Part shown: positions 1 to 64,000 of the stretch, one piece after another
Layout: each line of letters begins with the position of its first letter
How positions within the stretch are numbered: position 1 is the first letter of the stretch
Assembly: GCA_018650845.1 (NCBI GenBank)
Contig: JABIFF010000016.1
Span: 150,571 to 214,570, forward strand
Source: Chloroflexota bacterium
GTDB lineage: Bacteria > Chloroflexota > Dehalococcoidia > Lucifugimonadales > Lucifugimonadaceae
Direction of reading: 5' to 3'
Length of the DNA stretch: 64,000 nt
Notes under the pieces: model-generated
The model's input: only the letters and a program-made list of their open reading frames with translations
Database searches by the model: none
Told to the model about the DNA's origin: nothing
Program-made: the position numbers and the translations under genes

Positions 1-2507
1 AGAGCATCTTCAAAATGTGCAGCAGATTTGTCGAACATGCCAGCTGTTTTCGCCAGCGCACCAAGTATTCGATCTCCGGCCAAATAATATGTTGTGCCAG
101 ATATTGAATCTCGACCTCGACTAAGGTGCTTGTATTGCTCCGCAGCTTCAACCTTGTCACCGGTCAATATTGCGGACATGGATAGGGCGATGCGTGCGAA
201 TGTTTCGATCTCAGGAATCAACTTAGGCCGCGAAATGACCGATTTCACCACGTCTCCAGCTTTTACGGCGTCATCTGGTCGGTTTGTATTCCATGCAACA
301 AGAGATAGAAACGATGCATTGCTAGCCCGTTGCCAAAGAGTTGGGGCGAATTGAGACTCTTCGTGTGCGTCATCGAACCGGCTATCTAAATCAGTAGTGT
401 CTCCGCGGTGCCATCCTCCAAGACCCGCAAGTATCCGAATCACGGAATCGCCGGCATGATCCCGGTCTGCCAACTCTCCGAAGTAGCGAGTATTTTCCAG
501 ATTTCCACTGACTAGGGCGATTCGCAACTGTTCGAAAACTATGGCGGTTTCGAATCCGAACAATCTCTCTAGTTCGAGTATTTCTTCAATATTCCTGTTG
601 GAATCTCCAGCATCGCCTTCCGTAATAAGTTGCGTGAGAACGGCTCGCCGGGCCTCTGCTTCCTCAACTGGTTGTTCGGTTTCTTGAGCGAGAACCGCGG
701 CCCTGCGGCGAAGTTCGACTGCACCTTCGGCATCGCCGTCTCGACCTCCATTGGCTGCTAGACCTAGCAGCACTCGAGTTTCCAGGTGTTTATTTCCAGA
801 TTCGACTGCAATTGCCAACGCTCGATCGAGCGCACTGGCTGCGCCGTCGTGATCCATTTCCTCAAATCGAAGTGCTTGCGCTTGTTGCACCAGTAGGTAG
901 CCAGCATCTTCTGAGTTTGGCTCAACCATTTCTAGAGCGCGTAAGAATACTTCTGCTGTGCTGTGAAGCCAGATTGGGCGATAGCCGCGAGCTCGTTGGA
1001 TCAGCGATACGGCGGATTCATGATCTTCAAAATCATCGTAGATTTTGAAAGCGCTTGCTACGTGGTTCCAACCTCTCTGAAGGTCGGGATAGCTGAACGT
1101 AAGCAATTCTCCTCGTCCGAGAAGTGAAAGTATGTCTGCCCGTTGAAAGTCTGGAGAGCGATCGCCCAATGCTTCCAGAGCTTGTTCGCAATAGGCACGA
1201 GCTTCGGCCCATGCGTTCAAATGAGCGGCGTGCACGGCGGCCAGTTGTGCATAGTTTGCGATCTTATTTGCGCTAACCACTCCCTCAGTGCAGTGATGCA
1301 ACATTTCGGTGGCGTGTTCGCTCAGGTTTTCCGGGTACAACTGCTCCATAGAATCGACGACTCGTGCATGGAGCCGGACTCGCCGGCCTGTGGTGAGTTC
1401 TTCTACCAGTGTTTGCTGAAATAGCGCGTGAGTGAATTCGTAGCGATTTCTTTGGCCGGGAACTTCGCGAACGGTAGCTGCTGCGACTGCCTCTTCAAGC
1501 AGAGTCAATTCGTCCTTGTCGGAGTCTTCGCTTTTCAACATCGAAAGCAGTGTGAAGTCGAACTCTCTACCGATTACAGCAGCGGTTTGGAGCATTTCAT
1601 TGCAATCGTCCGAAAGCTTGTTCAGCCGAATTCCAATTGCTTCTCGCACGCCTTCTGGGATTCTGAATTTCATCGCATTGAAGTTCCCGCCTCGTTCTGC
1701 TGACTCCTTTGCCATATCGCGAGCTACTTCGCTGACGAAAAACGGATTGCCTTCGGTGCGCTTGTGAATTTCTGTTGTTTGGTTGGAAGAAATTGAGATA
1801 TTCCCAATCTCTTGAACCATACGGCCTACTTCATCGAGTTCTAGCCCGCGCAAGACTATTCGCTGAAACTCGGTAACACGAGCAATTTTCGCCAATGAGT
1901 CTGAAAGCGGATGCCGACGCCCTAGCTCGGTGTCGCGGTAGCCGCCAACGAGAAGCATTTGTTTGGAAGATATTTCGCGTGCGACGTATTCGAAAAGATC
2001 GAGAGTTGATTGATCGGCCCAGTGGAGATCATCTAGCGCAATGATCAGCGGTTTGTGTTCTGTGACTTCGCTGAGAAAAGTGGCAATAGAATCGAAAAGG
2101 CGAAATCGAGCTTGGCCGGGGTCTACTTCTGGAAGCGGTGTGATGTTCGGAAATCGATTGGTAATTTCGGGAGCGATCTCAACTATCACCGCGGCTCGGG
2201 GTTCGAGTGCTTTTAGCACCGCGTCAGAGGGATCGTTCAGTAGCGATCGGATGACTTGCGTCCATGGCCAGTACGGTGGGGTCGTACCACCTTCGTAGCA
2301 GGCTCCGAGGGCTGTTATTGCTCCTCGTTCGGTCGATGTGGATATTAGTTCTTGCGTTAGGCGGGTTTTGCCGATGCCGGGCTCGCCGACGAGCATGACG
2401 AGTTCGCCGTTGCCGCTGATGGCAGTATCAAGCGCTGTGACGAGTTTGGCTAATTCGTGGTTGCGCCCCACGAGATTGTTCACGCCAGTCCCAACAGTCG
2501 ATGTCAT
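1..2507 (-). CDS. AAA ATPase / TPR-repeat regulator-like protein, C-terminus truncated by window edge
   Basis: My reverse-strand reading is open from ATG (complement 2505-2507): MTSTVGTGVNNLVGRNHELAKLVTALDTA..GELVMLVGEPGIGKTRLTQEL (Walker A) ..LIIALDDLHWADQSTLDLF (Walker B), then helical TPR-like repeats to the edge. Absent from the ORF track because it has no stop in the window. Confidence 0.8.
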   Translation of the reverse strand, partial: MTSTVGTGVNNLVGRNHELAKLVTALDTAISGNGELVMLVGEPGIGKTRLTQELISTSTERGAITALGACYEGGTTPPYWPWTQVIRSLLNDPSDAVLKALEPRAAVIVEIAPEITNRFPNITPLPEVDPGQARFRLFDSIATFLSEVTEHKPLIIALDDLHWADQSTLDLFEYVAREISSKQMLLVGGYRDTELGRRHPLSDSLAKIARVTEFQRIVLRGLELDEVGRMVQEIGNISISSNQTTEIHKRTEGNPFFVSEVARDMAKESAERGGNFNAMKFRIPEGVREAIGIRLNKLSDDCNEMLQTAAVIGREFDFTLLSMLKSEDSDKDELTLLEEAVAAATVREVPGQRNRYEFTHALFQQTLVEELTTGRRVRLHARVVDSMEQLYPENLSEHATEMLHHCTEGVVSANKIANYAQLAAVHAAHLNAWAEARAYCEQALEALGDRSPDFQRADILSLLGRGELLTFSYPDLQRGWNHVASAFKIYDDFEDHESAVSLIQRARGYRPIWLHSTAEVFLRALEMVEPNSEDAGYLLVQQAQALRFEEMDHDGAASALDRALAIAVESGNKHLETRVLLGLAANGGRDGDAEGAVELRRRAAVLAQETEQPVEEAEARRAVLTQLITEGDAGDSNRNIEEILELERLFGFETAIVFEQLRIALVSGNLENTRYFGELADRDHAGDSVIRILAGLGGWHRGDTTDLDSRFDDAHEESQFAPTLWQRASNASFLSLVAWNTNRPDDAVKAGDVVKSVISRPKLIPEIETFARIALSMSAILTGDKVEAAEQYKHLSRGRDSISGTTYYLAGDRILGALAKTAGMFDKSAAHFEDA

Positions 2508-2630
2508 TGATCAAGGCCCCCAACTCAGATCGTCATACGGCGGGCATGATACGGGAAGTGGATGCTCGGTGTTGGTTCCCGAAGTGATGGCGGCTGATTC
2601 TGCTGCAAGAGGAAAATATCCACGGACGCG

Positions 2631-2690
2631 AAAAACCGCATCGTTCTCAATTACAAAATAATTTGAGAGAACGAATGCGGTTTTTTTTTG
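2631..2690. terminator. Bidirectional intrinsic terminator
   Basis: aaaaaccgcatcgttctcaa..ttgagagaacgaatgcggttttttttt: long inverted repeat with A-run and T-run flanks. Confidence 0.8.
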
Positions 2691-2737
2691 AGAGCCTCGA
2701 ATTCACGAAGCGCTCGGCAAACGAAGCGGGAACCGAA

Positions 2738-2995
2738 CTAGTCGGTGATTCCGCGATCGGCCAGGTACTTCACAGCATCCTGAACGGTCTTGATACCTTC
2801 GGCATCTTCGTCTGAGATTTCGAGAGGCTGGTCGTCAGACCCAAATTCCTCTTCGATTGCCATGATCAACTCGACCACGTCGAGGGAGTCGGCGTTTAGG
2901 TCTTCGGTGAAAGATGATTCTGCTGAAACATCTGAGGCGTCAACACTGAGCTTGTCGGCCGCAATATCGCGGACTCGATCCAACACACTGGCCAT
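2738..2995 (-). CDS. acpP: Acyl carrier protein
   Basis: 85 aa with [22 protein letters not shown] phosphopantetheine motif. Confidence 0.95.
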
Positions 2996-3092
2996 TTACT
3001 TCAACCCCCGGGAGGTCATGCGGAACGGCCGTCCCGCTCGAACTAATAAATATTCTAATTACGTCGGCCATTAAGAATGGTCGAACGGCAAC

Positions 3093-3584
3093 CTATGCTA
3101 GCAGAGCCCCAAGCACTCCGTTCACGAATTTTGGCGAAGTGTCGGATCCGAATAGTCGGGCCATCTCTATCGCTTCGTTCGCTACAACGTTCTGTGGGGC
3201 TGCATCTTCCATCTCCAATTCGGCCATTGCCACTCGTAAAACGTTACGTTCTACGAGGGGCATTTGATCGGATGGGTATTGAGACGCTATCTTGGCGATG
3301 CGTGAATCGAGCTGAATTCGCTGTTCTTCACACACACGCACTAACCGGGTTGCAAAATCTGTGTCGTCGTCGCTCAACTCTCGCTCTGCGGCGAGGCGGC
3401 GTACGACGGCGGTGGCGGGATGGCCAGCGGAATCGGATTCGTAGAGAGCCTGCACTACTGCGGCTCGGGAGCCGGTGCGACCTCCGCTTATAGGCGGGTC
3501 GTTTTCACCAACCATATCGCCATCGACTAGTTCGTCGAGGCGGTCGGGCTCTTGTGGGTTGAATTTTGATTTAGCTGCAGACAC
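3093..3584 (-). CDS. nusB: Transcription antitermination factor NusB
   Basis: RAAVVQALYESD..ERNVLRVAMAELE..NEAIEMARLFGSDTSPKFVNGVLGAL. Confidence 0.9.
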   Translation of the reverse strand: MSAAKSKFNPQEPDRLDELVDGDMVGENDPPISGGRTGSRAAVVQALYESDSAGHPATAVVRRLAAERELSDDDTDFATRLVRVCEEQRIQLDSRIAKIASQYPSDQMPLVERNVLRVAMAELEMEDAAPQNVVANEAIEMARLFGSDTSPKFVNGVLGALLA

Positions 3585-3657
3585 GTTTAGTTGGCCCTAG
3601 AGGTTTTTTCTTACTTGGTAGGGAGACTTGTAAACGAATTGAAAGCTGAGTACTAAC

Positions 3658-4599
3658 TTACGAGTTGCTTGCGTATGCAAGAACGGATGCGAAGTCGCCA
3701 ATGTTGGTGACAGACGCTGATCGGTCGATTCGCTTTACCATTCCGGAAAGGATTCGTCCGTGGCCGATTTCGTAGAAGTTAGTAATTCCGTCGTTCACCA
3801 TGAACTTGACGGTGTTGTTCCACTGCACACAAGAAGTTAGCTGTAATCGCAGTTCTTCTTTTACTTCGTCGGCAGTACCGAGCGATTTTGCAGTTACGTT
3901 ACCTACCAGCGGAACCAGTGGGTCGTGGAACGTGAGTGAATCAATCATTGCGTTCAAGCCGTTCTGAGCTGGGCTCATCAGACCTGAGTGGAAAGCACCG
4001 CTAACCTGCAGCGGGATTGCCTTCTTGGCACCACGGGCGCTTGCAATATCGATTGCCATTGCGAGGCTGTGGTGATCACCGGCGAGAATAATCTGCTGCT
4101 CGGTGTTGATAGTCGACATCTGTGCGCCAGACTCTCGACAAATCTCTTCGGCTGTAACTTCATCGAGACCGATGAGAGCAGCCATTCCGCCTGGTCGCTC
4201 GTCACAAGCACCCTGCATGAGCCGGCCTCGTTCGAGAACGAGTTTTACGGCATCGGAAATACTTAGTACACCGGCAACTGCCAAGGCAGAGTATTCACCT
4301 AGTGAATGGCCGGCGGTAGCGTTTGGAACCTGAAGAACGCCAGTGGCTTCTTCCATAGCTCGCCAAGTAGCAACCGAAGTTGCCATGATGGCGGGCTGAG
4401 TGTTCTCAGTTTGTCGCAGTTCGTCGTCAGGGCCTTCGAACATCATTGTCGAAAGCTTGCGACCCAGAGTGTCGTCAATTTCGTCGAACACTTCGCGTGC
4501 AGCGATGGAGTTCAAGTAAAGATCCTTACCCATGCCGACGGCTTGTGAGCCCTGGCCTGGGAAGAGGAATGCAATTTTTTCAGCTGTCTGGGTGGTCAT
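3658..4599 (-). CDS. fabD: Malonyl CoA-ACP transacylase
   Basis: FLFPGQGSQAVGMGKDL; GHSLGEYSAL active-site motif; VSGAFHSGLM. Confidence 0.95.
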   Translation of the reverse strand: MTTQTAEKIAFLFPGQGSQAVGMGKDLYLNSIAAREVFDEIDDTLGRKLSTMMFEGPDDELRQTENTQPAIMATSVATWRAMEEATGVLQVPNATAGHSLGEYSALAVAGVLSISDAVKLVLERGRLMQGACDERPGGMAALIGLDEVTAEEICRESGAQMSTINTEQQIILAGDHHSLAMAIDIASARGAKKAIPLQVSGAFHSGLMSPAQNGLNAMIDSLTFHDPLVPLVGNVTAKSLGTADEVKEELRLQLTSCVQWNNTVKFMVNDGITNFYEIGHGRILSGMVKRIDRSASVTNIGDFASVLAYASNS

Positions 4600-4637
4600 G
4601 TTTCAACGACTCTCCTGCTAATGCAGAACTTGCTTAC

Positions 4638-4880
4638 TTACGAATCAGAATCGGAAGATGCAGCGATTGGCTGTACCTGTTCGAGAAGGTTCACCTGAGG
4701 CCAGTTACCTGGCATCGTGCGGCCTTTGTGGTTTCCACATTCCGGGCAAGCAATGTGCGGCTGGATTCGTTCCTGCCGTGAACATGGGCAAACTGAAGAC
4801 GACGGCAACTTAATGGCGTTGTGGGCGTTTCGGTTGCCCTTGCGGGCACGGGTATGTTTTTTCTTGGGGAGTGGAGGCAT
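4638..4880 (-). CDS. rpmF: 50S ribosomal protein L32
   Basis: MPPLPKKKHTRARKGNRNAHNAIKLP plus two CPxC motifs. Confidence 0.9.
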   Translation of the reverse strand: MPPLPKKKHTRARKGNRNAHNAIKLPSSSVCPCSRQERIQPHIACPECGNHKGRTMPGNWPQVNLLEQVQPIAASSDSDS

Positions 4881-4906
4881 ATCTATATATCAGGGCGTTA
4901 GCCCGC

Positions 4907-5455
4907 TCAATCTGCGGATTCTGCGCCTTTTCCAATAAGTCCTGCAAGACCCGCCCAACGCGGATCTACATCAATTTTGGCGCACGAACAGTTAACTATA
5001 TTGCGATTTGTGGTGCAAATGGGGCAAATTCCAAGGCAATCTTCCTTGCAAAGTATGGCAATTGGTAATGCGCTGAGAAGGGCCTGCCCTAAACCGAGGC
5101 TTATATCTAAGAAATTTTGTTCATCAATAACAAGCGCCGGATCGTATGAATAGTCCTCTTCATCGGGTCGGGAAGCGGTGCTGCTTACCAGACTGGCGTT
5201 TGTCGGAGAGAACTCCTCTTCCATCGTAACGTTCACGTTTACTGTGGCTGGTTCTAGGCATCTGCCACACGAATCGTGCGTAACTGCTTCAAAATCAGCG
5301 CTCACAAGCACAGTCGCGTCGGTTCTCATCAATCGGATTGAACCGTTGATCTCAGATAACGTTCGACCGTCTATGACGATTGTTTCGTTTTCTATCTCGT
5401 GCCGCTCGCTATCACCGAGACTCCCGGTGAGCAGGCTCGCAACGTTGTAGATCAT
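4907..5455 (-). CDS. YceD/DUF177 family protein
   Basis: Directly upstream of rpmF; SCGRCLEP..DEEDYSYDPALVIDEQNFLDI..CKEDCLGICPICTTN typical of DUF177. Confidence 0.85.
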   Translation of the reverse strand: MIYNVASLLTGSLGDSERHEIENETIVIDGRTLSEINGSIRLMRTDATVLVSADFEAVTHDSCGRCLEPATVNVNVTMEEEFSPTNASLVSSTASRPDEEDYSYDPALVIDEQNFLDISLGLGQALLSALPIAILCKEDCLGICPICTTNRNIVNCSCAKIDVDPRWAGLAGLIGKGAESAD

Positions 5456-5734
5456 TTAGTTCAAAATCTCTCGATCAGGACCGAAATTGATGTGTACGCA
5501 AAGCCTTTATTTGAACTGCCACTGGTGGTTTGAACTATGTTCTTGCCGCCGGTGCTGAGCTTGTTGCTGTTGCGGGTTTATTCCGCTTGGCTGCTCAGAG
5601 TTGTTCTTATAAGGACGCGTACACAGCAATCTACTGTAAGCATCGAGTATCTACGTGAGCAAGTGTTTACGTTGGAGGTGCGAGGAGTGCGGTTGGTGTG
5701 GGGTTTTATCGCAACGGGTATCGACCAATGTTGC

Positions 5735-5761
5735 TGTCATTCTGAACTTGATTCAGAATAT
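5735..5761. repeat. Palindromic repeat family A copy
   Basis: tgtcattctgaacttgattcagaatat. Confidence 0.65.
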
Positions 5762-6061
5762 CGCCAGTTGGAAATGATAGATGGCGCATGATCTGGGCGG
5801 GATATGCGCGATACTGCCCGTATGACTACGAATCCCGGCAGGCGCTTAGAACTGGAAAAGCGTAGCGACACGTTCAAGAAATCAGAACGTGCCAAGCGAA
5901 ACAGAGGCACAGTCGAACCGGGAGTATTCGCAGGTCGTAAGCGTGAAGGGTTTGAAGGAGTTTCACCGCGCAGGCGACTGCACACAGGCTCAAAGCAACG
6001 GAGGTTGTTTACTTGAACATCTTCCTAATCGTGCTATCAACAATCGAGTACGGAGCGATTC

Positions 6062-6331
6062 TTATATTGACGCGGCTTTTATTGAAGAGTCGATCAGATA
6101 GAACCCAACTCCAAAAAGAATTATCGCAATTACAACAACCGCAACAAAAGGAGTAGTCGAGTCATCTGATTCTTGTTTGGAAATTTCGACCGCACCACCT
6201 CCGGATGCAATGCCAGCACCAACCAACATCATCCCAATCGAATATTGACTATCTACTGACCCTAAAGCCCCAGAGATTAACCCCGCGGCAGCGACAACCA
6301 ATCCGACCACAATTCCACCGACAAAAATCAT
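6062..6331 (-). CDS. Small hydrophobic membrane protein
   Basis: 89 aa with hydrophobic segments; no recognised family. Confidence 0.5.
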   Translation of the reverse strand: MIFVGGIVVGLVVAAAGLISGALGSVDSQYSIGMMLVGAGIASGGGAVEISKQESDDSTTPFVAVVVIAIILFGVGFYLIDSSIKAASI

Positions 6332-6344
6332 AAAGATGTACTAC

Positions 6345-6647
6345 TCAATGGTTCATATTTTTCTTACGGAAGTAATGAGCAATCATTCCCGCTATTCCGG
6401 CAATTATTGATACGCGAGCAACATCGCCTAGATAGTTGACTAGACGATCTTCTAAAGGAGTGAGAGCACCGATAGCTGAATGGATCGAAACTGCTACGGA
6501 AGTAATGAATCCCGGTTCATCTTCAACAGTAAATTTTTCAGCGTTGATAACCATCACTGCGGTCAGTAAAACAATAATCCCACCAAAGAACATCCATACC
6601 GTGAGGTACTCAATGAAGGTTGTATGTCGGTCGATGAATGCCAGCAT
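6345..6647 (-). CDS. Small membrane protein
   Basis: 100 aa with hydrophobic helices; co-oriented with 6062-6331. Confidence 0.5.
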   Translation of the reverse strand: MLAFIDRHTTFIEYLTVWMFFGGIIVLLTAVMVINAEKFTVEDEPGFITSVAVSIHSAIGALTPLEDRLVNYLGDVARVSIIAGIAGMIAHYFRKKNMNH

Positions 6648-6829
6648 TACGCCAGAGCCTAAATGACCTCACCACCCGAAAGCAAACGGAACCCGTTGTG
6701 AGCAAGGGGAGTGCGGTTGGTGTGGGGTGGCGGATTGTTCCCGTTGATCTCTCGCCCCAGCCATAGACCCACGCAGCGATTCCTCTATCCGGTACCCTAC
6801 TTGACGAACCCTCTTTCGAACCCCGTGTA

Positions 6830-7501
6830 ATGCATCGCACCGCCAAATCACTACTTTTATTTACGATCATCTACAACATCGCCGAAGGCGTTGTGGCGGT
6901 CTGGGCTGGCATAGCAGCAGGTAGTATTTCGCTGGTCGCTTTTGGGGCCGATAGTTATCTGGAAGTTGCGGTCGCTTCTCTCGTTTACTGGCGACTCGCG
7001 GTTAAGCACGGCGATGATGATTCGGGCGAGTTCGAAGAGCGAATAGAAAAGTTCATCGGCTGGACATTTCTCGTGCTCGCAGCAGCCGTTGTGTTCCAGT
7101 CGGTGGTCGGATTCTCCAACCGCAGCGGCGCCGAAGAATCGGTCCCCGGTTTCGTGCTGGCGATTGTTTCTGTCACGCTCATGCCAGCGATTGCGCTCTG
7201 GAAGCTGAGACTCGCTGCCGAAATGGACATTCGTTCACTTGCCGCCGAAGCAAAAGAAACACTAGCCTGCTCGTACCTTTCGGTAACGCTGCTGATCGGG
7301 CTTTCGTTCAACGCATTGCTCGGCTGGTGGTGGCTCGATCCTCTCACCGCTCTGCTACTTGTGCCGTGGCTAATTCGAGAAGGTCTAGAAGGCGTTCGTG
7401 AAGACGATGACGATGATGAGGAGGAGTCGGTGAAGCTATGCTCCTGTCGTGCGTGTCTGTTCGGTCTCCGAAGGTGCCGGTCGAACTGTCGTCTCGCCTA
7501 A
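6830..7501 (+). CDS. CDF-like cation transporter transmembrane protein with acidic/Cys-rich tail
   Basis: NIAEGVVAVWAGIAAGSISLVAFGADSYLEV..AEAKETLACSYLSVTLLIGLSFNALLGWWWLDPLTAL; tail EDDDDDEEESVKLCSCRACLFGLRRCRSNC. Confidence 0.7.
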   Translation: MHRTAKSLLLFTIIYNIAEGVVAVWAGIAAGSISLVAFGADSYLEVAVASLVYWRLAVKHGDDDSGEFEERIEKFIGWTFLVLAAAVVFQSVVGFSNRSGAEESVPGFVLAIVSVTLMPAIALWKLRLAAEMDIRSLAAEAKETLACSYLSVTLLIGLSFNALLGWWWLDPLTALLLVPWLIREGLEGVREDDDDDEEESVKLCSCRACLFGLRRCRSNCRLA

Positions 7502-7644
7502 AGCGATCTCACGTTGACGTTGGCACTTGAGCCAGCCAGCTCTAGACACATCCCGCCCTGTCCACCGAAACTAATCACGTAGAAAGAACGCAGCAACCGG
7601 CCTGCGTCTGGCCCGCACTGATTGAAACTAACGAGGACAACCCC

Positions 7645-8295
7645 CTGATATATCAAGGCTTAGTCATATTCGACGTAGATGGGACTCTTATTCGGGAGAG
7701 GACGGTTTGCGAGGTGATTGCTTCACGGATCAATCGGGTCGAGCGGATGGATTGGCTTGAGAAGCATGCTGGTACGCCTAGTACTTCGGTTGATTTGCCT
7801 CCTAATCAGTCGGTGATCGACGCTCGTGAGGAGATGGTCGATTGGTACATCGAGGCGGGTCGTGAGGCGGTTGATTCGTTCTTGCCATTTGTGACTTGGG
7901 CGGAAGGTGCCCACACCGGCGTGAAGTCGCTTATCGACAACGGCTTTTTGGTCGCTATCGCTTCTTTGACCTGGAGTTTTGGTGTGGAGCGGATTGCTGC
8001 CGATCTCGGTATCACCGAACTAACAGCAACACATCTCGATTGGGATTCCAAGCAGATCGATCACATATTTGCCGAAGATAAAGCAACGTTTCTTCAGAAA
8101 ATGGTTGCCAAGTACGAAATTTCACGTGATCGAGTGTGGGCTGTAGGTGATTCAGGCGGCGACATTCCGATGCTCAAAGCTGCAGGGCATGGCGTCTTCG
8201 TCGGCGATTCCGATCCACAAATCTCCGGGGTTGTTCATCTTCCCGCAGCCGGGATCGATGCGGTTGCGAAGCTGGTTTTGAGGGCGACTGACTGA
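7645..8295 (+). CDS. HAD-superfamily phosphatase (phosphoserine phosphatase-like), probable CTG start
   Basis: GLVIFDVDGTLIRERT (HAD motif I) lies upstream of the first GTG at 7714; motif IV at VWAVGDSGGDIPMLKAAGHGV. GAGGA 7 nt before CTG at 7645. Confidence 0.75.
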   Translation: MIYQGLVIFDVDGTLIRERTVCEVIASRINRVERMDWLEKHAGTPSTSVDLPPNQSVIDAREEMVDWYIEAGREAVDSFLPFVTWAEGAHTGVKSLIDNGFLVAIASLTWSFGVERIAADLGITELTATHLDWDSKQIDHIFAEDKATFLQKMVAKYEISRDRVWAVGDSGGDIPMLKAAGHGVFVGDSDPQISGVVHLPAAGIDAVAKLVLRATD

Positions 8296-8330
8296 GCGTT
8301 GTACTTCGGAGTGGCTCAGCTTTGCTCGTT

Positions 8331-8358
8331 TGACCCTGAAAATGAATTCAGGGTGACA
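8331..8358. repeat. Palindromic repeat family A variant
   Basis: tgaccctgaaaatgaattcagggtgaca. Confidence 0.65.
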
Positions 8359-8475
8359 TTCGAACGTGATCGCCGTGGTCGACGGACTAGTGCTCAAATA
8401 ACTTCCGCCCTCCATCTTCCTAAAACAACAGGTATGCTCTGCGGGAATATTTCCCGACTATGAGAATACTGCCTG

Positions 8476-9573
8476 ATGTCCAATTCCAGCTCTCAAGCGC
8501 AATTAGCGTTGCCAACTACTATCGATGAGATGACGCCGGAATGGCTGTCGATGGTGCTTCCGGGTGCTGCGGTGGTCGGTGTTAGTGCCGAGCGAATTGG
8601 CGAGATGGACGGTTTTAACGGCGTTCTCGCACGCCTGACCCTCACTTACGAAATTCCGAATTCAGCACTGCCAGCAACTCTTATTGCAAAGATTCCCGAT
8701 AAAGAACCTGAGCAACGAGCTTCGCAAGCGGAAGTGTTCGATATTGAGGTCGGTTACTACAGGTCGTTTGCGGAGAACTCTGGTGCAGCTGGTTCGGTTC
8801 ACCCACACTGCTATTTTTCCGCTGCCGAACCCGACAATCACGACTACGTTCTGCTTCTCGAAGACCTTTCGGACGGTCGAATGAGTACGTTCTTCGAATT
8901 TACTTCAGTGCCCGACGCCGAACGAATCGTCGATACGCTGGCCCAACTACACGCACCACGTTGGAACAGTCCGGAGTTGGAGACTTTCGACTGGGCGGTC
9001 GATGGTCGAGATTCAAGCGTGTGGCACGATAGGCAAGTTGCTTACGTAGCCTCGTGGGATAAATTTTGCGATTCGTGGGGCGATCTGGTCGACCCAGGTG
9101 TCCGCGAAATAGCTGAGGCATTCGGTCCGAAGATCACGGAAGTGATGACGGTGCCTGAAGACGCAGCAATAACGCTGACTCACGGCGATACGCACCCCGG
9201 AAATCTTTTCCTGTTCGACGATGCTCCCAAGCCCGGGGTTCGGGTCATCGATTGGCAACGCACAGCCGTTCAGCAGGGCGTTTGGGACGTTTCGAACTTC
9301 TTTATTTTTAGTCTCAAGCCCGAAGAACGTAGGCAAGCGGAGATGAGGCTGCTTGAACGGTATATGGCGGGACTTCAGGCGGCTGGTATCGACGACTACG
9401 GGATGGAAGATCTTGTAAAAGATTATCGACGTGCGTTGCTGTATCCGATCATACGCATGGTGCCTATGGGTTCGAAGTTCTCTCCCGATATTCCGGGTGC
9501 GAGAGATGCTGCGCGGAAGATATTTCCTAAGCTGATGGCTCTTGAAGACTGGAACTGCGGCGAACTGTTCTAG
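8476..9573 (+). CDS. Phosphotransferase / aminoglycoside-ecdysteroid kinase-like protein
   Basis: ITLTHGDTHPGNLFLFDD..GVRVIDWQRTAVQQGVWDVSNF kinase-like catalytic motifs. Confidence 0.8.
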   Translation: MSNSSSQAQLALPTTIDEMTPEWLSMVLPGAAVVGVSAERIGEMDGFNGVLARLTLTYEIPNSALPATLIAKIPDKEPEQRASQAEVFDIEVGYYRSFAENSGAAGSVHPHCYFSAAEPDNHDYVLLLEDLSDGRMSTFFEFTSVPDAERIVDTLAQLHAPRWNSPELETFDWAVDGRDSSVWHDRQVAYVASWDKFCDSWGDLVDPGVREIAEAFGPKITEVMTVPEDAAITLTHGDTHPGNLFLFDDAPKPGVRVIDWQRTAVQQGVWDVSNFFIFSLKPEERRQAEMRLLERYMAGLQAAGIDDYGMEDLVKDYRRALLYPIIRMVPMGSKFSPDIPGARDAARKIFPKLMALEDWNCGELF

Positions 9574-9598
9574 CTAGCGTCTGCCAAGTGCCGGTCGG

Positions 9599-9949
9599 CT
9601 ACACCAAAATCTGGATCAATACAGCCGCAACCATCGATGCCCCGAACGCTGCGCCTACGTATATCGCTTGTCGGGGAGTTGCTGCTTTTCGCGCTACTTG
9701 TGGAGTCCAAACCGCTACGTAAGCGACGATTGGCAGGAACCAGAGATTCATCTCGCCGTAGCCGAACGTAAGGAATACGAGCGCTATTAGACCGATTGCG
9801 AATTCCCAAGCACGTCGATTCGACATCGGAACCACGCCATCGCCAGATGCTGCAGCAGGTTGAGCTTGGGCGAACTTCCACATCAGCGCTAATTTAGCGA
9901 TTCCAACTACGACTATCAGCCCTAAAACGATAAATATCCACGGTGTCAT
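9599..9949 (-). CDS. Small membrane protein
   Basis: 116 aa with several hydrophobic helices. Confidence 0.5.
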   Translation of the reverse strand: MTPWIFIVLGLIVVVGIAKLALMWKFAQAQPAAASGDGVVPMSNRRAWEFAIGLIALVFLTFGYGEMNLWFLPIVAYVAVWTPQVARKAATPRQAIYVGAAFGASMVAAVLIQILV

Positions 9950-10115
9950 CGCTCTACTCCTTTGTTGAAGGATGTGCCGGGTTCAGGTGCGTATACCGGC
10001 ATATTATTATCTTCCGGCCGGGTCAGGCGATCGGGCTGGTGAGGGATTGATGGAATAATCTGTGTTCGATTACGCTAGGTTTTCTGACTAGGTCGAACGA
10101 GTAGAGGGTGGGAAT

Positions 10116-10544
10116 ATGCCAGTCGATCCGAAAATTCTCAAGAAAAATACTGAGCAGCTTGAACGGCTTGAGCGGCTGGTTTCATCGAGTCCTAACTACG
10201 AAACTGATCTCCACGATGGCTGGACGGCCGCGGTGGCTTTTGCGCACATGGGGTTTTGGGATCGTCGGCAGGCTGAGTTGCTTCGCGATTGGAGTGTTGG
10301 CGATCCGCTTCCTGAATCGGCTACCGACGATCAGCTGAATCCGGTTCTTGAGCGTTACTGGCAGCAGTTGACGCCGGAAGTGACGGGGCAGATGGCGGTG
10401 TATGCTGCCCGCGAAGTGAACGAGATTATCGAATCGTTATCTGACGAACAGGTAGAAGCGTTGCTTTCGATGGGTAAGGAATTCATGTTGGCTCGCGGGA
10501 ATCACCGTGAGGAGCATATCGACCAGATCGAGCGGGAACTTTAG
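10116..10544 (+). CDS. DinB-like / maleylpyruvate isomerase-type protein
   Basis: LHDGWTAAVAFAHMGFWDRRQAELLRDW..HREEHIDQIE resembles the DinB four-helix fold. Confidence 0.5.
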   Translation: MPVDPKILKKNTEQLERLERLVSSSPNYETDLHDGWTAAVAFAHMGFWDRRQAELLRDWSVGDPLPESATDDQLNPVLERYWQQLTPEVTGQMAVYAAREVNEIIESLSDEQVEALLSMGKEFMLARGNHREEHIDQIEREL

Positions 10545-10574
10545 TTAGCGGTTAGCTGAGCAGAGGGGGGCTGA

Positions 10575-11132
10575 GTGGTGGAAGTGTTCGGTATTGCGCT
10601 CGGCGTGATCATCATCACGATCCTGCGTTTGGCAGTTCCGTTTACGATATTTCGCTGGCCGCTGTGGGGCGGAATTGCGTCAGCTGTTCTCGACTCTGTC
10701 GACATCATCATCATCTACCTGATGGATCTTGGTGATTTCAAGAATTATCACGGCACCGACAAAATTCTCGATACCTATTTCCTTGTGTTCATGGCGGTTT
10801 ATTCGTGGAAGCGCTGGAAGGGACTTGAACAGAGGATTTCGTTGGCGTTGTTCGGCTGGCGCATGATTGGGTTCGTACTGTTCGAAATAACCGGTACGCG
10901 CTGGCTACTCCTCGTCTTTCCGAATCTGTTCCTGTGGTGGTGGGTGTTTGTAGCTTGGCGAAATAAGTTCAAACCGGCTTGGGAAGTTACCAACCGACGT
11001 GCGGGAATTATTCTTGCTGTGATGATAGGTCCGAAGCTACTTCAGGAAACGATTCTTCATATTTGGCAGCTTCACCCGGTGACGATCATGCAGGATTTCT
11101 TCACCGATATTTGGAATGGTTTGGTTGGGTGA
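10575..11132 (+). CDS. Multipass membrane protein
   Basis: 185 aa, mostly hydrophobic. Confidence 0.6.
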   Translation: MVEVFGIALGVIIITILRLAVPFTIFRWPLWGGIASAVLDSVDIIIIYLMDLGDFKNYHGTDKILDTYFLVFMAVYSWKRWKGLEQRISLALFGWRMIGFVLFEITGTRWLLLVFPNLFLWWWVFVAWRNKFKPAWEVTNRRAGIILAVMIGPKLLQETILHIWQLHPVTIMQDFFTDIWNGLVG

Positions 11133-11217
11133 CGGTCATTAGGTCTTGTGGAGATTCAGGCCAATCGTTGTGAGACGATACGGTTTTACCCAGTTGGAAT
11201 GGTCTAAGGGAGAGAGA

Positions 11218-11703
11218 TTGATCAAACTTACGATTCTTGCGGCACTGTTTTTACTAGTGGTCGCTTGCGGTAGTGATACGGCTGTCGATAGCGGTGGTGC
11301 GCCTGCTGCATCTGACGATACGAACGATTTCGGCTTCGACGTTTCGATTACTGCGCGGGCTGAAGCGGTATTCACTATTGATGATGTGAAATCGACTGGA
11401 TGGAAATCTTCCAAAGAATTTCCTGCCGATGAGCTAGAGGGTGTTTCGGCAGTGTGGTTCGGGTTCTTCCAGCAGAAGAATCTTGAGGTATGGATTTACG
11501 ACACGCACAAAGAAGCGGTTGGGCTGGGTACTGGCCCGGCTGAAGAAATAGTGGCAGCCACTCGTGGCGTGAGCGGTGGTGGTGCGGGTCCTTATATGAA
11601 GCAGACGACTCACTTTGGGGCGTATGGGGTGGTCGGTAATTTGATTGTTCTCTGCGAGGTTGAAGTGGCTGTGTGCGAGAGTTTTGCCGACGCACTGCCG
11701 TAG
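11218..11703 (+). CDS. Putative lipoprotein
   Basis: TTG start after aagggagag; LIKLTILAALFLLVVACGSD signal peptide with lipobox. Confidence 0.65.
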   Translation: MIKLTILAALFLLVVACGSDTAVDSGGAPAASDDTNDFGFDVSITARAEAVFTIDDVKSTGWKSSKEFPADELEGVSAVWFGFFQQKNLEVWIYDTHKEAVGLGTGPAEEIVAATRGVSGGGAGPYMKQTTHFGAYGVVGNLIVLCEVEVAVCESFADALP

Positions 11704-11756
11704 TTTCGCTAAACTTGATATCAATCTGAAAAATACCCGGAGAACTAAGCGAAAAC

Positions 11757-12026
11757 ATGAAAAAGAGTAAGAAGCAGATGTCGAGCCAGGCGCGGTTTGT
11801 GTTTGGCGCGGGTATCGGCATTGCGATATCAGTGGCTCTTTTCAACGATGTTGATGAAGCACCAGTGAAATTTTTACTGATGGCTGCGTTCGCTGCGATT
11901 ATGGGCTACGCACAGGTGATCGCTGGGCGCGACACGGCGGGCGCTCGCAAGTTCACTAAATTTGCGATGGTTGGTGGTGTTATTGCCTTGGCGGCTGGGA
12001 TAGTCGCTTTCCTCGTTGTCAGCTAG
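11757..12026 (+). CDS. Small membrane protein
   Basis: 89 aa with three hydrophobic segments. Confidence 0.55.
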   Translation: MKKSKKQMSSQARFVFGAGIGIAISVALFNDVDEAPVKFLLMAAFAAIMGYAQVIAGRDTAGARKFTKFAMVGGVIALAAGIVAFLVVS

Positions 12027-12561
12027 GCACAACATATCGTTTAGGCCGATTGCGCCTGAGGACGTGCCTAATCTCGTTCGATGGCAGGGTGAGGTTGGAG
12101 TTGCGGTGTGGTGGGGCGAGCAGGATAAATACCAAGACGAAATTACCGCCAAGTGGGTTCGTAGAACTGGCGGTGCTGGCGACGATTACGACAGGAATAC
12201 CAGTCGATACATCATCGTCGTAGATGGCAACGATATTGGTCACATTCAGAGTTACGAGCTGCGGCACTATCCTGAACATGCGGCCGAAGTCGATATTCCG
12301 AACTCCGGGGGGCTTGATCTATTCATCGGTGAGTCCGAGTGGCGAGATCGCGGGATTGGCACACTCGTAGTTCGTAAATTTGTCGATGACGTAGTGTTCA
12401 CCTTGCCGGGTATTGAGACTTGCATTATCGATCCCGATCCTGCGAACAAGCGGGCAATTCGTAGTTATGAGAAGGCTGGATTCGTTCACGTGAAATCCTA
12501 CTATTCGGAAACAAACCACGAGAATTGCTATTTGATGCGCCAAGAACGAGGGCAACGATAG
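12016..12561 (+). CDS. GNAT acetyltransferase, AAC(6')-like
   Basis: ISFRPIAPEDVPNLVRW..GGLDLFIGESEWRDRGIGTLVVRKFVD..IDPDPANKRAIRSYEKAGFVHVKSY. Confidence 0.8.
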   Translation: MSARHNISFRPIAPEDVPNLVRWQGEVGVAVWWGEQDKYQDEITAKWVRRTGGAGDDYDRNTSRYIIVVDGNDIGHIQSYELRHYPEHAAEVDIPNSGGLDLFIGESEWRDRGIGTLVVRKFVDDVVFTLPGIETCIIDPDPANKRAIRSYEKAGFVHVKSYYSETNHENCYLMRQERGQR

Positions 12562-12570
12562 AGTGTTGCT

Positions 12571-12981
12571 ATGACCACGATTAAGCTTCCTATTGACCAC
12601 CCCAAGCGACTTCTGAAATTCAGAGGAAGTGGTCGATTGTGGGAGAAGCAGATCGAGCAGCGCCAAAAGGTGATCGATCGGATCCGATACGAAGACGGTC
12701 GATGGGTGTGGGTGGGTCAGACGAAATCGGCTAAGGGCCAAAAATATCCGCAGCTGAGTTTGGGTGTCGGAAAAGGAATGCGATATCTTGCCAACGCTCG
12801 TCACATCGTGTTTTATCTGGCGAACGGTTGGGTCGATTCGAAGGCTCAGCAGTATCGGGTTCGAGATGGCGATCCGATGAACGTGCATCCGGGTAATCTG
12901 GTGCCGGTGCCGCCGATTGCTCGTACTCGTGCAGAGAGTTCGATGTGGGGCGTAAAAGAGCTTCGGGAGTTTTTCGGGTGA
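12571..12981 (+). CDS. Hypothetical protein, weak HNH-like resemblance
   Basis: ARHIVFYLANGW..RVRDGDPMNVHPGNLV resembles the spacing of phage-type HNH proteins without their cysteines. Confidence 0.5.
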   Translation: MTTIKLPIDHPKRLLKFRGSGRLWEKQIEQRQKVIDRIRYEDGRWVWVGQTKSAKGQKYPQLSLGVGKGMRYLANARHIVFYLANGWVDSKAQQYRVRDGDPMNVHPGNLVPVPPIARTRAESSMWGVKELREFFG

Positions 12982-13032
12982 AGTGGTGTTGGCGTAGACG
13001 GCGAATCGAGCTGGCTGGCGATATACGCGACT

Positions 13033-13100
13033 CCACCCCAGATCCCTCGGCTCCGATGACTTCGCTCGGGAAATCGAATGGTTCCGAGTTGCTGGGGTGA
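13033..13100. repeat. Repeat family B copy with outer inverted repeat
   Basis: CACCCCAGatccctcggctccgatgacttcgctcgggaaatcgaatggttccgagttgCTGGGGTG. Confidence 0.65.
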
Positions 13101-13122
13101 TGTGAGGGTCAGCGCGTGGACG

Positions 13123-13505
13123 TTAGCTGATTTGCTCTAGAGATAGGCGGTTGCCTTCGGGATCACGGAGTTTGGCTGACTTTACGCCGGGGGCTACTTC
13201 GTAGATTGGTTCAACGTCGAACCCTTTTTTTTTAGATCGAATGTAGCGAATTCGAGATCGTCGACCTTGATCGAGAGAATTACCGATCCGCTTGTGCGAA
13301 CTTCGCCGCCGCCGTGAATGGCGAGCTGACAGCTACCTGAATTGAGAGTAACCCATGATTCTTTTGAGAGATCGGTCGCTGATTCGGGATAAGTGATTTC
13401 GAAACCGAGAGCGTCGCGATAAAACTTGGCGAGTCGGTTTACGTTGTTTGCTACTAGGATGATTTGGTAGAGATCGGGCATTGGGTTTTGCTCCTGTCCG
13501 GACAT
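13123..13505 (-). CDS. Glyoxalase/bleomycin-resistance (VOC) family protein interrupted by a -1 frameshift
   Basis: Frame 0 ends ..FDLKKKGSTLNQSTK*. The -1 frame after the A-run reads GFDVEPIYEVAPGVKSAKLRDPEGNRLSLEQIS*, the expected VOC C-terminus. Confidence 0.75.
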
Positions 13506-13689
13506 GAATTCGACTGCTAGTAACGAATCTAAACGGAATATTGTGCTGTGTCATGTACACGTTTTCACCTAAAACGAGTACGTTTGTCACTTGAGCTAGA
13601 AGCTCTGTCCTTTTAATTACGCTGGGGCAGTGTTAACTTTTAGGCACGAGTTGAACCCGCTCTTTGCATCCTGACGGATCGAGATACTC

Positions 13690-14088
13690 ATGGCGAGATG
13701 CCCATTCTGCGACATATCTGACAGTGAACAAGTTTTGATCGAAGGCGATCTATTGTTCTTCATGTCGACTGCCGATCCTGTTCTAGTCGAGAGCGGGATG
13801 ATACTTCCGCGAGCACATCGAGAGACCGTTTTTGATCTAACGGAAGATGAATGGGCGGAATCGTTCACTTTTCTTGCCGAGGTGAAAAAGTATCTCGACG
13901 AGAAATACAGCCCGGATGGATACAACGTGGGATGGAACGTTGGGAGTTCGGGCGGCATGTCGATACCTCACTCTCACATGCACGTGATCCCTCGGTTCGA
14001 CGATGAGCCATTGGCGGGCAAGGGAATTCGTAACCAGCTGAAGCAGCCTGAGAATCGGCGCCGGTCTGCAGGTGATTTTTCTCAATGA
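13690..14088 (+). CDS. HIT family protein
   Basis: CPFCDI; IPHSHMHVIPRF histidine triad. Confidence 0.9.
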   Translation: MARCPFCDISDSEQVLIEGDLLFFMSTADPVLVESGMILPRAHRETVFDLTEDEWAESFTFLAEVKKYLDEKYSPDGYNVGWNVGSSGGMSIPHSHMHVIPRFDDEPLAGKGIRNQLKQPENRRRSAGDFSQ

Positions 14089-14942
14089 AGTCAAACTCGA
14101 TAAATCTGACCGACAATCTTGAATTTCTTGGCGGTGTTGCTGATACTTCGGTGAATCTGATCTACATCGATCCGCCTTTCAACACGGGCGTGAAGCAGTC
14201 GATGACGAGCCTGAAAACTGTTCGCGACGATCAAGGAGATCGCACCGGGTTTGGCGGCAATCGATATCGCACTGAGAAAGGTGATAGCAAGTCGTACATG
14301 GATTCGTTCGACGATTACATGGGCTTTCTTGCGCCGCGAATTGAAGAGGCTCGCCGAGTGCTGGCTGATGATGGCTCGTTGTTCTTGCACGTCGACCAGC
14401 GAGAATCGCACTACTGCAAAATTTTGCTCGATCACGTGTTTGGTCGAGATTCGTTCATGAACGAGATCATCTGGTCGTACGACTACGGTGGCCGCTCAAA
14501 GCGGAAATGGCCAGCGAAGCACGACACTATTTTCTGGTATTCGGTTGATCCCAAGAATTACACGTTCAATGCCGATGCTATTGATCGAATTCCTTACATG
14601 GCGCCTTCGTTAGTCGGTAAGGAAAAGGCGGCACGAGGCAAGATTCCTACCGACGTTTGGTGGCAGACGATTGTGCCGACGAATGGCAAGGAACGAACGG
14701 GTTATCCGACGCAGAAGCCACTGGCGATTCTTGAACGAATCGTGAAGGTTCACTCGAACCCGGGCGAGCTTGTGATGGACTTCTTTGCGGGGTCGGGCAC
14801 GACTGGTGTGGCTGCTGCGAAGAACGATCGGCAGTTTGTTCTTGTTGATGCGAATCTCGAAGCTGTTCAGGTTCAGGTGAAGCGGCTTGCTGAGTATGAG
14901 CCAGAGTGTGTTGGGTTTACGCCTGAGGCATTGACGGTTTAG
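14085..14942 (+). CDS. Site-specific DNA methyltransferase (N6-adenine/N4-cytosine type)
   Basis: LIYIDPPFNTG catalytic motif precedes VMDFFAGSGTTGVAAAKNDR; 4-nt ATGA overlap with the HIT gene. Confidence 0.85.
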   Translation: MKSNSINLTDNLEFLGGVADTSVNLIYIDPPFNTGVKQSMTSLKTVRDDQGDRTGFGGNRYRTEKGDSKSYMDSFDDYMGFLAPRIEEARRVLADDGSLFLHVDQRESHYCKILLDHVFGRDSFMNEIIWSYDYGGRSKRKWPAKHDTIFWYSVDPKNYTFNADAIDRIPYMAPSLVGKEKAARGKIPTDVWWQTIVPTNGKERTGYPTQKPLAILERIVKVHSNPGELVMDFFAGSGTTGVAAAKNDRQFVLVDANLEAVQVQVKRLAEYEPECVGFTPEALTV

Positions 14943-14990
14943 CTGGTGAGGCGAGGGTGCTGCGACTGCGAATGAGGCTGTCGTATATAT

Positions 14991-15028
14991 CACCCTCATC
15001 CCAACCTTCTCCCACTGGGAGAAGGGGT
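14991..15028. repeat. Hairpin repeat family D copy
   Basis: caccctcatcccaaccttctcccactgggagaagggg. Confidence 0.55.
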
Positions 15029-15049
15029 TACTTGTTCAGCTTGAAGTGC

Positions 15050-16351
15050 TTACGACCAAACGCGGTCGTGAGAGTCGATTTCAGACCAGTCGGAAGTATC
15101 GCCCCAAACTTCGTTAGGGTTGGCTTTGTGGCGTGGTGAGTTCCTGTTCAGGTGCTCTTCAATTGCTTCCTCGTTGAGCTCGATACCGAGTCCGGGAGCA
15201 TCTGGCACGTGAACGTATCCGTTCTGAATCATCGGTCCGTCCTGACCAGCGATAGTCACGAGGTCGTTCCACCACGGGCTGTCGACCGAGTGCATTTCTA
15301 GTGCGATGAAGTTGTCTATCGACATTGCGCACTGGGCGTTTGCCATCGCCATTACAGGTGTACCTGCTTGGTGAAGCGCAACACCGATACCGGCGTCGCG
15401 CGCCATGTCGGCGATTCGTTTGGTTTCAAGAATTCCACCTGAAGAACCGAGGTCGGGGTGAGCGACTGAGATTGCTCGACCTTCGATTAGAGGAGCAAAT
15501 CCTTCTTTGGCGAAGATGTCTTCACCTGTGCAAACCGGCGTGTCGACAGCTGCTTTGAGCTGCTGCCACTGGTCGACGAACTGCCATGGAATCATGTCTT
15601 CGTACCAGGCGAGTGTGTACTTATCGAGCGCCTTACCGATTCGGATAGCGCTTTCGAGGTTCATGTGACCGAAGTGGTCGGATGCCAGCGGAACTTCGTA
15701 GCCGATAGTGTCTCGAACTGTGGCAACGAATTCGCCCATCTTTTCGATACCGTAGTCGGTGACCTGAATTCCGGTGAACGGGTGCATCGTGTTCATCGAA
15801 GTTTTGATGAGGCTCTTGTTGACCACGCCACCTTCATATTCGGCTGCGATCCAGAGTCCGATGTCCATTTTCAGGAACTCGAATCCGTCGTCCATTCGAC
15901 CCTGTAGCGCCTTGCCCATTTCCTCGGGATCGCGCTTGAATGGGGTGTCGGCGTAAACCTTGATTTCGTCGCGGTACTTACCGCCAGCGAACATGTAGGC
16001 AGGAACACCGAATGCCTTACCTGCGAGGTCGCAGAGAGCGATTTCGACACCACAGACACCACCTGCAAGTCGACCGTGTCCGCCGAACTGCTTGATCTTG
16101 GCGAATAGGCGGTCGATATCGCACGGGTTTTCGCCGATGAGTCGGCTCTTGAGCATTAGGGCGTAGTTGGCGGAAGCTCCGTCTCGAACTTCACCGATGC
16201 CGACGATACCTTGATTGGTTTCGATCTTGATCAGGGGCCAGCCGTAGCCGAAGCCGTCAGTACCTACGACCGCTACTTTGAGGTCGGTGATTCTGAGATC
16301 GGACGGGCTTGAGGACGTGCTTACTTTGTCTAGAACTTGATCGTTCGTCAT
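15050..16351 (-). CDS. Mandelate racemase/muconate lactonizing enzyme family (enolase superfamily)
   Basis: FLKMDIGLW; PLASDHFGHM; LAWYEDMIPW; PVCTGEDIF. Confidence 0.85.
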   Translation of the reverse strand: MTNDQVLDKVSTSSSPSDLRITDLKVAVVGTDGFGYGWPLIKIETNQGIVGIGEVRDGASANYALMLKSRLIGENPCDIDRLFAKIKQFGGHGRLAGGVCGVEIALCDLAGKAFGVPAYMFAGGKYRDEIKVYADTPFKRDPEEMGKALQGRMDDGFEFLKMDIGLWIAAEYEGGVVNKSLIKTSMNTMHPFTGIQVTDYGIEKMGEFVATVRDTIGYEVPLASDHFGHMNLESAIRIGKALDKYTLAWYEDMIPWQFVDQWQQLKAAVDTPVCTGEDIFAKEGFAPLIEGRAISVAHPDLGSSGGILETKRIADMARDAGIGVALHQAGTPVMAMANAQCAMSIDNFIALEMHSVDSPWWNDLVTIAGQDGPMIQNGYVHVPDAPGLGIELNEEAIEEHLNRNSPRHKANPNEVWGDTSDWSEIDSHDRVWS

Positions 16352-16516
16352 ACGTGTTGATTCCTTTCTGATGGAAGAATTTGATGTGCCTGAACGGCCG
16401 ATATGTAAGGACGTCCGGGGTGGTTTGGCCCGCCTGTATCGCGGTAAATCAAAACCGGAGCGGCGTTAAGGGTATCGCCGGTGGCGGGCTTAGGAAACTA
16501 CTTCGTGCGTGTTGAT

Positions 16517-17662
16517 TTACAGTTCGCCGATGATCGCTCGGGATATGACGAGTCGCTGAATTTCTGAAGTGCCTTCGTAGATTTCCGTGACTCGCTGGTC
16601 GCGGTAGATTCGCTCGACAGCTGAAGGCTTGAAGTAGCCGACTCCGCCGTGGATTTGGAGCGCGCTGCTTGCGATTTTGCCTGCAGCTTCTGATGCGTAG
16701 AGTTTTGCCATCGCTGATTCTGTTCCGTGAGGCATGCCCTCGTCATAGAGAGCGGCGGCGCGGTAGGTGAGCAGGCGGGCGGCATCGAGCTCGACAGCCA
16801 TATCGGCCATCATGAATTGAATAGCCTGACGGGTTGCGATTGGCTTGCCGAAAGTCACTCGCTGCTTCGAATACGATACTGCTGCATCGAGTGCGCCTTT
16901 GGCGAGTCCGAGGCATTGAGCAGCGATCATTATTCTGCTTGAGTCGAGGATTTTCAGAGCGAGCTTGTAGCCTTCGCCTTCTTCACCGAGTCTGTTTTCG
17001 ACAGGGATTCGGCAGTTGTCGAATACGAGTTCCGCCGTTGCGCAACCCTTCATTCCCATCTTGCCGTGCTGCGGATTTATGGTGAACCCGGGTGTGCCTT
17101 TTTCGACAACGACAGCGGTTACGCCTTTGTGACCTGCCGACTTATCGTGATTCGTGAAAACTGAGAACACATCGGCTACAGCACCGTTTGTGCAGAACAG
17201 TTTTGAACCGTTTAGAACGTACTCATCGCCGTCTCGGGTTAGCGACGTTTCCAGTGCTAACGCGTCGGATCCGGTGCCGGGTTCGGTGAGGGCAAATGCG
17301 GCGATCTTCTCGCCGGATGCGAGCGACGGTAGCCAGCGTTGGCGTTGTTTGTCGTTACCGCCGTGATGAATCGTTTGCGAGCCGAGCGAAACATGGGTGA
17401 TCAGAACCGTGCTGGTCGATCCGCAAGCAGCCCCGACTTCTTCAAGCACCACCATGAAGTCCTTGTACTCGCCACCAGACCCCCCGAATTCTTCTGGAAT
17501 GGTCATTCCTGTGAGGCCTAATTCTGCTAAGCCCCGGAATTGATCGATTGGGAACTCTTCTTTTTCGTCGACTTCATCTGCTCGGGGGGCGAGATTATCG
17601 GCTGCGAATTCCCGAACGGTGGTTGCCAACATTGTTTGCTGTTCGTTGTAGAACGGCTGCAT
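16517..17662 (-). CDS. Acyl-CoA dehydrogenase
   Basis: FALTEPGTGSDALALET..QIHGGVGYFKPSAVERIYRDQRVTEIYEGTSEIQRLVISRAI. Confidence 0.95.
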   Translation of the reverse strand: MQPFYNEQQTMLATTVREFAADNLAPRADEVDEKEEFPIDQFRGLAELGLTGMTIPEEFGGSGGEYKDFMVVLEEVGAACGSTSTVLITHVSLGSQTIHHGGNDKQRQRWLPSLASGEKIAAFALTEPGTGSDALALETSLTRDGDEYVLNGSKLFCTNGAVADVFSVFTNHDKSAGHKGVTAVVVEKGTPGFTINPQHGKMGMKGCATAELVFDNCRIPVENRLGEEGEGYKLALKILDSSRIMIAAQCLGLAKGALDAAVSYSKQRVTFGKPIATRQAIQFMMADMAVELDAARLLTYRAAALYDEGMPHGTESAMAKLYASEAAGKIASSALQIHGGVGYFKPSAVERIYRDQRVTEIYEGTSEIQRLVISRAIIGEL

Positions 17663-17891
17663 CTTTGAGAGTCCTCGAATGGTGATAGGAACGTTGCTGC
17701 CAACAGGGTAGCGGCTGGCAGTTGAAATTTATGAGGTAACGATACACGGCTGACGGTTTCTTTTTATCGTCGGGTGGCTATCGGGTTATCGCCATCTGCA
17801 CTTCTTGATAGAAAGGGGGTAAGGGTAGACTTTGCAACTGAATTCGCCCATGAAACGTGATGGGTGAACTCGTGATGAGATCGGAATTGTT

Positions 17892-18392
17892 TTGCGAATA
17901 CTTGGTATTGATCCCGGGCTTACTAGCACCGGCTACGGAATAATCGACATTGTGGGTCGTGACTTCAAAGCTGTTGAAGGTGGGGTTGTTCGAACAAAAT
18001 CGGATCAGCCGATGGCTGAGCGTTTGTATTCGATCTACTCAGTGATTCGCGATGTGATCGCAGAGTTTAAGCCTGATGAAGTAGCCGTTGAAGATCTTCA
18101 CGCTAGATTCGCTAAGACTGCTCTGCTGTTGGGTCACGCTAGAGGTGTGGCTGTCATGGCGGCTGGTGAAGCCAAGTTGCCGGTGATCGACTATCAACCG
18201 ACTCGTGCGAAGAATCTTGTTACTGGGTCGGGTAGAGCCGATAAAGAGCAGATGAAGCAGGCGATTGCGATGCATCTTGGTACGCCCGATGCGGCTAAGA
18301 ACGAACACGTTGCGGACGCATTTTCGATTGCGATTGCACATGCGGTGATGATCGGTAGCTCGGCGGTCGCAGCAATCGACGCGGCGAAGTAG
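17892..18392 (+). CDS. ruvC: Holliday junction resolvase RuvC
   Basis: MRILGIDPGLTSTGYGIID; AVEDLHARFAKTALLLGHARGV. Confidence 0.95.
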   Translation: MRILGIDPGLTSTGYGIIDIVGRDFKAVEGGVVRTKSDQPMAERLYSIYSVIRDVIAEFKPDEVAVEDLHARFAKTALLLGHARGVAVMAAGEAKLPVIDYQPTRAKNLVTGSGRADKEQMKQAIAMHLGTPDAAKNEHVADAFSIAIAHAVMIGSSAVAAIDAAK

Positions 18393-18404
18393 ACTCCATC
18401 AATC

Positions 18405-19052
18405 ATGATCAGTTACATCACAGGAAAAATCCGAAGTCTTACTCGTGAACCGGGTCGGGCGATAATTATCGCTGGCGGAGTTGGCTATGAAATTAGCTTG
18501 CCGACGTACGTTTATCAATCACTGGCTAACGACGGAATCCAAGAGGGTTCAGACGTTGAGTTGGAGATTTATTACCACGTGACAGATCGCCAGCCGAAGC
18601 CAATGTTGGTTGGTTTCAGGCATCCGAGTGAGAAGCAATTTTTCGAACAACTGATTCAGGTCGAAGGAATCGGACCGGCTAAGGCTGCTGCCGCGCTGGT
18701 GTTCCCCGTTTCGACTATTGCTTCGGCGATTGAGAACGAGGATTTGGGATCGCTTCAACGGCTTCCTGGGATTGGAAGTCGTGCGGCTCAGAAAATCGTT
18801 GCGACGCTTCGTGGCAAGGTGGCGGCGACTGCTTTGTTGCAGGACGCAGGAATTTCTGAGCAGGGGCAGACGGTTGCACCGGCTTCGGACGCTCGATCAG
18901 AAGCTATTGAAGCTCTGATTACGTTGGGCTATCGCCCGACCGAGGCGCAGGATAAAGTCGACGATGTAATTCGTCGGACGCCTGAAGCGGCTGACGATTT
19001 GCAGGATCTGATGCGAGAAGTATTCAAGGCACAGGTTTCGACGCAGGATTAA
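18405..19052 (+). CDS. ruvA: Holliday junction branch migration protein RuvA
   Basis: MISYITGKIRSL..VEGIGPAKAAAAL..LPGIGSRAAQKIVATLRGK. Confidence 0.95.
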   Translation: MISYITGKIRSLTREPGRAIIIAGGVGYEISLPTYVYQSLANDGIQEGSDVELEIYYHVTDRQPKPMLVGFRHPSEKQFFEQLIQVEGIGPAKAAAALVFPVSTIASAIENEDLGSLQRLPGIGSRAAQKIVATLRGKVAATALLQDAGISEQGQTVAPASDARSEAIEALITLGYRPTEAQDKVDDVIRRTPEAADDLQDLMREVFKAQVSTQD

Positions 19053-19102
19053 TTGTGGCGTTTCGAGCGTGTTCTTGAACAGGATTTCAACGGAGAAGAT
19101 GA

Positions 19103-20230
19103 GTGGCTTCTGGGCCAGATGAAAACGGACGCGAGCGGATTGTTCAGGCGAGCACTCCGGCGGATGACGCCGAGAAGCTAGCTGGCGATCAGGCGCTGGA
19201 AGAGCGTGCTCAGGAGGCGACTTCTCAGACTGAAAACGCTACAGATACTTTTGCGAAAGATCTGCGCCCACGTCGTTTCCAGGAGTACGTGGGCCAACGG
19301 GCGGTAGTCGATAGCATCTCGATTGCGGTGCTGGCTGCTAAGAAGCGTGGCGATACTTTGGATCATGCTTTGTTTCATGGCCCTCCGGGGCTCGGCAAAA
19401 CGACGATTTCTCAGATCATTGCTCGTGAGTTGGATTCTCAGCTGATTCACACTTCTGGTCCCGCTTTAGAAAGACCTGCCGACGTTGTTGGCTTATTGTC
19501 TAATCTCAAAGTAGGCGACGTTTTATTTATCGACGAGATTCATCGTTTGTCGCACGCTGTTGAAGAGTATTTGTATTCAGCGATGGAAGACTTTCGAGTC
19601 GACTTCATGACAGGTTCGGGTGCGTTTGCGAAGAGCATTAATTTGCCTTTGCAGCCGTTTACGCTGATCGGATCGACTACTCGAGCTGGGATGCTCAGTG
19701 CGCCACTTCGTGAGCGTTTTGGACTTGCCTATCATCTTGATTTTTATTCGACTGGAGAGTTGGCGCAGGTCGTGACTAGGTCGGCTGGAATTCTCGAAGT
19801 AGATATCGATGCCGATGGTGCTTTGGAGATTGCTCGGCGTTCACGTGGCACACCACGAATTTCGAACCGGTTGCTAAGGCGTGTTCGCGACTTTGCTGAG
19901 GTGCGCGAGGTTGGCACGATCGATAAGACTGTTGCTTCCGAGGCACTTGAAATTGAGGGTGTTGACTCGCTCGGGTTAGATCGACTTGATCGTTTGTATT
20001 TGACGACGTTGTCGAAGAACTATCAGGGTGGTCCAGCCGGAATTCAGGCATTGGCGGCGACGATCAACGAGGATCAGCAGACGCTGGAAGATGTTGTAGA
20101 ACCGTTCTTGCTGAAGATCGGCTTCATCGTGCGAACGCCGCAGGGTAGGCGAACTACTCCTGAAGGGTTTGAGCACATCGGCTTGCCGCCGCGTCTGGAT
20201 GGCCCGACAGGGCAGGGCACGCTGCTTTAG
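19103..20230 (+). CDS. ruvB: Holliday junction helicase RuvB
   Basis: LRPRRFQEYVGQ; HGPPGLGKTTISQIIA; FIDEIHRL; TRAGMLSAPLRERFG. Confidence 0.97.
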   Translation: MASGPDENGRERIVQASTPADDAEKLAGDQALEERAQEATSQTENATDTFAKDLRPRRFQEYVGQRAVVDSISIAVLAAKKRGDTLDHALFHGPPGLGKTTISQIIARELDSQLIHTSGPALERPADVVGLLSNLKVGDVLFIDEIHRLSHAVEEYLYSAMEDFRVDFMTGSGAFAKSINLPLQPFTLIGSTTRAGMLSAPLRERFGLAYHLDFYSTGELAQVVTRSAGILEVDIDADGALEIARRSRGTPRISNRLLRRVRDFAEVREVGTIDKTVASEALEIEGVDSLGLDRLDRLYLTTLSKNYQGGPAGIQALAATINEDQQTLEDVVEPFLLKIGFIVRTPQGRRTTPEGFEHIGLPPRLDGPTGQGTLL

Positions 20231-20295
20231 AGCATCTCATCTCTTCCCAACGAGCCTTCACGCCGTACGGTGTCACCGTCGCACTCCCCGCACCA

Positions 20296-20342
20296 CCGAA
20301 GGTCCCTCCGCTCCGCTTCGCTGCGGTCGGGACTTCGGAATT
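20296..20342. repeat. Repeat family B copy
   Basis: ccgaaggtccctccgctccgcttcgctgcggtcgggacttcgg; ends are inverted. Confidence 0.6.
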
Positions 20343-20388
20343 GGCGATTGGCTGGTTGTTGACTACAGCTCGATCCGACGATCGAACT

Positions 20389-22281
20389 CTAAGTAGAAGT
20401 ACCGTCGGCTGCTTGAGTTGCCTGGGCGATTAGCTCGTCTGGAATGTCATCGAAGGATGCGTAGTTCATCGAGTAGAGGCGTGAGTACAGTCCGCCGAGT
20501 TTCATCAACTCGTCGTGGTTACCCTGTTCGATGATTTCGCCGTCCTGAAGAACGATGATCCTATCGGCACCCCGAATCGTTGCGAGTCGGTGCGCGATGA
20601 CCATTCCCGTGCGACCTTCCATAAGACGTGCCAACGCCTGTTGGATCAGCATTTCTGTGTACGAGTCGATGCTGGCAGTTGCTTCGTCGAGCACAAGAAT
20701 CTTGGCATCTGCCACGATGGCTCGTGCGAACGAGAGTAGCTGTCGCTGTCCTAGTGAAAGGTTTCCACCGCGCTGTTCAAGCTCGGTTTCATAGCCCTCA
20801 GGCAGCTTCATGATGAACTCGTGCGCACCTACTGCCTGAGCAGCGGCAACAACGTCTTCACGAGTTGCGTCTTCCTTGTTGTAGATGATGTTTTCAAAAA
20901 TAGTTCCCGAGAATAGGAACGGTTCTTGAAGCACCATCGAAACGTGCTTACCGAGCGAATCTTGCGTTACGTCTCTGACATCGTGTCCGCCGACTTTCAC
21001 TGAGCCTTCCCAGATGTCGTAGAAGCGGTGAACGAGAGCGGTTGTGGAGGTCTTTCCAGAACCGGTTGGACCAACAAGGGCGACAGTTTCGCCAGGCTTC
21101 ACTTCGAAGTTTATGTTCTTGAGAATCGGCTGGTTTGGTAGGTAGCCGAACGTGACATCTTCGAACGAGATCGATCCGTCGATTTCTTCTGGATCGATAG
21201 CGTCGGGCTTGTCTTTGATATCGACAGGTACGTCGATTACTTCGAAGATTCGTTCTCCAGATGCCATAGCTCGTTGCAGCACGTTGTAGTGCATTGTGAG
21301 CGCTCGGATAGGGTCGAAGAATCGCTGTACGAATAGTACGAATGCGACCATTACTCCGACTTCGATTGTTCCACCGAGTACGAAGAATCCACCGACGATG
21401 ACGATGATTGCCATCGCTGCGCCAGTGAGTGTGTCGACGATTGGCAGCATCATCACACCAAATTTTGATGCACGGTTTGCTGCGTTTAGGTTGTCGGTGG
21501 CTCGGATGTCGAATAGATCGAGGTTCACGTATTCGCGTGATAGGCCTTGAACGGCTCTGATGCCGTTGATGTTTTCGGCGAGAGCTCCACTGACGATCGA
21601 CGATGTAACTCTAGCTCGAAGGAACGAGCGGCGAGCGTACGGTAGCCAGATTATTCGGATGATGAACAGCGTTGGAAGAACGGCGAGGGTCATTAGCCCA
21701 AGTCGCCAGTCTAGCCAGACCATTGCTCCGATAATTCCCACGAGTAGAACTAGGTCTCCGATTGCGAAGACTGCTGTCTGAAGGAATTCCTGAAGTGCGG
21801 CAACGTCTCCCTGTAGGCGAGACATTAATTTTCCGATTTCAGTCTTGTCCATGAACGACAGCGAGACTCGCTGGAGATGTTCGTACATCGCACGGCGCAT
21901 ATCGATCAGAATTCGTTCAGCGACTCGTCCAACGATTAATTCTTGTAGGTAGTTCGAGACGAAATTGAACCCGACGGCAACCAAAAAGATGATCACCATT
22001 CCGGTTAGTTTAGATTTGTCTTCAAAGCCCTCTTTTAGCGCATCGTCATAAACATCTTTGACGACAAGCGGGATAGCGATCGAAGATATGGTGAAGACCA
22101 GAACTGCTGAAATTGCGACCCAGAGCAGCATTTTGTAAGCGGCTACGTATTTGATAAATCGGCCGACTACTTGGCCGTTAAATGCTTCACCGAATACTTC
22201 TTCATCGAGGGTCGGTCCGAGACGAATCGAAGCCTTTGGTGGAATTTCGTGACTACGTTCGTGTGTGTCTCTGGTTGCCAT
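20389..22281 (-). CDS. ABC exporter half-transporter
   Basis: Six-TM domain plus NBD: GPTGSGKTST, LSLGQRQLLSFARA, ILVLDEATASID. Confidence 0.93.
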   Translation of the reverse strand: MATRDTHERSHEIPPKASIRLGPTLDEEVFGEAFNGQVVGRFIKYVAAYKMLLWVAISAVLVFTISSIAIPLVVKDVYDDALKEGFEDKSKLTGMVIIFLVAVGFNFVSNYLQELIVGRVAERILIDMRRAMYEHLQRVSLSFMDKTEIGKLMSRLQGDVAALQEFLQTAVFAIGDLVLLVGIIGAMVWLDWRLGLMTLAVLPTLFIIRIIWLPYARRSFLRARVTSSIVSGALAENINGIRAVQGLSREYVNLDLFDIRATDNLNAANRASKFGVMMLPIVDTLTGAAMAIIVIVGGFFVLGGTIEVGVMVAFVLFVQRFFDPIRALTMHYNVLQRAMASGERIFEVIDVPVDIKDKPDAIDPEEIDGSISFEDVTFGYLPNQPILKNINFEVKPGETVALVGPTGSGKTSTTALVHRFYDIWEGSVKVGGHDVRDVTQDSLGKHVSMVLQEPFLFSGTIFENIIYNKEDATREDVVAAAQAVGAHEFIMKLPEGYETELEQRGGNLSLGQRQLLSFARAIVADAKILVLDEATASIDSYTEMLIQQALARLMEGRTGMVIAHRLATIRGADRIIVLQDGEIIEQGNHDELMKLGGLYSRLYSMNYASFDDIPDELIAQATQAADGTST

Positions 22282-24113
22282 TACGAAGCGCTCCCTTCGT
22301 CTTGGCTATTTCGACTATCTTCGTTGGGTCGAATCTGTAGTTCGTAGAGATCGTTGTAGTGGCCGCCTTGTGCGAGTAGCTCTTCGTGAGTTCCTCGTTC
22401 AACGATTTTTCCTGCTTCAATGAACAGGATTTCATCGGCATGCATCAACGAGCTGAGTCGGTGAGAAATGATGATTGTTCCACGGTCTTTAGTGAGATCG
22501 GTAAGAGCGGCACGAATTCGCTGTTCGGTTGCTGCGTCGATAGCTGCGGTCGAGTCGTCAAAGACGATCAATTGTGGCTTGAGCAGGATGGATCGGGCGA
22601 TCGATAGTCGCTGGCGTTGTCCACCGGATAGCGAAACACCGCGTTCTCCGACCATCGTGTCGTATCCACCGGGGAGACGTTCGATGTAGTCACCGAGCTG
22701 AGCGTATTTCGATGCAAGTTCAACTCGGTCATCTGGCGCCCACGGGTCACCATAGGCAACGTTGTGTTCAACAGATGCTGTGAACAGGAACGTGTCCTGT
22801 TCAACTACTCCGACTGCTTTACGTAGCGAGTCGAGTGTTACGTCTCGTAGGTCTTGGCCATCGATAGTGATGTGGCCTTCGATTGGATCGTAGAACCTTG
22901 GTACAAGGTGGGCGATAGTAGATTTTCCGCTGCCGGGAGGGCCAACGATTCCGACGGTGTGGCCGGGTTCTGCCTTGAACGAAACTCCGTTAAGGGTGTG
23001 CTCGCCTTCGTAGCCGAAACTTACATTGTGAAATTCGAGAGTGCCTTGAGTGATTTCAAGCGGTTGTGCGTCGGGCTTATCTTGAATTGCGGGATCGATA
23101 TCAAGAACTGCGAATAGTCGACCACCGGTTGCTGATCCCCGGGCGTAACCGTTGATCATCATTCCGATTTGTCGAACTGGCTGAAGCAAGATACTCATGA
23201 AGGCGAGGAACTGTGTGAGTTCACCAGCTGAAAGTTCACCTTCGATTACTTTGAGTCCGCCGACCCAGAGCACCGCGGCCATTGAAAGCATGAAAGCAAC
23301 GCCCATGAGAGAGATGCTCGAAGCTCGAATTCCAACTTGAACGTTGGCAAGAGCTAATGTTTCGTTGGAAGCTTCGTCGAACTTATCCATCTCATGTTTT
23401 TGAGATGCAAATGCACGAACAACTCGGATACCTCCGAGGTTTTCGTCCATGACCTTAGTAAGGGCAGATAGGCGTTCTTGTAGGTCATACCAATTGGAAC
23501 GCAGTTTGAGTCGAGCGGCTGTTGCGCGCCATGCCACAAATGGAACGAAGCTGAGGCTGATTAGCCCAAGAACAAGATCTTCGCTCAGCATCAGATACAT
23601 ACCAGTGCCGATGAGTACGACTAAGAAGACAGTTCTCAGAAGGGCTGTCTGGACGAACATCCTGACACCTTCGACATCGACGATTCCGCGTGTGATGAGG
23701 TCGCCGGTGTGTACGCCCGCGTGGTAGCTGAACGAAAGTCGTTGCAGCTTTTCGTAGTAGAGCATTCGGAGTTGGTACCCGATGTTCTGACCAATCGATT
23801 CACCCATGTAGTTCTGGACCATGGCTGCGAGTCCGCGACCTACAGATGAAATGAATAGCAATATTGCGATGGCTATAAGGGCAGATTTAGCGGGGTTGTC
23901 GCTACCGCCAAAAATATCGGTTGTTGAATCGACAGCCGATGCGGCCATGGTGTTTGCGATTACAAAACTTCCATCATCGAGTCCGTTCGCAGCATCAACT
24001 GCGCTGCCGATGAGGATTGGGAGGGCCAATTGGAATCCGGACGCCAAGAAAATAGCGATGAGCCCGAATACGAGTCGCCATCTGTATTGAAGCGACATGC
24101 GCGTTATGCGCAT
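22281..24113 (-). CDS. ABC exporter half-transporter
   Basis: TM domain plus NBD: GPPGSGKSTIAH, LSGGQRQRLSIARS, LIVFDDSTAAID; 1-nt overlap with the next gene. Confidence 0.93.
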   Translation of the reverse strand: MRITRMSLQYRWRLVFGLIAIFLASGFQLALPILIGSAVDAANGLDDGSFVIANTMAASAVDSTTDIFGGSDNPAKSALIAIAILLFISSVGRGLAAMVQNYMGESIGQNIGYQLRMLYYEKLQRLSFSYHAGVHTGDLITRGIVDVEGVRMFVQTALLRTVFLVVLIGTGMYLMLSEDLVLGLISLSFVPFVAWRATAARLKLRSNWYDLQERLSALTKVMDENLGGIRVVRAFASQKHEMDKFDEASNETLALANVQVGIRASSISLMGVAFMLSMAAVLWVGGLKVIEGELSAGELTQFLAFMSILLQPVRQIGMMINGYARGSATGGRLFAVLDIDPAIQDKPDAQPLEITQGTLEFHNVSFGYEGEHTLNGVSFKAEPGHTVGIVGPPGSGKSTIAHLVPRFYDPIEGHITIDGQDLRDVTLDSLRKAVGVVEQDTFLFTASVEHNVAYGDPWAPDDRVELASKYAQLGDYIERLPGGYDTMVGERGVSLSGGQRQRLSIARSILLKPQLIVFDDSTAAIDAATEQRIRAALTDLTKDRGTIIISHRLSSLMHADEILFIEAGKIVERGTHEELLAQGGHYNDLYELQIRPNEDSRNSQDEGSAS

Positions 24114-24346
24114 GAAGACTCCTACAGAACTTGCACCTTCGACAGGTCGTGATGACGTGCCTGCGGCTTTTCCTACTGGTGTAGTTTGGCTGGTAGCCGT
24201 GACGATTCCTCCATGTTTAATACATCAGCATGTAAGCATCGCGCAGGTTCGTGGCTTGTGCGTATGAATTACGTCACGGGTTTTTGTGAGTGTTTACCGA
24301 ATAAAGAATCACGGTAAACTCGTCGAAGCTGTAACTGCTTGGGTAA

Positions 24347-25333
24347 GTGGTTACGGGCTATGCTCTGTACGAACGAATACGCGATCGTTTTATATCTATG
24401 ACTCTTTCCGATCCAAATAACATACTTGCTGGCGCTTTCGCCGACCTTGATTCAGGAAATCTGAAATCAAGCCCGGATGAAGTTTCGGAGTCGAAAAGCG
24501 AGGTTCGTAACGAGTTTTCAGTGCGTCGGGCTTCGCTCGATGATTCGCTAATGCTTGAGAGCATTGAGCGGGAAGCATTTCCGGGTATGACACCGGTGAC
24601 GCGCATTGAAAGAGATCTAACTCGACAGAACGGTCTTTATCTTGCCGCTATTCGGGGTTGGCACCTTGAGGAGCAGGAGCTTGGGCCTCGATTTGCTATC
24701 GCTACTAAGGCCGAAAAGGAAGACGAGAGCTTCACGGCGCGTATGAGGCGAAACGTCGATAGGTATGTGCTCGATCGAGTTAGCCGCCCAAAACTTTCAG
24801 CCGATTACATTGCCGGATTTGTGGGTTTGTGGTTTGTGCTGGATGAGGCGCACATCGTGATAATCGGGCTGCGGGAATCGGATCGTCGCAAAGGGATTGG
24901 TGAGCAGCTTCTTATAAGTGCTCTGGAGCAATCGATTGAAAATGATTCGCGGGTAATGACTCTCGAGGTTCGCGAATCGAACGCGGCTGCGATCGAGCTG
25001 TACCGTAAGTACGGATTTCAGAACGTTGGCCTACGCCGTAGGTACTATTCGGACAACGGCGAAAACGCTGTGATTATGACTACGCCACCGATTCAAAGCG
25101 ACGATTATCAGAAGATGTTCACCGGGTTGATCGAACAGCATGCTGATAAGTGGGGTTGGGTTTCTCGCCCGGGGTTTGCTGCGCCTGAGGGCTGGGTAGA
25201 GGAAGTGCCTGAAGAGCCAGAGACTCCGACTGAAGACGGTGGTGATGCTGTCGAGGACGAGGTGAAATCGGCGGTCGACACGGATGTCGATACTGGCACC
25301 GATTCAGCAGATGAAGACGAGACGGAAGATTAG
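24347..25333 (+). CDS. GNAT acetyltransferase, RimI-like, acidic C-terminal tail
   Basis: IIGLRESDRRKGIGEQLLISALEQS..VRESNAAAIELYRKYGFQNVGLRRRYY. Confidence 0.8.
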   Translation: MVTGYALYERIRDRFISMTLSDPNNILAGAFADLDSGNLKSSPDEVSESKSEVRNEFSVRRASLDDSLMLESIEREAFPGMTPVTRIERDLTRQNGLYLAAIRGWHLEEQELGPRFAIATKAEKEDESFTARMRRNVDRYVLDRVSRPKLSADYIAGFVGLWFVLDEAHIVIIGLRESDRRKGIGEQLLISALEQSIENDSRVMTLEVRESNAAAIELYRKYGFQNVGLRRRYYSDNGENAVIMTTPPIQSDDYQKMFTGLIEQHADKWGWVSRPGFAAPEGWVEEVPEEPETPTEDGGDAVEDEVKSAVDTDVDTGTDSADEDETED

Positions 25334-26148
25334 GCTCCGCTAACGGCGATGATGTAGACCAGTAGCAGTCCTGCAACGGCGATTGTGAGCTTTACAGCCC
25401 AAGACGTCCACTGCTTTTGAAATGCTTGGAAGTGCTCAACAGATCGCCATTTCTTCCCACGCCACGCTAGTTCGTTTCCTTTGGCTCCGAGGTAAAGGCT
25501 GGCGGTAATCATTACTACCAGCTGAATTGTTGGAGGCAGGAATGCCGCTCCGAACAATATTGCGGTGTACGGCACGCCAGAAAAAATGCCCCAGATCGCT
25601 GGCATGAGGAATGCTGCCCAATTCCACTTCTTAACGCCGTCGGGTATCTCACCGTCTCGTATGCCAGAGGTGTTATCGGTCGCATCGTCGGCTGAACCGA
25701 ACGGATTTTGCTGGGAGATATCTAAATCGTGCTGCTGGCTTGCATCTTGATTTTTGACAGGGCCGCGTAGGTCAGCCGGTTCGTCGCTGGGACGATTTAA
25801 TGGCGGCCTGTTGGCTGGGTTACCTGTTGGATTTAGATCAGGCCGGTATGTGCGTGGTCCAGCAGCTGACGGAATAGTGACTTCCGGTTGTGCTTGTGGT
25901 TGTGGGGTGATGCGCACTGCGTTGTGCATTTCCGATCCACAAACCCAGCAATAGGCAGCCCGGGTATTGTTCGCATTGCCACACTTTGGGCAGGAATTTA
26001 GTCCAAGCGGCGATACTGAATCTGTGTGGACTTCCACAAGTCGTTCGCCGCACCGGGTGCACGCGTAGCCGGTTTTATCGTTTTCGGTGCCGCAATGTGC
26101 ACAGAAGTGATGATCGCCAGCGGTAGTTTGTTCGGTAGTTTCTGCCAT
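25330..26148 (-). CDS. Zinc-ribbon membrane protein
   Basis: CAHCGTENDKTGYACTRCGERL; CPKCGNANNTRAAYCWVCG; C-terminal hydrophobic region. Confidence 0.75.
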   Translation of the reverse strand: MAETTEQTTAGDHHFCAHCGTENDKTGYACTRCGERLVEVHTDSVSPLGLNSCPKCGNANNTRAAYCWVCGSEMHNAVRITPQPQAQPEVTIPSAAGPRTYRPDLNPTGNPANRPPLNRPSDEPADLRGPVKNQDASQQHDLDISQQNPFGSADDATDNTSGIRDGEIPDGVKKWNWAAFLMPAIWGIFSGVPYTAILFGAAFLPPTIQLVVMITASLYLGAKGNELAWRGKKWRSVEHFQAFQKQWTSWAVKLTIAVAGLLLVYIIAVSGA

Positions 26149-26243
26149 ACAGCTTTGATTTTAGAGGTGTTATCGAGCGGTGTCGCTACCGAACCTAGTT
26201 GGCACGTGCGTTCTGTGCAGAATTGTGTTGATCGTTACTCGAA

Positions 26244-27209
26244 CTAAAGATTCGAAACATCGAGATCGAGAGAGTTCATCAGGTCGTCGAGTTCAGCTCG
26301 AGTGTCATCGCCAATTGGTGGACTAGGTGGTCGTACGTCGGCGGTGGTGATGAAGCCTCGTCGCTTCATGATCTCTTTTCGAATTGCGAGACTGATGCCT
26401 GCCGAGTTTTCGTAGCGAATGATAGGTATCCACTTATAGAAGAGTGCTCGCGCTCGTTCGATTTCGCCTTCAGAGATGTATTTGTGCATTGCGACCAGAA
26501 CTTCAGGGTAGGCAAAACCGGTCATTGTTCCGATTGCTCCGCGCTGAAGCTCTTCGAAAAGGAATGCGCCGCCGAGTCCACCGAAAATTCCCATCGAGCC
26601 GTCAGTGGCGTCGAGAACACGGGTGATTTTTTGGGGAGTTGGTGGGTCTTCTAGCTTGAGATATTTCGCATCGGGAAGTTCAGCGTGAAGTTTGCCGATG
26701 AACGCAGGGTCAAGATGTACTCCGGTTACGTCGGGCAAATCTTGAACCACGATAGGAATTTCGGTCGTTTCCTGAGCCGCTGCGTAGTAGGCGTATGTAG
26801 CTGGCTGGTTTGGCTTTGCCATTTTTGCGGGAGCGATCATTACTGCGGTCGCACCTGCCGATTGGGCGTCACGGACTCTCGATACCAACGCACGACCGCT
26901 TTCAGCGCTTGCGCCTACGGTAACGGTTAGATCATCGCCGGCTGCGGCTACTACCGCGTCGATGATTGGTGCTCGCTCGGCGTCAGTTAGTCGGTGAGCT
27001 TCGCCCATGACTCCTAGCGTTACGACTCCGGTGCAGTTTGCCGATCGTGCTGCGCCTAGCAGCCTTTTGAATGAATCGATATCGACATCACCGTTGGCGT
27101 CGAACGGAGTCGGCAACATGAAATGAATTCCGTCTAGTTTTCGTTCATCTGCCAATTCGGATAACTCCTGAATGTCGTTGATTGCTAAGGGCTGGCTAAT
27201 TGAAGCCAT
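26244..27209 (-). CDS. Dihydrodipicolinate synthase family protein
   Basis: HFMLPTPFDANGDVDIDSFKRLL..GVVTLGVMGEAHRLTDAER..YLKLEDPPTP. Start taken at MASISQPL; the 56-aa upstream extension does not look family-like. Confidence 0.85.
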   Translation of the reverse strand: MASISQPLAINDIQELSELADERKLDGIHFMLPTPFDANGDVDIDSFKRLLGAARSANCTGVVTLGVMGEAHRLTDAERAPIIDAVVAAAGDDLTVTVGASAESGRALVSRVRDAQSAGATAVMIAPAKMAKPNQPATYAYYAAAQETTEIPIVVQDLPDVTGVHLDPAFIGKLHAELPDAKYLKLEDPPTPQKITRVLDATDGSMGIFGGLGGAFLFEELQRGAIGTMTGFAYPEVLVAMHKYISEGEIERARALFYKWIPIIRYENSAGISLAIRKEIMKRRGFITTADVRPPSPPIGDDTRAELDDLMNSLDLDVSNL

Positions 27210-27305
27210 GCGTATGGTGACCAAGTTCTGCGGCGTTCGCAAGATGCGTTGATAGTAGTTTGGCATTGTGCGATACACCAATGTGAGCCAGATGAGTGCT
27301 AGAAT

Positions 27306-27429
27306 CCCTGCTAATGACGAACACGTACGTAATGAACATTTGCTGTTGTACTGGCTGCTAAGCAGGGCCGGGCGCAATGACGCGTGATCGATTCAACCCT
27401 GCCTCCTTTTGAAACGGCAGGGTTTTTTT
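27306..27429 (+). promoter_or_regulatory. Candidate transcription attenuator upstream of the siroheme reductase
   Basis: CCCTGCT (27306-27312), AGCAGGG (27361-27367), AACCCTGCC (27395-27403), GGCAGGGTTTTTTT (27416-27429): each segment complementary to its neighbour(s), the last pair being an intrinsic terminator. Confidence 0.6.
27395..27429 (+). terminator. Intrinsic terminator in leader region
   Basis: AACCCTGCC-12 nt-GGCAGGGTT followed by T-run, about 70 nt before the ORF at 27499. Confidence 0.8.
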
Positions 27430-27498
27430 ATTGAATTTTCGTACGGGAATAGTATTTGAGAGCGTATTCGCACTCAAAGGTGAAAGAGGATCTAAACG

Positions 27499-29289
27499 GT
27501 GACCACTGGAAGAGTTGATACGAAAGACTGGATTCCAAATCCAGACAACGCTCATGTGCTGAAGATTGATGGGCCTGAGATAGCTCATTTCGAGGATCAG
27601 GTGAAACTGTTCCAGGCGGGTGAGAAGGACGAGGTCGAGTTCCTTAGGTTCCGATTGCGTCAGGGTGTGTACGGTCAGCGTCAGCCTGATGCTCAGATGA
27701 TTCGAGTCAAGCTGCCTTTCGGTGGCGTAACGGCCGATCAGATGGATGTTCTTGGTGAAGTGGCCGAAAAGTACGCTCCTCTTAAGAAGGGCCACATCAC
27801 TACTCGAGAGAATGTGCAGTATCACCATGTTCCCCTTGCTGATTCGACCGATCTGCTGAGGGCGCTTGGCGATGCGGGAATGTCGACTCGTGAGGCTTGT
27901 GGAAACGTTGTTCGTAACGTAGTAGCTGCACCTTCAGCAGGTGTTGCTAAAGATGAAGCGTTCGATGTAACTCCTTACGCTGCGGCATACGCTCGGTACT
28001 TCTTACGACACCCAACTACGCAGAACATGCCTCGTAAATCGAAGGTTGCTTTCTCGGGTTCGGAAAAAGATGAAGCAATGGTGCTGATGCACGATGTTGG
28101 CATGATCGCTCGAATTCAGGATGGCAAGCGCGGTTTCAAGATTGTTGTCGGTGGTGGTCTTTCAACCAACGCAATGATGGCCAAGACGCTTCGAGAGTTC
28201 GTTCCTGCTGAAGATTTGATCAAGAACTGTGAAGCTGTGCTTCGTGTGTTCAATAATCAGGATGAAGAGCGAAAGAGCATTGCTAAGGCTCGAATCAAGT
28301 TCACGATTACCCGACTCGGTATCGACAAGTTTCGAGAGATGGTTGATGAAGAGCTTGCTGGCGATTGGGCGAACAAGGAAATTGATCTCGAATCGTTGAT
28401 GTTTGTCGATGATGAAGAGGCTGATGCTCCTGCTGTGCCTTCTGATGCCACTCCTGAGCCTGCCGACGATGCTGCTTACGCTAACTGGAAGCGCACTAAC
28501 GTTGAGGCTCAGCGACAGGATGGCTTCAACCTTGTCTACATTCGTGTAGAGCGTGGTGATGTTTACGCTAACCAGTGGTCGCAGCTTGGAGATATAGCTC
28601 GTAAGTTTGCTGGAGGTCGTGCTCGACTCGATCAGCAGCAGAACTTGGTTTACCGCTGGGTTCGCGACGAGTCGTTGTTCGACATGTATCAGGCTCTTGG
28701 GGCAATTGGTTTCAGCGCGGCGGGTCGAGAGACCATTCGTGACGTTGTTACCTGCCCGGGTACCGATTCTTGCAAGCTGGGTATTACTTCTTCAATGGGC
28801 TTGAACAAGGCTCTTGGCGAGACTCTCGACGGCATGGGCGATCTCGACCCGCTGGTTGAGAAGATGCACATTAAGGCGAGTGGTTGCCCGAACTCTTGTG
28901 GTCAGCACCACATCGCTAGCATCGGTTTCCACGGTGCTGTTGTGAAGGGGCCTGGCGGACAGGTTCCGGCTTACGAGCTGTTCCTCGGTGGACGATCGAA
29001 CGAAGCCGGTGGCACGAAGATTGGTGAACGAGTGAAGGCTCGTATTCCAGCCAAGCGTGCGCCTGAAGCGTTGAAGGCTGTTCTCGATACCTATCTTGCT
29101 GAGCGCAATGATGGTGAAGAGTTCGCTGACTTTATAGATCGATTCGGTGTTGCTAAGTTCGAAGAGGAATTTGGCAAGCTGAAGGCAGAGCTTGGTCCTT
29201 TGGATCGAGACAATATTCAGACTTACATGGACTGGGGTAAGACCGTGGTCTACAAGCTGGAACGTGGTGAGGGTGAGTGCGCAGTTTAG
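27499..29289 (+). CDS. Ferredoxin-type nitrite/sulfite reductase (siroheme, 4Fe-4S)
   Basis: FLRFRLRQGVYGQRQ; HITTRENVQYHHVPL; TCPGTDSCKLGITSS; KASGCPNSCGQHHIASIGFHG. Confidence 0.93.
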   Translation: MTTGRVDTKDWIPNPDNAHVLKIDGPEIAHFEDQVKLFQAGEKDEVEFLRFRLRQGVYGQRQPDAQMIRVKLPFGGVTADQMDVLGEVAEKYAPLKKGHITTRENVQYHHVPLADSTDLLRALGDAGMSTREACGNVVRNVVAAPSAGVAKDEAFDVTPYAAAYARYFLRHPTTQNMPRKSKVAFSGSEKDEAMVLMHDVGMIARIQDGKRGFKIVVGGGLSTNAMMAKTLREFVPAEDLIKNCEAVLRVFNNQDEERKSIAKARIKFTITRLGIDKFREMVDEELAGDWANKEIDLESLMFVDDEEADAPAVPSDATPEPADDAAYANWKRTNVEAQRQDGFNLVYIRVERGDVYANQWSQLGDIARKFAGGRARLDQQQNLVYRWVRDESLFDMYQALGAIGFSAAGRETIRDVVTCPGTDSCKLGITSSMGLNKALGETLDGMGDLDPLVEKMHIKASGCPNSCGQHHIASIGFHGAVVKGPGGQVPAYELFLGGRSNEAGGTKIGERVKARIPAKRAPEALKAVLDTYLAERNDGEEFADFIDRFGVAKFEEEFGKLKAELGPLDRDNIQTYMDWGKTVVYKLERGEGECAV

Positions 29290-29325
29290 TTAGCATTCAT
29301 CTAGCTCTCTTGCGATAGCGAAATA

Positions 29326-29363
29326 AAAAACGGGCGACTGCAATTCTGCGGTCGCCCGTTTGG
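29326..29363. terminator. Intrinsic terminator
   Basis: aaaaaCGGGCGACtgcaattctgcgGTCGCCCGttt. Confidence 0.8.
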
Positions 29364-29415
29364 TTTAACGGAGTCGGGTGTGAGGTTGGGCTGTACAGAT
29401 ATTTCGTACTGTCCC

Positions 29416-29445
29416 GAGATTCTGAATCGAGTTCAGAATGACGGG
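29416..29445. repeat. Palindromic repeat family A copy
   Basis: gagattctgaatcgagttcagaatgacggg. Confidence 0.7.
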
Positions 29446-29576
29446 AGGGCTTCAGTGTTTTTACATGTCCTGAGCGGCAGTCGAGGGATCTGGGCTGGTG
29501 GGGCAGATGTGGCACGTTCAGATGAGTGCGGGAGAGGTCGCTGAAGCTGAATGACGCTTCATATGGGGGGGAGAAA

Positions 29577-29604
29577 GATCCTGAAATGAATTCAGGATGA
29601 CGAG
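29577..29604. repeat. Palindromic repeat family A variant
   Basis: gatcctgaaatgaattcaggatgacgag. Confidence 0.65.
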
Positions 29605-29615
29605 GAGTGCTGTCG

Positions 29616-30110
29616 TTACTTTTTATCGTCGTCGTCGGGTGAGCCGAAGTCGATTATTTTTCCTTGGTCGCGCCGGGAAGGCTTTTCTTCGATTCTTCGT
29701 CCACGCCAGTATTTAACTTCAGGTTCGCTGGCTTTAGTTTTTTCGGAAGAACGTCCTCGTCCGAACATGCCGGAACCAGAGCTACCGGTACGTGGTGAGC
29801 CCTTACGGAACCAGAGCATGTAACCAATGACTAGCAACGCCACACCGAGGATTGCGAGTGGCAGCGTTGCTGCTGGAAGAAATGCTGCGACTGCAATGAG
29901 TAACAGGCCGCCGATAATCAGATTCCCGGGATTGAATCTGATGGTTTTTTTTGGCTTGGAACGCTTAGTTTTGGCAACGGTGGTAGAGAACGGCTCGAAT
30001 GCTCGATGCTTTCCTGCTGGACGCTCTCGATCGTTTGATGGACCGGCATCTTCTTTGGCTTTTTCGAGTATTTCGTCTATTTCACGTTCGAATTTTGACA
30101 TGTCTGGCAT
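29616..30110 (-). CDS. Membrane protein, basic N-terminal half
   Basis: NPGNLIIGGLLLIAVAAFLPAATLPLAILGVALLVIGYMLWFRKG. Confidence 0.65.
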   Translation of the reverse strand: MPDMSKFEREIDEILEKAKEDAGPSNDRERPAGKHRAFEPFSTTVAKTKRSKPKKTIRFNPGNLIIGGLLLIAVAAFLPAATLPLAILGVALLVIGYMLWFRKGSPRTGSSGSGMFGRGRSSEKTKASEPEVKYWRGRRIEEKPSRRDQGKIIDFGSPDDDDKK

Positions 30111-30215
30111 TAGTGAATACTACCTAGTAGATGGAGCTCGCGTTGTTATACTCGAATTTCAATTACTGCAATCTTCGCGCAGTACCACCCAAAACTGTTC
30201 AATTTACGAAGAAAT

Positions 30216-30887
30216 ATGCCAGACATCGAATACGATAATTTTCTAAAGATCACTCTCTTTAAGCTTAGTTCTGAATTTCGGCGTTTGGACGCTGACGAGC
30301 GTTCGAAAGCTAAGCAAGAGTTTGCTGGTCTGATCGCTGACAACTCATCTGACGACGAAATACGCACCTACAGTACCGTTGGCACACGGGCCGATGCTGA
30401 ACTGATGTTGGTCCAGGATTCTGCTTCGGTCGATACGTTCCATAAACTCTCGAAGGCTATTAACCACTCGGTGCTTGGTAGCTATCTTGAGCAGTCGTAT
30501 TCGTACTTGTCTATCAGGCGCAAGAGCCGGTACAAGCACGGCGGTGGCGCTCCGAAGCTAAAGGAAGATTACAAGTACATGGTTATCTATCCGATGACCA
30601 AGACTCGACCGTGGTACGAGAAGTCGATGAAGGAACGTCAGGAGATGATGAACGATCATTTCCGTGTGGGTAAGGATTACCCAATGGTGAAGATCAACAC
30701 GTCTTATGCGTTTGGTCTCGACGATACCGAGTTCGTACTTAGTTTTGAGATGGATGATCCGTCGGATTTCACGTCATTGGTTATGGACTTGCGTGAGGTT
30801 CCAGCGGCTCAGTACACGATGACTGAGATTCCGATTTTCACGACGATCAAGATGCCAATAGCCGAAGCACTGGATGCGATGGCTTAG
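30216..30887 (+). CDS. Chlorite dismutase family protein (HemQ-like)
   Basis: YMVIYPMTKTRPWYEKSMKERQEMMNDHFRVGKDYP..GLDDTEFVLSFEMDDPSDFTSLVMDLREV. Confidence 0.85.
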   Translation: MPDIEYDNFLKITLFKLSSEFRRLDADERSKAKQEFAGLIADNSSDDEIRTYSTVGTRADAELMLVQDSASVDTFHKLSKAINHSVLGSYLEQSYSYLSIRRKSRYKHGGGAPKLKEDYKYMVIYPMTKTRPWYEKSMKERQEMMNDHFRVGKDYPMVKINTSYAFGLDDTEFVLSFEMDDPSDFTSLVMDLREVPAAQYTMTEIPIFTTIKMPIAEALDAMA

Positions 30888-30894
30888 GGTAGGG

Positions 30895-30926
30895 CGTGTC
30901 ATTCTGAACTTGATTCAGAATCGTGG
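30895..30926. repeat. Palindromic repeat family A copy
   Basis: gtgtcattctgaacttgattcagaatcgtgg. Confidence 0.7.
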
Positions 30927-30995
30927 GCAAAGGTACGAATCTAGTGGATTTATCCGAGGTTCGGGCGAGTGGTTGTCGATTCTCGCTGTTCACGC

Positions 30996-31023
30996 TGATT
31001 CTGAATCGAGTTCAGAATGACAA
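30996..31023. repeat. Palindromic repeat family A copy, inverted relative to 30895
   Basis: tgattctgaatcgagttcagaatgaca. Confidence 0.7.
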
Positions 31024-31045
31024 TGGCGATTTGTGCTGATGTTTC

Positions 31046-31105
31046 ACCCTGCTGTAGATCCCTCGACTCCGAGGGCTCCGCTCGGGAAATCGGAAATTGG
31101 TTATT
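31046..31105. repeat. Repeat family B copy
   Basis: agatccctcgactccgagggctccgctcgggaaatcggaa. Confidence 0.7.
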
Positions 31106-31135
31106 CGGCGCAAAAGGCTCGAATGTGAGATAACA

Positions 31136-31172
31136 AAAAAAGCCCCAGCGAATTTGCTGGGGCTTTTTTATT
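31136..31172. terminator. Intrinsic terminator
   Basis: aaaaAGCCCCAGCgaattTGCTGGGGCTttttta. Confidence 0.85.
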
Positions 31173-31186
31173 CGTAAATCTACGAG

Positions 31187-31456
31187 TTAGGAGGCGTTTG
31201 CGCCTGGCTCCGAGGAGTCGTAATCGTAGTCGTAGTTCAGCTTGATGAACTCGTTCTGATCTGCTGGAACCTGATCTTCAGGGAAGATGGCGTTCACTGG
31301 GCATACTGGTTCGCAGGCTGCACAGTCGATACATTCATCTGGGCTGATGAAAAGCTGGTTGTCGCCAGGCTTAGAGTAAATACAGTCGACCGGACATACG
31401 TCCACGCACGCACCGTCCATTACGTCGACACAATCCTTGGCGATGATGTAGGTCAT
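31187..31456 (-). CDS. Ferredoxin (4Fe-4S/3Fe-4S type)
   Basis: MTYIIAKDCVDVMDGACVDVCPVDCIY..DECIDCAACEPVCPVNAIF. Confidence 0.93.
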   Translation of the reverse strand: MTYIIAKDCVDVMDGACVDVCPVDCIYSKPGDNQLFISPDECIDCAACEPVCPVNAIFPEDQVPADQNEFIKLNYDYDYDSSEPGANAS

Positions 31457-31620
31457 CCGATGAGGCTCCTGAGAATGTTGCGACCAGTTCCTGTTTGGTC
31501 GACTTTATGGCAAATCCACGGCAGATTATACGTTTCCGCAATCCGTCGTAAATAGGCTGGCACTACCGTCTTTGTGAGGAAATGCCAGCCGAGATTACAA
31601 ACTAAAGAATTGAAGGGCGA

Positions 31621-32019
31621 TTAGTGTCCGCCGCAGGCGCATCCACCGCCGCCGCCGCCACCACAGCCGCCGCCGCCTCCACCACCGCAACCACCACCAC
31701 CACAGCCGCAGCCGGATGAGAAGTTGGGGTTAGAGATTACGAAGCCTGAGCGTTCGAATCCTTCAACATAATCGATGCTCGAACCTTCGAGCATTGGGGC
31801 GCTTTCGTCATCGACTAGTGCCTTGACGGTTCCCTCTACGATTGTGTCGGATTCAGAAGGTGTCTCTTCCAGCCCGAATACATATTCGATGCCACCGTGT
31901 TCGTCGGTTGCAACAGCGATACGAAGGTACTGGCCTTCAGCATCCTGTTCTTTTAGGACTTCCAGCAGCTTAGTTGTTGCTGCCTCAGTGAATTCTACAA
32001 CGGTCGTTGAACTGACCAT
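31621..32019 (-). CDS. HesB/IscA-like protein with Cys/Gly-rich C-terminal extension
   Basis: TEAATTKLLEVLKEQDAEGQYLRIAVATDEHGGIEYVFGL..FVISNPNFSSGCGCGG then CGGGGGGGCGGGGGGGCACGGH. Confidence 0.75.
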   Translation of the reverse strand: MVSSTTVVEFTEAATTKLLEVLKEQDAEGQYLRIAVATDEHGGIEYVFGLEETPSESDTIVEGTVKALVDDESAPMLEGSSIDYVEGFERSGFVISNPNFSSGCGCGGGGCGGGGGGGCGGGGGGGCACGGH

Positions 32020-32326
32020 TTGGTACTCCAGATTGCCTTACGTAAGGTGGTAATGAGTTCTATTAACTACTTTACGCGCATTTTCGGTAAAAAGTACAGG
32101 CGTCGAATATGAGGATTGCAGAGGTGGAATGTCACATTAATGACCCATCCTGTTTGCCCCAGAAAGCGAATTTCGGCGGTATAATTCCTCTAAGTGGTTG
32201 CATTTCGACATGCTTTTGACTGCCGATTGCGGTGCCGCTTGGGAATGAATTATTTCTTTTCCGAAATCACTCTACTCGAACGCTCACGCGTTCTAAATTG
32301 TAGACCCATGAACCTCATTAGGAAAA

Positions 32327-32782
32327 TTGGATAAAGCCCGAATGGATGAACTCGATCGTAAGATAATTAGCCTTCTTGAACGTGACGGGCGGGCATCAAA
32401 TGCTCGAATTGCTCGTGATGTTGGTGTTAGTGAAGGCACAGTTCGCAGACGTTTGAAGCGTTTGATCAACGAACAGATCATCAATGTTATTGCGCTTCCG
32501 GACCCTCGAAAGCTGGGATACAACTCAGAAGCTCTCATCGGTGTGCAGGTCGACCCTGACAAAGTCGATGAAGTCGCTTCAAAAATGGCGAACCTCGAAC
32601 ACACTCGCTGGGTGACAGTTACCACTGGTACGTACGATGTATTCGCGTGGGCAACACTGCCAAACGCTGAATCGCTCGGTCGATTCCTTCGGGATGAAGT
32701 CGGTGCTATCGATGGTGTACGACGCACTGAGACCTTCGTAAACCTTCAGGTTATGAAGCGAGAATTCGGTATCCCTGCGTAA
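32327..32782 (+). CDS. Lrp/AsnC family transcriptional regulator
   Basis: MDELDRKIISLLERDGRASNARIARDVGVSEGTVRRRLKRL. Confidence 0.93.
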   Translation: MDKARMDELDRKIISLLERDGRASNARIARDVGVSEGTVRRRLKRLINEQIINVIALPDPRKLGYNSEALIGVQVDPDKVDEVASKMANLEHTRWVTVTTGTYDVFAWATLPNAESLGRFLRDEVGAIDGVRRTETFVNLQVMKREFGIPA

Positions 32783-32807
32783 GCAGCTATTGTTGAATGT
32801 GTGATGA

Positions 32808-32838
32808 CGAGGCACTTTTTGAGAAGTGCCTCGTTTTA
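32808..32838. terminator. Intrinsic terminator
   Basis: ACGAGGCACTTtttgagAAGTGCCTCGTtttagtt. Confidence 0.8.
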
Positions 32839-32973
32839 GTTAACTGGTTAATTAACACTTCAACGGTGGTCAGGAAATATAATCAGTTGCCAACGTTGTG
32901 TTTGTGTTCGTAATTGCACGCTTCTACGTGCACACTGATATCAACTGATTTCCAGTTATGAATTAGCGAGGTC

Positions 32974-33630
32974 ATGCCTGACCTTATGGAGAGAACGATG
33001 CAGCAAACTGCTGTTACGGCTCGAAGATCTGAAACTTTTTCCCTGCTGGGACCTGCTGAGCCCTCACTTCTCGAACGGCTAGTGCCTGCTGCGAACGCTT
33101 GGCACAAATCGGCAGCTGTAGTAATTGGCATCCTGCTGGTTTCTCTTCTCGCACAGGCTCGATTCTTTCTGCCTGATAATCCTGTACCGATCACTCTTCA
33201 AGGATTCGGCGTGCTCATGCTCGGTGGCGTGCTCGGCTGGCGTTTGGGACTTGTCTCAGCGTTCGGGTACTACCTAATCGGTATGGCTGGACTTCCGGTT
33301 TTTGCCAAGGGTGGTGAAGGCTGGGATTACGTTATTCATGGTGTGACGGGCGGTTACTTGCTCGGATTTATTTTGAGTGCCGGTGTGATTGGTTTCCTTT
33401 CGCAGCGCGGTTGGAATCGTGGTCGAAGTCTTTGGCCAATGATGATCGGCTCGCTTTTGATTTACGCTCCCGCAATGATCTGGTTGAGTGTGTTCGATTT
33501 CTCATGGCCTGCTGAAGGCAAGCTTCTTTCACAGGGCCTGTACCCATTCCTACCCGGTGACATTCTGAAACTTATGGCTGCGGCTGCAGTAACTGGCGGT
33601 TTGTGGCGACTTGCCGATAGCAAGCGGTAA
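32974..33630 (+). CDS. bioY: Biotin transporter BioY
   Basis: VPITLQGFGVLMLGGVLGWRLG..HGVTGGYLLGFILSAGVIGFL..LPGDILKLMAAA. Confidence 0.9.
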   Translation: MPDLMERTMQQTAVTARRSETFSLLGPAEPSLLERLVPAANAWHKSAAVVIGILLVSLLAQARFFLPDNPVPITLQGFGVLMLGGVLGWRLGLVSAFGYYLIGMAGLPVFAKGGEGWDYVIHGVTGGYLLGFILSAGVIGFLSQRGWNRGRSLWPMMIGSLLIYAPAMIWLSVFDFSWPAEGKLLSQGLYPFLPGDILKLMAAAAVTGGLWRLADSKR

Positions 33631-33710
33631 CCCCGCTTTCTCCCCCCATTTATAGCTTTAGATCGCGCAAGTGATCACATTCTTTTAACTGAACGAACAG
33701 GATTATTACT

Positions 33711-35510
33711 GTGTACAAGGACACGAACTGTGGAGAGCCACGCGACACTTCAGTCGGTGAGCAGATTACCGTTGCTGGTTGGGTAAACCGACGGCGCGAC
33801 CACGGGAACCTGATTTTTATTGATCTGCGAGACCGAAGCGGTTTGCTGCAGATTGTTTTCAACCCTGAGTATGGCGAGACGGCTCATGATCTGGCTCAGA
33901 GTCTGAGATCTGAGTGGGTTGTGCAGGTCACGGGTAAGGTCGTAGCTCGACTTCCCGGTGCTGAAAACCCAGAACTGCCAACAGGTGCAGTCGAGCTTTC
34001 TGTGACCGATCTCGTGATTCTTAACCGTTCGATCACTCCACCGTTTGAAGTTTCAGACGATGTTGAAGTTGATGCCAACACTCGGTTGAAATACCGATTT
34101 ATGGACTTACGTCGACCTCGAATGCAGGAAATATTGAAGCTTCGTCACAAGGTTACTCACATCATGTGGGACCATCTGACTGAAGAGGGTTTCACTCAGG
34201 TTGAAACCCCAATCCTAATTAAGAGCACGCCTGAGGGAGCACGAGACTACGTCGTGCCAAGTCGTGTTCATCCGGGCGATTTCTATGCATTGCCGCAGTC
34301 GCCTCAGCAGTTGAAGCAGCTTCTGATGGTTTCTGGTGTGGAGCGTTATTTTCAGATCGCACGTTGCTTCCGTGACGAAGATTTGCGTGCTGACCGCCAA
34401 CCTGAGCACACACAGCTCGACTTCGAAATGTCGTTCGTCCATCAGGACGATGTTATGAAGGTGGTCGAAGATCTGTACACCCGCATCGTTAAAGAGGCGG
34501 CTCCAGATACAACAGCGAACGGGCCGTTTGTACGGCTGACCTATGCTGAAGCGATGGAGCGATTCGGAACTGATAAGCCTGACCTGCGTTTCGGAATGGA
34601 ATTAACGACTATTACCGAAACGGCAGCGACTTCGGACGCACGAGTGTTCCAAGCTGTGGCTTCTTCGGGCGGATCGATTCGTGGATTTGTAGCTCCGGGT
34701 TGTGGAAGCTACGGTCGACGACAGACCGATGATCTGACGGAATTCGCAAAGTCGAGCGGTGCGCAGGGTTTGGTGTTTATCGCACTCGACGAAAGCGCTC
34801 CTTCTATCGATGCGCTGGAAGACGAACACATCAAGTCGCCATTGAAGAAATTCTTATCGTTGGACGTCATCAAGAAGATGGCGACCGAGATGGGGGCTGC
34901 TCCAGGCGACTTGATGTTGATTGTTGCTGGTACCGACAAGCTGGTGAACACGGTTTTGGCGAACCTGCGTAACGAGATGGCCAAGCGGCTCGATATGCTC
35001 GACCCGAAGCGGCTCATCTTCTCGTGGGTGTACGACTTCCCGCTGTTCGATTGGGATGAAGAGCTTCAGAAATACGAACCTGCTCACCACGTGTTCTCGT
35101 CGCCTAAGGCTGAGCACATGGAATACCTCGATACCGATCCCGGCAAGGTGATTGGTACGTTGTGGGATTTGGTGTGTAACGGTTCTGAAATGGGTTCGGG
35201 AAGTATCCGAATTCACGATAAGGATCTTCAGACCAAATTGTTCAACATCATTGGTTACACCGAGGATCAGATCAGCGACCGGTTCGGCCAGCTGTTGACC
35301 GCATTCACCTATGGCGCACCGCCGCATGGTGGCATGGGGCTGGGTCTTGATCGCTTCGTTGCGATGCTTGCCGGTGAAGAGGCTATTCGAGAGGTTATTG
35401 CGTTCCCTAAGACGCAATCGGCATTCGACCCGCTGTTCGAGGCACCGTCGCGAATCGAAGACCAGCAGCTTGAAGATTTGCACATCCGTGTAGTGATGCC
35501 TAAAAGTTAG
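33711..35510 (+). CDS. aspS: Aspartyl-tRNA synthetase
   Basis: GWVNRRRDHGNLIFIDLRDRSGLLQIVFNPE; FRDEDLRADRQPEHTQLDFEMSF; GGMGLGLDRFVAML. Confidence 0.97.
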   Translation: MYKDTNCGEPRDTSVGEQITVAGWVNRRRDHGNLIFIDLRDRSGLLQIVFNPEYGETAHDLAQSLRSEWVVQVTGKVVARLPGAENPELPTGAVELSVTDLVILNRSITPPFEVSDDVEVDANTRLKYRFMDLRRPRMQEILKLRHKVTHIMWDHLTEEGFTQVETPILIKSTPEGARDYVVPSRVHPGDFYALPQSPQQLKQLLMVSGVERYFQIARCFRDEDLRADRQPEHTQLDFEMSFVHQDDVMKVVEDLYTRIVKEAAPDTTANGPFVRLTYAEAMERFGTDKPDLRFGMELTTITETAATSDARVFQAVASSGGSIRGFVAPGCGSYGRRQTDDLTEFAKSSGAQGLVFIALDESAPSIDALEDEHIKSPLKKFLSLDVIKKMATEMGAAPGDLMLIVAGTDKLVNTVLANLRNEMAKRLDMLDPKRLIFSWVYDFPLFDWDEELQKYEPAHHVFSSPKAEHMEYLDTDPGKVIGTLWDLVCNGSEMGSGSIRIHDKDLQTKLFNIIGYTEDQISDRFGQLLTAFTYGAPPHGGMGLGLDRFVAMLAGEEAIREVIAFPKTQSAFDPLFEAPSRIEDQQLEDLHIRVVMPKS

Positions 35511-35586
35511 TACCACGCATACGTGTAGAGCCTCTGAAATTTTAGGGGCCAGAAAACGCGACCCTGAGTTACAATTGATGGCAGTA

Positions 35587-35608
35587 GAGGAGCGCCTTGG
35601 GGCGCTCC
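35587..35608 (+). terminator. Hairpin, possible terminator
   Basis: GGAGCGCCttggGGCGCTCCttat; short T-run. Confidence 0.5.
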
Positions 35609-35681
35609 TTATCGTGCACGGAACCCTACAAGGGGCACGGGTGCGATCTAATCTAGCTAATTGATTGTTTCGGAGAACGCG

Positions 35682-37100
35682 TTGAAATTTACTCGCGACG
35701 ACGGTGAAGACCGTCAGGCTATTCTTCACATTGAAGTAGAAGATGATCGTGTGGAGAAGCATCTCCAGCGAGCGCACCAGAAGGTTGCTGCGCGTATTAA
35801 CATCCCCGGATTCCGCAAGGGCAAGGCCCCTCGGAATATCGTTGAGCAGTTTGTAGGTCGAGACTACTTGCTCGAAGAGGCGATGGAATCACTGGTTCCT
35901 GAGGCAGTTGGTGTTGCAATTGAAGAGTCGGACATTCCTTCGACTCACACACCACCGCGTGTGAACGTTACTGAGCGTGACCCGATCGTAAAGATCGATG
36001 CGACAGTGGCACTTCCACCCGTAGCCACACTTGGTGACTACAAGAAACTTAAGTTCGACGACGAACTTGAAGTGGTGACTGAAGATCAGATCGAAGAGCA
36101 GATAACCCAGATTCAGGAATCTCAGGCAACCTGGGAACCTGTGAAGCGGGCTGCGAAGCTCGGCGATATGTTGGTTATTACTTCTAAGGGTCTTGTCGAG
36201 GGCAAAGAGTTCGCAAATGTTGATGGCGGCGAGTTCCTCGCTGAAGCCGGAAGCATGAACCCTGTTCCTGGCTTCTCTGAACAGCTGAAGGGTATGAAAG
36301 AGGGCGGTTCGAAGGAATTCGATATCGAGATCCCTGCCGACTACCCGAACGAAGAGTTCGCTGGTAAAACTGCGAATTTCAACGTGGAAGTTGCGGAAGT
36401 GAAGAAGAAGGAACTGCCAAAACTGACAGACGCATTGGCAGCTTCACTAGGTGAAGATTTCAAGACAGTCGCGGAATTACGGACTCGAATTAGCGATAAT
36501 CTCGAAGCGCAAGCCACTGATGGTTTGCGAAGATCGTTAGAAGAAAAGATTGTTGATGCGTTGGTTGAAGGGGCTGAATTCGAAGTCTCACCAATGATCA
36601 TCGAACACGAGGCAGAACACGTATTAGAAGATCAACAGCGACAGCTGGCTCAGTACAACATCGATTTCGAGCAGTACATGCAGGGAATCGGTAAGTCGAC
36701 TGAGGATATTGTTGCTGAGGCGAAGGATTCGGCTGAGCTACGACTCAAGCGCATGCTTGTGATCGATACTCTGGCTGAGGATACCGGTGCTTCGGTAACT
36801 GACGATGAAGTTGCTGCTGAGATTGCTCTGATGCAGGAGACACCTCAGTACCAAAATGAAAACCTAGATACTGACGAGGCACGTGATGCGGTTCAGAGGA
36901 TTCTGCGCCGACGCACCGCTATCGATCAGGTTATTGATGTAACTCACAAGCCAAAGGCTGCTAAGGCCAAGGCTAAGAAATCTACAACAGCTAAGAAAAA
37001 ACCTGCTGCCAAGGCGAAAGCCAAGCCAGCAGCTAAGAAAAAACCGGCCAGCTCTGCGAAAGCCAAAAGCTCGAGCAAAGCCGCCAAGAGCGAAAAGTAA
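35682..37100 (+). CDS. tig: Trigger factor with Lys/Ala-rich C-terminal tail
   Basis: [36 protein letters not shown]; PPase-like domain; adjacent to clpPX. TTG start chosen at LKFTRDD. Confidence 0.93.
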
Positions 37101-37113
37101 CCTCTGGGGGCAA

Positions 37114-37800
37114 ATGAATATGACATCAGGACTAATCACACCAAACGACTTCGGATCAGGTACTTCTCCTCAAGGCAAGAACAGCCCAATGCTGAACTTG
37201 CCTGAGAGTGTCGTTCCTATGGTCATCGAGACGGGCGCCCGTGGCGAACGTGCTTACGACATCTACTCTTTGCTCCTTAAGGAACGCATCGTGTTCTTGG
37301 GAACGCCTATCAATGCTCAGGTGGCTAACCTGATCGTTGCTCAGTTGCTGTTCCTGGCTCGAGAAGATCCTGAAAAGGACATCAACCTGTACATCAACTC
37401 ACCGGGTGGTGAGGTGTACTCAGGTATGGCCATCTACGACACGATGCAGTTCGTTCCTTGTGACGTTGCAACGTTCTCGGTTGGTCTTTGCGCAAGCATG
37501 GGTACTGTTCTGCTTACTGCAGGAGCTGCAGGCAAGCGTTACTCGATGCCGAACTCAACGATTCACATGCACCAGCCTTTGAGTGGTACTCAGGGTCAGG
37601 CATCGGATATTGAGATTCACGCTCGAGAGACTTTGCGTATTCAGGACCGACTGCGTCAGATCATCGCTGACCATACGGGTCAGTCTTATGAGCGCATCGC
37701 ACGAGACTCTGACCGAGATTTCTGGTTGAATGCAGAGCAGGCAGCTGAGTATGGACTCATCGACGAAGTGCTCAAGCCTGAGTCTCAACCAGCTGAATAG
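37114..37800 (+). CDS. clpP: ATP-dependent Clp protease proteolytic subunit
   Basis: [59 protein letters not shown]. Confidence 0.97.
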
Positions 37801-37857
37801 AGCCTTTTAGGTCATTCAGATAATCGGTAAATTCGTAGCAAGTTAGGCATTCAACAT

Positions 37858-39165
37858 ATGACGACTGATCAGACAAACGGCGGTGGCGGCGACGGTACAA
37901 CTACCGGAGAAGCCTATTCGTGTTCGTTCTGCGGGAAGCCTCAGGAAAGCGTTCGACGCTTGATCGCTGGGCCTTCGAAGATTTTCATCTGCAACGAATG
38001 TGTTGGCAGGTGTCAGCAGATCATTGCCGATGATCAGCCTATTGTGAAGCCTCACCAGAAGCCTACAACTCCTCGTGACATGTTCGAGATGCTCAATGAG
38101 TACGTCATCGGACAGGAACGTGCGAAGCGGGTTATCTCGGTTGGTGTATACAACCACTACAAGCGTATTTGGTTTGGTACTGAAGACCCCGATGTGGAGC
38201 TTCAGAAGACCAACGTGATGCTGGTTGGCCCTACGGGTTGTGGTAAGACTCACCTCGCTCAGACTCTTGCTCGAATTTTGGATGTTCCGTTCGCTATCAC
38301 CGATGCTACTTCGCTTACTGAAGCTGGTTACGTTGGTGAGGACGTTGAGAACATTCTGCTGCGCCTGATTCAGGATGCAGAGTTCGATATTGCACGGGCT
38401 GAACAGGGCATTATCTACATCGACGAAATCGACAAGATCGCTCGAAAGTCGGCTAACCCATCGATTACCCGTGATGTATCGGGTGAGGGTGTGCAGCAGG
38501 CTTTGCTTAAGATTCTTGAAGGTGCTGTTGTGAACGTTCCGCCTCAAGGTGGACGAAAGCACCCGCACCAGGAATTCTTGCAGATCGATACATCGAACAT
38601 CATGTTTATTCTTGGTGGCGCGTTTGATGGTCTCGGCGAGATCATTCAGGGTCGTCAGACCAAGGATGCTACATCGATCGGTTTCAATTCAACTGGCAAG
38701 CCTCGTGAAGAGGAATTGGCTGACTTTACTGCAGTTGAGCCGGGCGACTTGCTCCACTTCGGATTCATCCCAGAATTCATTGGTCGAGTTCCGTTGGTTG
38801 TGGGTCTTTCCGATCTCGACCACGATGAGCTGATTCAGGTTCTTACCGAGCCTAAGAATGCTCTGGTTCGTCAGTACGAGGCATTGTTCAAGATGGACGG
38901 TGTTGAGCTTGAGTTCGAAAAGGAAGCGCTAGATGCAACAGCGAAGCTCTCTCGTGAGCGCAGGGCTGGTGCACGTGGCTTGCGTTCGATCGTTGAAGAG
39001 CTTTTGGTTGATGTGATGTACGAGCTGCCTTCAATGGAAGGTGTTGCAAAGTGCATCATCAGCGAGGCGACAGTTCTCGATAATGCGTGGCCGCAGCTGT
39101 TCGATGAAGAAGGTAAGCGCATGGACGGTGACTTGCCTGAGACCAAGCACAGGATTGCTGCTTAG
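37858..39165 (+). CDS. clpX: ATP-dependent Clp protease ATP-binding subunit ClpX
   Basis: [20 protein letters not shown] zinc finger; [25 protein letters not shown]. Confidence 0.97.
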
Positions 39166-39193
39166 GTAGCTAGCTTGGTTTACATAGTGAATT

Positions 39194-39232
39194 AGAAAAG
39201 CCCCCGGCATTGCGCCGGGGGCTTTTTGTTTT
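39194..39232. terminator. Intrinsic terminator
   Basis: aaaAGCCCCCGGCattgcGCCGGGGGCTttttgttt. Confidence 0.85.
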
Positions 39233-39250
39233 GTGCCCGTTCGGTAGATG

Positions 39251-39271
39251 CAGCTCCTCGCAATGACAGTA
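39251..39271. repeat. Half copy of repeat family C
   Basis: cagctcctcgcaatgacag matches the right end of the element at 39906-40085. Confidence 0.5.
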
Positions 39272-39386
39272 GCCTGATGTTCAATGATGAAGGGAGCCGG
39301 TTCAGAGTGATCGTAGTTTTTGCATGCAAATGTGGGTTGTTATATGTTGACGCTGATCTTGGTGCGTAGCGATTGAGATTGGTAAG

Positions 39387-39599
39387 TTGGAGGCGACGAT
39401 CATGCTCGGTGGTGGACCTCAGCCCGTAAATATTCCTGATGATCAGGGGAGTCGACCGCCTGTACGCGGTCCTGAAGATGAAGAAAGTCGCTGGCGACAA
39501 ATTCGTAAGAAGATCTATCTTTGGGGTGGAATTACCCTTCTAGTAGTTCTGGCGATATTTTTCTTTATGTCGGCAGTTGGTAGCGGCCAGTACTCGTAA
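39387..39599 (+). CDS. Small single-TM protein (PPVRGPED motif)
   Basis: 70 aa; proline-rich N-terminus, one TM helix. Confidence 0.6.
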   Translation: MEATIMLGGGPQPVNIPDDQGSRPPVRGPEDEESRWRQIRKKIYLWGGITLLVVLAIFFFMSAVGSGQYS

Positions 39600-39607
39600 G
39601 GACTTTT

Positions 39608-39892
39608 ATGACAGGTAGTGGCGAGCAACCCACTTCACTTCCTAAACATCAGCATTCTGAACCTCCGATTCGTGGTCCTGAAGACCCGCACGGTGATGGT
39701 CGAATGTTTATGGAGATCTTGATCAAGTGGGGTGCGATAGCGATTGTCGCGTTTTTCTTGATTCTTGCGTTTGGGATGATTCTCAATTGCGAGACCGAAC
39801 CTAGTCAACGTCAGCAGCGCGCAACTGCGGAGGCCGCGGCAGAGACAAGAGAAGCGGTTAAGCAGCGAGTCAATCCTAGGGACTCTGATTAG
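39608..39892 (+). CDS. Small single-TM protein (PPIRGPED motif), apparent paralog of the preceding ORF
   Basis: 94 aa; shares PP(V/I)RGPED and TM topology with 39387-39599. Confidence 0.6.
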   Translation: MTGSGEQPTSLPKHQHSEPPIRGPEDPHGDGRMFMEILIKWGAIAIVAFFLILAFGMILNCETEPSQRQQRATAEAAAETREAVKQRVNPRDSD

Positions 39893-39905
39893 CTAGCGCT
39901 TGTCT

Positions 39906-40085
39906 TGTCATTGCGAGAAGTCCGTTAGGACGACGTGGCAATCAGTCGGCTGTGTCGCCAATGATCATTCTGTGCCAGGACTTGCTTAGTCGATATCGAT
40001 ACGTTCGCTATTGGCTGTCTGCGATATTCCAAATTGCGTTGCGCTCGACGTTGATTGCCACGTCGTCGAACTCCTCGCAATGACA
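39906..40085. repeat. Inverted-repeat unit (family C) with about 35-nt ends
   Basis: Left TGTCATTGCGAGAAGTCCGTTAGGACGACGTGGCAATCA; right is its near reverse complement TTGATTGCCACGTCGTCGAACTCCTCGCAATGACA. Confidence 0.8.
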
Positions 40086-40086
40086 G

Positions 40087-40905
40087 CTATCGAGAGTTGG
40101 CGACTGCGGCTTCGACTTCGGCTGTGAGATCGGTTATTTCGCCTGAGCCAGCGGGGTCGATTCGACCCTGAGCTACAGCTTTGAGCGTTTCGATTAAGAG
40201 TGGGCGTTCTCGAAGTAGCCCTGCTTCACGGATTGCTTTGAAGAGGGGGAGGTCTTCGCCGGAGTCTTCTTTTAATTTTGTGCGATCGGCGTTAGAGACT
40301 TCGTTCCAATGTGGCGTGAAGTCTTCGCCCTTGACCGAGAATGTGGTCGTTGCCAGAACCGGGCCTTCGTCGACCTCTTCAGTCGATACATGAATCATTG
40401 CACCAGTCTCGTCGAGATCTTCGGTGATGACGTCCCAGACTGCTTGCTGCCACATGCCGATAGTTCCGCCGGGGAGGGCAGGGTGAAGATTCAGTGTGAG
40501 GTACTCAGAGCAGAGCAGCGGAGCAATGAGCATGTAACCCGCGTGTACGGCGATATCTGCGCTGTGTGGGCGGAGTAGCTCGATTGCTGCTTGATCGAAT
40601 GCTTCTCTAAGCTCGGCCCAGGGCTTGTTGTCATGAGAACGTCTGAAATCTCTCGACGAAAGAGTTACCAACGGGATTCCGCGTGATTCGACGAGATTAA
40701 GAAATCGGTCGGTACGCTTTGTTTGGCCTTTGACTCTATTTACGAAAACAAATGCCAGTTCAGCGGCAAGATCGCCAGAGTCGATCGCTTTGAGTGCAGA
40801 TTCGAGTAGCCCGTATGAGCCTTCGCCTCGGCCGGTGGTGAACCACCCGATCTTGAGCGGCTTTGCGCTGGCTGAGGAGGCATTTGAGGAAGCGGGCAAG
40901 GTCAC
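40087..40905 (-). CDS. Formyltransferase-like protein (PurN/Fmt superfamily)
   Basis: LKIGWFTTGRGEGSYGLLESAL..YLTLNLHPALPGG..GAMIHVSTEEVDEGPVL. Confidence 0.8.
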   Translation of the reverse strand: MTLPASSNASSASAKPLKIGWFTTGRGEGSYGLLESALKAIDSGDLAAELAFVFVNRVKGQTKRTDRFLNLVESRGIPLVTLSSRDFRRSHDNKPWAELREAFDQAAIELLRPHSADIAVHAGYMLIAPLLCSEYLTLNLHPALPGGTIGMWQQAVWDVITEDLDETGAMIHVSTEEVDEGPVLATTTFSVKGEDFTPHWNEVSNADRTKLKEDSGEDLPLFKAIREAGLLRERPLLIETLKAVAQGRIDPAGSGEITDLTAEVEAAVANSR

Positions 40906-40908
40906 TGG

Positions 40909-41175
40909 TTAGGCGTCCTCGTCGTCGGCGTCATCTTCAGAGTTGGGAACGAGATTCATCTGCTCGGCGAAATTTGCCTGAAGGCGTGTAATTTTTAGCT
41001 CTGATGAAGAGAGAATCTCGTTGCACTTGCTAGCCAGTTTCATGCCTGATTCGAAGAGCTTTGTAGCTTCATCGAGAGACAGGCCGCCGGTTTCGAGCTT
41101 GCGCACGACTTCTTCGAGTTCAGAGAATGAATTTTCGAAGGATTTGGCTGCGGGCTTTTTGGTAGATTCGGTCAT
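40909..41175 (-). CDS. xseB: Exodeoxyribonuclease VII small subunit
   Basis: SFENSFSELEEVVRKLETGGLSLDEATKLFESGMKLASKCNEIL. Confidence 0.9.
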   Translation of the reverse strand: MTESTKKPAAKSFENSFSELEEVVRKLETGGLSLDEATKLFESGMKLASKCNEILSSSELKITRLQANFAEQMNLVPNSEDDADDEDA

Positions 41176-41252
41176 GCTGGTTCCGTTGTGGATTTGATGA
41201 GAATTATTGTAGCTGCTGAGTGGTTCACTGAATAACTGGCTTACGTGATTGA

Positions 41253-42500
41253 TTACGTTTTGGAGGCATCGTTGCTTGCGTCAACATCGTCGACGGTAGT
41301 TTCGACCGAGCCATCGGCAAATGTCACGCCTAGCTTGTCGCCGGTCGAGAACTGCGATGCACTGGTAGCTGCACTTCCGTCTGCGAGGCGAGTGATGGTG
41401 TAGCCACGCCCGAGTATCTTGGCTGGGCCGAGGGCGTTGAGAGATGCTTCGACTGTTTGCAGCCGGAGCTTGGAAGATTCGACCATGCGCTGGCCAGCGA
41501 GGCGTGCTCGAGCAAGTAGATCGTCGATTCGTTGTCGAGGTAGTGCGGTATCGGGAACTCGTAGGTTCATGCGATCAACGGCCATTTCGAATTGAGATCG
41601 TGAGTCTCGGACGTTGCGGCTTATGAGATCGTCGATTCGAGCTGCGAATCCCGCGACGTACCCGCCTAGGTCACGAACATCAGGCGCAACGATTTCTGCG
41701 GCTGCTGACGGTGTTGGTGCTCGTCGGTCGGCAACGTAGTCGGCGATGGTGGTATCGGTTTCGTGTCCGATGGCGCTGATGACCGGGACGTTGCTGGCAA
41801 ATATTGCCCGAGCGACAATTTCTTCGTTGAACGACCAGAGGTCTTCGAGCGATCCTCCGCCTCGGGCGACGATAGCGACGTCGATATCGTCCATGGCGTT
41901 GAGAGCTTGGAACGCTTTTATGATTTCAGGTGCTGCTTTTTCGCCCTGTACCGATGTTGGAATGAGAACTACTTCAGCGAGTGGATATCGTCGAGTGAGG
42001 ACGTTCAAAATATCTTGAATGACTGCCCCTGTTGGAGAAGTTATCACTGCGATTTTGGCTGGCATTTCAGGCAGCGGTCGTTTGCGGTCGAGTTCGAATA
42101 GTCCTTCGGCTTCGAGCCGCTTTCGCATCTCTTCGTAGGCTTGCTGAAGCGCGCCGACGCCATCGGGTTCTACTTGATCGACGTAGTACTGGAGATCACC
42201 ACGGGCTGTGTAGATCGAAATTCTGCCGTGGCAGATTACTTGTGTGCCGTCGGCGAGGAATTGCCCGCCACGTCCTGATCGGAACATGACCGATCGGAGA
42301 ACTGATTGTTCGTCTCTAAGAGCGAAGTAGTGATGGCCCGACGATGGGTTTCGGTATCCGGATACTTCGCCTACGACGGTTAGATCGGCTAGGCGTGGGT
42401 CGGATTCGAGGCTTGCCTTTAGATAGTCAGCAACGGCACTGACTGTGTAGGCCGTTTGCGGTGCTGAATCGTCTCGGTTGGAATCGTTGTATCCGGTCAT
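41253..42500 (-). CDS. xseA: Exodeoxyribonuclease VII large subunit
   Basis: YTVSAVADYLKASLESDPRLADLTVVGEVSGY; IAVITSPTGAVIQDILNVLTRRYPLAEVVLIP; ARGGGSLEDLWSFNEE. Confidence 0.96.
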   Translation of the reverse strand: MTGYNDSNRDDSAPQTAYTVSAVADYLKASLESDPRLADLTVVGEVSGYRNPSSGHHYFALRDEQSVLRSVMFRSGRGGQFLADGTQVICHGRISIYTARGDLQYYVDQVEPDGVGALQQAYEEMRKRLEAEGLFELDRKRPLPEMPAKIAVITSPTGAVIQDILNVLTRRYPLAEVVLIPTSVQGEKAAPEIIKAFQALNAMDDIDVAIVARGGGSLEDLWSFNEEIVARAIFASNVPVISAIGHETDTTIADYVADRRAPTPSAAAEIVAPDVRDLGGYVAGFAARIDDLISRNVRDSRSQFEMAVDRMNLRVPDTALPRQRIDDLLARARLAGQRMVESSKLRLQTVEASLNALGPAKILGRGYTITRLADGSAATSASQFSTGDKLGVTFADGSVETTVDDVDASNDASKT

Positions 42501-42582
42501 CAGAGCATTTTTTCACACACGGGCTGTAGGTACTAGCGCGGGCGGCAGGATTCTGGGGTGAGTCTTGCTAAATATGACTTCC

Positions 42583-42622
42583 CGACCGTAGCAACGCGAA
42601 GTGGAGGGATCTCGGTGGCAAG
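42583..42622. repeat. Repeat family B copy, reverse orientation
   Basis: tcccgaccgtagcaacgcgaagtggagggatctcgg is close to the reverse complement of the copy at 20296. Confidence 0.6.
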
Positions 42623-42684
42623 AAGTTACTTGCTGGCAAGATTTCTCAACCCAAGTGTGTGGCTGAGGAGAAATTGTGGCGCTG

Positions 42685-42726
42685 GAGATCCCTCGGCTCC
42701 GAAGACTTCGCTCGGGAAGTCGGATG
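42685..42726. repeat. Repeat family B copy
   Basis: gagatccctcggctccgaagacttcgctcgggaagtcgga. Confidence 0.7.
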
Positions 42727-42755
42727 CTTCCTGATCACAAATTACGAGGCGGTGC

Positions 42756-43322
42756 TTACTTCTCGGCGCGGCCGGTGTAGGTACCGTCTGTGGAGTTGAC
42801 TACTATGCGATCGCCGGTCGATACGAACAGCGGCACGTTGAGAGTTAGGCCGGTTGTAGTTGTCGCAGGCTTAGTGGCACCGCTCTGGGTGTCGCCCTTA
42901 AGCCCGACTTCAGTCTGGCCAATTTCGAGCGTTACCGAAGGTGCTACTTCGCAAGACAACGGTACGCCCTCGTACATCATCACTTGGAGAGTGTCGCCCT
43001 CAGCGATGTACTTGAGTGCGTCACCCAATACATCTTCGGTGATGGCGAACTGGTCGAACGTTTCGGTGTTCATGAAGTTGTACATATCGCCATCTGGGTA
43101 GAGGTACTGCACAGTTGGGGTGTCGACTTCTGCACGGGTGAGCTTCTGGTTACCAGCAAGCTTTCGCTCGTAGACGTTTCCAGATTTGACCTGGCGAACT
43201 TTGAGAGTGAGCGTTGGTGGAGCCTTTGGAGCCTGACGGTGTTGCCAGTCGAGGATCTGGTAGACCTCATCATCGAGGATGATGGTCATATTTCGACGAA
43301 TTTCGCTTGAAGAGATTGTCAT
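42756..43322 (-). CDS. efp: Translation elongation factor P
   Basis: MTISSSEIRRNMTIILDDEVYQILDWQHRQAPKAPPTLTLKVRQVKSGNVYERKL. Confidence 0.95.
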   Translation of the reverse strand: MTISSSEIRRNMTIILDDEVYQILDWQHRQAPKAPPTLTLKVRQVKSGNVYERKLAGNQKLTRAEVDTPTVQYLYPDGDMYNFMNTETFDQFAITEDVLGDALKYIAEGDTLQVMMYEGVPLSCEVAPSVTLEIGQTEVGLKGDTQSGATKPATTTTGLTLNVPLFVSTGDRIVVNSTDGTYTGRAEK

Positions 43323-43395
43323 CGCAGTTCCTGAGTGTCCTTTGGGGCGAGCATGTTGGTCGAGTCGTGTATCAAATATACGGGATGATTCGGGA

Positions 43396-44481
43396 TTAGA
43401 AAGACATTTTAGCCGCGTGACTCATAACGCGAGCTTTGTCGTTCTCTAGTACGACAACGTCTTCAATACGAACGCCACCCCAGCCGGGGATGTAGATTCC
43501 AGGTTCGATGGTGAAGGGCATGCCGTTTTCGAGCTTGCCTTTTGCGTTGGGTCCGACTCCAGGGTGTTCGTGAACTTCGAGTCCGAGACCGTGACCCAGG
43601 CTGTGCCCAAAATCGTTCTCATGGCCTGCTTCGGTAATGATCTTACGGGCGATAGCGTCGCATTCTTCACCGGTCATGCCAGCTTCCACCATGTCGATGG
43701 CGGCGAGTTGGGCGGTGTGCACGATGTCGTAGACGCGCTTTACTTCGTCGTCGGCTTTACCGAGTACGACCGTGCGGGTTAGATCGGAGCAGTAGCCCTG
43801 ATAGCGAGCACCACAGTCGAAGACGATGGTCTGACCTTCGACCAGCTTGCTATCGCTAGTGGCGTGGTGAGGTCGTGCGGCGTTGGGTCCGATGGCGACA
43901 ATCGTTTCGAACGAAATCGATTCGGCTCCCTGTTCACGCACGGCTTTTTCGAATATCCACGCTGCTTCTTTTTCAGTCATTCCGACAGCGAGTTGAGCTG
44001 CTGTTTCTTCGAATGCCTTATCGCCAATATCGATGGCTTTTTGGAGCAGCTCCAGTTCGCCAGCGTCTTTGTAGGCTCGAAGGTCGACACCGATACCTGA
44101 GGTAGGTTTTAGCTTGGGGGTGGCGTCGTTTTCTTTGAGCGCTTTTTTAAAACGTTCGAGAGTGGCGACTGTCATATCGTCGGATTCAAATCCGAGTGTT
44201 TTTATCTCGAATTCTTTTACGAGGTTAGCTAGCCAATCGGATTTTCCACCGATGCGGTCTACACGCCAGCCGGGCGCTTGCTGCTGTGCCATCTCGGTAT
44301 AGCGGAAGTCGGTGCAGATTACCGCTTCGTTCTGGGTGACCAGTAGGTAGCCGGCGCTGCTGACGAAGCCTGAGACATATCGCCTGTTTTCACCGTTGCT
44401 GATGAAGATGGCGTCGAGTTCGTCTTTTGCAAGGCGTTCTCGAAGTTTCTGAACACGCGAAGGAAATCGGAAATCGCTCAA
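43396..44481 (-). CDS. Xaa-Pro aminopeptidase (M24 family)
   Basis: MTEKEAAWIFEKAVREQGAESISFETIVAIGPNAARPHH; DCGARYQGYCSDLTRT; GHSLGHGLGLEVHEHPGVG. Confidence 0.93.
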   Translation of the reverse strand: MSDFRFPSRVQKLRERLAKDELDAIFISNGENRRYVSGFVSSAGYLLVTQNEAVICTDFRYTEMAQQQAPGWRVDRIGGKSDWLANLVKEFEIKTLGFESDDMTVATLERFKKALKENDATPKLKPTSGIGVDLRAYKDAGELELLQKAIDIGDKAFEETAAQLAVGMTEKEAAWIFEKAVREQGAESISFETIVAIGPNAARPHHATSDSKLVEGQTIVFDCGARYQGYCSDLTRTVVLGKADDEVKRVYDIVHTAQLAAIDMVEAGMTGEECDAIARKIITEAGHENDFGHSLGHGLGLEVHEHPGVGPNAKGKLENGMPFTIEPGIYIPGWGGVRIEDVVVLENDKARVMSHAAKMSF

Positions 44482-44511
44482 TGCGAAATTTCTCCTGTAG
44501 TTATTGACTGA

Positions 44512-44952
44512 CTAGCTGTTGACGACTGACGCGAGATGGTCGAGGGCGTAAATGTACCCTGATGGACCGAATCCTGCCATCTGGCCGATTGCCTTACCGG
44601 CGAAAACAGATTCCTGTCGGAATTTTTCACGGGCGTGGATGTTAGATAGGTGCACTTCGATGAAGGGCAATCCTGAATCGAGAAGGGCGTCGAGGATCGA
44701 GTATCCGACCTGAGTTAGAGCGCCGGCGTTGATGATGACACCCTTTGCTCCGGACGACGATTCCTGAATGAAATCTACTATCGAACCTTCATGGTTCGAC
44801 TGGAAGAATTTTGTGCCGACTCCAAGTTCTGACGCCTTGGCTTCGATATCTTTCTGGATATCTGCCAACGTTTTTGTGCCGTAGAGCGACGCATCACGTT
44901 TGCCGAGATTGTTCAGATTAGGGCCGTTGATAACAAGAATCGTTGCTGGCAA
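44512..44952 (-). CDS. aroQ: 3-dehydroquinate dehydratase, type II
   Basis: ILVINGPNLNNLGKRDASLYG; FFQSNHEGSIVDFIQ; INAGALTQVGYSILDAL. Confidence 0.95.
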   Translation of the reverse strand: MPATILVINGPNLNNLGKRDASLYGTKTLADIQKDIEAKASELGVGTKFFQSNHEGSIVDFIQESSSGAKGVIINAGALTQVGYSILDALLDSGLPFIEVHLSNIHAREKFRQESVFAGKAIGQMAGFGPSGYIYALDHLASVVNS

Positions 44953-45035
44953 TGTTTGCTCCCGAAGTTCGGGTGTTTTTCTGGATTAGGAACGTTGAGG
45001 GCGTTCGACCCTCGTGATTGATGCGGTTAAGCGTA

Positions 45036-46064
45036 CTACTTGGCGTCGGTAGATTGCTGCACGTTGGGTTCGTCTGAATCGCTGGAACCACTTGAACGCT
45101 TCGATTTACGTGCTCTCGGATGAGCGTTCAGATAGACCTTACGGGCCTGTTCGGCTGAGACGTGGGTGTAGATCTGGGTGGTTGCCGGACTGCTGTGGCC
45201 GAGTAGGTCTTGGACAACTCGTAGATCGGCGCCGCCATCGAGCAGGTGGGTGGCGAAGCTGTGCCTGAGCGAGTGGGTGTGGAAGTCGGGATCGAGACCA
45301 GCTGCTAGGGCGTATTTTTTTACGATGCGTTGAATGGATCGAGTCGAGAGCCGGCCGCCAGACTGATTCATCCAGATTGCAGAATCAGATCGTCGGGATG
45401 CGAACGTTGGTCGTACATCGTGAAGATATTTTTCTAACCAAGCGCCTGCTGTTGTACCGAATAGGGCAATTCTGGGTTTTGAGCCTTTACCGATGATTCT
45501 GGCTTCTTTGGTTTTTAGATCGACATCGGCTATATCCATAGCGTTTGCTTCGGATACGCGGAGTCCCGCACCGTAGAGCATTTCGAGAATTGCACGATCT
45601 CGGATACCGGCGTTGGTGGACGTGTTTGGTTCGTCTAGGAGGCGGTCGATCTCGTGGTTGGACGCTATCGCCGGGAGTTTCTTTTCTTTCTTGGGGCCGG
45701 TGACGAGGTCAATTTGGTCGAGTTCGAGATCGCTGTTTTGTCGCAGGAATCGAAAGAACGACTTGAGCGCAGAGAGTTTTCTAGAAACGCTGCTGCGGCT
45801 GTATTCGGCCGATATGAGCGATGCTAGGTAGCCTCTGAGCAGCAGCCGGTCTACGTTCTTGAGATTCGTGACAGTGCTCTCGTCGAGGAATTCGACGAGG
45901 GGGACGAGATCGTTGATGTAGTTCCGAACAGTGTGTTCGGATAACTGCTGCGTTGATGCGATGTGATCGGCGTAATCACGAATTAGAGACGGCAGGTCAG
46001 GGACGCTGGAACGAAGAAGAGCATCTTCCATTGCGGGCGACGGAAGTCGTTTGGCGGTGGTCAT
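45036..46064 (-). CDS. Tyrosine recombinase XerC/XerD-like
   Basis: EMLYGAGLRVSEAN; HTHSLRHSFATHLLDGGADLRVVQDLLGHSSPATTQIYTHVS. Confidence 0.92.
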   Translation of the reverse strand: MTTAKRLPSPAMEDALLRSSVPDLPSLIRDYADHIASTQQLSEHTVRNYINDLVPLVEFLDESTVTNLKNVDRLLLRGYLASLISAEYSRSSVSRKLSALKSFFRFLRQNSDLELDQIDLVTGPKKEKKLPAIASNHEIDRLLDEPNTSTNAGIRDRAILEMLYGAGLRVSEANAMDIADVDLKTKEARIIGKGSKPRIALFGTTAGAWLEKYLHDVRPTFASRRSDSAIWMNQSGGRLSTRSIQRIVKKYALAAGLDPDFHTHSLRHSFATHLLDGGADLRVVQDLLGHSSPATTQIYTHVSAEQARKVYLNAHPRARKSKRSSGSSDSDEPNVQQSTDAK

Positions 46065-46133
46065 ATTGATACCGCCAAACGGTGATTCATCGTTCGGTGA
46101 AGAAGGCGCGGAAGAAGATCGTAACCGAGCAGG

Positions 46134-48230
46134 TTAGGCCTTAGCTTTTGCTTTGGCCTTAGTCTTCTTGGCAGCTGCCTTTTTCTTAGGAGCTTTCTTG
46201 CGTGATGCGCGCTTGGCTTCAGCTTCTTCAGCTGCAGCGGCTGCGGCTTCGGGGTGCACAATTGAGCACTTCTCCATCGCAGTTTTCCAAGCGATCTCCC
46301 AGTTCTCTTTGACTTCACCTGTGGCGCGTTCGCCAGGGCGAGTTGAGATTGAGACACGGCATTCAGGGAATTTTCCGCACGACAAGAATTTGCCGTAGCG
46401 TCCGCTACGAATGACGAGAGGGTCTCCACCTTCGCACTTTTCATCGCTTTCCTGAACCAGCTTCTTACGATCGACTCGTTCTGCCTTTTCCATAGTTTCT
46501 TCGACCGATTTATCGAACGGTCCGAAGAACTCTTTCAGCATTTCAACCCAATCTTGATCACCCTCGGCAACGGAGTCGAGTTTCGCTTCCATTCCAGCGG
46601 TGAAGCCCATGTCCATGATGTTTGAGAAGTGCTCTGTGAGCAGATCTGAAACAGCGGAACCGAGCGGAGTTGGCTTGAATCGTGACTTTTCACGGTCGAC
46701 GTACTGCCTTCGTTCGATTGTGCCAACAATCGATGCGTACGTGCTAGGTCGGCCAATTCCCTGTTCTTCCAAAAATCGAATCAGGTTGGCTTCTGTATAT
46801 CGTGGTGGCGGCTGTGTGAACTTCTGATCGGCATTGACGGTCTGCTTCTTGAGATCGTCGCCTTCGTTCATGGCAGGCAGTTGTTTGCTGTCATCGTCTT
46901 CGGCATCTTCATCTTTGGTTTCGATGTAGAGCTTTCGGAAGCCATCAAATTTGATAACCGATCCAGTTGCACGAACGGTGTATTCATTGCCGTTGGGTGC
47001 GGCTGCAGTGATGTCGACACCTGTGTTGTCGACAATTGCATCGGCCATCTGGGAAGCGATAGTTCGCTTCCAGATCATCGTGTAGAGACGCAGCTGTTCG
47101 CTCGAAAGGAACTGAGCAATCTTTTCAGGAGTGTTGGAAGCAGATGTAGGACGGACAGCTTCGTGAGCTTCTTGAGCCGACTTGCTGCGTGTCTTGTACT
47201 TCTTTGGACCAGTTGAATATTCGTCGCCGTAAGTTGACTTGATGAACGATTGCGCTTCATCCAGTGCATTCTGGGCGAGGTTCACGGAGTCGGTACGCAT
47301 GTAGGTGATGAGGCCTACAGGTTCGCCACTTCCCAGTTCCATGCCTTCGTAAAGGTCTTGGGCGATTCGCATTGTGCGCTGGGCGCTGTAGCGGAACGAT
47401 CGTGCAGCCTGCTGCTGGAGCGTGCTGGTGGTGAACGGTGGTCGTGGTCGCTGCTTGGCTTCTTTTCGCGTGACTTTCGAAACGGTGTAGTTGCCGTCGT
47501 TCAAGTCCTTTTTGATCGCCATTGCAGTCGTCTCGTTGTCGACGACGGGCTTGCCTTTTTGACCGGGTACCGCAGTTAGGTTTGCGTTAAATGTGAACTT
47601 GCGAGCGCCGACTTCAGTTTCAAGGTCGACTGTTATTACCCAGAATTCTTCTGGCTTGAACGCTTCGATTTCACGTTCTCGGTCGACGATGATTCTGAGT
47701 GCAACTGACTGCACTCGACCAGCGGACAGGCCTCGGCGGACTTTGCTCCAGAGAACGGGGCTGAGCTTGTAGCCAACGATTCGGTCGAGAATTCGACGGG
47801 CTTGCTGGGCGTTGACCAGTTCCATGTCGATATCACGTGGGTTGGAAAATGCTTCTTCAACTGCATCATTGGTGATTTCGTGGAAGACCACCCGTTTTAG
47901 GTTCTTCGCCTTGCCGAGATCGGCAGCTTCAACGAGGTGCCACGAAATTGCTTCGCCTTCACGATCCGGGTCAGTTGCGAGGTATACAGAATCGGCTTGT
48001 TTTGCCGCTTTCTTGATTTCGCCGATAAGGGTGGCTCGGCCACGTACGTTTACGTAGCTTGGCTCGAATGTCATATTCTCGACATCGACACCTAGCGAGC
48101 TTTTTGGAAGATCTCGGACGTGGCCCATTGAAGCCTTGACGACGTATTTGTCGCCAAGAAATCGGCCTACGGTTCGGGCCTTCGCCGGTGATTCGACGAT
48201 GACAAGGTCACGCTTTGACGTTTTCGCCAA
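46134..48230 (-). CDS. topA: DNA topoisomerase I with Lys/Ala-rich C-terminus
   Basis: LVIVESPAKARTVGRFLG; ATDPDREGEAISWHL; GLITYMRTDSVNL; RSGRYGKFLSCGKFPEC. Confidence 0.96.
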   Translation of the reverse strand: MAKTSKRDLVIVESPAKARTVGRFLGDKYVVKASMGHVRDLPKSSLGVDVENMTFEPSYVNVRGRATLIGEIKKAAKQADSVYLATDPDREGEAISWHLVEAADLGKAKNLKRVVFHEITNDAVEEAFSNPRDIDMELVNAQQARRILDRIVGYKLSPVLWSKVRRGLSAGRVQSVALRIIVDREREIEAFKPEEFWVITVDLETEVGARKFTFNANLTAVPGQKGKPVVDNETTAMAIKKDLNDGNYTVSKVTRKEAKQRPRPPFTTSTLQQQAARSFRYSAQRTMRIAQDLYEGMELGSGEPVGLITYMRTDSVNLAQNALDEAQSFIKSTYGDEYSTGPKKYKTRSKSAQEAHEAVRPTSASNTPEKIAQFLSSEQLRLYTMIWKRTIASQMADAIVDNTGVDITAAAPNGNEYTVRATGSVIKFDGFRKLYIETKDEDAEDDDSKQLPAMNEGDDLKKQTVNADQKFTQPPPRYTEANLIRFLEEQGIGRPSTYASIVGTIERRQYVDREKSRFKPTPLGSAVSDLLTEHFSNIMDMGFTAGMEAKLDSVAEGDQDWVEMLKEFFGPFDKSVEETMEKAERVDRKKLVQESDEKCEGGDPLVIRSGRYGKFLSCGKFPECRVSISTRPGERATGEVKENWEIAWKTAMEKCSIVHPEAAAAAAEEAEAKRASRKKAPKKKAAAKKTKAKAKAKA

Positions 48231-48264
48231 CTGTTTATTCCTTCAATTCGGTAACTGCCACATA

Positions 48265-49443
48265 TCATGGTGACACCACCGGACGTTCTCTATCGGCTAT
48301 GAATTGCATCGAGCCAACCTGCCGGGCAGTACCCTGCAGTTCCAACATCACTAAAACGGAGCTTACGGCAGCGGGTGCCTCGCCCAGCGCTCTGGTGATG
48401 TCGTCGACGTGAATCGGTTCACTTGATTTCTCAAGAATATCGACAACACGACGTTCGATACTTAATACATTGTTCTCACGCGCGAGGTTGTCAAGCGCGT
48501 TTTTGCCAGACTCGCCACTTTTATTTGATGAAGTAGCAGTTTCTGGTTGATCGACGTGAGATTGTACAGATGTTCGTTCGATGTTGAGTTCTTCGAGGAT
48601 ATCGTCGGCGGTAGTTGTTAGCTTTGCACCCTGCTGGATGAGCCAGTTTGTGCCTTTGCTTTTTTCACTGAGGGCACTTCCGGGGACTGCGAAGACGTCG
48701 CGATCTTGTTCGAGTGCCCAGTTGACGGTGAGCATGGCTCCGCTTTTGAAAGCCGCTTCGACTACGAGCACGCCGTGGCATAGGCCGCTGATGACTCGAT
48801 TCCGACGTGGGAAGTGCTGCGGGAGCGCGCTTACGCCTGGAGGATATTCGGTGAAGAGAGCGCCGTTTTCGACGATTTTCTCGGCCATCGGAATGTTTCG
48901 CTGGGGATAGATGCGGTCGAGCCCTGATCCGAGGATTGCCATGGTGCGACCACCCGCTTCAAGCGCTGCGCGGTGGGCGGCTGTATCGATGCCGCGGGCG
49001 AGTCCTGAGACTACTGTTACGCCGGCGCGAGCGAGGTCGTACGAAAGGCGGCGGGTCATTTCGAGTCCGTAGGGCGTTGCGTCTCTAGAGCCGACAATTG
49101 CGATCGCTGGTTCATCGGCCGCGAGCATTTGTCCTTTTACATAAATAACGCTGGGGGCTGCCGGTGTTTCTGCGAGCTGCGACGGGTAGTCAGGGTGGCG
49201 GAGGTGGAGCGGGGTGATGCCCAGAAGATCGATTTCACCGAATATCTCATCCGGCTCGTTTTCATCACGGAATCGTTCGGTTTCGCCTGCAACTTTACGC
49301 GGAACACCGGCTGCCACGAGATCGGAGAGCGATGATCGCCAGGCGGTTTCGAGATCACCAAACCGCGCTTCGAGTTTGGCGAATGTTACGGGGCCGATTC
49401 CTGATATTTGGTGGAAGGCTACCCAGTACTTCAAGTCATTCAT
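48265..49443 (-). CDS. dprA: DNA processing protein DprA
   Basis: IAIVGSRDATPYGLEMTRRLSYDLARAGVTVVSGLARGIDTAAHRAALEAGGRTMAILGSGLDRIYP. Confidence 0.94.
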   Translation of the reverse strand: MNDLKYWVAFHQISGIGPVTFAKLEARFGDLETAWRSSLSDLVAAGVPRKVAGETERFRDENEPDEIFGEIDLLGITPLHLRHPDYPSQLAETPAAPSVIYVKGQMLAADEPAIAIVGSRDATPYGLEMTRRLSYDLARAGVTVVSGLARGIDTAAHRAALEAGGRTMAILGSGLDRIYPQRNIPMAEKIVENGALFTEYPPGVSALPQHFPRRNRVISGLCHGVLVVEAAFKSGAMLTVNWALEQDRDVFAVPGSALSEKSKGTNWLIQQGAKLTTTADDILEELNIERTSVQSHVDQPETATSSNKSGESGKNALDNLARENNVLSIERRVVDILEKSSEPIHVDDITRALGEAPAAVSSVLVMLELQGTARQVGSMQFIADRERPVVSP

Positions 49444-49617
49444 GCGGCGAATAATGACTTAAATCATAGTGTTCTGGCAAGTGCACGTGTCATATGCGGG
49501 CGAGGTTGGGCGGTGAGTGATGTGAATCTGTACCCGATTCAGAATCATGGACAGGAGTGCGATGCTGTTGTGTGCCGTCTAGATTTCGAGATGGGTTCGT
49601 CGAATGCTCCTGATCAC

Positions 49618-49648
49618 GTTGATCCTGAATCGAGTTCAGAATGACGGG
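49618..49648. repeat. Palindromic repeat family A copy
   Basis: gttgatcctgaatcgagttcagaatgacggg; degenerate partner near 49526-49549. Confidence 0.65.
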
Positions 49649-49767
49649 GTCGTTGGAGGTGGTCCGTTCGGGTCCCCCTTCTTCCAAGAAGGGGGTGGGT
49701 AGATTGCGGCGAGCGACCAAGTCACGATGGTGACGCCCGGCGCTGGAACGCATATGCGCAAGCAATA

Positions 49768-49857
49768 TGGCGGAGAGGACAGGATTCGAACCTGCGGTGG
49801 ATTTGCACCCACACACGCTTTCCAGGCGTGCCCATTAAACCGCTCTGGCACCTCTCC
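49768..49857 (-). tRNA. tRNA-Ser (anticodon GGA), CCA encoded
   Basis: Reverse complement GGAGAGGTGCCAGAGCGG..CCTGGAAAG..GGTTCGAATCCTGTCCTCTCCGCCA; long variable arm. Confidence 0.93.
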
Positions 49858-49938
49858 GCGGCAGCAACTTCAGCCGGCACGAATGCCGGTTGGTGCTCAT
49901 CGTTGTTGGAAGGCGGCGGACCAACTCCGATGTAAATA

Positions 49939-50028
49939 TGGCGGAGAGAGCGGGATTCGAACCCGCGATATGCGGATGCATATACCGGTTTTCGAGACCG
50001 GCGCCTTCAGCCACTCAGCCATCTCTCC
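49939..50028 (-). tRNA. tRNA-Ser (anticodon CGA), CCA encoded
   Basis: Reverse complement GGAGAGATGGCTGAGTGGCTGAAGGCGCCGGTCTCGAAAACCGG..GGGTTCGAATCCCGCTCTCTCCGCCA. Confidence 0.93.
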
Positions 50029-50302
50029 GAACTCATCAACTATAGCAATCGTTACGGTAGTTTCGGCTACAGATTTGGCGAGAATATGATGAATTTAGTT
50101 TTCGTATTCGCAAGTACAGGTATCAGGAATTGTTGACTGCAAAGAGCGGAAATCCATACGATTGTTCGTATTGTCGACCCAACTCAATTCCTCTCCGTAC
50201 GGCTCGGAACTATTCCCGGGCAATTTTTGCGGATTCGATTCCGCGGGATTGAGGCACGCTAATTTTGGACATTCATCGATGTATTCAAAGTGTGGTCTTT
50301 AG

Positions 50303-51646
50303 ATGACCACTGCAGGAATAATTCTCGCTGCCGGTAAAGGTATGCGAATGAAATCGAGCTTGAGCAAACCGCTGCACAAGGTAGCCGGTGTTGCTCTGGT
50401 GGGGCATGCTGTGCGGATAATGCGCATAGCGGGTGTGGAAGACATCACTGTGGTGGTTTCGAGCGATATTGCTGATTCGGCCGAGCTAAAGGACGCACTT
50501 CTTCCAAACGTTTCCATCGCGGTGCAAGCAGATCAGCTCGGGACCGCCGATGCTATGAGATCTGCGAAGTCGACGGTGATGAGTGCCGATTCGGTAGTAG
50601 TTGCTCCAGCTGACATGATCCTTGTCACCGACGGGATCGTCGAGCAGATGATCAAACTACACAACGAGTCTGGATCACAGGCGACGGTATTAGGCGCAAT
50701 GGTTGACGATGCTTCGGGGCTAGGACGAATCAAACTTGATGACTCCGGACAACCTTCTGCGATAGTTGAGGATCACGAAGCTGATGATGAATTGCTGCAG
50801 AGCAATTTGATCAACACTGCGTGGTACTGCTTCGACAATCGGTGGATTTGGGATGTGCTCGATTCTGTCGAGCCTGCCGACACGGGTGAGGTTTATTTGC
50901 CTCGAGTTATCGAAAGTGCTTCTGCCAATGGGTTAGCTCGGGTAGTCGTTTCTGAGGATAGTGAGACGGGCATGGGTGTGAATGACCGTATTCAGCTGTC
51001 GAAAGTCGAAGCTGTTGTGCGAAGGCGTACGAATGAAGCGCACATGGGCAGTGGTGTCACATTTCAAGATCCCGCCACTACTTATATCGACGTTGATGTA
51101 ACGATTGGGGCGGATACGGTTATCGGAGCAGGGAGCCATATAGGCACTCGGTCGGTAATAGGAACGGGCGTGACTATCGGTCCGAATACGCATATCACTT
51201 CGAGCACAATTGGCGATGGGGCAAGTATCGACGGGGCGCGTGTGTTCGATTCTGTTGTAGGTGCGGGGGCTTCTGTCGGTTCGAATTCCTTGCTGCGCGC
51301 TGGGGCGGAACTGATGCCTAATGCGAAGGTTGGGAATCTGGCAGAGATAAAGAATTCGGTAATTGGATCGGGATCGCATGTTTCGCATTTCAGCTACGTA
51401 GGAGATGCGACTCTTGGCGAGAACGTGAATATTGGCGCTGGAACTATTACTTGTAATTACGATGGTACGGACAAGCACCCTACGGTGATCGAAGACGGCG
51501 CACTGATCGGATCGAGCACGATGTTGGTTGCGCCCGTAACAGTGGGCAAGGCTGCGCGAACTGGCGCCGGATCTGTTGTGAGAAATGACGTGGTGGCAGG
51601 TGACACAGTAGCTGGTGTACCTGCAAAATCTATAAAGTCGAAGTGA
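50303..51646 (+). CDS. glmU: Bifunctional UDP-GlcNAc pyrophosphorylase / GlcN-1-P acetyltransferase
   Basis: AGIILAAGKGMRMKSSLSKPLHKVAG; left-handed beta-helix hexapeptides; GAGTITCNYDGTDKHPTVI. Confidence 0.95.
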   Translation: MTTAGIILAAGKGMRMKSSLSKPLHKVAGVALVGHAVRIMRIAGVEDITVVVSSDIADSAELKDALLPNVSIAVQADQLGTADAMRSAKSTVMSADSVVVAPADMILVTDGIVEQMIKLHNESGSQATVLGAMVDDASGLGRIKLDDSGQPSAIVEDHEADDELLQSNLINTAWYCFDNRWIWDVLDSVEPADTGEVYLPRVIESASANGLARVVVSEDSETGMGVNDRIQLSKVEAVVRRRTNEAHMGSGVTFQDPATTYIDVDVTIGADTVIGAGSHIGTRSVIGTGVTIGPNTHITSSTIGDGASIDGARVFDSVVGAGASVGSNSLLRAGAELMPNAKVGNLAEIKNSVIGSGSHVSHFSYVGDATLGENVNIGAGTITCNYDGTDKHPTVIEDGALIGSSTMLVAPVTVGKAARTGAGSVVRNDVVAGDTVAGVPAKSIKSK

Positions 51647-51697
51647 ACGCTTGGTGTCCCGTACTATTAACGGGATTGAAATCCTAAGGCCTAAGGA

Positions 51698-51784
51698 ATG
51701 ATGAGAAATACAGAAGACCCCGATAGTACGGGGCAACCTCCAGATACGACCCGGCAGACGATTGAGTTTGAGGTAGGCGCATAG
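51698..51784 (+). CDS. Possible 28-aa leader ORF overlapping the next gene
   Basis: MMRNTEDPDSTGQPPDTTRQTIEFEVGA*; its TAG shares a G with the GTG start at 51784. Confidence 0.35.
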   Translation: MMRNTEDPDSTGQPPDTTRQTIEFEVGA

Positions 51785-53082
51785 TGTCACCCGAACTATT
51801 AGCTCTGCTGGCACTGATAATTTCTGGAAGCGTTTTCTTCCTGACTGCCCTTGCGATATCTTCGCTAGGCACGCGTATTAACCCTTTGCCTTCTGCTGTT
51901 CGGAATCCGAGCAGCAATGGGAACGGCAATGGAGATTCTGAACATGATCACGATCACGGTTTTGCCGGTCGCCTAAGTGCAGAATCCAGCCTTATCGGCA
52001 GAAGTTTGCAAGCCGCCGCACTAATGGCATCGGCACTGGCCGTTTTCGCTATATTTGAAGCAGGCACAGGCACTGCAGGATCGGGCTACGAAGTTGCGCT
52101 TAGCGGTGTAATTACCGCTGCTGGAGCCATTGTGGTTCAGTTGATCGCATCTGGTTTATCTGGGTATCAGCGTAACTGGGCGCGGGCAATTAGCCGGCCT
52201 ACGGGAACGCTTCTTCGCTGGACGAGCCTTGTTCCGGGAATTTCGAATATTGTTGACTTCTCTCTTTCGAGAGGACGAGGTGGTGATGCTGTTGGTGAGG
52301 ATGTTTCGGCAGCGCTTCAGGAAAGTTTAGATTTTCTTGAAGAATCGGTAATTCCTGCTGATCAAAACGAGCTGCGAATGATCCGTGGGATTCTGCGGAT
52401 GGACACCGTGAAGGTTCGCGAAATCATGGTTCCGCGGGTTGATATGAACACTGCTTCCGCTGCTGCAAGCATTGGAGCCGTCGCCGATCTGATGTCGGTA
52501 GGTGGTCACAGCAAAATTCCTGTTTATAACGACAATATTGATTCTATTGCTGGCGTAATTTTCGCCCGTGACGTTCTTTCGGCTTTGGATAATGACAAAG
52601 ATCCCGATGGGCCTGTGAAGAGCCTCGCACGACCTGCATTGCACGTTCCCGAGTCGCAGAGCCTTGAGCGCCTTCTACGTCAACTTCAGGAGCACCGTAC
52701 GGGCCTTGCGATTGTTGTCGACGAGTACGGTGGGGTTTCTGGTCTGGTAACTGTTACCGACTTGATCGAAGAGATCGTTGGTGAATTGATCGACGAGTTC
52801 GATGTGGATGGTCCTGAAGTCGAGGCTGCAGACTCGAAAGAGATGTTTGCTGATGCAGGGGCTTCGATCGACATTATGAACCAGACGCTGGGAACTTCAG
52901 TCGTGCCTGATGGTTTTGATACTGTCGGTGGACTAGTGTTCCGCGAGTTAGGCAAGATGCCTTCGCCTGGCGACACCGTTTCTACGGAAGGTGTGACAAT
53001 CACGGTTCAGTCAGTGATCGGTCGCCGGATTCGTCGAGTCAAGGTTGTACGTGACGTACTCGATTTTTCGCTGGACGATTAG
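51784..53082 (+). CDS. CNNM/CBS-pair membrane protein (hemolysin/CorC-like)
   Basis: LRMDTVKVREIMVPRVDMNT..GHSKIPVYNDNIDSIAGVIFARDVL..EHRTGLAIVVDEYGGVSGLVTVTDLIEEIVGE. Confidence 0.92.
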   Translation: MSPELLALLALIISGSVFFLTALAISSLGTRINPLPSAVRNPSSNGNGNGDSEHDHDHGFAGRLSAESSLIGRSLQAAALMASALAVFAIFEAGTGTAGSGYEVALSGVITAAGAIVVQLIASGLSGYQRNWARAISRPTGTLLRWTSLVPGISNIVDFSLSRGRGGDAVGEDVSAALQESLDFLEESVIPADQNELRMIRGILRMDTVKVREIMVPRVDMNTASAAASIGAVADLMSVGGHSKIPVYNDNIDSIAGVIFARDVLSALDNDKDPDGPVKSLARPALHVPESQSLERLLRQLQEHRTGLAIVVDEYGGVSGLVTVTDLIEEIVGELIDEFDVDGPEVEAADSKEMFADAGASIDIMNQTLGTSVVPDGFDTVGGLVFRELGKMPSPGDTVSTEGVTITVQSVIGRRIRRVKVVRDVLDFSLDD

Positions 53083-53117
53083 CTTCCCCGAGTTCTGTTG
53101 CTACCGATTCGCTGAGG

Positions 53118-53627
53118 CTACGGCTTGAGGCTGTAGATGGCGATAGGCACGCCTTCTATTCCGTCGGGTAGCTCGTTGTGAAGCTGCCAGCCGTGTTTTT
53201 CGTAGAAGCGCCTTGCGCCATCGTTCGACGCGATCACGCCTAGCTCCACATTTGTGAAGGCCTGAGCCTTCATGAATTCGATCGCACGTTCCATCAGCAT
53301 GCTGCCGATGCCGTGCCCGGTTGCGCTGGGTTCCACGTGCATTCCGTTGAGCTGTGCATCGAACTCGTTTGACTCAAGACTCGCTACCCGCACTGTTCCA
53401 ACGATAGTTCCGTCGGGCTGGTGAGCGACGAACGTCGCAGCGGTGCTGTGGTTGCCAGACAGCAATTCTTTCCATCGATCACGGTATTTGCTTAACAAGC
53501 GTGATTCGACCCACTCGCGTGAGGCGAACGGAGCGAATGAGATTGTGTGGCTCTGGTGAATGAGCTTGGCAATCGATTCGTAGTCATCGGCGATTGCTGT
53601 TCGGACTGTTAGAGATTCTTTTGGCAT
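53118..53627 (-). CDS. GNAT family N-acetyltransferase
   Basis: MPKESLTVRTAIADDYESIAKLIHQSH..LNGMHVEPSATGHGIGSMLMERAIEFMK..DGARRFYEKHGWQ. Start moved past a terminator hairpin. Confidence 0.85.
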   Translation of the reverse strand: MPKESLTVRTAIADDYESIAKLIHQSHTISFAPFASREWVESRLLSKYRDRWKELLSGNHSTAATFVAHQPDGTIVGTVRVASLESNEFDAQLNGMHVEPSATGHGIGSMLMERAIEFMKAQAFTNVELGVIASNDGARRFYEKHGWQLHNELPDGIEGVPIAIYSLKP

Positions 53628-53659
53628 GTTCTTGAATCTGAATTTGTTAGTTAAACAAA

Positions 53660-53692
53660 GACGCCCCGGCAAAAGCCGGGGCGTCTAAATTG
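53660..53692. terminator. Intrinsic terminator
   Basis: AGACGCCCCGGCaaaaGCCGGGGCGTCT. Confidence 0.85.
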
Positions 53693-53713
53693 AATCAAAT
53701 GATTCGGTTGGCT

Positions 53714-54361
53714 TTAGCCACCAATCTTGTCAACAAGAAGGAAAGCGTTTGCGCCACGGTTGCCCTGATCACCAGTTGCGATGATGGTGTAGAGGCCTGC
53801 GCCCCATGAGTCATCAAGATCAACTGTCAATGTGAAAGCACCGTTTTCGTTAGCAACAGTGTCCGAAACGTTAGTTCGGTCAACTGTTCCTGAGAGAAGC
53901 TTGTCGAATCCACCCTTTTTGGCGGAAACCGAAAGAAACTCACCCTTAGCAAATCCACCACCAATAATGGTGATAGAAGCAGTACCAGCGGTCAGCTCAG
54001 CTGCGCCGGTCGAAGGTCCACTAGCGTCGAAAACTGTGATACCGGCAACCATTGTTGTGCCGTCTTCACCGTCTGCACCAGCAGCGCCGTCTGCGCCGTC
54101 TGCACCAGCTGTACCAGTGTTACCTGGGTTACCGGGGTTTCCAGCTTCACCGGGAGCACCGGCTTCACCAGGGTTACCAGGCTCACCAGGCTCACCAGGC
54201 TCACCAGGAGCACCAGCTGCACCAGGGTTACCTGGGTTACCAGCTGCACCAGGTGCGCCAGCCGGACCACGTTCACCCTGACATGCAATCGCAGCCATGA
54301 GGGCGAACATCGTACCAATCAAAAGGAAAGCCTTTAGCTTTCCGCGGAGCAGTCCTGTCAT
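53714..54361 (-). CDS. Collagen-like (Gly-X-Y repeat) lipoprotein
   Basis: Signal/lipobox LIGTMFALMAAIAC; about 25 uninterrupted Gly-X-Y triplets; C-terminal globular domain. Confidence 0.85.
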   Translation of the reverse strand: MTGLLRGKLKAFLLIGTMFALMAAIACQGERGPAGAPGAAGNPGNPGAAGAPGEPGEPGEPGNPGEAGAPGEAGNPGNPGNTGTAGADGADGAAGADGEDGTTMVAGITVFDASGPSTGAAELTAGTASITIIGGGFAKGEFLSVSAKKGGFDKLLSGTVDRTNVSDTVANENGAFTLTVDLDDSWGAGLYTIIATGDQGNRGANAFLLVDKIGG

Positions 54362-54831
54362 TGGGCCCCGTCCTCCAGTCTTAAAATTTTGAATATCGTG
54401 CCGAGTGCTGCAGCAGAACTTATTCTGAATTCACGCAGAATGAGCGTAACAAGAGCGCATTACGCGCGAATTACAGCCGCGGCAGATGGCGTGCCAAAGG
54501 CAATATTATTAGGGCGATTTCTCTACTGTCAAGCAATTCAGACTGAGCTTATGGGAGGTTTTGACGAATACGCGGTTCATTTAAACGCAATAAGTTGCCG
54601 GTTTCGACGTCCTGAGGCGTACTTTTAAGGGCATATATTGAGTTCTCTCACGCGTGCGTGCATTCGTACTAGGAATAGGAGTGCTGAAATGTGCCCTGCC
54701 ATGGTATCCTTCTAAGGTTGTGAGAGCACAAGAACGAAAAACGAAGTAACTAGAGAAGTACAAATCACAGAATCCCGTACATGCGGGCACCGGCAGAACG
54801 CCGGGTATTTGAGACTCGGAGAGCACTCAAC

Positions 54832-55095
54832 TTGGATCAGTCAGAACGCAGCGTTGTTATTGAGGAATACAGAACTCACGAGGGCGACAGTGGATCGTCG
54901 GAAGTTCAGATAGCGCTACTGACAGCTCGGATTACCGAGCTAACGGAACACCTGCGCGAGCACAAGCACGACCACAGCAGCCGACGAGGTTTGCTGAAAT
55001 TGGTTGGTCAGCGCCGCCGTCTCCTTAACTACCTCAATGGAGAAGACGTAAATCGATACCGCGAGATCATTAGCAAGCTCGGTCTTCGCAAGTAG
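54832..55095 (+). CDS. rpsO: 30S ribosomal protein S15
   Basis: [60 protein letters not shown] start at LDQSERS. Confidence 0.95.
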
Positions 55096-55098
55096 TAG

Positions 55099-55124
55099 AA
55101 CGCCCCGCGTATGGGGCGTTTTGT
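55099..55124 (+). terminator. Intrinsic terminator after rpsO
   Basis: AACGCCCCgcgtatGGGGCGTTttgtt. Confidence 0.8.
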
Positions 55125-55284
55125 TCGTCTGAGCCCAACGAAACTTCAGATAATTGGCTCAATGGACGATTTTTCGTCTAAGACGAAACACCCGCACGGG
55201 CGCCAGATATTAATTCGTAAACATCGGCGCCGGGCATCAGTCCCTATGAAGTTCGTGCGTAGAAAACTAGAAACAGAATAGAAA

Positions 55285-57762
55285 ATGATTAATACATTTG
55301 AAATGGAAATTGGCGGCCGAATGCTCAAATTCGAGCATGGCCGAGTAGCTGCCCAAGCTGGCGGCGCAATTACGGTTCAGTTCGGCGACACAATGTTGCT
55401 GGCCACTGCTACCGCTTCGAAGAAGCCTCGCCCAGGCGCAGACTTCCTACCTATGACAGTCGATGTTGCCGAAAAGGCTTATGCCGCGGGCAAGCTGCCT
55501 GGTGGCTTCTTTAAAAGGGAAGGCCGACCGGCTACAGAGGCAATTCTTGCTTCTCGGATGATCGACCGTCCTATCCGACCTTTGTTCGCAAAGACTATCC
55601 ACAATGAGATTCAAATCATTGTTACTGTCCTTGCTTCAGACAAGGTGAACCCTTACCCAGCAATCGGAATTATTGGAGCTTCAACAGCTCTTGCGATTTC
55701 CGACATTGCTTTCAACGACCCGATTGGTGCCTGCGTAATTGGCCTGATCGAGGGTGAACTCGTTGTAAACCCAACATATGAAGAACTTCAGACGAGCGAC
55801 CTAGAGTTGCTTGTTGCTGGAACCGGTGAAGCCACAATGATGGTTGAGTCGGGCGGTAACTTCGTTTCTGAAGCAGTGCTGCTTGATGCGCTTGAGCTTG
55901 CTCAGGAAGTCAACGGAGCGATTGTTGAACAGATCGAAGAGATCGTTGCCAAAGTTGGCAAGAAGAAATGGGAAGCTCCTCCAGTATCTGAACAAGAGAA
56001 GGCTGCAGAGAAAGCTACTCGTGAGCTTGTAGGCGAAGATTTCCTGAAGGCTCTCAAGTCTCCAGGCGACAAAGCTACTCGACAGGGCCGTATGGACGAC
56101 GTGATGGATGGAACCATCGAAAAATTGTCTGTTGATCACGATCCCGGTCACGTGAAGTCAGCTCTTTACGCAATCGAGACAGAGGCAGTTCGCAGCACCA
56201 TTCTTGAAGATGGTTCACGACCTGACGGTCGTAAGCTGGACGAGCTTCGTGACTTGAATTCGGAAGTCGGCTACCTGCCCCGTGTTCACGGTTCAGGAAT
56301 CTTTACTCGTGGCGAAACCCAGATCATGGGCGTTCTAACGCTTGCATCTGCTGGTGAACGACAGCGAATGGATACTTACGGTCTCGAAACCGAAAAGCAC
56401 TTCATTCACCACTACAACTTCCCTCCTTACTCAGTAGGTGAAGCTGGACGATTTGGATTTACAGGTCGGCGTGAAATTGGTCACGGTGCGCTTGCTGAAC
56501 GAGCACTGGCACCAGTGGTTCCTAGCCAGGCCGACTTCCCTTACACGATTCGACTGGTTTCAGAGGCGCTAGCTTCTAACGGTTCGACTTCGATGGCATC
56601 GGTCTGTGCAGGTTCGCTTGCGATGATGGATGGTGGTGTTCCGATTTCAGCTCCAGTAGCTGGTATCGCCATGGGACTGATCACCGACGAAAAGGACATC
56701 AACAACTACGCTGTTCTTACCGACATTCAGGGTGCTGAAGATCACTCGGGTGACATGGACTTCAAGGTTGCGGGTACACGTGAAGGTGTTACCGCACTGC
56801 AGATGGACATTAAGGTAAAGGGAATTACTTTCGAGATTATGAAGCAGGCTCTTGAGCAGGCTCGAATTGCTCGACTGCAGATTCTCGACAATATGGAAGC
56901 AACGATCTCGGCAACCCGAGACGATCTCAGCGAATACGCTCCTCGAATGCTTTCGCTCAAGATTCCTACCGACAAGATCGGTGCAATCATCGGTCCTGGT
57001 GGATCGGTTATTCGTGGAATGATCGACGAGTTCGGTGTCACGATCGACGTTCAGGACGACGGTACTGTCGTTGTTGGATCGCCTGACCGTGAGAACGCTG
57101 ATAAGGCACAAGCCGCTATCACCGCCCTTACTAAGGACGTTGAGGTTGGCGATAAGTACACCGGTCGTGTTGTTCGAATCATGCCATTTGGCGCATTTGT
57201 TCAGATCCTTCCTGGTAAGGATGGAATGGTTCACATTAGTGAACTTGCACAGCAACGAGTTCCAGACGTTGAGTCGGTTGTCAGCATTGGCGACCAGCTT
57301 GAGGTAATGGTTATCAACATCGACGGCATGGGCCGAATCGACCTTTCACACCGTGCGCTGCTTGAAGAGAGCAACGAGGGTGGAAACGGTGGTTCTGGTG
57401 ATGCCCCTCGCGAAGAGCGACGTGAGTCTCGAGATGACAGCGGTGGTGATCGAGGTCCTCGTGGCCGAGGCGGCGACCGTGGTGGACGCGGCGGAGATCG
57501 TGGTGGCCGTGGTGGCGATCGCGGTGGACGCGGTGGTGACCGAGGCGGACGCGGCGGAGATCGCGGCGGACGCAGCGATGATCGAGGACCACGTCGAGAA
57601 CGACGTGACTTCGACAATGATGGTGGCGGTCGTGAAGATCGAGGCCCACGTTCTGATCGGTCTGACCGAGACGGCGAAGGCGACCGAGATCGCGGCCCAC
57701 GCCGACCAGCGGGTGGATATGATGGCGGTAACCGTCGATCAGGTCCACCACGCCGACGCTAA
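55285..57762 (+). CDS. pnp: Polyribonucleotide nucleotidyltransferase with RGG-rich C-terminal tail
   Basis: Two RNase PH domains, KH (KIPTDKIGAIIGPGGSVIRGM), S1 (GRVVRIMPFGAFVQILPGKDGMVHISEL), then a (RGGDRGG)n tail. Confidence 0.97.
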   Translation: MINTFEMEIGGRMLKFEHGRVAAQAGGAITVQFGDTMLLATATASKKPRPGADFLPMTVDVAEKAYAAGKLPGGFFKREGRPATEAILASRMIDRPIRPLFAKTIHNEIQIIVTVLASDKVNPYPAIGIIGASTALAISDIAFNDPIGACVIGLIEGELVVNPTYEELQTSDLELLVAGTGEATMMVESGGNFVSEAVLLDALELAQEVNGAIVEQIEEIVAKVGKKKWEAPPVSEQEKAAEKATRELVGEDFLKALKSPGDKATRQGRMDDVMDGTIEKLSVDHDPGHVKSALYAIETEAVRSTILEDGSRPDGRKLDELRDLNSEVGYLPRVHGSGIFTRGETQIMGVLTLASAGERQRMDTYGLETEKHFIHHYNFPPYSVGEAGRFGFTGRREIGHGALAERALAPVVPSQADFPYTIRLVSEALASNGSTSMASVCAGSLAMMDGGVPISAPVAGIAMGLITDEKDINNYAVLTDIQGAEDHSGDMDFKVAGTREGVTALQMDIKVKGITFEIMKQALEQARIARLQILDNMEATISATRDDLSEYAPRMLSLKIPTDKIGAIIGPGGSVIRGMIDEFGVTIDVQDDGTVVVGSPDRENADKAQAAITALTKDVEVGDKYTGRVVRIMPFGAFVQILPGKDGMVHISELAQQRVPDVESVVSIGDQLEVMVINIDGMGRIDLSHRALLEESNEGGNGGSGDAPREERRESRDDSGGDRGPRGRGGDRGGRGGDRGGRGGDRGGRGGDRGGRGGDRGGRSDDRGPRRERRDFDNDGGGREDRGPRSDRSDRDGEGDRDRGPRRPAGGYDGGNRRSGPPRRR

Positions 57763-57799
57763 ACTTTCTAACTAACGTCTAAAGAAAAATAACGACACG

Positions 57800-58609
57800 A
57801 TGTCTTCGGAAATAAAAGTTGCAGTAAACGGCGCGCTGGGGAGGATGGGTTCAACCGTTCTCACGGCTGCGGCCGCTGAAGAAGGTGTAACGCCTGTTGG
57901 TGGAGCGGATATTGCCGCATCATCAGATTCTGTAACTATTGCGGGGACATCGGTGTCGGTTCCACTGGCATCTGGGCTTGCAGAGCTATTTGAAATAGCC
58001 AAGCCCGACGTTGTGGTTGATTTCACCAACGGTGAAGCAGCCAAAGAATCGATTCTTACCTGTATTAATGCAGGCGTCAGAGTTGTTTCTGGCTCGACAG
58101 GCCTTTCGCCTGAAGATCTCGAAGAGATCAAGCAGTTGTCAGCTGATAAGGGTGTTGGAGTCATTTCAGCATCAAACTTCGCACTTGGCGGGGTCGTCCT
58201 TATGCACCTTGCTGGAATTGCGTCGAAATACTTTGACTACGCAGACCTACTTGAGAGTCACCACGAAATGAAAGTGGATGCTCCTTCAGGAACTGCTCTT
58301 TCGATTGCAGAATCGATGATCGAAGGTCGCGGTAAGGGCTTCGAACAGAACGTGGCTGATTTGCAAACTCTTGACGGCACCCGTGGCGGTGATTTTCAAG
58401 GCATCAACGTTCACAGTGCACGAATGCCGGGGCGTGTTGCGCGTCACGAAGTTGTTTTCGGGGCACTTGGCCAAACGCTTACTATGATCCATGATTCAAT
58501 CAATCGTGAGAGCTTCATGCCGGGTGTAATGCTTGGAGTGAAGGACGTTGTAGGTCGGTCAGAGCTCGTAGTTGGGCTTGCAAGCGTTCTCGGGCTCGAT
58601 AAGCCGTAG
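57800..58609 (+). CDS. dapB: 4-hydroxy-tetrahydrodipicolinate reductase
   Basis: KVAVNGALGRMGSTV; ASNFALGGVVLMHLAG; ESHHEMKVDAPSGTALSIAE. Confidence 0.95.
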   Translation: MSSEIKVAVNGALGRMGSTVLTAAAAEEGVTPVGGADIAASSDSVTIAGTSVSVPLASGLAELFEIAKPDVVVDFTNGEAAKESILTCINAGVRVVSGSTGLSPEDLEEIKQLSADKGVGVISASNFALGGVVLMHLAGIASKYFDYADLLESHHEMKVDAPSGTALSIAESMIEGRGKGFEQNVADLQTLDGTRGGDFQGINVHSARMPGRVARHEVVFGALGQTLTMIHDSINRESFMPGVMLGVKDVVGRSELVVGLASVLGLDKP

Positions 58610-58736
58610 CCGGCGTCCGTTCGATAACGGATTGTTGGCACCTCCCTCAATTTTTCCAAATGAGTGTTTTAATACGTACAGCAGTTCAACGCGCTTGAAC
58701 GTGTGATTCTGCTGCGCAGTGTTTCGAGATTATGAA

Positions 58737-59783
58737 ATGAACAGCAACGAAATTAATATCGCAATTGTCGGAGCCACCGGAGCAGCTGGTGGCACGGCGC
58801 TTGAGTTACTTCTTGAGCGAAATCATCCTGCTAACAAAATTACCCTAATGGCTTCAGAGCGATCTGCAGGTCGCAAGTTGCAGTATGGCGACGTTGAACT
58901 GACGGTTATTGCGGCCAAAGAAGAGTCGTTTGATGGCATTGATGTAGCGCTGTTCGCAGCCGGTGGAATGGTGAGCAGACGTCTGGCTCACAAAGCTGTC
59001 GAGCGTGGCGTGTTCGTGATCGACAAGGGTTCTATATTCCGTATGGATCCGACTATTCCTCTTGTTGTTCCCGAAGTTAACGGCGACGACATTGAATGGC
59101 ACCCAGGAATTGTTTCCACTCCTAACTGCACCAGCACTCCCCTTGTGATGGTGCTTGATGCTTTACGTGAACTTTCGTCTATTACTGCGGTCACTGTAGC
59201 CACGTACCAATCGGTGACCGGCACAGGAGTCGCTGCGAACGAAGAGCTACTTGAGCAGTCACGAACGGTTCTGGCGGGCGGTACGGCAAAGCCTGAGGTT
59301 TATCCACACGAGATTGCCTTCAATGTTCTTCCGCACGTAGATGATTTTCTTGAGGATGGCTACACGAAGGAAGAGCAGAAGATGCTCAACGAATCACGCA
59401 AGATTTTGCATGACGATTCGTTGCCGGTTTCGGCTACTTGTGTGCGTGTTCCTGTCGAGATTTCTCATAGTGAATCGGTTCAGATCGAGTTCGATTCGAG
59501 CGTTAGCGTCGAAGACGCAAAGCGTGTTCTTGCTGAATATGACGGGGTGATGGTTGTAGACGATCCCAGTAAGAATGAATACCCTATGCCACTCAAAGCA
59601 GCTGGTCGCGATGAAGTGCTGGTGGGGCGCATCAGAAAAGATATTGCTCACGAGCACGGTATTGCACTGTGGCTAGCGTGTGACAACTTGCGTAAGGGTG
59701 CAGCTTTGAATGCACTTCAAATAATGGATGAGGCGCTTCGTCGTGATGCGTTCAAGCCTGCTGCGCAGCGGTCTACTAAATAG
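58737..59783 (+). CDS. asd: Aspartate-semialdehyde dehydrogenase
   Basis: IAIVGATGAAGGTALELLLER; TPNCTSTPLVMVLDAL; VATYQSVTGTG; VSATCVRVPVEISHSESVQIEF. Confidence 0.95.
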   Translation: MNSNEINIAIVGATGAAGGTALELLLERNHPANKITLMASERSAGRKLQYGDVELTVIAAKEESFDGIDVALFAAGGMVSRRLAHKAVERGVFVIDKGSIFRMDPTIPLVVPEVNGDDIEWHPGIVSTPNCTSTPLVMVLDALRELSSITAVTVATYQSVTGTGVAANEELLEQSRTVLAGGTAKPEVYPHEIAFNVLPHVDDFLEDGYTKEEQKMLNESRKILHDDSLPVSATCVRVPVEISHSESVQIEFDSSVSVEDAKRVLAEYDGVMVVDDPSKNEYPMPLKAAGRDEVLVGRIRKDIAHEHGIALWLACDNLRKGAALNALQIMDEALRRDAFKPAAQRSTK

Positions 59784-59852
59784 AACTATTACTTCAATTA
59801 ACTTCAAATTTCTTCGTATAACTTTGAATAACCGACGCGAGGTCGGTCAACA

Positions 59853-60752
59853 ATGGCAGAACTAGGGCGACTCTTAACAGCTATGGTCACCCCCTTCACT
59901 GAAGAGGGCGATGTCGATTACGCACGAGCACGAGAACTTGCAAAGGCCTTGCTCAAGTCGGGTTCCGATGGGCTCGTAATTGGCGGGACGACGGGAGAAG
60001 CTCCGGCGATGAGCGACGATGAGTTGCTTCAATTATTTGCTGAAGTGAAGGAAGCTATTGGTGAGGATGGTGCGGTTATCGCCGGGACCACCAATAACAA
60101 CACTCGAGGTTCGATCGCTCTTTCGCGAGAGGCTGAGAAAGCCGGTGTTGATGCACTGCTGCTGACGGTTCCTGCTTACAACAAACCAACTATGGGTGGT
60201 TTGTATCAGCACTTCACGGCTATCGCCGATGCTGTTTCGATTCCCGGAATTCTTTACAACGTTCCGTCACGAACGGCACTCAATATGGATGCGGCAACTA
60301 CTTTGCGTCTCGCAGAGGTTCCGAACATCGTTGGGGTCAAAGAAGCGTCGAGTGATCCTGACCAGATTGCGTATGTGATCAAAGACTCTCCAAGCGGATT
60401 TAACGTGTGGAGCGGAAATGACAACGAGATACTGGGGACGATGGCGACCGGTGGGTACGGCATCGTGAGTGTAGCCGGAAATATCATCAGTGGGCAGATC
60501 CAGAAGATGATCGGGTTGGTTCTCGAAGGTGATATGGAAGCTGCGGCTGCTGAGCATCTTCGGTTGCTGCCGATTTTCAACGCTCTTTTCTACATCACAA
60601 ACCCAATTCCAGTTCGTTATGCCATGAATCGTTCAGGGTTCAACGTAGGGCCGGCGCGATTGCCTATGGTTCCAGAGGCATCGGAATTAGAAGCCTTTAG
60701 TAAGCGATTTGATCCAATCATGGATCAGTACTCGATCGATCTCGCAGAATAA
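59853..60752 (+). CDS. dapA: 4-hydroxy-tetrahydrodipicolinate synthase
   Basis: AMVTPFTEEGDVDYARARELAKALLKSGSDGLVIGGTTGEAPAMSDDE; YNVPSRTALNM; GVKEASSD. Confidence 0.95.
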   Translation: MAELGRLLTAMVTPFTEEGDVDYARARELAKALLKSGSDGLVIGGTTGEAPAMSDDELLQLFAEVKEAIGEDGAVIAGTTNNNTRGSIALSREAEKAGVDALLLTVPAYNKPTMGGLYQHFTAIADAVSIPGILYNVPSRTALNMDAATTLRLAEVPNIVGVKEASSDPDQIAYVIKDSPSGFNVWSGNDNEILGTMATGGYGIVSVAGNIISGQIQKMIGLVLEGDMEAAAAEHLRLLPIFNALFYITNPIPVRYAMNRSGFNVGPARLPMVPEASELEAFSKRFDPIMDQYSIDLAE

Positions 60753-60908
60753 ATCTCCCGACTTAGCGCACTACTTATGCAGTGAGTTCATTTGCATATC
60801 TGTTGATTTGCACTGATTCTGTACAGAGTCGTCGTGACCTATTGGCAGGGAATGTGTCAATCTGACCGTTCCGGGGGCTAAGACATCTGCTGGACAAAGG
60901 ATTCTTGA

Positions 60909-61916
60909 TTGAGTGACGCTCGGAAAAGCATCGTAGTAATCGGTGGAGGAAGTGGTTCCTCTGCAGCTTTGCGCGGGCTAAAGGCGCACGACGCCGATCT
61001 CACCGCAATCGTGACAATGTTCGATAGCGGCGGCAGCACAGGTATCTTACGTGAAGAGTTCGGCTACCCCCCTCTTGGCGATATCAGGCAGTGCATTGTG
61101 GCTTTGAGTCCAGAAGGGGACGAGCAAGTCTCGGCCTTGAACAGTGCTCTGGACTTCAGATTTGACTCTGGCTCAAGCCTGCAGGGGCACAGCGTTGGGA
61201 ATTTAGTGCTTGCTGCGCTGACATCGGTGTACAACGGCGTTCAGGGTGCGATTGATGAACTATCACGCATGCTGCAACTTCAGGGGCAAGTGGTTCCTGT
61301 AACGCTTGGAGAAGCCCACCTGTGCGCACGTTTGGTCAACGGTGACGTTGTTCGAACAGAGTCTGCAATAGATCTTCGTGGAGCCAATGGGCCGGGTATT
61401 GAAGAAGTGTTTCTCGATGCTGAGGTATCGGCGAACCAGCGTGCTATCGACGCAATCAACAATGCCGATGCGATTTTGTTGGGTCCTGGCGATCTTTATA
61501 CGAGCGTTATTCCAAATCTTCTCGTCAAAGAAGTAAGTGAAGCTATTCGGGATTCTAAAGTCCCTGTGATTTACGCTTGCAACTTAATGACCAAGTTGGG
61601 TGAGACCGCCGGATATGGTGCGTCTACGTTTGCATCGGAAGTGGTGCGGTACATTGGTGGGCGAAAGCTGGACTACCTGCTGGTGAACGAGACTCCATTT
61701 TCAACCGAGGTTCTGGATGTATATGCTGCTGAAGATGCGTCACCTGTAGAGCTCGACAACGGGGCAGCCGAGAAGTATGCAGATCAAATAATGTTGGATG
61801 ATCTGGCATTTATCGATGGGCTAACGGTGCGTCACAATTCAGAGAGATTAGCCAGTATCGTTCTGGCGGCAATCGACAGTTCGGCTGTTAAACCAATAGG
61901 CACCGGACTAGATTAG
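60909..61916 (+). CDS. Gluconeogenesis factor YvcK/CofD-like protein
   Basis: IVVIGGGSGSSAALRGLKAHDADLTAIVTMFDSGGSTGILREEFGYPPLGDIRQCIVAL; LGPGDLYTSVIPNLLV. Confidence 0.9.
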   Translation: MSDARKSIVVIGGGSGSSAALRGLKAHDADLTAIVTMFDSGGSTGILREEFGYPPLGDIRQCIVALSPEGDEQVSALNSALDFRFDSGSSLQGHSVGNLVLAALTSVYNGVQGAIDELSRMLQLQGQVVPVTLGEAHLCARLVNGDVVRTESAIDLRGANGPGIEEVFLDAEVSANQRAIDAINNADAILLGPGDLYTSVIPNLLVKEVSEAIRDSKVPVIYACNLMTKLGETAGYGASTFASEVVRYIGGRKLDYLLVNETPFSTEVLDVYAAEDASPVELDNGAAEKYADQIMLDDLAFIDGLTVRHNSERLASIVLAAIDSSAVKPIGTGLD

Positions 61917-61950
61917 CCCGATGCCCATTAGTAGTTCGTTCGAATACTAT

Positions 61951-63228
61951 CTAAGCTAGAAAATCTTCTAGCACTAGAGTTTCTTCCCGTCGTGGTCCTG
62001 TTGAGAGGATCTTTGTCGGGACTCCTACCACTTCTTCAAGCCTCTTGATGTAGGCACGAGCCCCATCGTTGAGTTGACTGGCTTCGGTGATCGCTCGAGT
62101 TGACTCTGTCCAGCCTGGAATCGTTTCGTAGATTGGCTTGACCCTCTCGAGCTTTGCAGCATCAACAGGGAATTGATCCGTTCGTACGCCATCGATTTCG
62201 TAAGCCACACAGATGTTAATTTCATCCCAGCCATCGAGAATGTCTAGCTTAGTGATGATCATTGCATCGAAGCCGTTTACTCGAGCTGAGTAACGACCTG
62301 CAACTCCATCGAACCAACCAATTCGTCTGGCGCGACCTGTAGTCGTGCCAAATTCACCAGCCTGTTCACGAATTTTATCGCCTTCTTCACCGTGGATTTC
62401 GGTCGGGAAGGGGCCGGCGCCTACTCGGGTGCAGTACGCTTTGAAAACTCCGGCTACTCCACCGTACGAGCGTGGTCCCATGCCGAGACCCGTAAGGGTT
62501 CCACCAACTGTGGGGTTCGAGCTCGTTACGAATGGGTACGTGCCGTGATCCATATCGAGTAGAGCGCCCTGGGCACCTTCGATAATAACTTTATCGTCAT
62601 TATCTAAAGCAGCCCCGACAAGGTTCTCTACAGGGCGAATGTACTCTGAAAGTTCAGTCGACCACTTGTTAGTGAGCGCCACCACTTCATCCAGATCGAC
62701 AGGCTCGCCGCCATAGATCTTCGTGATGATCTCGTTTTTGAACGAGACGATTTCAGTTAGTCGAAGCGCCAGAGCTTCAGGATCAAGCAGTTCACCGACT
62801 CGTAGTCCTTCTCGGGCTACTTTGTCGACGTATGCTGGACCCACACCTCGGCCTGTAGTGCCGATAGCAGCGTTGCCTCGTCGCGCTTCTTCGAGATTAT
62901 CGAGTATGACGTGGTACGGCATGATCAGGTGAGCTCGATCGCTAACCGCTAATCGAGTTGGGTCGAGATTGTTTTCACCGATTTCTTTTAGAAGAACTTC
63001 GGGATCGACAACGACACCATTTCCGATCACGTTCATAGCGTGCGGCCAGCAAATACCGGACGGCACGAGATGAAGTTTGAACGTACCTGCGTCGTTTATA
63101 ACAGTGTGGCCGGCGTTGTTACCGCCGGAGTAGCGTGCGATGACCGCAGCTTTTTCAGCAAGGAAATCAATGATTTTACCTTTGCCTTCGTCGCCCCATT
63201 GGGCGCCAATGACGGCGTATGCCGGCAT
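61951..63228 (-). CDS. purA: Adenylosuccinate synthetase
   Basis: VIGAQWGDEGKGKIIDFLAEKA; RYSGGNNAGHTV; TGRGVGPAYVDKVAR; EGAQGALLDMDHGTYPFVTSS. Confidence 0.97.
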   Translation of the reverse strand: MPAYAVIGAQWGDEGKGKIIDFLAEKAAVIARYSGGNNAGHTVINDAGTFKLHLVPSGICWPHAMNVIGNGVVVDPEVLLKEIGENNLDPTRLAVSDRAHLIMPYHVILDNLEEARRGNAAIGTTGRGVGPAYVDKVAREGLRVGELLDPEALALRLTEIVSFKNEIITKIYGGEPVDLDEVVALTNKWSTELSEYIRPVENLVGAALDNDDKVIIEGAQGALLDMDHGTYPFVTSSNPTVGGTLTGLGMGPRSYGGVAGVFKAYCTRVGAGPFPTEIHGEEGDKIREQAGEFGTTTGRARRIGWFDGVAGRYSARVNGFDAMIITKLDILDGWDEINICVAYEIDGVRTDQFPVDAAKLERVKPIYETIPGWTESTRAITEASQLNDGARAYIKRLEEVVGVPTKILSTGPRREETLVLEDFLA

Positions 63229-63595
63229 CTCGAACTCCCTTGTTACGCGCTCCTGGCTCGTGAAATGCCCGTTTTTAGGAAGGCTTACGAACCGGCGAAT
63301 ATATGCAACAGGTTGTTGCCGATGAAGTATATCAGGCTATGGGCGTTTGTCTTAGGGAATTGGCGGTAAAGTGTGACTCTCGCGCGCTCGCGCTCGCGAG
63401 CGCAGGCTCGTTATGACCTATGTCGTAAGTACAACACGCGTTATTTTGAGCGGTAGAAAATCGCACGAAAATCGATTGTTCTGGCTATTGCCAAATATCG
63501 ATTCGTGTGGGTGTCAGAAAGGGTGGCAATACGGCCTAAAAATAGAGCTGAAGAATGCATGTTGAAAATCGGCGTCGAAATTCGTCATATTGTTG

Positions 63596-63625
63596 TTGAC
63601 TCTCTGGAAAACGGCGTTGTAGAGT
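63596..63625 (+). promoter_or_regulatory. Candidate sigma70-type promoter for the 23S rRNA transcript
   Basis: TTGACT (63596-63601) - 18 nt - TAGAGT (63620-63625). Confidence 0.4.
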
Positions 63626-63757
63626 TGTTCTTACGCCCAAACGCAAGCCTCGCTTGTAGGGCTTCTCCGACCGCTTCAAAACGGTCGTTATATGTACATT
63701 TACAACCGAACAGTGGATTCCGCATTCTCCGAGACCAGGTAGATGATTCCTTAATGT

Positions 63758-64000
63758 GAGTCAAGCTACTAAGGGCACATGGGGAATGCCTTGGCGCCAG
63801 AAGCCGAAGAAGGACGTAGCAAGACTGCGATAAGCCACGATTAGCTGCCTAGCAAGCTTAGTCGTGGATCTCCGAATGGGGGAACCCATCTACTTCGGTA
63901 GTTACCTTGGTCGTAAGACCTTGGTGGTAAGCAGGGGAACTGAAACATCTAAGTACCCTGAGGAAAGTAAATCAACAGAGACTCCCCTAGTAGCGGCGAG
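63758..64000 (+). rRNA. 23S ribosomal RNA, 5' part (runs off window)
   Basis: gtcaagctactaagggcacatggggaatgccttggcgccagaagccgaagaaggacgt..gggggaacccat..ggggaactgaaacatctaagtaccctgaggaaagtaaatcaacagagactcccctagtagcggcgag matches conserved 23S domain I. Confidence 0.95.

Follow-up and report, generated by a model that had tools for sequence, protein, structure and literature searches.

What controls the gene for the ferredoxin-type siroheme sulfite/nitrite reductase (NirA/SirA-like) located at 27499–29289 (+ strand) of the 64,000-nt stretch of DNA analyzed here (hereafter, the window), and which signal would such a control sense? A preliminary description of this region, made from the sequence alone, had outlined four alternately complementary segments upstream of the gene. 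It proposed that these act as anti-antiterminator, antiterminator, and terminator of a riboswitch, a leader-peptide attenuator, or a protein-controlled attenuator responding to sulfur or nitrogen status.

The reductase carries the Pfam domains NIR_SIR and NIR_SIR_ferr, and scores beneath all NCBIfam equivalog cut-offs. Its nearest solved structure is that of Mycobacterium tuberculosis NirA (1zj8), an enzyme that acts as a sulfite reductase. The gene starts with a GTG at 27499, 69 nt 3′ of the U run of the upstream terminator, i.e., at the distance of about 70 nt already noted in the preliminary description. It stands alone as a single-gene unit, and a terminator-like hairpin lies beyond its end (about 29332–29359). 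An ortholog with 95% identity is found in Candidatus Lucifugimonas marina, a member of the same genus as the window’s genome (SAR202 cluster, Dehalococcoidia); in the cultured strain JH1073 of this species, the leader is located at L001:2799-2930. On the minus strand, a divergent DapA-family (DHDPS) gene spans 26244–27209 and scores below the dapA equivalog cut-off, with a near-palindrome, CCATGCGTATGG (27206–27217), lying over its likely start.

A conserved terminator and a competing antiterminator

All four strings were present exactly where they had been placed: CCCTGCT at 27306–27312, AGCAGGG at 27361–27367, AACCCTGCC at 27395–27403, and GGCAGGGTTTTTTT at 27416–27429, with segments 2–4 conserved in orthologs. 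As proposed, the last two form an intrinsic terminator (27395–27429, + strand), with a 9-bp stem (27395–27403/27416–27424), a 12-nt loop, a U run reaching 27429, and a local fold energy of −14.9 kcal/mol. In the genus alignment, 94% of cells were paired across this stem and both-sided changes were observed at three pairs, so that the stem covaries. The 5′ arm of the terminator, segment 3 (27395–27403, + strand), is common to terminator and antiterminator, and was supported by pairing tests both within the genus and across families. Its alternative partner is segment 2, AGCAGGGCCGG (27361–27371, + strand), the 5′ arm of the antiterminator. In the window, this 2:3 pairing is a 6-bp match with a local fold energy of −14.6 kcal/mol, and 83% of cells were paired over 14 genus members; within the genus, no significant covariation was detected for 2:3, though the pairing is conserved. 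Across families, we compared duplex energies with those of permuted partners, using one sequence for each of 18 lineages, which were treated as independent. The permutation counts were 0/5000 for 3:4 and 1/5000 for 2:3, so that both the terminator and the antiterminator of the preliminary description were upheld.

The proposed anti-antiterminator was not. Pairing of CCCTGCT with segment 2 is a 7-bp match in this genome only and proved to be a chance match: it could not be told apart from pairing with random partners, either within the genus (51/500) or across families (2482/5000). The preliminary description had itself worried that a −10 element at this place would leave segment 1 outside the RNA, and rightly so: CCCTGCT (+ strand) lies between the −10 and the inferred RNA start, and we judged it to be outside the attenuator RNA. 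The true segment 1 is instead CTGGCTGC (27351–27358, + strand), which is made of the last codons of a leader ORF and is predicted to pair with segment 2 across the leader stop codon. It yielded 0/500 against random partners and 2/5000 permutations across families, and the genus alone provided no support for 1:2 pairing. The local fold energy of 1:2 in the window is −7.5 kcal/mol. The bare fold of the stretch is unexceptional (z −1.45) and its energy uninformative; the evidence for an attenuator is comparative.

A cysteine-rich leader ORF at the predicted RNA start

The leader ORF (27314–27361, + strand) has 15 codons, encodes MTNTYVMNICCCTGC*, and reads ATG ACG AAC ACG TAC GTA ATG AAC ATT TGC TGT TGT ACT GGC TGC TAA, the stop codon sharing the first base of segment 2. 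Both this ORF, which is Cys-rich and conserved in orthologs, and the predicted anti-antiterminator at its end were missing from the preliminary description. Three consecutive Cys codons, TGC TGT TGT (27341–27349, + strand), are the candidate control codons; a fourth Cys codon follows at 27356–27358, where relatives mostly have Arg. Over the last six sense codons and the stop, 51% of pairwise codon differences were synonymous in the ORF frame, vs. 10% and 31% in the two alternative frames, and TAA, TGA, and TAG interchange at the stop among relatives. In all 37 upstream regions positive for the device (see below), the Cys cluster starts 4–8 codons ahead of the stop, where stalling is predicted to lead to the highest 2:3 pairing. 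The presence of this ORF favors the leader-peptide option of the preliminary description over its riboswitch and protein-controlled options, and points to cysteine as what is sensed, in place of nitrogen or a ligand.

The promoter position suggests that the ORF occupies the very 5′ end of its RNA. An extended −10 element, TGCTAGAAT (27297–27305, + strand), is retained as TGCTAnnAT in the genus alignment and is followed 8 nt later by the leader ATG, with transcription expected to start at about 27312–27314. Among the 37 positive regions, the median distance from the −10 end to the leader start codon was 9 nt. Two promoter styles independently point to an RNA start at the leader ATG: a perfect TTGACA at 17–18 nt in 17 of these 37 sequences and, in the window’s genus and in family f19, a TGC extension of the −10 in its place. 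Judging from the −10, the RNA should start at or beside the leader ATG (27314) and be leaderless. Leaderless genes are reportedly infrequent in Chloroflexi: 4 of 12 genomes had any, with a mean share of 4.7% among those four (PMC3160421). In the window’s genome, Shine-Dalgarno-like signals are general and constitute the main start signal, making leaderless initiation an exception there. The interval 27430–27499, in which the preliminary description considered that a promoter would speak against its reading, yielded no sigma-70-like promoter. Further upstream, 5′ of the extended −10, lies a block comprising TTTGGCATT..CACCAAT (27258–27283). It is shared by several members of the genus, which lack a −35 box, and could be an activator site or a piece of the divergent promoter.

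Distribution across relatives and additional targets

We next evaluated how widespread this arrangement is, searching upstream regions of orthologous reductases for a −10 box, a leaderless ORF of 6–30 codons whose last 10 residues include 2 or more Cys, and a terminator within 115 nt. Overall, 37 of 108 distinct upstream regions were positive, including 24 with at least 3 Cys, while dinucleotide shuffles (20 rounds) gave means of 0.05 and 0, respectively. The same criterion applied to other amino acids reached at most 12 (Ala, Thr), and some of these Ala and Thr scores probably ride on the same Cys ORFs. Leaders within the genus mostly end in CCCTGR or a close variant, and those of other families include MNIAVTMCACCCRP, MKFGFNFTILTCCCCRKM, MSINYSFNCCCSL, MAHTAFHQVCACRCGP, and MKLCFRPNCAC. 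The device was detected in about 14 of the 24 families sampled in the order under the strict criterion (16 when relaxed), as well as in one further family of the class (L105). It was absent from several families of the order and from most other families sampled in the class, and a further 18 genomes sampled in the phylum had none. In the sister genus g11 (L014–L018 and L041), the reductase comes with no leader of this kind, and some members of the window’s genus (L010, L020, and L013) keep the Cys peptide without a recognizable terminator, so that the device seems to have been lost in places.

Within genomes of the genus, the element is typically unique. On both strands of the whole window genome (2,477,300 bases), the criterion of at least 3 Cys was satisfied at one place, the window’s locus. 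When genus members were searched with a covariance model built from genus leaders, with matches judged at E ≤ 0.1, all but G001 contained a copy, usually a single one upstream of the reductase; other relatives gave no match at this threshold. In G001, the reductase is only a remnant, and the leader was lost together with the gene. G012 has two copies: its reductase is broken by internal stops, yet the leader remains, and a second Cys leader, MNIYSLNICSCTGC, with its terminator lies directly 5′ of an O-acetylhomoserine/O-acetylserine sulfhydrylase gene (L269:1439-2659, contig 40). Neither the window’s genome, for the sulfhydrylase as a second target, nor the sulfhydrylase orthologs of other genus members yielded a match to the leader model, and the second G012 copy may be a local recruitment. 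In G369, the leader MVIWYSGICECCCPS heads an apparent operon (L275:218-1900, minus strand, contig 30) comprising genes for a siroheme synthase N-terminal domain, a uroporphyrinogen-III methyltransferase, and the reductase. These targets all belong to sulfur assimilation or the synthesis of its cofactor, in favor of a cysteine signal.

Predicted effect of ribosome position

If the leader is translated, the position of the ribosome should determine which hairpin forms. We computed the pairing of the terminator 5′ arm before segment 4 emerges, for RNAs cut at the downstream edge of the ribosome, which was assumed to lie 15 nt beyond the first base of the P site. With the first Cys codon of the cluster in the A site, antiterminator pairing averaged 0.68, compared to 0.31 at the stop (Wilcoxon, 1.6e-9) and 0.53 for shuffled spacers (1.6e-5). 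Codon by codon, the mean over 20 representatives peaked at 0.74 six codons before the stop, and decreased to 0.29 at the stop and 0.35 without a ribosome. For the window alone, pairing dropped from 0.73, for stalling at the first Cys, to 0.10 with the ribosome at the stop and to 0.05 for ribosome-free RNA; the shuffled-spacer test reached only p 0.08 here. Antitermination is thus predicted while a ribosome is stalled on the Cys codons, whereas a finished or ribosome-free leader is predicted to lead to termination. In this model, this is the three-state logic of a classical attenuator.

Mechanism and alternative explanations

From these patterns, the element is very probably a transcription attenuator of the classical, ribosome-mediated kind, which responds to cysteine through a leaderless leader peptide and controls an assimilatory sulfite reductase. 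The ORF and its coding signature, the Cys placement, the promoter position, the terminator, and the antiterminator are established by sequence and comparison; from them, we infer the transcription start, leader translation, stalling, a cysteine response, and the direction of this response. The first transcribed base would be the A of the leader ATG (27314) or one adjacent to it, and a ribosome would load at the 5′ terminus while the RNA is still being made. When Cys-tRNA is scarce, the ribosome would stall at 27341–27349 and cover the true segment 1, leaving segment 2 free to pair with segment 3, so that the terminator would be blocked and the reductase made. When Cys-tRNA is plentiful, the ribosome would proceed to the stop codon and cover segment 2, 3:4 would form, and the RNA would end near 27429. 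If no ribosome is present, 1:2 would form, again allowing termination.

The same Cys-rich ORF might sense cysteine but act mainly on translation of the reductase, with the terminator playing a secondary role. Such a scheme has a precedent in leaderless Cys-rich ORFs of mycobacteria (PMC4633059), which the ORF resembles and which are cited elsewhere as translation attenuation (PMC13236596). Here, however, a conserved and covarying intrinsic terminator with a U run separates ORF and gene, and the antiterminator competes with exactly this hairpin. The Shine-Dalgarno-like AGAGG of the reductase (27485–27489, + strand) lies outside the attenuator, about 60 nt beyond, and in none of its predicted stems. 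We thus consider a mainly translational control very unlikely.

Slightly less credible still is that the peptide itself is the product, i.e., a metal, thiol, or redox sensor acting in trans or through arrest upon Cys modification, rather than through Cys-tRNA supply. Leader peptides do include up to five Cys within 14–18 residues, and redox status has been raised as an option for mycobacteria (PMC4633059). However, the Cys spacing differs by family (CCC, CAC, CACCC, CVC, CCTC), as do all other residues. With only the presence and position of Cys kept, the pattern fits control codons and not a binding site.

We give even less weight to a metabolite riboswitch or a protein-controlled attenuator, either of which would account for the existence of a terminator and an antiterminator. 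An Rfam search returned no match at the gathering score, in line with the preliminary description, which had recognized no known riboswitch consensus; moreover, the RNA 5′ of segment 2 is mostly ORF, leaving little space for an aptamer, and it is codons that are conserved there. Finally, the least plausible reading is a small RNA that is independent of the reductase, running from a promoter of its own to its own terminator, while the reductase is served by a separate promoter. The top sub-threshold Rfam matches do belong to small RNAs that end in a terminator (anti-hemB, E 0.005), but these fall far under their gathering scores and rest chiefly on the terminator, no promoter-like site was found between terminator and gene, and the ORF frame is under coding constraint.

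Relation to known attenuators and significance

Classical amino-acid operon attenuators (trp, his) combine control codons, mutually exclusive 1:2, 2:3, and 3:4 pairings, and default termination without a ribosome. The cysteine attenuator proposed here shares the control codons and, by prediction, the exclusive pairings and the ribosome-free termination, and differs from them in its cysteine signal, its assimilatory reductase target, and a leader predicted to lack a 5′ untranslated region. A second point of comparison is provided by the leaderless polycysteine ORFs of mycobacteria, which are reportedly cysteine-responsive, as stated in the title of Canestrari 2020 (doi 10.1111/mmi.14498).

These mycobacterial short ORFs are leaderless (PMC4633059), and, as in the window, their Cys codons are near the stop and they precede sulfur-assimilation genes. 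The leader peptides of mycobacterial cys operons have Cys runs and no conserved terminator hairpins (PMC1262725), in contrast to the conserved intrinsic terminator and competing antiterminator found here, in a different phylum. A further comparison is uORFC-8-2, found exclusively before cysS in Rhodobacterales (PMC8632094), which is predicted to attenuate in response to Cys and has tandem Cys codons and a U-run terminator. It resembles the present element as a predicted ribosome-mediated attenuator with these same features, but its target is cysS in Alphaproteobacteria and its first stem holds the Cys codons; here, the target is a siroheme sulfite reductase, the leader is predicted to lack a 5′ UTR, and the predicted 1:2 stem begins after the Cys cluster. 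The element is similar to both the mycobacterial ORFs and uORFC-8-2, yet fully fits neither description.

The combination, target, and lineage look new; no paper on Cys leaders in Chloroflexota, or on cysteine feedback of this kind in the SAR202 lineage, turned up in the literature covered, which includes few subscription journals. Overall, the data probably reflect an order-wide family of complete cysteine attenuators, with an RNA starting at a leaderless ATG, that control assimilatory sulfite reduction in SAR202-type Chloroflexota, and that either arose separately from the polycysteine ORFs of mycobacteria or share a remote ancestry with these. Such a family would join in one device two things known apart, i.e., leaderless polycysteine ORFs and terminator-bearing Cys attenuators, and would imply that, when translation begins at an AUG at the very 5′ end, the ribosome can become coupled to RNA polymerase early enough for attenuation. 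Such a family would also point the role of an otherwise ambiguous reductase to cysteine synthesis, i.e., sulfite, rather than nitrite use, and would explain how cysteine could feed back on sulfur assimilation in a deep-ocean lineage of which few members have been cultured.
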